In this document: piece by piece, positions 1 to 33,365 of the stretch
Layout of the letters: every line of letters begins with the position of its first letter
Position numbering within the stretch: the stretch's first letter is position 1
Origin: Verrucomicrobiales bacterium
Lineage (GTDB): Bacteria; Verrucomicrobiota; Verrucomicrobiia; Limisphaerales; CANJXF01
DNA length: 33,365 nt
Direction: 5' to 3'
Assembly: GCA_947478865.1 (NCBI GenBank)
Contig: CANJXF010000045.1
Coordinates: forward strand, 1 to 33,365
Translations under genes and position numbers: made by a program
Notes under the pieces: model-generated
What the model was told of the DNA's origin: nothing
The model's input: only the letters and a program-made list of their open reading frames with translations
Database searches by the model: none

Positions 1-96
1 ACCCAACACCGCCTCCCGGCTGATCCCATTCTCCGCCAGTAACTCGTCAATCAATCCATCCGCTCTTCTCCTCGCTTCTTTCTGCTCTTTGGTCAT
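1..96 (-). CDS. N-terminal fragment of a gene cut by the window edge; possible IS256-type transposase
   Basis: An ATG at 96-94 opens a frame of 32 codons that runs off the left edge without a stop. A good ribosome binding site (GGAGGA) lies about 10 bases upstream of the ATG, which supports a real start. The peptide is charged and helical: it starts MTKEQKEARRRADGLIDELL and continues AENGISREAVLG. The RADxLIDxLL pattern near the N-terminus resembles the first residues of some IS256/mutator-family transposases, but this is recall of a family pattern, not a search result, and 32 residues cannot prove it. No terminal inverted repeat could be confirmed in the bases between this gene and the dehydrogenase at 314. 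It could also be an unrelated small helical protein. Confidence 0.6.
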   Translation of the reverse strand, partial: MTKEQKEARRRADGLIDELLAENGISREAVLG

Positions 97-313
97 ATCT
101 GCTTTTTCCTCCAGTTATAACCCAAACACAATCTTTCTGATACGCTCATGGGCCCTCTGTACGGTGCAACCGCCGAAAATTACTTTCCTCTTAACAATGT
201 CCGCCTAAGCTCCCGGCTGTAATGCTTTTGGACGAATCTGTTATTCACTTCAGTTCTGCGTCGGCCTGCTTCGTGCCGCTTTGCAAGGCCGGCGGCCCAA
301 CATTTTATTGATC

Positions 314-1033
314 ATGAATTTGACGAACCAAACTTGTGTCATCACTGGGGCGGCCCGCGGCATTGGCCTGGCCCTGGCTCAAGCGTTTGCCGCCAAAGGC
401 GCGCGCGTGGTCATGGCAGATGTCGATGTGGCAGCATTGGGTGTTGCCGATGTTCCCGGTGCCAAGGCGATTGTTTGCGATGTCACGAAGGCTGCGGCGG
501 TTGATCAGCTCGCCGTCGATGCCGAAGCCGCTTTTGGCCCAATTGCCGTGTGGATCAATAACGCCGGTCTCGCTCGGCATCGATGGATTCCGGATTACAC
601 AGAGGCGGAAATCGATCTGACGCTGGCGGTGAATTTGAAGGGAACCATTCTCGGTTCACAATCCGCGTTGCGCCGCATGATTCCCCAAAAACGCGGGCAC
701 ATTATCAATGTCATTTCCACCGCCAGTTTGCGTGGAGTGCCGAGCGAAACCGTTTATTGCGCGGCGAAATGGGGTGTGCGCGGGTTCACGCAAGGCCTGC
801 AGGAAGAGGCCGCTCCCCATCGTATTCGGGTGACGGCGGTCTTGCCTGGCGGTGTGGCCACGGAATTCTGGAACGGAGCATCTTCGCGGCCCGCGCCGCT
901 GGAGAAATTTCTCACTTCGCAACAAGTGGCCCATGCCATCCTGAGCGTGGTTGAAATGGATGATTACTGTGTGGCGCGTGAACTGGTGTTGCGATCGCTG
1001 GACGACAGCGACTTCTCGGTCAAGCCGGACTGA
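314..1033 (+). CDS. SDR-family NAD(P)-dependent oxidoreductase
   Basis: This 239-residue protein is a classical short-chain dehydrogenase/reductase, a cytosolic NAD(P)-dependent enzyme oxidising or reducing an alcohol/carbonyl. The glycine-rich cofactor motif TGAARGIG is at residues 11-18. Asp36 at the end of the second strand suggests a preference for NAD(H). The NNAG structural motif is at 82-85, and the catalytic Ser135-Tyr148-Lys152 set (YCAAK) is complete. The ATG at 314 is preferred over an in-frame TTG at 281 because it places the Rossmann motif at the usual distance from the N-terminus; neither has a strong ribosome binding site. It converges on queD with only 17 bases between the two stops. 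The substrate cannot be told from the sequence, and nothing ties it firmly to the lux-like operon further right. Confidence 0.9.
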   Translation: MNLTNQTCVITGAARGIGLALAQAFAAKGARVVMADVDVAALGVADVPGAKAIVCDVTKAAAVDQLAVDAEAAFGPIAVWINNAGLARHRWIPDYTEAEIDLTLAVNLKGTILGSQSALRRMIPQKRGHIINVISTASLRGVPSETVYCAAKWGVRGFTQGLQEEAAPHRIRVTAVLPGGVATEFWNGASSRPAPLEKFLTSQQVAHAILSVVEMDDYCVARELVLRSLDDSDFSVKPD

Positions 1034-1050
1034 CCACGGCTTCAATCAGG

Positions 1051-1410
1051 TTATCCACGGTAAACACAGCGGGCGGTGCAAGTTTCGGCGACGACGACTT
1101 CGCTGAGCATGGGCAGCGTCGGCTTCAGCTGATCCCAAATCCAGACGGCGATGTTTTCGCTTGTGGGATTTTCCAATCCAGGGATTTCGTTGAGATAGAA
1201 GTGGTCCAGTTTATCCCAGAGCGGCTTGAAGGCGGCGGAGATGTCCGCGTAATCCATTAACCAACCCAGCTTTGGATCGCATTCGCCGGAGACCACAATT
1301 TCAGCGCTGAAACTATGTCCGTGAAGGCGTCGGCATTTGTGGGATTCGGGCAGATGCGGCAAGAGGTGCGCCGCTTCAAATTGATAACTCTTTCGTAATT
1401 CCATTTTCAT
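1051..1410 (-). CDS. queD: 6-carboxy-5,6,7,8-tetrahydropterin synthase (QueD/PTPS family)
   Basis: A 119-residue member of the 6-pyruvoyl-tetrahydropterin synthase family. QueD converts 7,8-dihydroneopterin triphosphate to 6-carboxytetrahydropterin, the second step in making queuosine and other 7-deazaguanines. The zinc ligands are His15 (FEAAH) and His30/His32 (LHGH). The catalytic Cys26 sits four residues before His30, and the Asp69-His70 pair (LDH), the PTSEN pterin-binding motif at 82-86 and a C-terminal Glu109 are all present. Length is normal for QueD. The ATG at 1410 follows a GAGA element about 8 bases upstream; an ATG two codons later is also possible. No preQ1-type aptamer is seen in the 166 bases upstream. 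It lies downstream of, and on the same strand as, the lux-like operon, but the gap suggests separate expression. No other queuosine genes are in the window. Confidence 0.95.
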
Positions 1411-1436
1411 AAAAATTTCTCAAGTCGCCGATGAAT

Positions 1437-1456
1437 CCCAATCGACACGAATTGGG
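1437..1456. other. Small inverted repeat between the LuxC-like gene and queD
   Basis: CCCAAT and ATTGGG form a 6-bp stem around an 8-base loop, 27 bases upstream of the queD start. There is no U-run on either strand, so it is not a convincing intrinsic terminator. It may be a weak 5' leader hairpin or chance. Nothing else is seen between 1411 and 1576. Confidence 0.25.
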
Positions 1457-1576
1457 TAACAGCGCGCGGAGTCGCAGTCGTTTTCAACCGTGAACCTCAG
1501 GGCCAAGCGAAAGGCGGCGCTCGGTTTCGATTGCGGGGCCTGCGGTATGTTGCGTTGATGCGCGTTCATGCGTGGG

Positions 1577-2938
1577 CTAAAGCTCCCAGTCGGTCCACGT
1601 CACCAGGTCGCCGAGGCTGGGTCGGCCGTCGTGGCGCCAGAGCAGGGGCGGGTTTTGCATTTGGCCGAGCGGACAAATTCGCGTCGCGCCCCAGTGCGCG
1701 AGGTCGTTGGCGATTTCCTGCGCGCGATTTTCGGTGGCCGCGATACCGACTGTTGAAATTTTGGCGCGCACGGCATCAGCGCCTTCCAAAGCCTGTTTCA
1801 AGTTGCCGACGGCCTTCACATAGATAAAGCGATTCAGACAGGAGATCTGGAAACGGGGATCATTTTCGAACACGACAGTCCACGCCGTCGAGCCATGGCT
1901 GCTCCATAGCCGCGTGTCGAGGGAATGGGCGGCGCGGACTTCGTAAAACGATCGGCGATAGGCAATGGCCGCTGCTTCCTCCGTGGACAAAATTCCGCGC
2001 GGCTGTTGCTGTTCGAGGCGATCCAACTCCGCCGCGAGCATTTCGGCGAATTGCTCCGGAGAAATTTTTCCGCCGGTCTCCACGTAGATGACGTGCGGCG
2101 ACAGGCAACCCAGCTGGTTCCACGCCACGATATCGTGCGCGGCGCGTGAGATGATTCGCTGCGGGCTCATTCCCGAAAGAACCTCGGCGGTCACAAAGGC
2201 AAAACTCAAGCGATGGCCAAAGCCGATAAAGCGGACTTTCGGCGGCAACCGACGGCGAATGGTTTCCAATGTTTCATCGCTGCCGGTGGCGGTGAGTGTA
2301 TTCGTCTCGGCGTAGAGCGCGGTCTCCAACGATTCATTGCCGCCTTTCCACTCGGCAATTTCCAGGCAGGCGCCGAGTTTTGGTTCCGCTTCGTAAATCG
2401 AGTGGGCGAACAGGCGCGGGACAAACGCCGTTCCGCTGGCGCATTTCACAAATTGAGCGGAGCGCGTGAGGAAGCCGAAAATGATGCTGGTCAAGGTCGC
2501 GTTCGGGATGCATCCGCCGGTGATGTGAGTGAGCAATTCCGGGCCGCGCGCGAAGGAAGCTCGATTCATCTTCTGCTCGGCTGCTGTGGCGCTCAGAGTG
2601 TCGAGTCGCCGCCCTTCGCCGAATTCCTGTAACATCAGGGCTTGCAAATTTTCTGCCGTGATCTGCTGGAAAAACGCGTCCAAACCCGTTGCCAGCGTTT
2701 CGCGGGTGAACCCGGTGGCCGCGGGTCCAAGCCGAAGGGTTTCCTGGCGAAATGCGTCGTCTGGTTCCAGCCAGTTCTTCGCCACGCTGGAAATGACACG
2801 AATCAAATTCTGGGTCGTGCGTGTCGCCAGATAGTTCTCCCGATTCTTCTTCAGCGTTTGGCACGCGTCGCTGATGACCGTGGGAGTCAACGCGGTGTTC
2901 TCAGGCAGATCGGCCAGGAAATAATTCGGCAGATTCAT
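1577..2938 (-). CDS. LuxC-like acyl-CoA reductase
   Basis: This 453-residue protein matches the LuxC acyl-CoA reductase family (aldehyde-dehydrogenase fold), which reduces a fatty acyl group passed through an enzyme thioester to an aldehyde using NADPH. The likely nucleophile is Cys278 in NQLGCLSP, the conserved LuxC-type active-site segment. The C-terminus keeps the family signature HDGRPSLGDLVTWTDWE. Length is close to luminous-bacterium LuxC (about 480). Its ATG overlaps the TGA of the upstream MFS gene (ATGA at 2938-2935), so the two are translationally coupled. A LuxE-like gene lies upstream in the same operon. There is no LuxA, LuxB or LuxD, so light production is not expected; the aldehyde product is probably an intermediate of some other pathway. 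The family call is firm; the substrate is unknown. Confidence 0.88.
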   Translation of the reverse strand: MNLPNYFLADLPENTALTPTVISDACQTLKKNRENYLATRTTQNLIRVISSVAKNWLEPDDAFRQETLRLGPAATGFTRETLATGLDAFFQQITAENLQALMLQEFGEGRRLDTLSATAAEQKMNRASFARGPELLTHITGGCIPNATLTSIIFGFLTRSAQFVKCASGTAFVPRLFAHSIYEAEPKLGACLEIAEWKGGNESLETALYAETNTLTATGSDETLETIRRRLPPKVRFIGFGHRLSFAFVTAEVLSGMSPQRIISRAAHDIVAWNQLGCLSPHVIYVETGGKISPEQFAEMLAAELDRLEQQQPRGILSTEEAAAIAYRRSFYEVRAAHSLDTRLWSSHGSTAWTVVFENDPRFQISCLNRFIYVKAVGNLKQALEGADAVRAKISTVGIAATENRAQEIANDLAHWGATRICPLGQMQNPPLLWRHDGRPSLGDLVTWTDWEL

Positions 2939-4188
2939 TTGGGTTCACCTCGTGCGGCGACGGGGAGAGGTTGTTCGACGTGCTCCAGAATCTCTTTTTT
3001 TCGGATCGCATGCAGGCAAGGCAAACCGATGAGCGACAGCAAAACGAAAATGGCGAGCAGGCCGAAAATCGGAAAGTAGGCCGAGGTTAGCTGGCTCTGT
3101 TCGCCCAAATGTTTGACCCAGTATCCCACCGCCCAATGGGACAGGTTGCCGATCAATCCGCCCACGGTGATAAATAATCCGAAGACCCGGCCGCGCACGG
3201 AATCGTGCACCGATTCCATGATTGCCGCCTCGACCATTGGATAGCTCGCCATGAAAAAGAATCCGTAGATTGCAAGAGTCGGGATAATCCAGTTTTTTGA
3301 GACGTGCGGAAAAATCGCCATCATCACCGCAGCGATAAAAAGCACCAGGCTCGTCCATTTCATCCGTCCGCCGTCGCTCAGGCCGCCGAAAAGCGGATTG
3401 CTAATGGCTGAAGCCATGAAAATTCCAGAGAGCGCCAGGCCGGTGAATTTCGGGCTCAGACCGTGCCCCTGCTGGAGAAACAGCGATGACAAACTTCCCG
3501 TGCCGCTCCCGGCGAAATCGCGCAGGCTGAACGCGAAGCTGGCCGCGATGAAAAAGAGCCAGAGCGCGGGGGTTGGGAACATCTTTTCGGTCGGCTTTGA
3601 CAGGTGCGTTTCCGATTCCGGCAACCGATCTTCCTCCGCCAGCCAATAGAAGATGGCCGCAGCGATGATGCCCAACACGCCCAGTTCGAGAACCGGATCG
3701 CGCCAGCTTCCATGCACGGCGCGCCAGCCCGAATAAATCGGGCTGAAACAAAAGCCCGCGCTCGCGCCGATTCCGACGAGTCCAAGCGCCCGGCCGGTGC
3801 CGACGGGATACAAGCGCGCCACCAGAGCCGTGGCCGCGGGGTGATAGAAACTTCCTCCCAGGCCCGCGATGACGACGCACAGCAACGCGATGGAATAGCT
3901 CGGCGCAAACGAAAGGCCAACGAAACCAAGGCCGTTGATGGCGAGGCCGTAGGCCAGAAGTTTCTTGCGGCTGACGCGATCGGCCAGGATTCCCATCAGG
4001 TAGCTCGGTAGAAAATACGAAAGCCCCATGACGGTGACGAGCAGCGTGGCGGCTTCGACGCTGGCGAGTTGAAAATCTTTTTGGATCAACAGATAAAGCG
4101 GGATCAGCGCGACATGGTAAATGTGCGTGAACGCATGCAACGCGCCGCAGAGCCAGAGCGTTCTGATTTTGCTGTTCTTGTTTTCCAT
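2935..4188 (-). CDS. MFS transporter, fosmidomycin-resistance-like
   Basis: A 417-residue integral membrane protein with about 12 hydrophobic segments. The major-facilitator motif A lies in the loop after the second helix (GILADRVSRKKLL). The start, with LWLCGALHAFTHIYHVALIP, resembles the Fsr (fosmidomycin resistance) group, in which an HxxxH-rich first helix is typical. It is probably a proton-driven exporter. The gene sits between the LuxE-like and LuxC-like genes on the same strand: 69 bases after the LuxE-like stop, and overlapping the LuxC-like start by four bases. This suggests it moves a substrate or product of that pathway, though that is inference from position. The ATG at 4188 has no clear ribosome binding site. 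Confidence 0.9.
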   Translation of the reverse strand: MENKNSKIRTLWLCGALHAFTHIYHVALIPLYLLIQKDFQLASVEAATLLVTVMGLSYFLPSYLMGILADRVSRKKLLAYGLAINGLGFVGLSFAPSYSIALLCVVIAGLGGSFYHPAATALVARLYPVGTGRALGLVGIGASAGFCFSPIYSGWRAVHGSWRDPVLELGVLGIIAAAIFYWLAEEDRLPESETHLSKPTEKMFPTPALWLFFIAASFAFSLRDFAGSGTGSLSSLFLQQGHGLSPKFTGLALSGIFMASAISNPLFGGLSDGGRMKWTSLVLFIAAVMMAIFPHVSKNWIIPTLAIYGFFFMASYPMVEAAIMESVHDSVRGRVFGLFITVGGLIGNLSHWAVGYWVKHLGEQSQLTSAYFPIFGLLAIFVLLSLIGLPCLHAIRKKEILEHVEQPLPVAARGEPK

Positions 4189-4257
4189 CGTGTGAAGGCC
4201 GGGTGGAATTAGCCACAGTTGCGCCGGAATTTCACGGTTTGTTTTTGTCGCGTGAAT

Positions 4258-5412
4258 TTATTTAGCCATCAACGAGCAGCCACGCGGTTCCGCCAGGGTG
4301 GCGCGGCCAACCAGTTCGAATCCATCGCCGCGCCGGACTCCCAAGTCTTCGGTCTGCACGGCAAGAATCGAAAAGACGTTCGCCAGATCGATCAGGCGAA
4401 TCAAACCGGTTTCCCCTTCGCTCACTTCGCGCCCGGTTTCGGGAGAAATAATCTGGGCGCGAGTCCAAGGAGGGAAATGAAAGCGCCGAGCCTCTTGCGG
4501 TTGCGCTTGTTTTAATTCGGCCGATTCAAATTCAATCGCGCGATCATACGCTTGAGAACTCAGTTCGCTCATGCCGTATTCGCAGACAATGTGCGACGGG
4601 GAAATTCCCAAATGTTTCGTGATGAGCTGATGCAGCTCCGTCTTGGGCATCGAGCGCGACCGCCCTTTGTAGCCGCCCGTTTCCAGAACACGCGAGCCAG
4701 CCGCGAGCCGGTAGCGAATGTTGCCGGCGGCGAAATGATCGAGCAGATGCACGAATGAAAAAGCGGTTCCGAGAATGGCGACGGGACGATTGGCGCACAT
4801 GGATTTGCGCACGGCGAAAAGGGTTTGCTCGATATCCAGCGCCCATGAATTGGTGTCGTCGAGTCGCCCGCAAAAAACGGAATCGCGCGAACCCAGCCGG
4901 GTGCGAACCGTCTCGAACATGTGGACGAGCGACGAATGCGGCGCGAGGGCAGGGGACGGTGTCAGAAAAATGAAACCCGGTTTATCGATCGGGCCAACGA
5001 GTTCGTTTTCGGCCAACTCATCCCAGTCCGCGAGGAAATGCCGCTGAAACCACGGGAGCAGCGATGCTTCGTAAACCGCGAGTGATTCCGCATTGTGAAA
5101 GTGGCGACTTGGAATTTGCTCGGTCGTTCCGCTGGAATGGAAAACCCGGGTTCGCTGTTCGGGCGGCAGGCTGGACAGCTCAAGCTCCTTGAAGGCGCTC
5201 GTTGGAAGAGCCGGGATTTCCCTCCAGTCGTTGAGATTGCCGGGAGAAATATTGCGACTTCCGCAGAACTGCCGATACGGTTCGACTGACGCAAATTGCA
5301 GGGCGAATAGGGACAATGCCAACTGGTTGAACCGCTCTTCGGTCGGCTGCTGGTCTTTGATGAATGCGCTGAGCGCATCCGCAAAATCGTAGAAAGATAA
5401 AATGGTGTTCAC
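4258..5412 (-). CDS. LuxE-like acyl-protein synthetase
   Basis: A protein of the LuxE acyl-protein synthetase family (adenylate-forming). In the lux system LuxE activates a fatty acid with ATP and hands the acyl group to LuxC. The nucleotide-binding stretch SSGTTEQ is at residues 93-99, and the later segments GSRVLETGGYKGRSR and CEYGMSELSSQAYD are typical of the family. A GTG start at 5412 gives 384 residues, close to the family length. The same frame is open to a TTG at 5493, which would add 27 unconserved-looking residues; neither start has a clear ribosome binding site. It is the first gene of a three-gene operon with the MFS and LuxC-like genes, and divergent from the exported protein at 5598. 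The natural substrate may be a fatty acid or another carboxylate. Confidence 0.87.
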   Translation of the reverse strand: MNTILSFYDFADALSAFIKDQQPTEERFNQLALSLFALQFASVEPYRQFCGSRNISPGNLNDWREIPALPTSAFKELELSSLPPEQRTRVFHSSGTTEQIPSRHFHNAESLAVYEASLLPWFQRHFLADWDELAENELVGPIDKPGFIFLTPSPALAPHSSLVHMFETVRTRLGSRDSVFCGRLDDTNSWALDIEQTLFAVRKSMCANRPVAILGTAFSFVHLLDHFAAGNIRYRLAAGSRVLETGGYKGRSRSMPKTELHQLITKHLGISPSHIVCEYGMSELSSQAYDRAIEFESAELKQAQPQEARRFHFPPWTRAQIISPETGREVSEGETGLIRLIDLANVFSILAVQTEDLGVRRGDGFELVGRATLAEPRGCSLMAK

Positions 5413-5597
5413 GCGGTTTTTGGTCGGCTGGTTTTCCGCTACAGCCAGCAAATATGTAGATGCGGACGCCGTTGATCGCAAGTCATATGGCAAGGAGATG
5501 GGCCGTGTCCGCTCGCGCGCCTGGCTGGTTCTCTTTTTCCTCGCCCGCCGATGATTGGTGATTATGGTGAGACGAACCCGAAAACTCTCACTTAACT

Positions 5598-7178
5598 ATG
5601 AATCAGGAACAGTTTACCCGCCGTCGATTTTTGCAACGCGCCATGGCCGCCAGCGCGCTGGTCGTGGGCGCGGCGCCGCCGCTTGGATTATGGGCGAATG
5701 AGACCAGCCTCACCTCCGCCGCCGAGGATGAATTGGCCGGTCCTCCGCGCGGTCCGTGGCGACGGTTGTTCCTGGATGCCTTCGTGGTCGAGGCGCAGGG
5801 GGGCCTGACCCGCGCTTTCCATGCCGCCGAAAAATTCGCTGGCAATCCGGTCGTCAAACGCGACAAGCCATGGGAAGGCGTCTCCGCAATCACCGGCCCC
5901 TACGTCTATGGCACGGTGTTTTGGGAAGGCGAAAAGCTTCGCCTTTGGTATGAAGTCCATAATAAGGGAACCCACACTGGCTATGCTGAATCGCTCGACG
6001 GCATTGCCTGGACGAAGCCCGAGCTAGGCATCATCGAATTCGAGGGTTCGAAGGCGAATAACCTCGTCGTATCCGCCTTTCAACGTGCGGCCACCGGCGG
6101 CCAATGTCACAACGCCAGCGTCATTCGCCGCCCGAAGGAAACGGATCCGCAGAAGCGTTATGCGTTGTACGGTTTTGACAATGGTGCCGGGCACGCGCGG
6201 GTGGCGTTTTCTCCGGATGGACTGCACTGGAAATTCGCCCCTGAGACGGAGAAAAAAGCGATGTTCAGCTCCTCTGACGTGGTGAATTTTTTCTACGATC
6301 CCTACAAAGCCAGATACGTTGTCACCTGGAAAACCCGCAACCGCCGGGGTCGCGCGGCGGGCGTGGCCTGGTCGGATGACGGCTTGACCTGGACCAAGCC
6401 GTTCGATGGCCCGGTTTTTGTCGCCGACGATCTTGACCCGGACGCCACGCAAATCTACGGCATGCCGGTCTTTCCATACCAGGGTCTCTACATCGGCCAG
6501 CCGTGGATGTATAACGCGCGTTATTTCAAATACGGCGATTACGCGACGCAGAGGATGTATGAAGCGCAGGAAGATTCTCCGCGCACCATGGAAGTTCAAC
6601 TCGCCTGGAGCTGGGATCTGGTCAACTGGACCCGTCCTCCGGCACGAGAGCAATTCATCCCGCGCGGCGCCGAAGGCCAGTGGGACGATGGCATGCTCTG
6701 CACCGCGCGGGCGCCGGTTGTCGTGGGCGACAAACTCTATTTCTACTATGGCGGTTGCGACGGTCGGCACGACGACAAACGGGTGAATGCCTCCATCGGA
6801 CTGGCGACGCTGCGGCTCGATGGCTTTTGCTCCATGAGCGCCGGCGCGACTGAAGGCTGGCTCATCACGCGCCGAGAGGCGTCCCGCGAACCAGTCGTCA
6901 CCATCAACGCAAAGACCGCGAAGGATGGTTTCGTCACGGCAGAAATTCTCGACCGAAAAAACCGCGTGATCCCCGGGTTCTCACGTCAGGATTGCGTCGC
7001 GTTTGCCGGCGACTCCGTGAGACACGAATTAAAATGGAAATCAGCGGTGCTGCCGGAGAAGACGGTTGACTGGAAAATCCGTTTCTGGCTGAAGAACGCC
7101 GACCTCTTCTCGTATCTGCCCAAAGGGCTTGAAGCCGAACGTCCAGCAACGGCGCCCGCTCATAAAATCGGAACGTGA
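5598..7178 (+). CDS. Exported beta-propeller glycosidase-like protein (GH32/GH43-like fold)
   Basis: A 526-residue secreted protein. The N-terminus has a twin-arginine signal (TRRRFLQR, then a hydrophobic stretch rich in Ala/Val), so it is folded before export. The body has repeated short motifs typical of five-bladed propeller glycosidases: LFLDAFVVE near residue 57, SPDGLHW and SDDGLTW blocks, LRLWYEVH, and WDDGMLCTARAPVV in the last blade. The final 100 or so residues form a beta-rich C-terminal domain. Proteins of this layout are common in Verrucomicrobia and Planctomycetes and are usually annotated as glycosyl hydrolase-like. Catalytic acids could not be assigned with confidence, so the activity is open. 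It is divergent from the LuxE-like gene and convergent with the CocE-like gene. Confidence 0.75.
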   Translation: MNQEQFTRRRFLQRAMAASALVVGAAPPLGLWANETSLTSAAEDELAGPPRGPWRRLFLDAFVVEAQGGLTRAFHAAEKFAGNPVVKRDKPWEGVSAITGPYVYGTVFWEGEKLRLWYEVHNKGTHTGYAESLDGIAWTKPELGIIEFEGSKANNLVVSAFQRAATGGQCHNASVIRRPKETDPQKRYALYGFDNGAGHARVAFSPDGLHWKFAPETEKKAMFSSSDVVNFFYDPYKARYVVTWKTRNRRGRAAGVAWSDDGLTWTKPFDGPVFVADDLDPDATQIYGMPVFPYQGLYIGQPWMYNARYFKYGDYATQRMYEAQEDSPRTMEVQLAWSWDLVNWTRPPAREQFIPRGAEGQWDDGMLCTARAPVVVGDKLYFYYGGCDGRHDDKRVNASIGLATLRLDGFCSMSAGATEGWLITRREASREPVVTINAKTAKDGFVTAEILDRKNRVIPGFSRQDCVAFAGDSVRHELKWKSAVLPEKTVDWKIRFWLKNADLFSYLPKGLEAERPATAPAHKIGT

Positions 7179-7309
7179 TTCGCGATGGTCATTATTGGAT
7201 TTGCGTTTGGCACCTCCACGGTCGCAAGCAGGTAGGCAGGCAGATCCATCGGATTTCGACGATGTCTCTCGGCTTGCGCACTTCCTAATTCTGCGCGCCT
7301 CTTGAGGGA

Positions 7310-7326
7310 GGGAGTGGGTTACTCCC
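7310..7326. terminator. Possible hairpin between convergent genes
   Basis: GGGAGT and ACTCCC form a 6-bp stem around GGGTT, extendable by one A-T pair. The hairpin overlaps the stop codon of the CocE-like gene (minus strand) and follows the GH-like gene (plus strand) by about 130 bases. No T-run follows on either strand, so it is at best a weak or Rho-assisted terminator. The rest of 7179-7318 shows no gene. Confidence 0.3.
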
Positions 7327-9223
7327 TTGCACCCACTGGCAGCACCTGCACCGTGAGCGCCGAGGCTGTGGAACCCCCGCGATAGATGCGGTGCATCGCC
7401 TTCTTGAAATCCTCGGGCTTGGCGGTGGGGATGTTGACAAAGGTCTGGGGATTGCGATCCACGAGCGGAAACCAGCTGCTTTGCACCTGCACCATCACTC
7501 GATGGCCGCGGCGGAAGGTGTGGAAGATGTCGGGAATGGTGAAGTCGATCTTCGCCACTTCGCCGGGCTTGAACGGTTCCGGTTTCTCGAAGCTATTGCG
7601 GAATTTGCCGCGGAACACATCGCCGCGCAGGAGTTGCTGGTAGCCGCCCATCGCCAGGTGAGCGGGATTCGGGTTCGGATCGGGGAAGTCGCCCGCGTAA
7701 ACGTCCACCAGTTTTACCACCCAGTCCGCATCGGTGCCCGTCGTGGAGACGTGCAGGGTTGCCTGCAGCGGGCCGGCGAAGGTTAGATCTTCCTCCAGCG
7801 GCTCGGTCTCGTAGACCAAAACGTCCGGGCGCGACGCGGCGAAGCGTTGATCGTGGGTGGGATATCCCCGCGGATAACCGGTGGTGGGTTCTAAGGTGAA
7901 GGGCACAGGCTTGGCGGGATCGCTCACGTATTCGTCGAAGGCTCCCTTGCCGTCCGTGGGAGCATCGAAGCCAAGCGCGCCGCCCGCCCGGAAATAAAGC
8001 GTGCGCGCCACGGCTTGCTTCGGGGGCCAGGCGCTGAAGCGCCGCCACTGGTCCGTGCCTGTCTCGAAGACGTGCGCTTCCGTGGCGGTGTAGTTGGTGT
8101 CGCCCTTGAGGAAATGGCGGAAGAACGGCAGCTCGATTTTCTGACGGTAATACTCGGCGGTCTTCGCGCGAAAGTTAACGTCGCCGAGCTTGTCGCCATC
8201 GCTTTTATTCCAACCGCCGTGCGACCAAGGCCCCATGACGAGGACGTTGGTGATGCCGGAATTCTGTCGTTCGGTCCAGCGATAGGTCTCCAGCGCACCA
8301 AACAAATCTTCGGCGTCGTACCAGCCGCCGACGGTCATTACCGCGCAATGGACGTGCTTCAGGTGCGGCCGGATGTTGCGGGCTTTCCAGTAATCGTCGT
8401 AAGTCGGGTGCGCGAGAAACTCGCTCCAATTGGTGCCGAAGGCCTTCAGGAGCTTCTCCGAGTTGCCCAGCGGCCCCATGCGCAGGAAGAAGTCGTAGCC
8501 ATCGGGCGTCTTGAAGTTGAACGGTTTCAAATCCTCGTGGAGCGGATCCTCGGCGCGTTGCGCAAAGGTGTTGAAGAATGCGAAGTTCTGCGAAAGATAG
8601 AACGCGCCATTGTGATTCAAGTCGTCGCCCATGAACCAATCTGAAATGGGAGCCTGCGGCGACGCGGCCAAGAGCGCTGGATGTGAATCGATCATCCCCA
8701 TCGAGGTGTAAAAACCAGGATAGGAAATGCCGAACATACCTACCTTGCCGTTGTTGTTCGGGATCTTTTTCACCAACCAGTCGATGGTGTCGTAGGCGTC
8801 CGAGTTCTCGTCCACATCCTTCGGTCCTTTGTTCGGATTGAAAGGACGCACGTGCATGTATTCGCCCTCGGAGCCGTAACGACCGCGCACATCCTGCGTG
8901 ACGAGGATGAATTTATCTTTGGCCAATTCGCGAAACGTCCCGACAGGATCGTTGAAATTATCCGCGCCGTAGGGCTTGAGCGCATACGGCGTGCGCGTAA
9001 GCAGGATGGGCCAGGGCTGGGAATCATCCTTGGGCACATAGACGCGCGTGAAAAGCCGGACGCCGTCGCGCATGGGGATGCGGTGCTCGTACTTCGTGTA
9101 ATGCTCGGCGAGCCAGACCGCGTTGGTGTCAGCGGAAGGTTCAGCGACCCAAGCGCCTTGCGCAGCCATGGACATGACGAAAAGAAAAAGGAACACGGAA
9201 CGCAGAACGATCATGGGGTTCAT
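7319..9223 (-). CDS. CocE/NonD-family hydrolase (X-Pro dipeptidyl-peptidase S15 type), exported
   Basis: A 634-residue alpha/beta hydrolase of the CocE/NonD and S15 family, which cleaves esters, amides or Xaa-Pro peptides. It begins with a Sec signal peptide (hydrophobic FLFLFVMSMAAQGA, then WVAEP). The catalytic triad can be read: Ser167 in GISYPG, Asp303 in GGWYD and His335 in GPWSHGG. The C-terminal third is the jelly-roll domain found in X-Pro dipeptidyl-peptidases (ATLHVSTTGTDADWVVKLVD). The ATG at 9223 is preferred over an in-frame TTG at 9232; another ATG lies at 9214. It is probably periplasmic or secreted. True substrate (peptide or ester) cannot be decided from sequence. The 240 bases between it and the lipoprotein gene hold nothing convincing. 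Confidence 0.92.
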   Translation of the reverse strand: MNPMIVLRSVFLFLFVMSMAAQGAWVAEPSADTNAVWLAEHYTKYEHRIPMRDGVRLFTRVYVPKDDSQPWPILLTRTPYALKPYGADNFNDPVGTFRELAKDKFILVTQDVRGRYGSEGEYMHVRPFNPNKGPKDVDENSDAYDTIDWLVKKIPNNNGKVGMFGISYPGFYTSMGMIDSHPALLAASPQAPISDWFMGDDLNHNGAFYLSQNFAFFNTFAQRAEDPLHEDLKPFNFKTPDGYDFFLRMGPLGNSEKLLKAFGTNWSEFLAHPTYDDYWKARNIRPHLKHVHCAVMTVGGWYDAEDLFGALETYRWTERQNSGITNVLVMGPWSHGGWNKSDGDKLGDVNFRAKTAEYYRQKIELPFFRHFLKGDTNYTATEAHVFETGTDQWRRFSAWPPKQAVARTLYFRAGGALGFDAPTDGKGAFDEYVSDPAKPVPFTLEPTTGYPRGYPTHDQRFAASRPDVLVYETEPLEEDLTFAGPLQATLHVSTTGTDADWVVKLVDVYAGDFPDPNPNPAHLAMGGYQQLLRGDVFRGKFRNSFEKPEPFKPGEVAKIDFTIPDIFHTFRRGHRVMVQVQSSWFPLVDRNPQTFVNIPTAKPEDFKKAMHRIYRGGSTASALTVQVLPVGARE

Positions 9224-9463
9224 TTTCTGCAAGCATTCTCACGCGGCAAGCGAGAATTGATAGAATGTGCGTCTTGCAGGCCGAGCGGCTTTTCATTTCA
9301 CAGGAGTAAATCGCCCGGAAAACGAACTCGGACCAATTCAGTTTATCCGCCGCATCTCTGGGTTGGGCCTGGATGATTTCATGATTCCGATCAACCGTGG
9401 GCACTTGTGGCCGCGAGAATGATTTATTCTTCTACGAAGTGATCGGGCTGACGTTGGCAGGAC

Positions 9464-10222
9464 CTACTTTGCGGGGATCAGTTGCAGACCGCAGATCATC
9501 GCATCGGCAAAGGTGCGCCCCGAAGGATCGGTAACCTGGCCGCCCGGACGGATGAGAATTTCAATTTTCTCGCCCGCAGCTACTTTCACCGCGGGGAATT
9601 TGACATATTGGCTGCCTTCAACCCATCGGGTGTTTTCCGCCGCATCGTCATTGGCTGAGGTTTTTTTGCGGCCGTAATCGCGGCCGCTGGCAAACACGGA
9701 ATAGTCACCGTAATAGAGCGGGGTGGTGCCATGGCCGTAAATGTAGAGGGAATAAGTGCCGGCGGGCACGTGATAGAGAATCACCCGGGAGTTGCCGCCT
9801 CGGTTGTTCACCGGGTAGTTGAAACTGTCCAGCATCGGAGCTTTGACGCCCATCCGCCCCCCGTTGCCCCAACTGCCGCCCAGGTTGATCAATTGGACCT
9901 CGATCGGGCTGGGTTGGCCGTTGGCAAACTTGAGGTCGGACTCGGTGTGGTCGCTATTGAAACCGATGGTGACCGAGTTCCAAAAATCTCCCGCATGCCC
10001 TGCTGCCGCCGGACCTACCTGTTTGGAGGAGTCTGACCTTCCGGGGCCGAAATCGATGTTGAAGGTTTGCGGCTTGGAATCTGTTTTGGAGATGCGGGCG
10101 GACGGTTTTGAATCCAACGCGGCCTCCTGGGCCGGGGCGGCTGGCTGGATTTGGATGACAATGCAGCCGGTGATGGCGATGGCAGCCAGGCAAACGATGA
10201 GCGGGAGGACGAGCCTTTTCAT
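9464..10222 (-). CDS. Hypothetical lipoprotein
   Basis: A 252-residue protein of unknown function. The start MKRLVLPLIVCLAAIAITGC is a lipoprotein signal with the lipobox ITGC, giving a lipidated Cys20. A low-complexity Pro/Ala/Ser linker follows, then a beta-rich domain with many aromatic and Gly residues (for example YHVPAGTYSLYIYGHG), which looks like a carbohydrate-binding or surface-display fold, though no family is recognised. AAGGAA about 8 bases before the ATG is a good ribosome binding site, and a strong extended -10 promoter lies about 85 bases upstream. It is therefore probably transcribed on its own, although the isomerase-like gene lies on the same strand upstream. It is probably anchored in the outer membrane. 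Confidence 0.85.
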   Translation of the reverse strand: MKRLVLPLIVCLAAIAITGCIVIQIQPAAPAQEAALDSKPSARISKTDSKPQTFNIDFGPGRSDSSKQVGPAAAGHAGDFWNSVTIGFNSDHTESDLKFANGQPSPIEVQLINLGGSWGNGGRMGVKAPMLDSFNYPVNNRGGNSRVILYHVPAGTYSLYIYGHGTTPLYYGDYSVFASGRDYGRKKTSANDDAAENTRWVEGSQYVKFPAVKVAAGEKIEILIRPGGQVTDPSGRTFADAMICGLQLIPAK

Positions 10223-10307
10223 AAGCTTAAGTTCCTTCGGTTTGTCTCATGTGTTTTGGCTGCCTGATGCTTCTTCTTCCGCATCCGCCGGTTTCTCGCT
10301 GTGCCTA

Positions 10308-10336
10308 ATTATAGCAGATTTTGATAAGCCAGCCAG
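10308..10336 (-). promoter_or_regulatory. Predicted sigma70-type extended -10 promoter for the lipoprotein gene
   Basis: On the minus strand TATAAT is at 10313-10308, preceded by TG at the extended -10 position (TGCTATAAT). With a 17-base spacer the -35 position holds CTGGCT, a poor match, but an extended -10 can compensate. The predicted transcript would start near 10301, leaving a leader of about 80 bases before the lipoprotein ATG. It overlaps the stop of the upstream isomerase-like gene. Confidence 0.45.
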
Positions 10337-11202
10337 ATCGAGCGAAAATATTTCAGCACCCGAACCGGGTCCTGACTCTCGGGGATTTCGGCGAGGCAAT
10401 AGCCGGAGAACCCGCTTTCGTTCAAACGCGTCAGCAGTTTTCGGAACGGATATTCGTCGAGATAAAGGTCGCGCATATGACATGTGAAAATCTTTTTCTT
10501 CAGCAGGTCAAAATTACGATCAAACCCTTCGCCATCGAGATCCGATTGGTTGGAATTCCAGCAGACACCAACGTTGGGGTGGTCGGCGGTGTCCATGATG
10601 CTTTTGATGTTGGGCACTAGCGACGTTTCTTTCCCATGCACTTCGAGCCGGATTTGCACGCCGTGGCCGGCCGCAAATCCGCCCACTTCGCGCAGGGACC
10701 GGCCGATTTGTTCCAGCGTTTTTTCCTTGGGCACCTCTGCGGGAAAACCGTTTGGCCGAACTTTGACCCCAGGCGCACCGACATCGTGCGCAAGGACGAT
10801 GTATTCTTTCGTCGCTGCGATATCGGCGCGCAGCTTGGCCGGATCCGGCGTGTGGTAGTCAAACGCGCTGCCCAAACCCATCAGCTCCACGGCGGAATTG
10901 CGAAAGCGCTTCTTCACCTCTTCGCGTTTTTCCTTGTTCAACGAAACCTCCACTCCATGCGCGTGCGAGGTGCGCAGTTCCGCTCCTTGAAACTTCGCCT
11001 CCGTGCAATTTTTTATAAGCGTCGGGACGTCCCAGTCCTTGGCGATGTTGTAGGTCACAATACCCAGCTTCATCTTCGAAGGATGGAGGATGAAACTGGG
11101 TTGCCTGGCTGGCTCCGCCGCGAGGGCGGAGCGGCCCAAGGCCGCGGTCGCACCGAGGGCTAAACCGGCTGATTTTAAAAACTGGCGACGATGGATATTC
11201 AT
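10309..11202 (-). CDS. Tat-exported sugar phosphate isomerase/epimerase-like TIM barrel
   Basis: A 297-residue xylose-isomerase-like TIM-barrel protein (AP endonuclease family 2 fold), a group that isomerises or epimerises sugars, inosose or related compounds. The N-terminus is a twin-arginine signal (HRRQFLKS, then AGLALGATAALG, cleavage near ALAAEP). Barrel strands carry metal-site-type residues: ELRTSHAHG, VGVCWNSNQSDLDGEG, TCHMRDLYLDEYPF and CLAEIPES. The ATG at 11202 places the RR motif correctly; an in-frame GTG at 11223 overlaps the stop of the upstream gene (GTGA) and could be the translated start. It follows the Gfo/Idh/MocA gene directly and almost certainly shares its transcript. 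Export of both enzymes suggests they act on a sugar or cyclitol in the periplasm. Confidence 0.88.
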   Translation of the reverse strand: MNIHRRQFLKSAGLALGATAALGRSALAAEPARQPSFILHPSKMKLGIVTYNIAKDWDVPTLIKNCTEAKFQGAELRTSHAHGVEVSLNKEKREEVKKRFRNSAVELMGLGSAFDYHTPDPAKLRADIAATKEYIVLAHDVGAPGVKVRPNGFPAEVPKEKTLEQIGRSLREVGGFAAGHGVQIRLEVHGKETSLVPNIKSIMDTADHPNVGVCWNSNQSDLDGEGFDRNFDLLKKKIFTCHMRDLYLDEYPFRKLLTRLNESGFSGYCLAEIPESQDPVRVLKYFRSIWLAYQNLL

Positions 11203-11219
11203 AGATTTGGCTGAATAGC

Positions 11220-12563
11220 TCACGCCAGCTGCGGAACCTCAAAGCCCGCGCGATACTCGCGCTTTGACATGGCATTGGCCTCGTTGTCTTTGAACTTTTC
11301 CGTCTTCGGATCAAATTCCAGCGAGCGGCCGACGCGATAGGAAATGTTGCCCAGGTGGCAGTGAACACACGATTCATGGGCATCGAGCGTTGAGACCGCC
11401 ATGTCCTCGGTTTTGCGTGAACGGATCGCGCGGAAGAAGTGTTCCCACTTGCCGTCTTTGTCCGGCTTGGGAAGATCCGCAGGAAGCGGAATTGCCTCAT
11501 GTCCGATCGACTTGTCCTTCTTGGTTTCCTTGTAGCTGAAGAAACCTCGGTCAACGACATAGTAACCTTTGGTGCCGAAGAAACTGTTGCCGCAATTGCC
11601 TGCTTCAGCTTCCGGGAAGGAGCCGAGGTTTCGCACCTGGAAAGTCAGAATCGAACCGTCGGGATAGGTGAAGGTCGTGGCCTGCGTGTTGGGAGTCTGC
11701 CCGGCATCATCCAGCCCGAAGCGTCCGCCAGAGCTGAAAACTTTGACCGGCAATCCGCGATTGTGGCCCCAGCAGGCAATATCCATTTGATGCACGCCTT
11801 GGTTGCCGATTTCACCATTGCCGTATTGCCAGAAGTAATGCCAGTCATAGTGGACAAACAGACCGGGCTTCTTGCGTTCGGTGTTGATCATGAATTCGCG
11901 ATCGCGCGACGGCCCTTGCCACAATTTCCAATCGAGATTGGCGGGAACTGGCCCGGGCTTGCCGTTGCCGATTGAACCGCGATTTCCGTTTTTGTAAACG
12001 TAGCCGCGCGACTCAACAATTTTTCCGATGAATCCGTCGTGGATCAGTTTCATGTCGCGGACCAGAGTGCCGTTGGCGCGGCTTTGGGTGCCGTGATGAA
12101 CGATTTTTCCGTATTTCTTGGCCGCGGCGACGACCTGGCGTCCTTCGTAAATATTATGGGACATCGGTTTTTCCACATAAACATCCTTGCCCGCCTGGCA
12201 GGCCCAAATGCTCGCCAACGAATGCCAATGGTTCGGCGTGGCGATGGTGACCGCATCAATTTCTTTATCCTGCAGCGCCTCGCGAATGTCTTTGTAGAGC
12301 TTCGGCCTTTTGCCCTGGGCGGTCTCAACGATTTTCGCGCCCCGCTCGAGCACCTCGGAATCCACGTCGCATAAGGCCACGTATTCGGCGGCACTTTTCA
12401 TTTCGAGAATGTCGTTAATGTGGCTCCGGCCTTGTCCGTTGAATCCGATGGTGCAAACGCGAATACGATCATTCGCACCGAACACTTTGCCGCGCGCCAT
12501 GGTCCCGGCGACCAGAACCGCGACCGCCGATTTGCCGATGAATTTTCTGCGAGTGATTTCCAT
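11220..12563 (-). CDS. Tat-exported Gfo/Idh/MocA-family oxidoreductase
   Basis: A 447-residue NAD(P)-dependent oxidoreductase of the Gfo/Idh/MocA family. A twin-arginine signal (TRRKFIGK and a following Ala/Val-rich helix) is followed by a Rossmann domain that starts IRVCTIGFNGQGRSH at about residue 34. The family EKP motif is present (VYVEKPMSHN, near residue 131), with the preceding ATPNHWH loop. The C-terminal alpha/beta domain holds the QMDIACWGHN substrate-site segment. Tat export is a known habit of such enzymes in Planctomycetes and Verrucomicrobia, where NAD(P) is carried as a bound cofactor. It lies between the pectate lyase (62 bases upstream) and the TIM-barrel isomerase in one operon, which suggests a role in breaking down uronic acids or related sugars. 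The substrate is not shown by the sequence. Confidence 0.93.
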   Translation of the reverse strand: MEITRRKFIGKSAVAVLVAGTMARGKVFGANDRIRVCTIGFNGQGRSHINDILEMKSAAEYVALCDVDSEVLERGAKIVETAQGKRPKLYKDIREALQDKEIDAVTIATPNHWHSLASIWACQAGKDVYVEKPMSHNIYEGRQVVAAAKKYGKIVHHGTQSRANGTLVRDMKLIHDGFIGKIVESRGYVYKNGNRGSIGNGKPGPVPANLDWKLWQGPSRDREFMINTERKKPGLFVHYDWHYFWQYGNGEIGNQGVHQMDIACWGHNRGLPVKVFSSGGRFGLDDAGQTPNTQATTFTYPDGSILTFQVRNLGSFPEAEAGNCGNSFFGTKGYYVVDRGFFSYKETKKDKSIGHEAIPLPADLPKPDKDGKWEHFFRAIRSRKTEDMAVSTLDAHESCVHCHLGNISYRVGRSLEFDPKTEKFKDNEANAMSKREYRAGFEVPQLA

Positions 12564-12625
12564 ATTATGTTTTGGTTTAAATGATTGTTCGTTTGTGCCT
12601 TATGCCGTGGTGCTTGGATTGATAC

Positions 12626-14296
12626 TCAACTTTTTACCAATGAATTCAAATACTTTTCAAGGTTTGTGTAGCCGTCTCCGCTATCCAGCGCGCCATCGGC
12701 AGGGTTTTTTGGATCCAATCCGTGGCGGCGCTCCCAATCATCGGGCATCCCGTCGTGGTCGAAATCCTGCGGTGCCGGCTTGGATTTTAGTTCCGGCCAG
12801 CCACCCACTTCTTTCTGGGAATCGATAATGCCTTTTTTTCCGCCGCGATAGGTTTCTCCGTAACTGGCGGTTCCCGTGCGTATTTCCTGGATGACGCGTT
12901 CATCCACCGAATCGCGCGGTGAGGAGCAGCCTGCCTGGGCCAGCACCGATTCATAGGCGGCCTCTGCGGTTTGCGTTCTCACGGGGGCGACGACAAATGG
13001 CTGTTTCACCCGCAGCGTCGCTTCGGAAGGCACTCCCTTTTCCGGATGTTTCGCGTTGTCCGCGTAGTCGATGCCGCCTTTCCAATTGTCGGCGGAGATC
13101 CCGGGATAACCCGTCACAAAATTACCGTCGGCAAACATTTTTCCCTCCATGTCATTCTGTTCGAAAATTCTGCGGCGAACATTTTCTGAAGTGGCCGGAC
13201 CGTTCTTGTAATAATTGTTGATCCAGTTGCGCTGCCAGAGCTCGCCGCCGTAGGCGCTCTGGAAACCCCAGTTGTAGATCACGTTGTTTCGGTAATCGAG
13301 CAGGCCGGATTCCTTGTTGCCCGAGGCCCGCGGATTGCGACTGCTATGATGCGCGAGAATATTGTGATGCCACGATCCGCCCGGCCCGCCCCAAAGACCG
13401 CCGTAACCGTGGTCGCCCTTTTTATGCAACGAGTGACTTAAGCTTTCTGTCACCATGCACCATTGCACCGTGGAATTTGCACCTTTGTTGATCGAAAATG
13501 TTTCATCAATGCCCCAGCTCGCCGAGCAATGATCGATGATCAAGTGATCGCCTTTCCCGCCGAAACCATCTTGTTCTTTCCCCTTTTCGTCGCCTGGCCG
13601 GAACCGCACATAACGGATGATCATGTGCTTGGTTTCGAAATTAACCTGGAAATTCTTGATGCAAATTCCATCGCCGGGCGCCGTTTGTCCCGCAATCGTG
13701 AGATACGGATTCACAATCTTAAACTTGGACTGCAGCGGAATCGTCCCGGAGATGCGGAACACGATCGTCCTGGGTTCCTCCGCCGCGCACGCTGCGCGGA
13801 AACTTCCCGGACCGCTGTCATTGAGGTTGGTGACTTCGATTACCCTCCCGCCGCGGCCGCCGATGGTATATTTGCCAAAACCTTCCGCACCGGGGAAGGC
13901 GGGCGCGCGATTCGGCCGAAGATTCGCGAGCGTGACCGTTCCCTCCTTTTCGCCGTATTTCAAATCGTAGAGCCATCCCTCGGGCAGGATTACTTTTTCG
14001 AAGCGGCCTTGAATTCCATCGACGCCAGGCGCGAACAGTTGCAAGACCGAGCTTTCATGCGGTGCGATCTGGCCAGTAAACTGGATTTCCAGCACGCCGC
14101 CCAATTTCCATTTGCCGGAAGTTACCGGTTTCAAAACGGCGTGGTCGTTCACTTGGAAAATCGTTCGGTCACCGGTCGTTTGCCACGTTGACCCCGCCTT
14201 TTTTCTGGTGAATGGATCGCTTTGCCCAGCGCAGTTCCCATTCCAGCCCGCAAAAAGGGCGGCTGAGAGAATCAAAACTCTGCTGGACACGTGCAT
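12626..14296 (-). CDS. Secreted pectate lyase-like protein (parallel beta-helix, PL1-type)
   Basis: A 556-residue exported protein. A Sec signal peptide (hydrophobic VLILSAALFAGW) is followed by a beta-sandwich-like region, then a parallel beta-helix starting near residue 135 (FPGAEGFGKYTIGGRGG). The helix has PL1/pectate-lyase landmarks: VTNLNDSGPGSFRAA, YLTIAGQTAPGDGI, LIIDHCSASWGIDE and NVIYNWG. Near the C-terminus DFDHDGMPDDWERRHGLDP is an Asp-rich thrombospondin-type-3-like calcium repeat, common in secreted proteins of this phylum. AAAGGA six bases before the ATG at 14296 fixes this start; an ATG five codons upstream is less likely. It is the first gene before two Tat-exported sugar enzymes, consistent with pectin or polyuronate breakdown. 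The exact polysaccharide is inference. Confidence 0.9.
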   Translation of the reverse strand: MHVSSRVLILSAALFAGWNGNCAGQSDPFTRKKAGSTWQTTGDRTIFQVNDHAVLKPVTSGKWKLGGVLEIQFTGQIAPHESSVLQLFAPGVDGIQGRFEKVILPEGWLYDLKYGEKEGTVTLANLRPNRAPAFPGAEGFGKYTIGGRGGRVIEVTNLNDSGPGSFRAACAAEEPRTIVFRISGTIPLQSKFKIVNPYLTIAGQTAPGDGICIKNFQVNFETKHMIIRYVRFRPGDEKGKEQDGFGGKGDHLIIDHCSASWGIDETFSINKGANSTVQWCMVTESLSHSLHKKGDHGYGGLWGGPGGSWHHNILAHHSSRNPRASGNKESGLLDYRNNVIYNWGFQSAYGGELWQRNWINNYYKNGPATSENVRRRIFEQNDMEGKMFADGNFVTGYPGISADNWKGGIDYADNAKHPEKGVPSEATLRVKQPFVVAPVRTQTAEAAYESVLAQAGCSSPRDSVDERVIQEIRTGTASYGETYRGGKKGIIDSQKEVGGWPELKSKPAPQDFDHDGMPDDWERRHGLDPKNPADGALDSGDGYTNLEKYLNSLVKS

Positions 14297-14383
14297 AGCA
14301 AATCCTTTCATGGTTCGGGAGCCGGTCGCAAATTTTTTAAGGCTTATTCGTGTGCAATTCCGACGTGAGAAAACGGCACTTTT

Positions 14384-14475
14384 AACCGCGGAGATCCACA
14401 GGGCAGGGAAAAATGAATAATGATAATTTTATGGAGATTGGCTCGGTGTTTGCGGTGTCACGGAGGGGAATGGAT
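14384..14475. repeat. Possible degenerate intergenic repeat
   Basis: The stretch begins AACCGCGGAGATCCACAGGG and ends with TTTGCGGTGTCACGGAGGGG, two arms that look like decayed opposite copies of the 'accgcagag...cacagag' type element often seen between genes in this phylum. The match is by eye and loose. It lies between the divergent pectate lyase and pdxH genes. Confidence 0.2.
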
Positions 14476-14536
14476 GAAAAGTGATTCGGTAAAGTTCCCT
14501 GTTGCGTCGCGATTGTTTGGCAGATTGAATTCAAAT

Positions 14537-15175
14537 ATGAAGCTCACAGCATTCAGAAAAGAATACACCCTGGCCGGTCTTCGTCGCCGCGATCTCGCTG
14601 AGAATCCGACGTTGCAATTTCAGGAATGGTTCGAGCAAGCGGTCAAGGCTGAGGTGCCCGAACCCACCGCCATGTCCCTGGCCACGGTGAATGAGCTGGG
14701 TCAACCTTCCGTTCGCACCGTGCTGCTCAAAGCAGTCGATGAGCGCGGGTTTATTTTTTGCACCAATTACGAAAGCCGGAAAGGTTGTGAGTTGAATGGA
14801 AATCCGAACGCTGGACTCCTGTTTTTTTGGAAAGAGCTGGAGCGGCAGGTTTTCATTAGTGGCGTGACGCGCAAAATTCCGGCAGGAGAATCCGATGCGT
14901 ATTTCAAAGCGCGCCCCTTCGGAAGCCAGGTCGCCGCCTGGGTTTCAAAACAATCGTCCGTTGTCGAGCACCGCGAAGCCTTGGAGAAAAAATTTCAGGA
15001 GGTCGAACAGGAATATTCCGGCCAGGAAGTTCCGCTTCCGCCGAACTGGGGCGGTTATGTGGTCACGCCGGACACGATTGAATTCTGGCAAGGCCGGGTG
15101 AACCGCTTGCACGACCGTTTTCGCTACACCAAACAAGCGGATGGTTTATGGAAGGTCGAACGGCTTTCGCCCTAG
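14537..15175 (+). CDS. pdxH: Pyridoxamine 5'-phosphate oxidase
   Basis: A 212-residue protein matching PdxH, the FMN-dependent oxidase that converts pyridoxine or pyridoxamine 5'-phosphate to pyridoxal 5'-phosphate in vitamin B6 synthesis and salvage. Seen in order: the N-terminal YTLAGL and MSLATV segments, VRTVLLKAVDERGFIFCTNYESRKG (FMN phosphate binding), WKELERQVFISG, the ARPFGSQVAAWVSKQS substrate loop and the conserved ending EFWQGRVNRLHDRFRYT. The ATG at 14537 gives the normal family length. Upstream in-frame starts (from 14420) would add a tail not expected in the family. The TAG stop overlaps the TAG stop of the convergent ABC gene. Confidence 0.96.
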   Translation: MKLTAFRKEYTLAGLRRRDLAENPTLQFQEWFEQAVKAEVPEPTAMSLATVNELGQPSVRTVLLKAVDERGFIFCTNYESRKGCELNGNPNAGLLFFWKELERQVFISGVTRKIPAGESDAYFKARPFGSQVAAWVSKQSSVVEHREALEKKFQEVEQEYSGQEVPLPPNWGGYVVTPDTIEFWQGRVNRLHDRFRYTKQADGLWKVERLSP

Positions 15176-15975
15176 ACCGCGTGGTGATGATCGCTTGATA
15201 TCGTCGCCTGAAAACGGCCTTGCTGCCGGGTTAATTTGATTTTTGCCCCAAAGGCGTGGGAGAGAATCTCGGATTTAAGGACGCTCGTTTTCTCGCCAAG
15301 CCCAATTATTCTTCCGGACTTCAGAATCAAGGCATGTGAAAATACCGGCATGATTTCTTCGATGTGATGCGTCACAAGAACGAGCGTTGGCGAGTTTTTC
15401 CGCATTCCGAGCCGCTGGAGAAATTGCAGAAGATTTTCACGCGCGACGGGATCCAATCCGGCGCAAGGCTCATCCAAAATCAGCAAACGCGGCGCGGCCA
15501 TCAGCGCGCGGCCGATGAGCACGCGCTGGCGTTCGCCCTGCGAGAGCACGCCCCACGGGCGCTCGGCGAGATATTCGCATTCCACCTGTTGCAAGATTCG
15601 TCGGGCGCGCGCCCGTTCTTTCGGAGTTCCGTTCCCCCAATAGTCGACGATTGCGTCCTTGCCGCTCAACACGGTGAACAGCGCCGGCTCGGCATCGGGA
15701 ATCATCTGGCGAAGCGAAGAGCTGACCAGGCCGATGAGCTTGCGTAATTCGCGCCAATCGGTTTCGCCGAAACGTTGGCCGAGCAATTCAATCTCGCCGG
15801 AAGTCGCCGCGAGATAACCGGTCAACGCGCTCAGCAGCGACGTTTTGCCGGAACCGTTGGCGCCGAGCATCGCCCAGTGTTGGCCTGATTGAATCCGCCA
15901 ATTAATTCCATCGAGGATGGTGATTCCGTCCCGCTCAATGCGCAGGTCGGAGATCTGCAAAACAATTCTTGCCAT
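15172..15975 (-). CDS. ABC transporter ATP-binding protein (lone ATPase)
   Basis: A 267-residue ABC ATPase. Walker A is GANGSGKTS at residues 38-46, the signature is LSQGE at 144-148, Walker B is LLILDEP at 164-170 with the D-loop AGLDP, and the switch His lies in VTHH at 203-204. It resembles the metal or cofactor-import ATPase branch (ModF/FepC-like), but no permease or binding-protein gene is adjacent. A 55-residue single-helix membrane protein ends 3 bases before its start codon, so the two are probably co-translated. Its C-terminus is His-rich (SSDHHHAV). It converges on pdxH with overlapping stops. It could pair with a permease encoded elsewhere or act as a non-transport ATPase. Confidence 0.92.
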   Translation of the reverse strand: MARIVLQISDLRIERDGITILDGINWRIQSGQHWAMLGANGSGKTSLLSALTGYLAATSGEIELLGQRFGETDWRELRKLIGLVSSSLRQMIPDAEPALFTVLSGKDAIVDYWGNGTPKERARARRILQQVECEYLAERPWGVLSQGERQRVLIGRALMAAPRLLILDEPCAGLDPVARENLLQFLQRLGMRKNSPTLVLVTHHIEEIMPVFSHALILKSGRIIGLGEKTSVLKSEILSHAFGAKIKLTRQQGRFQATISSDHHHAV

Positions 15976-15978
15976 GGT

Positions 15979-16146
15979 TCAGAGGTGATTGGAGAAATAG
16001 ATCGCCATTCCAACCAGCGTGGAGACGACCGCCCCGATGAACAGCGACCATTTCACATTCCGGTAGTATCGATTGCGATTACCCTCACCGGAGATGGGAA
16101 ACAGATAATAAAGATCCCGTGACTTATCCTTCTTCTTGGAAAACAC
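15979..16146 (-). CDS. Small single-pass membrane protein, 55 residues
   Basis: A short frame just upstream of the ABC ATPase. From a GTG at 16146 it encodes a basic N-terminus (FSKKKDKSRDLYYLFP), a linker with GNRNRYYRNVKW, one hydrophobic helix (SLFIGAVVSTLVGMAIYF) and a stop at 15981-15979, three bases before the ATPase ATG. The positive-inside pattern puts the N-terminus in the cytoplasm. The frame's amino-acid content is protein-like, and the coupling to a real gene supports it. The start is uncertain: GGAGG lies 16 bases upstream of the GTG, further than usual, and no in-frame ATG exists. No family name is assigned. Confidence 0.65.
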   Translation of the reverse strand: MFSKKKDKSRDLYYLFPISGEGNRNRYYRNVKWSLFIGAVVSTLVGMAIYFSNHL

Positions 16147-16245
16147 GGGGCGATGTAATGAACCTCCGCGAATTTTGTCAATCCGACATTCAACGAAACT
16201 CGTTTAATTTGCCCGGTTAGATTCGCTGAAGCGGATTTGCTGTTG

Positions 16246-16261
16246 TCTTTGAATTCAAAGA
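16246..16261. promoter_or_regulatory. Perfect 16-bp palindrome, candidate operator
   Basis: TCTTTGAATTCAAAGA reads the same on both strands. It lies between the divergent small membrane protein (start 16146) and L,D-transpeptidase (start 16285), 23 bases before the latter start, where a dimeric repressor could act. No second copy was noticed in the window. The rest of 16147-16284 shows nothing else. Confidence 0.35.
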
Positions 16262-16284
16262 TTCGCAACATCGGCACGCACCGA

Positions 16285-17094
16285 ATGAACAACCATTCAG
16301 CCGTAATAATAAAAATCCGCTCTACGTTACTGCTGGCGATTATTTGTTCGATCATGACTTCGAACCTCTTTTCTCAAACAAAATCCGCCTCTGAAATATT
16401 GAAAGAATCGCGCCAAATGCTGTTGGTCACGACTGCGGATTGGAATGAGGTTCACGGCGTGCTCCGGCTTTTCGAGCGGGAAAATTCAATCGCAAATTGG
16501 CGCGAGGTTGGCTCGAAGAGCGAGATCGTCGTGGGCCGCAGCGGCCTCGCGTGGGGCAGGGGATTGCACCCAGCAGCGACCGTGGGACCGCAAAAAAAAG
16601 AGGGCGACGGCAAAAGCCCCGCCGGAGTTTTTCGACTGTCATCCGCATTCGGCTTCGCTTCCGCAGCCGAGATGAAAGCTTTAAAAATTCCCTACGTCCG
16701 GGAAACCGGCGCGATGGAGTGTGTCGATGACGTGCAATCCAAGTATTACAATTCGATCGTCGATCGGAATCAAATCACGAACGTCGATTGGAACAGCTCT
16801 GAGAGAATGCTCGCCGTCGGCGAACAATATCGGCTCGGCATTGTCGTGGATCACAACGTCGAGCCGCGGGTTTCCGGGCAGGGCTCGTGCATCTTCGTTC
16901 ACATCTGGAAAGGAGACGGAAGCGGCACCAGCGGATGCACCGCCATGGAGAAAGCGGCCCTGGAAAAACTCGTCTCATGGCTCGACGCAAAGGCTAATCC
17001 TGTTCTCGTGCAACTCCCCGAGGCGCAGTTCCGTCGTGTGCAGGGCGATTGGCAATTGCCGAAAATAAAACTGGCCGCGGCCCAGGCGCGTTGA
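16285..17094 (+). CDS. L,D-transpeptidase (YkuD-type) family protein
   Basis: A 269-residue exported protein of the L,D-transpeptidase catalytic family, which makes 3-3 cross-links in peptidoglycan or attaches proteins to it. A signal peptide or anchor occupies about residues 8-30 (STLLLAIICSIM). The domain shows GDGKSPAGVF at 107-116, CVDDVQSKYYN near 146-156, His206 in FVHIWKG and the catalytic Cys218 in GSGTSGCTAM. This spacing is of the wall-modifying subgroup with the TSGC ending rather than SHGC. The ATG at 16285 is preferred over a TTG at 16237 because it directly precedes the signal sequence. It is the first gene of an apparent four-gene operon; the SpmAB gene follows 16 bases later. 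Confidence 0.88.
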   Translation: MNNHSAVIIKIRSTLLLAIICSIMTSNLFSQTKSASEILKESRQMLLVTTADWNEVHGVLRLFERENSIANWREVGSKSEIVVGRSGLAWGRGLHPAATVGPQKKEGDGKSPAGVFRLSSAFGFASAAEMKALKIPYVRETGAMECVDDVQSKYYNSIVDRNQITNVDWNSSERMLAVGEQYRLGIVVDHNVEPRVSGQGSCIFVHIWKGDGSGTSGCTAMEKAALEKLVSWLDAKANPVLVQLPEAQFRRVQGDWQLPKIKLAAAQAR

Positions 17095-17110
17095 ACCAAA
17101 TGCTTTTCTC

Positions 17111-18478
17111 ATGCTGAACTACATCTGGCTTGGACTTGTTTTGCTCGCCGTAATCATCGGCGGCTATAACGGCAATTTGGATCAGGTGACCAAGGGTGGA
17201 TTCGACATGGCGGAAACCGCGGTTATGAAAATCGCGCTGCCACTTTCCGCGATCATGACGATTTGGCTGGGCGTGATGCGGCTGGCCGAAAAATCAGGGC
17301 TCGTTCTCATCCTGGCCCGCGCCATGCGACCCGTCATGCGCTGGCTTTTCCCGCAAGTTCCCGCAGATCATCCCGCGATGGGAGCGATGCTGATGAACAT
17401 TGCCGCCAACATGCTCGGCTTGAGCAATGCCGCCACCCCTCTCGGGCTGCGGGCTATGGCGCATCTGCAAAAACTCAATCACCATCCCGGAACCGCCACG
17501 AATGCGATGTGCATGTTCCTGACAATCAACACCAGCTCCGTGCAACTCATTCCGGCAACCGCCGTCGGAATTCTTGCCGTCGCGGGTGCGGCGAATCCAA
17601 CATCCATTGTCGGCACCGCATTTCTCGCCACGATTTGTTCGACTGCCGTTGGAATCGCCTCGGCGAAACTTTTCGAAAAACGGGGCGTCTTTCGAGCCGG
17701 CGAAGAACCAGTTCAACCAGCAGCATCAGACGCCGCCGGAGAGGGCGACGCGCCGATGGACATCTTCGTCGAACCGGCGAAGACGACCAAAGGTGGCAAG
17801 GTTCTCCTCGCGTTCTTCATCGCTTTCTTTACCTATATTTTCATCACGCTCGTTTTTCCGAACTGGCGTTTGCAGAATCTGTTTCCGAACGTTTTTCCGC
17901 AGATGTCCGTGGTGAAAGAGAGTTCTCCGATTCCGCAGAATGCTTTTATAAAAGTCGTCCAGGCGATTTCGCTGTTGGCGATCCCGTTTTTCCTCTCGTT
18001 TTTTCCACTCTACGCGGCTCTGCGACGCGTAAAAGTGTACGAAGAATTTGTGGAAGGCGCCAAAGAAGGATTCCAAGTCGCCATTCGAATCATTCCATTC
18101 CTCGTCGCCATTCTGACGGCGGTCGGGATGTTTCGGGGCGCAGGAGGAATCGATTTACTCACGAAAATTCTGAGGCCCGCATTGGATTTCATCCATTTCC
18201 CGACGGAATTGCTCCCGCTGGTTTTGATGCGTCCGTTGAGCGGCAGTGGCAGTATCGCCCTGGTTTCTGATCTCGTGAAAAACTTTGGTCCAGACCACCT
18301 CTTCAGTCTGATGGGCGCGACGATCCTGGGCAGTACGGAAACGACGTTCTATGTCATCGCGGTCTATTTTGGTGCGGTAGGAATTCGTCGAAGCCGCCAC
18401 GCGGTCGCTGCCGGATTGCTGGCGGATATTGCCGGAGTCATCGCCTCAATCATCATTTGTCGAATGATGTTCAGCTAA
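17111..18478 (+). CDS. Fused SpmA/SpmB-like nucleoside-recognition (Gate) domain membrane protein
   Basis: A 455-residue polytopic membrane protein made of two Gate/nucleoside-recognition domains. The first half matches SpmA (GGFDMAETAVMKIALPLSAIM, then NIAANMLGLSNAATPLGLRAM and TINTSSVQLIP). A charged linker of about 50 residues (EEPVQPAASDAAGEGD) joins it to the second half, matching SpmB (VEGAKEGFQVAIRIIPFLVAI, MRPLSGSGSIALV, GSTETTFYVIAVYFGAVGIRR). In Bacillus these are separate spore-maturation proteins; fused forms are known in non-spore-forming bacteria, where the role is unclear. It lies between an L,D-transpeptidase and an amino-acid permease, which suggests an envelope-related function. 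Confidence 0.9.
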   Translation: MLNYIWLGLVLLAVIIGGYNGNLDQVTKGGFDMAETAVMKIALPLSAIMTIWLGVMRLAEKSGLVLILARAMRPVMRWLFPQVPADHPAMGAMLMNIAANMLGLSNAATPLGLRAMAHLQKLNHHPGTATNAMCMFLTINTSSVQLIPATAVGILAVAGAANPTSIVGTAFLATICSTAVGIASAKLFEKRGVFRAGEEPVQPAASDAAGEGDAPMDIFVEPAKTTKGGKVLLAFFIAFFTYIFITLVFPNWRLQNLFPNVFPQMSVVKESSPIPQNAFIKVVQAISLLAIPFFLSFFPLYAALRRVKVYEEFVEGAKEGFQVAIRIIPFLVAILTAVGMFRGAGGIDLLTKILRPALDFIHFPTELLPLVLMRPLSGSGSIALVSDLVKNFGPDHLFSLMGATILGSTETTFYVIAVYFGAVGIRRSRHAVAAGLLADIAGVIASIIICRMMFS

Positions 18479-18480
18479 TT

Positions 18481-19923
18481 ATGTCCGGCCAAAAAACCCA
18501 ACTCGTCCGAGGTCTTGTCTTTCGCGACACCACAGCGCTCGTCGTTGGCACGATCATTGGCACCGGGGTTTTTTTGAAGACCGCGAAAATGGCGCAAGCC
18601 GTCGGTTCGCCCCAACTCGTGTTGCTCGCTTGGATTGCGGCGGGAATTTTGTCCCTCGCTGGCGCGCTCACTTATGCTGAATTAGGCGCGATGCTTCCCA
18701 AGGCGGGGGGAGAATACGTTTTCCTCCGCGCGGCTTACGGCGATCTGCCCGCGTTCCTTTTTGGCTGGATGCGAATTGTTGTCGGCTCCACGGGTTCGAT
18801 TGCCATTTTCGGAGTCGCTTTCGCCACATTTCTTTCCGCGCTGGTGCCGCTGAAAACGGTTTGGGCCGAGAAAACATTTATGCTGCTCGGCCAAAAAATC
18901 GATTGGCAATTCGGAGAAAAACAACTTGTCGCCGTCGGAATTATTCTCCTCTTTTCTGCCATCAATTGTCTGCGCGTTGTTTTCGGCGGACGGATTCAAT
19001 CCTTCCTCACTTCCGCGAAGGTTCTCGGCATCGCGGCGATTGTTTTCGGAGTGTTTTTCTTTGCGCCTGCGGCGACCTGGGAGAATTTCCGTCTGCCCGC
19101 CGGGTCGAGCAATTGGACCGGGTTCTCGGCCTTCGGCGCCGCAATGCTTGCCGCTCTCTGGGCTTTTGATGGCTGGAACAACATGCCGATGGTTGCTGGC
19201 GAAGTGAAAGACCCCGGCCGAAACATCCCGCGCGCGCTGATCGTGGGAATGTTCATTGTGCTCCTCGTTTATGGACTGGCGAACCTCGCCTACTTTTACG
19301 CGCTGCCGTTTGGAGAGATTCTGACCTCCAATTCCACGGCGCATCGCGATGCCTTGCCCGTTGCCAGCAAGGCCGCGATTGCTTTCCTCGGCGAACGCGG
19401 GCCGGCTCTGGTTTCCATCGCGTTTTTAATTTCCACCATTGGTGTTCTAAACGGTTCAATCCTGACCAGCGCGCGAATCCCTTTTGCCATGGCCTGCGAC
19501 GGCCTTTTCTTTTCGCGCTTCGCGGAGCTAAGCCGGCTAAGCGCTGTTCCCGTGGCCGCAATTTCCCTCCAGGCCGTTTGGGCGAGCGTCCTCGCAATTT
19601 CGGGAACGTTCGATCAACTGACGGATTACGTTGTCTTTGCCGGTTGGATTTTTTATGCCGCCACTACCGCTGCGGTTTTTGTGCTCAGGAAAAAACTGCC
19701 CGACGCACCGCGACCGTATCGCACGCTGGGATATCCTGTGGTTCCATTCATCTTCGTTCTAGTGGCCATTGCGCTGTTGATTAACACCTGGATCACCAGC
19801 CGGGTTGAATCGACCGCGGGCCTTGTCCTGATCGCCTTGGGGCTGCCGATTTATTTCTGGCAACGCGCCAGGAATCGCGCTGCCGCGCGTCAGCCCGAGG
19901 CAAAAGCCCCTGTTTCGGGATGA
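18481..19923 (+). CDS. APC-family amino acid permease
   Basis: A 480-residue membrane protein with about 12 helices. The first helix has the APC signature GTIIGTGVFLKT, and TM2-TM3 hold the YAELGAMLPKAGGEYVFLRAAYG segment typical of the amino acid-polyamine-organocation and LAT-like transporters. FDGWNNMP in the middle is the usual TM6 motif. The ATG at 18481 lies 2 bases after the SpmAB stop, and the TGA overlaps the next gene's ATG (ATGA), so the gene is embedded in the operon. It probably imports or exchanges an amino acid. Given its neighbours, a peptidoglycan-derived amino acid is an attractive but unproved substrate. Confidence 0.92.
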   Translation: MSGQKTQLVRGLVFRDTTALVVGTIIGTGVFLKTAKMAQAVGSPQLVLLAWIAAGILSLAGALTYAELGAMLPKAGGEYVFLRAAYGDLPAFLFGWMRIVVGSTGSIAIFGVAFATFLSALVPLKTVWAEKTFMLLGQKIDWQFGEKQLVAVGIILLFSAINCLRVVFGGRIQSFLTSAKVLGIAAIVFGVFFFAPAATWENFRLPAGSSNWTGFSAFGAAMLAALWAFDGWNNMPMVAGEVKDPGRNIPRALIVGMFIVLLVYGLANLAYFYALPFGEILTSNSTAHRDALPVASKAAIAFLGERGPALVSIAFLISTIGVLNGSILTSARIPFAMACDGLFFSRFAELSRLSAVPVAAISLQAVWASVLAISGTFDQLTDYVVFAGWIFYAATTAAVFVLRKKLPDAPRPYRTLGYPVVPFIFVLVAIALLINTWITSRVESTAGLVLIALGLPIYFWQRARNRAAARQPEAKAPVSG

Positions 19924-20678
19924 AACCGCTGGTTGTCGCCCTGTGGGTTTTCGGCTGTTCGTTGGCCATTGGCGCGACGAATCAATGCGAGTTTCGCGAT
20001 GGCGGAATTGTCCGCGGACCAAAGGATCAAAAAAAGATCGCCCTCGAATTCACGTCCGGAGGATTTGTCGAAGGCGGACAAATCATCCTCGATCAATTGG
20101 CGAAGCATCGCGCGAAGGCGTCATTCTTTTTCACGGGTGATTATTTTACCAATGCGGAAAACATCGTGCTCGCCAAGCGTATCATCAAAGAGGGCCATTA
20201 CCTCGGGCCGCATTCCGACACGCACCCGCTCTATTGCCCGTGGAGCGGCCCAAAAACCACGCTGGTGACCAGAGAGTTTTTCGCCAAAGACATCGAAAAT
20301 AATCTCAAAAAGATCGAGCGCCTTGGAGTGAAGCGAAAGCAGATGAAGTATTGGATCCCGCCGTTCGAACATTACAACAACGAGATCGTTGGCTGGAGCC
20401 GCGAGCTGGGTTTGACGTTGATAAACTTCTCGCCGGGCACCCGTTCAAATGCGGATTACACTGAGGACGACGCCAAGAACTTTGTTCCATCAAAGGTGAT
20501 CTATGACAGCATCATCAAGCAGGAACAATCTGACGGTTTGAATGGATTTCTCCTCCTGCTCCACTTCGGCGTCGGGCCGAGGCGCACCGACAAGATGCAC
20601 GATCGGTTCGGTGAATTGATGGATTATCTGGACCAGCGTGGCTACCAGTTCGTGCGCGTGGATGAATTGTTGCGCTGA
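19920..20678 (+). CDS. Exported polysaccharide deacetylase-like protein with altered motif 1
   Basis: A 252-residue protein with an N-terminal signal (LVVALWVFGCSLAIGA) and a NodB/CE4-like fold. The second motif is intact: GPHSDTHPLYCPW with His98 and His102 as metal ligands. ASFFFTGDYF precedes it and PPFEHYNNEIVGW corresponds to the later conserved motifs. The usual first motif TFDDG is replaced by FTSGG at residues 44-48, so the catalytic base and metal-binding Asp are missing. I recall related proteins with a similar substitution, so it may be a subfamily trait with different chemistry or only binding. Its ATG overlaps the permease stop by four bases, and it ends the operon. Confidence 0.82.
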   Translation: MKPLVVALWVFGCSLAIGATNQCEFRDGGIVRGPKDQKKIALEFTSGGFVEGGQIILDQLAKHRAKASFFFTGDYFTNAENIVLAKRIIKEGHYLGPHSDTHPLYCPWSGPKTTLVTREFFAKDIENNLKKIERLGVKRKQMKYWIPPFEHYNNEIVGWSRELGLTLINFSPGTRSNADYTEDDAKNFVPSKVIYDSIIKQEQSDGLNGFLLLLHFGVGPRRTDKMHDRFGELMDYLDQRGYQFVRVDELLR

Positions 20679-20723
20679 ACTTTGCCGCGGACATCCTGCG
20701 CCCAGCACGCTCCCTAACTTTGG

Positions 20724-23090
20724 CTAGGTTTTTTTCACCGCAAACCGCATCGCTATCTTTTTTCCTTTGAGTGAAGAAATGTCGAGCGTGCCTTTTTCAT
20801 CGATCTTAAATGGCGGATGAGGAATCGCCTCGGCCGAAATGATTTCGGCGGAGATAACTTTCCAACCATCCGGCACACGCACGCGAAGGAGAATTTTTTC
20901 CGCAACATTTCGCTCCGGCAATTCAAGATTCGCCAGCACTTCGCCTTGGCTCAATCTGGATTCCATGCTGAACGAAACGGGGCCGAAAGTCGTCGGCGCG
21001 CGTTCCACCCGGAATTTTTTGCCATCTTCCAACCAGCGCTTGGGCGTGGCGAAGGCGAGGCGCAAGGTGTCGGGCTTGCCGTCGTCGGATACATCCAGAT
21101 CCTGCACGAGCGCGTTGCGGAGCATGGAGAGGAAATGCGAATTCGCGGCGCTGTTTGGCGGCAAAGAGAAGAGCCGTCCGCGTTTGTCCAAGGGCTTGAG
21201 CGAAGCGCCTTCGCCGCAGATGAACGTGTTGCGGGTGAATCCTTGCGCGAGCATTCCGTAGAGCGAAACCAGCGCCCGCTCCGGATCGTCGCGGCGCAAT
21301 GTGTCGAGGGCGTAACGTGTTCCGTAGAGCGGGTTCAGTTTGTATTCCGTATCCCACCAGGTGTTGGACATGCCGCCGGAACGGAGCATGCCCATCGACA
21401 AACCGCCGTGTTGTTCCTGGTAATGCGGAAGCCAATTTTCCTCCGGGCTGCCCACGGGAAAAACTCCGGCCGCAATGGTGTAGCCGATGATGATATTCCA
21501 GTAACTGCCGATGCGAACGTCGCAGATTGGACTATGCACCGGTTCGTTTGTGTAGAGCGCAATCGGAACAAACGGAGGAGTCGTCGAACGGTTCGCGCTC
21601 TTGTCAATCGCAGTCAGGACAGTTTTGCGAAACTCGGTGGCGACTTGTCCGTAATGCTCGGCGGGTTGCGCCTCGCCAATCTCCGTGAGCGCCGTGCTGA
21701 GATCACGCAACGCACGCCAGCCTTTCGAATTCACGTTGAGACTTTGCACCGGCGTGTGGATGTCGCCGCAATATTGTTCCTTTGGAAAAAGTCCGTGATC
21801 GCCCGTGCGATTTTTATCGAGCCGCACGGCCTCCTTTTCCCAGCGCGGACGCATCTCCTGAAAGATCGATGCATCACGCGTTTGCCAATAGTAACGGCAA
21901 ATATTGTTCAACTTGAAACCGGCTTGATGAAACTCCAGGCCCTTGCGCGTGAAATCGAACAGCGGGCCGAGCAGGCGTTTCGTGTCGTTCTCGTAGCCCC
22001 AAACCATCATGGCGAGTGCGGCGTCGCTGCCTTCCGCCTCGTAAAGCGCGTCGTATTGATTGCCGGCGCTGTAGCGCATGCTGTTGCCATTGATCAGTTC
22101 AAAATTCTGCACCAGCAGGTGACGCCACGCGTTGTTGACGATTGGCTCGGGCGTTTCGACGTTCATGCCGCCGCCGAGAATTTTCTGCCAAACCTCGGAG
22201 CAAATTTTTCGTTGCGTCGCGAATGTCGTGCCGTCAATCGAGAACTTCGCCGTCTCCGCGAGCGGCTTGGTTGGAACGGCGATCGTGGCAAAATTGTTCG
22301 TGCCGAGCTTCGCCTGAATATTCGGGTAGCGCCATTTGCCCGCGTTATCGAGCGACTTCTTCCAGCTTTTATCGAAGTAGGCGAGCACCTGTCCCTTGTC
22401 GTTCGTGATCTTTCCATCCTCCACTTTCAAATCCGATTTGGAATCCAGCTCCAGCGTGATTATCCCCGCAGTTCCTTGCGCCAGATTGAATTTCGCAAAG
22501 ACCACCCCGTTGTCCGCGAGCGCAGGATCCGTGCTGGCGAAGGCTTCGAGCTGATAAATTTCCGGCGGGCGGTCAACGCGAACTTGCGAGACAGGAACCA
22601 TTCCTTCAGCGGCAATCGGCGATTGATGCAGGTAACGAAGCGTCACGATGGGCAGGTAACCTTCGGCCAATTCCGGCTCCCCTTGAAGTCGCTCGGGAAA
22701 TCGGCCGAAACCGAGTTCGTCCGGGCCGACGCGGAAAATGGCGGGCGTGCCGTTCTCCTTCCACTGACGTCCGCGCGCAAAGAGATTTACCCCGCTGCCG
22801 TTGGAAATCAGGCGCGCCTTCAACCGCGCGTTTGGCGCGCTCAGAACAATGGGATAGAAATGGAAATCGGCGTTGACGTAGCGCGGCGGCGGCAAAAGCT
22901 TCTCAAAGAATTCATAGCTCGGCCCGTTCGGTTCGCGCATGGCCGCTTCGCCCCACGCATCCGCTTTCGAATGCACCATCTCGTCCCACGACGGGAGGGT
23001 TTCTGATTCTGCGGAAATCGCCGAGGCGAGGATAAGAGAAAAGCCAACGGACGTTGCTGTTTTGAAATTCAGACGGCGGCACGAATACAT
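20724..23090 (-). CDS. Exported six-hairpin glycosidase-like protein
   Basis: A 788-residue protein with a Sec signal (hydrophobic VGFSLILASAISA after a basic start). The central part, about residues 320-660, looks like an (alpha/alpha)6 barrel of the six-hairpin glycosidase type: NNAWRHLLVQNFEL, YDALYEAEGSDAAL, YYWQTRDASIF, SYWNIIIGY and NTWWDTEYKLNPLYGTRYALD. An N-terminal beta region and a C-terminal beta domain flank it. No exact glycoside hydrolase family is assigned; an activity on rhamnose- or uronic-acid-containing polymers is possible. The ATG at 23090 directly precedes the signal peptide, so a frame extension to 23147 is discarded. It lies 81 bases downstream of the aminotransferase on the same strand and converges on the deacetylase-like gene. 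Confidence 0.78.
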   Translation of the reverse strand: MYSCRRLNFKTATSVGFSLILASAISAESETLPSWDEMVHSKADAWGEAAMREPNGPSYEFFEKLLPPPRYVNADFHFYPIVLSAPNARLKARLISNGSGVNLFARGRQWKENGTPAIFRVGPDELGFGRFPERLQGEPELAEGYLPIVTLRYLHQSPIAAEGMVPVSQVRVDRPPEIYQLEAFASTDPALADNGVVFAKFNLAQGTAGIITLELDSKSDLKVEDGKITNDKGQVLAYFDKSWKKSLDNAGKWRYPNIQAKLGTNNFATIAVPTKPLAETAKFSIDGTTFATQRKICSEVWQKILGGGMNVETPEPIVNNAWRHLLVQNFELINGNSMRYSAGNQYDALYEAEGSDAALAMMVWGYENDTKRLLGPLFDFTRKGLEFHQAGFKLNNICRYYWQTRDASIFQEMRPRWEKEAVRLDKNRTGDHGLFPKEQYCGDIHTPVQSLNVNSKGWRALRDLSTALTEIGEAQPAEHYGQVATEFRKTVLTAIDKSANRSTTPPFVPIALYTNEPVHSPICDVRIGSYWNIIIGYTIAAGVFPVGSPEENWLPHYQEQHGGLSMGMLRSGGMSNTWWDTEYKLNPLYGTRYALDTLRRDDPERALVSLYGMLAQGFTRNTFICGEGASLKPLDKRGRLFSLPPNSAANSHFLSMLRNALVQDLDVSDDGKPDTLRLAFATPKRWLEDGKKFRVERAPTTFGPVSFSMESRLSQGEVLANLELPERNVAEKILLRVRVPDGWKVISAEIISAEAIPHPPFKIDEKGTLDISSLKGKKIAMRFAVKKT

Positions 23091-23171
23091 CACGCGATTT
23101 TTACGAAGTCTTTTGGCAGATGCAAAAGGATTCTCAAACAATCTCAATCCGACTAGAATCGTTGGCGGCCG

Positions 23172-24350
23172 TTAGGATTTGGCCAAACTGCGGACAAACT
23201 TGTCGATTCGCTCGCAGCCTTTTTGCAGGTTTTCCATGCTGGTGGCGTAGCTGATGCGAATGTAATCGTCCGCGCCAAACGCGATTCCTGGAACCGCCGC
23301 GACTTTTTCCTGCTCCAAAAGCTTGGCGCAGAAATCCATGGACTTGAGGCCGGTCCTGGAAATGTTCGGGAAAAGGTAAAACGCGCCTTTGGAATTGACG
23401 CAGGAAATATTCGGAATACTGGTCAGTTTTGCGTGAGCATAGGCGCGGCGTTTCGCAAACTCCGCCAGCCAAACTTTCAAATGATCCTGCGGACCGGTCA
23501 ACGCGGCGACGCCGCCCTTTTGCGCGAACGAAGTGGGATTGCTCGTGCTGTGACTTTGAATCGCGTCAATCGCTTTTGCAATCGGCTCCGGCGCCGCCAG
23601 AAAACCGAGGCGCCAACCGGTCATCGACCATGCTTTCGCGAATCCGTGGACGACAATTGTGTGATCGTAATGCGCCTGGGAAAAACTCGCGACGCTGGTG
23701 TGAGTCGCTCCGTCGTAAAGAAGGTGCTCGTAAATTTCGTCGCTCATGATGAGCACGCCTTTTTCCACGCAGATGTCACCGAGCGCCTTGATTTCTTCGC
23801 GCGTGTAAACCGAGCCGGTAGGGTTGCTCGGCGAGTTCAAGACAAACAAACGAGTGCGCGGCGTGATGGCGTTGCGCAATTGTTCGGGACTTACTTTGAA
23901 TTCCGTTTTATCGCTCGTCTGCAGAATGACGGGAGTCGCCTCGGCGAGCTTCACCATCTCGGGGTAGCTCAGCCAATACGGCGCGGGAATGATCACTTCG
24001 TCGCCCGCCTGGCAGAGCGCGATCATGATGTTGTAGCAGGAATGCTTTCCGCCGCAGGAGATGATGATCTGCGATGGTTTGTAATTCAGCCCGTTCTCAC
24101 GCTTGAACTTGTCCGCCACGGCCTGGCGCAATTCGGGAATGCCGCTTGCCGGGGTGTATTTCGTGAATCCATCGTTCAGCGCTTTGATCGCGGCGTCCTT
24201 GATGTGCTGCGGCGTGTCGAAATCGGGTTCGCCGACGCCGAAGCCGACGACGTCAATGCCTTCGGCTTTCATCTGCTTGGCTTTCGAGTCGATGGCCAAA
24301 GTGATGGACGGAGTCAGTGACGCTGCGCGCTGCGCAATTTTGTAATTCAT
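23172..24350 (-). CDS. aspC: Pyridoxal-phosphate aspartate aminotransferase (class I)
   Basis: A 392-residue fold-type I aminotransferase, close to bacterial Ib-subgroup aspartate aminotransferases that exchange the amino group between aspartate and 2-oxoglutarate. Key sites: GVGEPDFDTP at 38-47, the SNPTG motif with Asn177, Asp204 and Tyr207 (SDEIY) contacting PLP, Lys239 in AKAWSMTGWRLG forming the Schiff base, and a substrate-binding Arg near the C-terminus (YIRISYA). The ATG at 24350 (MNYKIAQRA) gives the usual N-terminus; an in-frame start at 24368 is unlikely. The nearby pdxH makes its cofactor but is not in the same operon. Other amino donors are possible for this subgroup. Confidence 0.93.
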   Translation of the reverse strand: MNYKIAQRAASLTPSITLAIDSKAKQMKAEGIDVVGFGVGEPDFDTPQHIKDAAIKALNDGFTKYTPASGIPELRQAVADKFKRENGLNYKPSQIIISCGGKHSCYNIMIALCQAGDEVIIPAPYWLSYPEMVKLAEATPVILQTSDKTEFKVSPEQLRNAITPRTRLFVLNSPSNPTGSVYTREEIKALGDICVEKGVLIMSDEIYEHLLYDGATHTSVASFSQAHYDHTIVVHGFAKAWSMTGWRLGFLAAPEPIAKAIDAIQSHSTSNPTSFAQKGGVAALTGPQDHLKVWLAEFAKRRAYAHAKLTSIPNISCVNSKGAFYLFPNISRTGLKSMDFCAKLLEQEKVAAVPGIAFGADDYIRISYATSMENLQKGCERIDKFVRSLAKS

Positions 24351-24422
24351 AAAAACGAGCGCAAACAAATAACGAGCAAGACTGGGCGACGCAAGGGGAA
24401 TTCAGGCGCGCGTTCCTAGACG

Positions 24423-25874
24423 TTAGCTTTTTTTGCGGATTTTTGCGTAGGCCGCCAGAGCCACTTCGCGGGCGATCGTGTGGCTGATGATCGGCGGCGG
24501 ATAATTGCGGCCGAGCTGCACGCCGGCGCGGGCGAGGATATCGGCGGGCGCATTGGAGGGTTGATGAATCCATTCAGCCGGAAGGCGGCCGAGTTCGGGC
24601 ACCCAGCGCCGGACATAATCGCCTTGCGGATCGAACTTTTCTCCTTGGGTCGTTGGATTGAAAATGCGGAAAAAGGGAGCGGCGTCCGCCCCGCAGCCCG
24701 CAATCCATTGCCAGCCCAAAGTGTTGTTTGCAAGATCGGCGTCGACGAGCGTATCCCAAAACCAGCGCGCGCCTTCCTGCCACGGCAAAAGCAGGTCTTT
24801 GACGAGAAATGATCCGACGACCATGCGAACGCGATTGTGCATCCATCCGGTCGTCCAGAGTTGGCGCATGCCGGCATCGACCAATGGATAACCGGTTTGG
24901 CCGCGCTGCCACGCTTTCAAGAAGTCCGCGTCGTCACGCCACGGAAAATTTTCAAACTCGGTGCGCAGTGGCTTCATCGGCATCTCGGGAAAATGGAAGA
25001 GCAGGTGATGCGCAAACTCGCGCCAGCCGATCTCAGCGAGAAACTGGCTATTGCGCCAGGTCGCAGTGGCGGCTCCCGCTTTCTCGGCGGCCCGACGCAA
25101 TCCGTGCCAGACCTGGCGTGGGCTGATCTCACCAAAATGTAAATACGGCGAAAGTCTTGACGTGCCATTCTGGTCCGGACGATTCCGGCCTTCGCCATAG
25201 TTGGCAAATGCGGAATCGCAAAACTCTTCCAGCATTTTCTTCGCGGCGCTTTCCCCGGGAATCCACGCGGAGCGAATGCCGCTGGCCCAATCGGTTTTGG
25301 GCTCCAGTTCGAGCGTGGCGAGGGGCACGGAGGCGGGATGCTTTTTTGGTGATGGCAGGAAGCGTGGCGAGGGCAGGGGGTCAGCGGGTTCGCCAAGGGC
25401 GAGACACGTTTTCCAGTAAGGGGTGAAGACTTGGAATGGTTTGCCGCTTTTGTTCTGCACCGTCCACGGTTCAAAGAGCAGCGCGCTGTTGAAGGTTTCG
25501 ACTGTGCAACCGGTGGAGCGAAGCTCCGCCTTCAATTCGCGATCGCGTTCGATCAACGCCGGCTCGTAGCGTCGATTCCAGAACACCGCGTCCGCACCGG
25601 TTTCTTTCAATAGCGATTTAAGCGCCGTTCCGCTTGCGCCGCGCCGAATCACCAGGCGCGCTCCAATTTTTTCGAGGGAAGCACTTAATCGAGCGAGGGA
25701 TTGGTGGAGCCACCAGCGCGAGGCGCCGCCGGGCTGCCATTCAACTTCCTCTTCGGGCGACCAGATAAAAAGCGCAATGACCGGCCCTCCCCGCGCAATT
25801 GCTTTCTGCACGGCGGGGTTGTCGGCTAAACGCAGATCGTAGCGGAACCAAACGATGGCGGGGGATTCGTTCAT
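24423..25874 (-). CDS. phr: Deoxyribodipyrimidine photo-lyase (class I CPD photolyase/cryptochrome family)
   Basis: A 483-residue photolyase that repairs cyclobutane pyrimidine dimers using light and FAD. The N-terminal antenna-binding Rossmann domain begins IVWFRYDLRLADNPA. The C-terminal FAD-binding domain holds TGYPLVDAGMRQLWTTGWMHNRVRMV and the family signature ANNTLGWQWIAGCGADAAPFFRIFNP in two pieces, with the Trp residues expected in the electron-transfer chain. The ATG at 25874 gives full family length. The same frame is open far upstream to 26300, but that part is only the shadow of tspO. It begins 11 bases after the tspO stop, so the two form an operon. Confidence 0.95.
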   Translation of the reverse strand: MNESPAIVWFRYDLRLADNPAVQKAIARGGPVIALFIWSPEEEVEWQPGGASRWWLHQSLARLSASLEKIGARLVIRRGASGTALKSLLKETGADAVFWNRRYEPALIERDRELKAELRSTGCTVETFNSALLFEPWTVQNKSGKPFQVFTPYWKTCLALGEPADPLPSPRFLPSPKKHPASVPLATLELEPKTDWASGIRSAWIPGESAAKKMLEEFCDSAFANYGEGRNRPDQNGTSRLSPYLHFGEISPRQVWHGLRRAAEKAGAATATWRNSQFLAEIGWREFAHHLLFHFPEMPMKPLRTEFENFPWRDDADFLKAWQRGQTGYPLVDAGMRQLWTTGWMHNRVRMVVGSFLVKDLLLPWQEGARWFWDTLVDADLANNTLGWQWIAGCGADAAPFFRIFNPTTQGEKFDPQGDYVRRWVPELGRLPAEWIHQPSNAPADILARAGVQLGRNYPPPIISHTIAREVALAAYAKIRKKS

Positions 25875-25885
25875 GTCATTGCAAA

Positions 25886-26364
25886 TTAGTTCAGCCTCCA
25901 CAAGGTGAAGTTCAGAAAAGTGGCAAAGGAAACCCACGCAAGGTATGGAGCGAGCAACCAGGCTGCGACGCGATCGATCTTGCGAAAAAGAAGGATCGTC
26001 CAAACGATTGCGATCAAAAGCAGGACGATGTCGAGCAAGCCCAGGTCGGTTCGCTTCATGCCAAAAAAGAGCGGCGACCAGAGCGCGTTCAGGAAAAGCT
26101 GCACCAAGAAAAGCGTCAACGCCGCGCGTCCGCGGCTGAATCCAGCAGCACGCCAGATTCTCCAGGCTGCGACTGCCATCATGGCGTAAAGCGTTGTCCA
26201 GACCGGGCCGAAGATCCAGTTGGGCGGATTCCACGAGGGCTTTTGCAGGTTTGCATACCAGCTTCCCGGCGGAGAAAACGCCCCATCGCCGCTGCGCCAA
26301 AGCAAATTAGCAAAAACAGAACCAGTCCCAGGCTGGCTCGCAATCTATCCTTCATTGTTTTCAT
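25886..26364 (-). pseudogene. tspO: tspO/MBR family gene interrupted by a one-base frameshift
   Basis: TspO is a five-helix membrane protein that binds tetrapyrroles and is tied to light, oxygen or stress responses. Its first helix is read from an ATG at 26364 (RASLGLVLFLLICFGAAAMG), and the rest is read in another frame from about 26280: SPPGSWYANLQKPSWNPPNW, FGPVWTTLYAMM, NALWSPLFFG and a final SFATFLNFTLW. The frame changes at a run of four Gs (26284-26281, minus strand). One more G there would restore a 159-residue TspO, the normal family length. Without it, the only protein with the family motifs would begin at a TTG near 26305 and lack helix 1. The cause may be a real mutation, a slippery site or a sequencing error in a homopolymer. 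It is 11 bases upstream of phr. Confidence 0.85.
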
Positions 26365-26575
26365 GTATTCAGCGGCCACGATACCGTGCTTCGCAGGATG
26401 GGCGACTCCAGATTTCGCAATCACTTCACACCGAGGCAAATGTGCCCTTTGGATATCCACCGACGCGCCTGCTCGACAACCCGCCTGCTTTTGACAACAA
26501 TCACGGTATTCAACTTCGCACATTGCCTAAAAAACTCCGTGCAAAGTTCAACCATTCTAACCTGAACCACGTTTC

Positions 26576-27985
26576 GTGAACCAAAAATTTATTTCTCGTC
26601 GCCGGGCGCTGGGGCGGATTGGACTCGCCCTTTCCGGCAGCACGTTGCTTCCCTCGTGCGCCGTTTTTCATAAACGCGAAGCGCTTCGACTCTGCACGTT
26701 CAGCGCGGACGTTACCCCGCCCGCCGGCATCGGAATGATGGGCGGCGCCTGGTTGTCGAAGACGGTGGCGGACCCGCTGGAGGCGCACGGGTTTGTTTTG
26801 CTCGGGCCGGACGCTCCGGTTGTTTTCGTGGCCGTGGATTGGTGCGAGATTCGCAACGACGCTTATTTTCGATGGCAGACGGTGCTGGCGGACGCCGCCG
26901 GGACGATTCCAGATCGCGTGATGGTCATGGCCATTCACCAGCACGATGCGCCAATCGCTGACCTGGAAGCGGAACGCATGCTTCGTGAAAAAAATCTGGC
27001 CGGAACGATTTGCAATTTGGAATTTCACGAACGCGCTGTGCAAAACGTCGCCGCCGCCCTGCGAAAAGGTTTAAGCGCAACGCGCGTTCTCACCCACATC
27101 GGCAGCGGCGAAGCGCGCGTGGAACAGGTCTCATCCAACCGCCGTTACGTGGCGCCAGGCGGTCAAGTGCGCTTCGACCGCACCAGCAGCACGAAAAATC
27201 CGGACGCTGTCGCAGCGGACGAAGGACTGACCGATCCGTGGCTCAAGACGTTGACATTTTGGAGCGGCGATCAGGCGATCGTGGCGCTGAATTTTTTCGC
27301 GGTGCATCCGATGAGTCATTATGGTGCGGGCGAAGTTTCGGCTGATTTTCCCGGTTTGGCGCGCAGGCGGCGCCAGGCGGAAACGCCGGGAACCAAGCAA
27401 ATCTATTGCTCTGGTTGCAGTGGAAATTTGACCGCGGGAAAATACAACAATGGCGATCATCCAAACCGCGCGGTGCTGGCCGACCGATTGCATCGGGCGA
27501 TGAGCGAGGCGTGGAAAAACACCAAACGACAGCCCGTCAAAGAATTTGATTACCGCGTTGCTCCGCTAAAACTTGCGCCGCGCGAGACCGCTGGCTTCAC
27601 GCAATCCGAACTCGAACGCGCGCTCGTTCCCGAAACAAAACCGTTCCAGCAATGCCTTGCCGCGATGGCGTTAAGTTGGCGCAAGAGGATCGCTGCCGTC
27701 CGTCCGCTGCCGATTCCCGCGCTCGATTTCGGCGTCGCCACCATTCTGCTTTTGCCGGGCGAAGCTTACGTGGAATTTCAACTGGCTGCACAACGGATGC
27801 GTCCCGACCGCTTTGTCTGCGTCGCGGGTTATGGCGACGCTCCAGCGGGATACATTCCCACGGAGAAGCATATCGCAGAACACGACACCAATCTCGGCGA
27901 TTGGTGGTGGGTCGCACCGGGCAGCGAAGCGCGATTGCTCGACGCCATCCGGGAAGCGCTCGCCGCAAAACGGAGCCAGCCCTAG
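26576..27985 (+). CDS. Neutral/alkaline ceramidase-like exported lipoprotein
   Basis: A 469-residue protein from a GTG start at 26576. The N-terminus has both a twin-arginine-like run (SRRRALGR) and a lipobox (LPSC, Cys28), so it is probably a Tat-exported lipoprotein. The region from about residue 38 to 290 resembles the N-terminal domain of neutral/non-lysosomal ceramidases: FSADVTPPAGIGMMGG, FVAVDWCEIRN and a metal-type AIHQHDAP near residue 121. NFFAVHPMSHYG and YCSGCSGNLTAGKYNNG are later conserved segments. Homologues in this phylum are commonly left as hypothetical, and a ceramide substrate is not implied. No clear ribosome binding site is seen. The 211 bases upstream, shared with divergent tspO, hold a TTGACA near 26492 but no matching -10 at the right spacing. 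Confidence 0.82.
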   Translation: MNQKFISRRRALGRIGLALSGSTLLPSCAVFHKREALRLCTFSADVTPPAGIGMMGGAWLSKTVADPLEAHGFVLLGPDAPVVFVAVDWCEIRNDAYFRWQTVLADAAGTIPDRVMVMAIHQHDAPIADLEAERMLREKNLAGTICNLEFHERAVQNVAAALRKGLSATRVLTHIGSGEARVEQVSSNRRYVAPGGQVRFDRTSSTKNPDAVAADEGLTDPWLKTLTFWSGDQAIVALNFFAVHPMSHYGAGEVSADFPGLARRRRQAETPGTKQIYCSGCSGNLTAGKYNNGDHPNRAVLADRLHRAMSEAWKNTKRQPVKEFDYRVAPLKLAPRETAGFTQSELERALVPETKPFQQCLAAMALSWRKRIAAVRPLPIPALDFGVATILLLPGEAYVEFQLAAQRMRPDRFVCVAGYGDAPAGYIPTEKHIAEHDTNLGDWWWVAPGSEARLLDAIREALAAKRSQP

Positions 27986-27986
27986 T

Positions 27987-29747
27987 TTACAAGCGGGGGG
28001 CGGCTGGTTTGTTCGGCAGGTCCCAGCCGTTTGCGCCGGTCGCCTTGAATTTCCGCTTGAAAACTTTGTCGCCTGCCGTGACGAAGAGCGTGTCGAAGTT
28101 TTCTCCGCCAAAACAGAGGTTCGAACTTTTGCCGTTGGGTGTTGGGAGAATGGCATTCACCCGCCCGGCCTGGTCGCAGATTTGAATTCCCATTCGGGTC
28201 GCAACGTAGAGCCGTCCTTCGCGATCGGCGCGCATGCCGTCCGCGCCGCTGTCCTCTGCGTTGTCGGGAACATGCAGCCAGTAATAGCGCTGCTTGGCCT
28301 GAAGCGTGCCGTCCGCCTGGATTTGATAACTGTAAATCCAATGGGCGCGCGAATCGGCCACGTAGAGCAGCGATTGATCGGGCGATAGCGTCACGCCGTT
28401 GGCGAAACGCAAACCGGTATCCACCACCTGCTTGGTGCCGTCGGCCCGAATCAGCCACACGCTGCTCGACTCCGGATTGTTGGCGCGCGGTTGGGTCACG
28501 TAAATATTTCCGTTGTGCGCCACGACGAGGTCGTTGCCCGGAATTCCTTCGGCGATGGTGGAGGTTTTTCCATCCGCACCGGAAGCGAGAATATTCGATT
28601 CACCTGTCGCCACCACGTAGAGCCGCCCATCGGGACCGAAGTGCTGCCCGTTCGCCTTTTTTGAATCGGCCTTGAACTCAGCCACCTTTCCATCGAGCGC
28701 GACTTTGTAGGTTTTGCTCGCAGGAATATCATTGAAGAAAACTTCGCCCTTGGAGTTCACCGCCGCGCCCTCGGTGAATTTGTATCCGTCACTCACAAGC
28801 TGCCAGTCGCTGCCGGGAATCAGGATGGATTCGAGCAACGTGTTCTTCGAGCTGCCGGCTTTCACCGGTTTCGGCCAATCTTTCCAGAGCCAGCGCATCG
28901 CGTCGGGGAAAATGGCCGTGCCATGTTTTCCGCTGTGCATGCCGTCGCCCCAGACGTGTTCCACCTCGTAACCGGAAAACACGAGCGACCGTTCCATCGC
29001 CTGGTTGGCCATCCACCAATCGCCGGCGTAGATGTTGAGGTCGTTCGCGCCGTCCTGGAGAAAAATGCGGAGCGGCTTCGGCTCGTATTTGCGAATCAGG
29101 GTGGAATATTCATTGCCTCCGCGCAGCCCGACGTAGGTTCCAATCGCGCTGAACACGCGACGAAACGCATCCGGTCGCTCCCACGCCGCCGTGAACGCGC
29201 AAATCGCGCCGCTGCTCGCGCCACCGATGCCCCGATCGTTCGGGTCTTTGGAAAAATGAATCGCGCGACCGTCGGAACTTTTCATGGTCTCGACCTGCGG
29301 CAACAGTTCATCGATCAGGAAGCGCGCGTAGCTGTCGCCGAGCCCGTCGTATTCGTAACTGCGGTTGAATCGGTCCAGCGCATTGGTGCCGGGCGCTTTG
29401 ACGCGTCCGTGCATCACGAAAACTCCAATCGTCACCGGCATCTCCTTTTTGTGGATCAAATTGTCGAACACTGTCGTCGCGTTCCATTGGATGCCGTCCT
29501 GGTTCACGAAAAGGCAGGCCGGTTTCGCCGGGTCGTATTGCGCCGGGATATAGACATTCACCTCGCGCGTGGTGCCGGGAAAGATTTTTGATTTCTCGAA
29601 ATCAAACTTCAGCACCTCGCCCTTGGGCACGCCGGCCTGCGGTTTGGAATCCGGCCCCGGCACGTAATCATCCGCGGCGCGGGCCAGCAGCGTGGTCGAA
29701 ACAAACAGGGCGAAGATCAGCGGGCGTGTATTCATGGGAAATTTCAT
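27987..29747 (-). CDS. Exported esterase fused to an SMP-30/gluconolactonase-like propeller
   Basis: A 586-residue two-domain protein with a Sec signal (PLIFALFVSTTLLARA). Residues about 45-305 are an alpha/beta hydrolase of the enterochelin-esterase/feruloyl-esterase type (REVNVYIPAQYDP, nucleophile Ser178 in GGASSGA, and GDGMHSGKHG holding the likely catalytic His). Residues about 315-575 form an SMP-30/gluconolactonase-type six-bladed propeller (EGAAVNSKGEVFFNDI, NDLVVAHNGNIYVT, FANGVTLSPDQSLLYVADS). The combination suggests hydrolysis of an ester and a lactone in one secreted enzyme, which is inference. An ATG at 29735 is an alternative start. It converges on the ceramidase-like gene with one base between the stops. 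Confidence 0.9.
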   Translation of the reverse strand: MKFPMNTRPLIFALFVSTTLLARAADDYVPGPDSKPQAGVPKGEVLKFDFEKSKIFPGTTREVNVYIPAQYDPAKPACLFVNQDGIQWNATTVFDNLIHKKEMPVTIGVFVMHGRVKAPGTNALDRFNRSYEYDGLGDSYARFLIDELLPQVETMKSSDGRAIHFSKDPNDRGIGGASSGAICAFTAAWERPDAFRRVFSAIGTYVGLRGGNEYSTLIRKYEPKPLRIFLQDGANDLNIYAGDWWMANQAMERSLVFSGYEVEHVWGDGMHSGKHGTAIFPDAMRWLWKDWPKPVKAGSSKNTLLESILIPGSDWQLVSDGYKFTEGAAVNSKGEVFFNDIPASKTYKVALDGKVAEFKADSKKANGQHFGPDGRLYVVATGESNILASGADGKTSTIAEGIPGNDLVVAHNGNIYVTQPRANNPESSSVWLIRADGTKQVVDTGLRFANGVTLSPDQSLLYVADSRAHWIYSYQIQADGTLQAKQRYYWLHVPDNAEDSGADGMRADREGRLYVATRMGIQICDQAGRVNAILPTPNGKSSNLCFGGENFDTLFVTAGDKVFKRKFKATGANGWDLPNKPAAPRL

Positions 29748-29801
29748 CGGTGGAGAAAAATAAATATAGCCAATGGTTTAAAAGTGATGCGCGAGATAAC
29801 A

Positions 29802-29823
29802 TTACAGCCCTGCAGCATTGTAA
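29802..29823. promoter_or_regulatory. 22-bp interrupted palindrome, candidate operator
   Basis: The sequence is TTACA, three bases, CTGCAG, three bases, TGTAA; 16 of 22 positions are symmetric. It lies between two divergent exported-enzyme genes (starts at 29747 minus and 29945 plus), where one regulator could control both. The regulator is unknown and no regulator gene is nearby. The remaining bases of this 197-base gap show no gene. Confidence 0.4.
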
Positions 29824-29944
29824 AGAATTTACGCAACCCGTCCGGCCGTCTGATGCGCTGCGGAACCGCCTTCCCCGCGCTCGCTCCCGCGATCTGAAAT
29901 TACGATTTATCTTTCCTCCCTTTGCCCTCAATCTATTCCGCACC

Positions 29945-31363
29945 ATGCGTAAACAAACTTCTCTCAAGCTCGCACTGATCACGAGGCTCTGTCGTTTCGC
30001 GCTCTCGCTCGCGATTTGTCCCGCGTTCATTGCCTCGGCGCAATCCGCGCAGGAATCCGGTCCCGCGAAGAAACCGCCCACCATCGTCTGCCTCGGCGAC
30101 AGCATCACGCACGCGGGTTATCCGGCGGAGCTGGAAAAGATTCTCCACGTTCGCGTCATCAACGCAGGCATCGGCGGGAACACCTCGCGCCAGGGATTGG
30201 CCCGCTTGCAAAAAGATGTGCTCGCGCACCAGCCCGACCTGGTCGTGGTGTTTTTCGGCGCGAATGACAGCCGCCAGGACGCGCCGAGAATTCATGTCCC
30301 CTTGCCGGAATTCGAGGAGAACCTTTCACAAATCATCGATCGTTCCCGCGCCACGGGCGCCGCAGTCCTGCTCGGGACGCTCCCGCCGATCGATCCCGAG
30401 CCTTACTACCAGCGCCATCCAAAGACGAACTATCTCGCAGTCGGCGGCTTGGAAAGCTGGCTGGCGAAATATCGCGAGGCCGCTTTGCGCGTGGGGAAAC
30501 TGAAAGGCGTCCCGGTCGTTGACTTGAACCAGCTCCTGGCCAAAGACACCACCTGGCGAAAAAGCGATGGAGTGCATCCGACCGAGGAAGGCAATCGCAT
30601 CATTGCGCAGCAGTTCGCCCGGGAAATCCCGCCATTGCTCAAGGGTTCATCGCCCGACCGTCACCTCGGCCTTGCTGCGAAACCGGTTCCCGGCGCCGAG
30701 ATCATCATCGATGGTTCGCGCGAAATGCTCGACGCAAAATGGACTTACTGGCAGGGGCCGCGTTTCGGTTCTTCGCTCCCGATCAAATGGAAAATCGTCG
30801 AGGACCCCGTGGACCCGGGGACGGCTCTCATGACCGACGATCCCGCTGCGGCCGGCGGTCAATACGGCGCGGCCGACATTGTCACGAAAAAGGCCTATCG
30901 CGATTTCCGTTTGCACATCGAATTCCTGGTTAAGAATGAGCGAGGCAACAGCGGTGTCTATCTCCAGAACCGTTACGAAATTCAAATCTTCGACGGCGAT
31001 AAAACCAGCCACGGCATGGGTGCCGTCATCAACGAAAGCGGATCGCCCTACCACGCCTACCGCGGCATCGGAAAATGGAACGCCTACGACATCAACTTCC
31101 GCGCCGCCCGCTTCCTCGACGGCAAACTCGCCGAGAAGGCGATGCTTACCATGTATTTCAACGGCATCAAAGTTCACACCAAACAGCCGATCAGCCAGGT
31201 CTGGGGCGGCGCAAATTCCGGCCTCGATGGCGGCAACGACGGCGGGAAAGGAATCACCGACCTGCCGGGCGGTTTGAAATTACAGTGCGAAGGCCACGAC
31301 GTGCGCTACCGCAATACCTGGATCAAGGAGATCGATCTGAAGAAGCCGGATACGGACTTTTAA
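29945..31363 (+). CDS. Exported SGNH/GDSL hydrolase fused to a DUF1080 (3-keto-disaccharide hydrolase-type) domain
   Basis: A 472-residue fusion. After a signal peptide (basic start, then FALSLAICPAFIASA), residues about 45-235 form an SGNH hydrolase with block I GDSIT at 51-55, block II GIGGNTS near 75, block III GANDS near 106 and block V DGVHP at 208-212, so Ser53 and His211 are the likely catalytic residues. Residues about 250-470 form a DUF1080 concanavalin-like domain (RDFRLHIEFLVKNERGNSGVYLQNRYEIQI), a family now linked to 3-keto-glycoside cleavage. Together they point to de-esterification plus glycan binding or cleavage outside the cytoplasm. The ATG at 29945 precedes the signal peptide; a frame open from 29588 is discarded. 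Confidence 0.92.
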   Translation: MRKQTSLKLALITRLCRFALSLAICPAFIASAQSAQESGPAKKPPTIVCLGDSITHAGYPAELEKILHVRVINAGIGGNTSRQGLARLQKDVLAHQPDLVVVFFGANDSRQDAPRIHVPLPEFEENLSQIIDRSRATGAAVLLGTLPPIDPEPYYQRHPKTNYLAVGGLESWLAKYREAALRVGKLKGVPVVDLNQLLAKDTTWRKSDGVHPTEEGNRIIAQQFAREIPPLLKGSSPDRHLGLAAKPVPGAEIIIDGSREMLDAKWTYWQGPRFGSSLPIKWKIVEDPVDPGTALMTDDPAAAGGQYGAADIVTKKAYRDFRLHIEFLVKNERGNSGVYLQNRYEIQIFDGDKTSHGMGAVINESGSPYHAYRGIGKWNAYDINFRAARFLDGKLAEKAMLTMYFNGIKVHTKQPISQVWGGANSGLDGGNDGGKGITDLPGGLKLQCEGHDVRYRNTWIKEIDLKKPDTDF

Positions 31364-31444
31364 ATTGATCGGAAAAAAGTGTCTCCAACCTCCTTTGGCT
31401 CGGCGGCAAACTCGTGGATGCCCACTGGGTTGAGCGCTGGTTTC

Positions 31445-31789
31445 TTACGAAGCAATTTTTGTCTCGCGGAATATGCGGCGCGCTCGTGCCCGGTATCTCA
31501 ATCCGGCAAAGGTGGCTGGCAGGAGCACGATGTTAAAAAGCAGCATCCGACACAACACCCCGAACCAAAACACAAAGTCTGCATCTCGCCCGTTTTCGGG
31601 GTGCTCCCGCATCTCCTGGAAAATCCAGCGCGCGTCAAGAAAGACGATCAGCACAGAAATCAGGAGCGCTCCGATAAAGAAACCGGGCCATCCGAGGTAA
31701 CGTGCAAAACAGCCGGCGAGGCCAATGAGTGGCAGCCACCAAAATCCATACCAAACCATTTCGTGGAGAATTAATCGCAAGAGATTCAT
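31445..31789 (-). CDS. Small hypothetical membrane protein
   Basis: A 114-residue protein with about three hydrophobic segments: WYGFWWLPLIGLAGCF, FFIGALLISVLIVFL and VLCRMLLFNIVLLPATF. It ends with a basic tail (RYRARARRIFRETK). The segment between helices 2 and 3 (DARWIFQEMREHPENGRDAD) is polar. No family is recognised. The composition is clearly protein-like, and no competing frame is better. The ATG at 31789 lacks a clear ribosome binding site. It is convergent with the SGNH/DUF1080 gene and lies downstream of the HSL-type esterase on the same strand. Confidence 0.72.
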   Translation of the reverse strand: MNLLRLILHEMVWYGFWWLPLIGLAGCFARYLGWPGFFIGALLISVLIVFLDARWIFQEMREHPENGRDADFVFWFGVLCRMLLFNIVLLPATFAGLRYRARARRIFRETKIAS

Positions 31790-31883
31790 TCGTGGCGTGG
31801 ATGGCGGTGGTCTTGAATGTTCACGGTCTCTTCTCTATTGGCGTCCCGATGTCAGGCGTGGTGAAAGCGTCGTTCGTGAGGCC

Positions 31884-31921
31884 AGGTTAAATCCCGTGAG
31901 CCGTCCGCATCCGCTTAACCT
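31884..31921. other. Inverted repeat between membrane protein and esterase genes
   Basis: AGGTTAA and TTAACCT form a 7-bp stem separated by 24 bases, 18 bases past the stop of the esterase gene. It could be a 3' hairpin of that transcript, but it has no T-run. The rest of 31790-31938 shows no gene. Confidence 0.25.
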
Positions 31922-31938
31922 CGCGGCCCGGCACCTCA

Positions 31939-32847
31939 TTACTTCGCCAGCAACTTGGCCATGAGAAAATCATTCGCATCGGAGTAACGCTCCGATTTCG
32001 AGGAGCCGGGGATCACCAGATGGCATTCGTGCCCGACCTTGTCGGATTTCTCCTTGAGTTTCACGCCATAGACGGGGTGATGGATGCCATGGCTGGAGTC
32101 CCGGCACGGCAGATCCATCTCGGAGCTGCAGGTCATGAACAACGGGGGATCGTGCGAATCAACATGATTGATCGGTGAAAACTCGACGTAGAGAGCGTGA
32201 TGCTTGTCGTAATTCTTCAGCGCATCCTCGATGGTTTTTTCACCGACGGCCAGAGGGATCATGGAATGTTTGAGAACATTCGGCCCCAGCCAGCCCTCGA
32301 TGACTTTCGGGTCGATGGAGGTCTGGCCCACTGACACGGCGGCCGCGCAGACCCGCGTCGATTCGCGCAACACGGGATCAATTGCCTTTGGGTCGGCCAG
32401 GTCATCATGCAGCAACAGCCACATGGATGTGCAGGCTCCCGCGCTGGGGCCGGTCAAGGCGATGCGCCGGGTATCGACGTTCCAGGCGGCGGCCTTCGTG
32501 CGCAGGAACTGGATGGCCCGCGCCGCATCGTGCACCGGCGCGGGCAGCGGATGGTCTGGCGTCAGGCGGTAATTAATCGCCGCAAAGGAAATCCCCTTGT
32601 CGAGAAAGGGCTGGATGGCCGGCCCTTTCTGGCTCTTGTCACTGGTCCACCAGGCGCCTCCGTGAATGTAAACCAGCAGCGGACGCGGGCCAGCCCCCTC
32701 CGCCTTCCAGAAGTCGACCACGTTGCGGACGTGCGGTCCGTAGGAGACATTCGCGTGGGTTGGCGCCCGGTTCTGCGGCAGATCGGCCGCGAGCATTGAA
32801 TCGATACCGGCGACGAGCGTTAACAAGGCAGCAAGCCAGAAATTCAT
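31939..32847 (-). CDS. Exported alpha/beta hydrolase (HSL/BD-FAE-type esterase)
   Basis: A 302-residue esterase of the hormone-sensitive-lipase-like branch. A Sec signal (FWLAALLTLVAGIDSMLAA) comes first. The oxyanion motif HGGAW is at residues 62-66 and the nucleophile Ser135 is in GPSAGA, where most relatives have GDSAGG. An Asp follows FMTCSSEMD, and His in GHECH completes the triad. The ATG at 32847 has an excellent ribosome binding site (GGAGG, 7 bases before), which rules out the in-frame start at 32886. It probably removes acyl groups from a polysaccharide or small ester in the periplasm. No neighbour fixes the substrate. Confidence 0.92.
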   Translation of the reverse strand: MNFWLAALLTLVAGIDSMLAADLPQNRAPTHANVSYGPHVRNVVDFWKAEGAGPRPLLVYIHGGAWWTSDKSQKGPAIQPFLDKGISFAAINYRLTPDHPLPAPVHDAARAIQFLRTKAAAWNVDTRRIALTGPSAGACTSMWLLLHDDLADPKAIDPVLRESTRVCAAAVSVGQTSIDPKVIEGWLGPNVLKHSMIPLAVGEKTIEDALKNYDKHHALYVEFSPINHVDSHDPPLFMTCSSEMDLPCRDSSHGIHHPVYGVKLKEKSDKVGHECHLVIPGSSKSERYSDANDFLMAKLLAK

Positions 32848-33005
32848 AACGTTCCTCCATTGTGCTGGGCCGGGGCATGATTCCAATTTAATTATCCGAC
32901 GGAATCGACTTTGCTTGAAAACCTAAACCACGGCGGGTCAAAGCCAGCCGGCTGAACCAGCGTTGACAGCGCAGGTGGAAGCGGGATGATGGGCGTGTGC
33001 CCCGA

Positions 33006-33365
33006 ATGGTTCAAATGGAACGTCGACCCGCAAAACCTGGCGATCGCAAGGGAGAGGTTTTCCGCACAGAGCTGACGGTTTCCAATCCATCAACGTCCGT
33101 CGGCGTGGGCGGCTTGATGTGGATTGCAGAATTCATCTCTGGCTCAGTCAGTGCTCACTTTGCTGCGTTCGACGGCAGTGGAAATGTCTCGGCATTGTTG
33201 AGCGCCCGAGATGGGGCGGAAACCCGATACGAATACGGACCGTTTGGAGAAACGATTCGGCAAACGGGAACCTTCGCTACAAACAACCCGTTCCGATTCA
33301 GCGCCAAGTTCACCGACAATGAATCGGGGATGCTTTATTATGGTTATCGGTATTACAACCCCTCC
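33006..33365 (+). CDS. RHS repeat-associated core fragment, running off the right edge
   Basis: The frame is open from 32967 (after a TGA at 32964) to the window end. From about 33075 it encodes an unmistakable RHS core: STSVGVGGLMWIAEF, FDGSGNVSALLSARDGAETR, YEYGPFGETIRQTG, then NPFRFSAKF and LYYGYRYYNPS. This is the C-terminal tip of the RHS/YD-repeat shell that normally precedes a variable toxin or effector domain. The roughly 25 residues before it (from the ATG at 33006) are not recognised, and none of the long upstream YD-repeat region is present. It is therefore probably a 5'-truncated remnant or an orphan cassette, or a start I cannot place. Anything after the core lies outside the window. 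Confidence 0.72.
   Translation, partial: MVQMERRPAKPGDRKGEVFRTELTVSNPSTSVGVGGLMWIAEFISGSVSAHFAAFDGSGNVSALLSARDGAETRYEYGPFGETIRQTGTFATNNPFRFSAKFTDNESGMLYYGYRYYNPS

Follow-up and report, generated by a model that had tools for sequence, protein, structure and literature searches.

A LuxE-LuxC pair linked to QueD as a probable substitute for QueC and QueF in queuosine synthesis in a class of Verrucomicrobiota

Background

QueD catalyzes the first committed step of queuosine synthesis and, followed by QueE, yields 7-carboxy-7-deazaguanine (CDG). The textbook way from there to preQ1 is through QueC and QueF, which respectively form a nitrile and reduce it, and preQ1 is then inserted into tRNA by TGT, where QueA acts upon it. 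A different pair of enzymes, the LuxC-LuxE fatty acid reductase (PDB 7xc6), is known from bacterial luminescence. Like the locus described here, flagellin glycosylation islands of Aeromonas and Enterobacteriaceae contain luxE and luxC without a luciferase; in those islands the two genes sit among fatty-acid-synthesis and glycan genes, and no queuosine genes have been reported there (PMC4875605, PMC7874193). Finally, an MFS_1 protein of Bartonella henselae tied to queuosine genes transports preQ0 and preQ1 (PMC11130926). In open-access full text we found no description of luxC or luxE in connection with queuosine, of an aldehyde route to preQ1, or of queuosine in Verrucomicrobia together with QueC.

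Here we report a LuxE-LuxC pair that is linked to queuosine genes, and present evidence that, along with a class-III aminotransferase, it very probably stands in for QueC and QueF. Our observations concern which genes are present, how they are linked, which of them exclude each other, and the conserved catalytic cysteines; from these we infer what the substrate is, that the intermediate is an aldehyde, and in which order the last two steps run.

Results and discussion

The locus and its fourth gene

The window, a stretch of 33,365 nucleotides from a Verrucomicrobiales bacterium, corresponds to contig C45 in an assembly of 4.4 Mb that is 97% complete (G000 in our genome set). The initial annotation had described an operon in the order LuxE-MFS-LuxC coupled by an ATGA overlap, and this order is confirmed by Pfam domains and by the overlap of the MFS stop codon with the LuxC start codon. 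However, the operon as described ends one gene short: a QueD gene directly 3' of LuxC on the same strand had been overlooked, and with it the pathway (Table 1). Pfam and NCBIfam models back all four genes. The QueD protein additionally contains the Cys-x3-HGH motif (KCRRLHGH), and is the only member of the PTPS family encoded in its genome. We set aside a PTPS that replaces FolB, as the motif is of the QueD type, and also BH4 synthesis by the PTPS with a neighboring SDR (314-1033), which is convergent and not conserved beside QueD.

Table 1. Genes of the LuxE-QueD locus in the window
Gene product	Coordinates	Strand	Length (aa)	Domain evidence	Remarks
LuxE-type adenylating acyl-protein synthetase	4258..5412	-	384	PF04443, 68.6 bits (cut-off 24.9)	GTG start at 5412, as picked in the initial annotation; frame open to 5493
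MFS transporter	2935..4188	-	417	MFS_1 PF07690, 142 bits	optional member
LuxC-type acyl-thioester reductase	1577..2938	-	453	PF05893, 229 bits (cut-off 21)	
QueD, 6-carboxytetrahydropterin synthase	1051..1410	-	119	TIGR03367, 101.2 bits (cut-off 89.25)	

The linkage to QueD recurs among 64 related loci collected from public genomes, all of them metagenome assemblies and by their titles mostly from Verrucomicrobiota (Limisphaerales, Pedosphaera): in 58 of these loci, LuxC has a QueD gene at most 700 bp downstream. Identity between the loci is mostly 74-86% for QueD and 48-68% for LuxC.

Relationship to the luminescence enzymes

The window pair belongs to the same two protein families as the luminescence reductase and has the same catalytic cysteines. 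Besides its PF05893 domain, LuxC displays an ALDH-like active-site cysteine, Cys278, within the motif QLGCLSPH, which in an alignment with Photobacterium LuxC (7xc6_A) falls in the active-site region, and its structural model matches that chain with a TM-score of 0.77. LuxE aligns with 7xc6_E (E 7e-14; profile E 3e-33), and its C-terminal acyl-accepting Cys379, in the motif RGCS, falls in the region of the acyl-carrying cysteine of that chain. Cys379 does not vary among 17 diverse and 28 order-level sequences, and Cys278 is kept across families and intact in 90 of the 92 LuxC-bearing genomes of the class (see below). The active-site Cys278 that had been read from the letters of the sequence is upheld by both alignment and conservation, and the alignments show that Cys379 is conserved as well. 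A single order-level LuxC (L051) has an alanine at the active-site position. The chemistry is predicted to be the same as in luminescence, with ATP activation, an acyl-cysteine relay and NADPH-dependent reduction to an aldehyde.

The window pair nevertheless scores far below the luminescence enzymes. LuxC reaches 57.5 bits against the luminescence equivalog NF052251 (cut-off 750 bits) and LuxE 62.4 bits against NF052244 (cut-off 550 bits). Among the window ORFs scanned, nothing resembled a luciferase or a luxD gene, consistent with the earlier remark that luxA, luxB and luxD, the linked genes that mark a luminescence operon, are absent. A lipid, ether-lipid or wax role found no support in the gene neighborhoods, and overall neither light production nor lipid metabolism seems to be the purpose of LuxE and LuxC. 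The suggestion that the module makes an aldehyde or related compound for a different pathway is supported, in the form of a non-luminescent carboxylate-to-aldehyde module with both catalytic cysteines in place. The nearest folds to the LuxE model (pLDDT 87) are PaaK aromatic-acid ligases, ClxA and the phenazine-pathway protein EhpF, and this affinity to aromatic-acid adenylating enzymes of the PaaK/EhpF type makes an aromatic heterocyclic acid, rather than a fatty acid, a plausible substrate. In one genome (G118, locus L112) a single fused protein comprises both LuxE and LuxC, which fits a direct hand-over between the two enzymes.

A queuosine pathway without QueC and QueF

The remainder of the queuosine gene set was sought in the same genome. 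TGT (contig C2, PF01702 515 bits) and QueA (C53, PF02547 441 bits) are both present. QueE, on C25, reaches 254 bits with TIGR04349, below the cut-off of 300 bits yet best of all families, and contains the CX3CX2C radical-SAM motif (CNLRCSYC). In contrast, QueF has no match in this genome and for QueC there is only a chance-level match to PF06508 (E 8e-4). The genome thus shares QueD, QueE, TGT and QueA with the standard pathway, and should be able to make CDG and to use preQ1, but lacks both of the standard enzymes in between.

To place this gap in context we searched 188 genomes of the class for LuxC, LuxE, PTPS, QueC, QueA, QueF, QueE and the aminotransferase described below, and combined the resulting tables; score cut-offs were chosen after viewing the score distributions, in which the gaps were wide. 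LuxC and QueF exclude each other, with 88 genomes having LuxC only, 80 QueF only, four both and 16 neither (Fisher 2.5e-31). The corresponding figures for LuxC and QueC are 88, 77, four and 19, and QueC and QueF travel together, with 79 genomes containing both. The other enzymes of the pathway are retained in LuxC genomes: QueA in 90 of the 92, QueE in 89 and QueD in 88. Because the genomes are related, such Fisher p-values overstate the case, and a more conservative test is offered by the seven families that hold both types, in all of which the direction of the switch is identical (sign test, p 0.016). The contrast is even observed within genera: G041 has LuxE-LuxC-QueD without QueC and QueF and its congener G107 has QueC and QueF, and a second such pair is formed by G185 and G147. 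The presence of LuxE and LuxC, with the aminotransferase, where QueC and QueF are absent suggests that they most likely provide the aldehyde step of a queuosine route.

Pfam detects LuxE in 54 of the 188 genomes, the protein being too diverged for it in many, and in several LuxC genomes (e.g. G001, G018, G036, G076, G161) no LuxE was detected near LuxC. A QueC-like protein, though a divergent one (E 1e-20 to 1e-33), is also encoded in several LuxC genomes, none of which has QueF. No preQ1 riboswitch was found. The four genomes with LuxC, QueC and QueF together all lack the aminotransferase. In two of them, G143 and G138, the active-site cysteine of LuxC is lost (AWDQFYPGAPH and LFDQHGLFSPH, respectively, against the usual QxGCLSP), and there is no LuxE near these Q-type LuxC genes; a loss confined to these two, with all 90 other LuxC genomes retaining the cysteine, yields a Fisher p-value of 0.0014. 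Of the remaining two, G169 has LuxE and LuxC fused, in a protein of another type (FDQYACASPH), and G024 has a Lux pair that is not recognizably similar to the window pair in tblastn searches.

The class-III aminotransferase

In the genome of the window, QueE is followed by a class-III aminotransferase (C25:47150-48433), and the two genes are also found paired elsewhere in the order. In two other families QueE, aminotransferase, LuxE and LuxC occur in one cluster (L103, L146-L152, L155), to which QueD is added in one family. Of the 92 LuxC genomes, 83 encode the aminotransferase; none of the 84 QueF genomes does (aminotransferase against QueF, Fisher 2e-37), their best match being much poorer (E 1.5e-59 or worse). 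A confident version is missing from nine LuxC genomes, namely G007, G066, G072, G078, G131 and the four double carriers. A sample of 289 genomes from the phylum gave nine matches at E 1e-65, every one of them in this class. Among proteins of solved structure, the enzyme is closest to putrescine and GABA aminotransferases (putrescine aminotransferase 4uox, E 6e-63), which relates it to primary-amine aminotransferases; it does not reach the cut-off of any of the NCBIfam models shown. Putrescine and GABA aminotransferases handle primary amines and the corresponding aldehydes. Another aminotransferase, found beside QueD in L038, L057 and L062, was discounted; the two that were aligned (L038, L062) are 27-32% identical to the QueE-linked protein.

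The assignment of this enzyme to the pathway draws on co-occurrence and neighborhood. QueE and the aminotransferase lie within 6 kb of each other in 21 of 59 cases and LuxC and the aminotransferase in 12 of 83, so that in most genomes its gene is apart from LuxE and LuxC. Hence one could envisage that LuxE and LuxC act on CDG while the second half of the route differs, with another aminating enzyme, another order or intermediate, or the aminotransferase acting elsewhere. We consider this unlikely, given the absence of the aminotransferase from every QueF genome, its position within clusters of QueE, LuxE and LuxC in two families, and an enzyme class that suits a primary-amine product.

The proposed route to preQ1

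We propose that aldehyde formation and transamination by LuxE, LuxC and the aminotransferase take the place of the nitrile route. QueD and QueE would produce CDG as usual. LuxE would then adenylate its carboxylate and bind the acyl group as a thioester on Cys379, from where LuxC would take it over on Cys278 and, using NADPH, reduce it to 7-formyl-7-deazaguanine. Transamination of this aldehyde by the enzyme encoded beside QueE would yield preQ1, an aminomethyl base, which would enter tRNA through TGT and be further modified by QueA. It is likely that about half of the 188 sampled genomes of this class possess such a second, nitrile-free route to preQ1, in which LuxE and LuxC together form a carboxylic-acid reductase that works with a dedicated transaminase, and that switching between the two routes occurred independently several times. 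If true, queuosine synthesis would be complete in many genomes where it now looks broken, LuxC and LuxE homologs would have a housekeeping role beyond luminescence and lipids, and annotations such as 'acyl-CoA reductase' and 'long-chain-fatty-acid ligase' would need correcting.

A quite improbable alternative is that LuxE and LuxC make a fatty aldehyde or other product for a lipid, glycan or secondary metabolite, with a merely genomic link to QueD, and that preQ1 is salvaged, perhaps via the MFS protein. Homologs of the pair do exist without queuosine genes, as in the LuxE-LuxC-SDR arrangement on a Pantoea plasmid and in the flagellin-glycan islands (PMC4875605, PMC7874193), and some MFS proteins carry preQ0 or preQ1. 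But salvage alone would explain neither the retention of QueD and QueE, nor the exclusion of QueC and QueF by LuxC and the aminotransferase, nor the presence of QueE in LuxE-LuxC clusters, nor the loss of the LuxC cysteine beside QueC and QueF; moreover, most loci have no MFS gene. Relatives of LuxE occur on plasmids, with queuosine genes absent from the one annotated neighborhood examined, and none were found on viral contigs.

Least probable, and very unlikely, is that the module makes some other 7-deazaguanine derivative, for DNA modification or as an antibiotic, instead of preQ1 for tRNA. Phage DNA modification does use 7-deazaguanine derivatives (PMC6884629), but QueA is found in nearly all LuxC genomes, and without QueC and QueF the preQ1 it requires needs another source. 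We accordingly favor the synthesis of preQ1 by LuxE, LuxC and the aminotransferase.

The MFS gene as an optional member

The initial annotation had treated the MFS gene as an integral part of the operon and asked whether it always lies between LuxE and LuxC. This is not the case, as it occupies that place in only 16 of the 53 related loci that show both LuxE and LuxC. Nor does it look like a random insertion, the possibility that had been raised against the operon: wherever present it has the same place and orientation, yet the carriers are scattered over the LuxC tree, on which the MFS label requires 11 changes, at least five of them forced by well-supported branches. From this combination the gene looks like an optional member, and we read it as an old one that has often been lost. 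It has in common with the preQ0/preQ1 transporter of Bartonella henselae the MFS_1 domain and an association with queuosine genes, and as a lead it may be regarded as a putative queuosine-precursor transporter. Among the titles of the 64 related loci, a few name ill-fitting organisms and are probably mislabeled.

Variant Lux loci among the related loci

Two LuxC remnants, each in a genome with both QueC and QueF, lack the catalytic Cys (Table); QueD still adjoins the one in L169. The QueD-adjoining LuxC of locus L051 carries two substitutions, one of them at the active-site Cys, and no LuxE was found near it. The catalytic Cys is kept in the LuxC (9983-11338) of three closely alike loci (L053, L054 and L055), where LuxC likewise adjoins QueD and no LuxE was detected upstream of LuxC.

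Elsewhere LuxE and LuxC are fused in a single reading frame of 725-847 aa; the fusions of L106 and L107 lie outside a queuosine context. The Lux cluster of L167, annotated as a fatty acid-CoA ligase and an acyl-CoA reductase, is without queuosine genes. At about 12 loci (for example, L003) a divergent methionyl-tRNA synthetase-like gene was noted upstream of LuxE.

Table. Coordinates of variant Lux genes and of further frames in the window
Feature	Position	Strand	Remark
LuxC remnant	L169:6487-7890	-	catalytic Cys missing
LuxC remnant	L171:891-2021	-	catalytic Cys missing
LuxC	L051:10001-11374		active-site Cys to Ala, K165 to Gln
LuxE-LuxC fusion	L112:7028-9205
LuxE-LuxC fusion	L106:5418-7961		different Lux type, FDQYACASPH
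LuxE-LuxC fusion	L107:7511-10033		different Lux type, FDQYACASPH
LuxE-LuxC-SDR cluster	L167:5983-9330		Pantoea dispersa plasmid
807-aa frame	window 20724-23147	-	no Pfam match
729-aa open frame	window 20817-23006	+	opposite the 807-aa frame
561-aa protein	window 12626-14311	-	no Pfam match

A divergent QueC-like protein

A divergent QueC-like protein (PF06508, E 1e-20 to 1e-33) was recovered from nine genomes (G005, G012, G021, G030, G055, G066, G072, G161 and G185), in all of which QueF is absent. Given that a similar protein coexists with a true QueC in genomes G033 and G124, the divergent form may be a paralogue that serves a different function.

Other frames in the window

The 561-aa protein displays partial similarity to the pectate lyase PelZ (132 of 840 bits).
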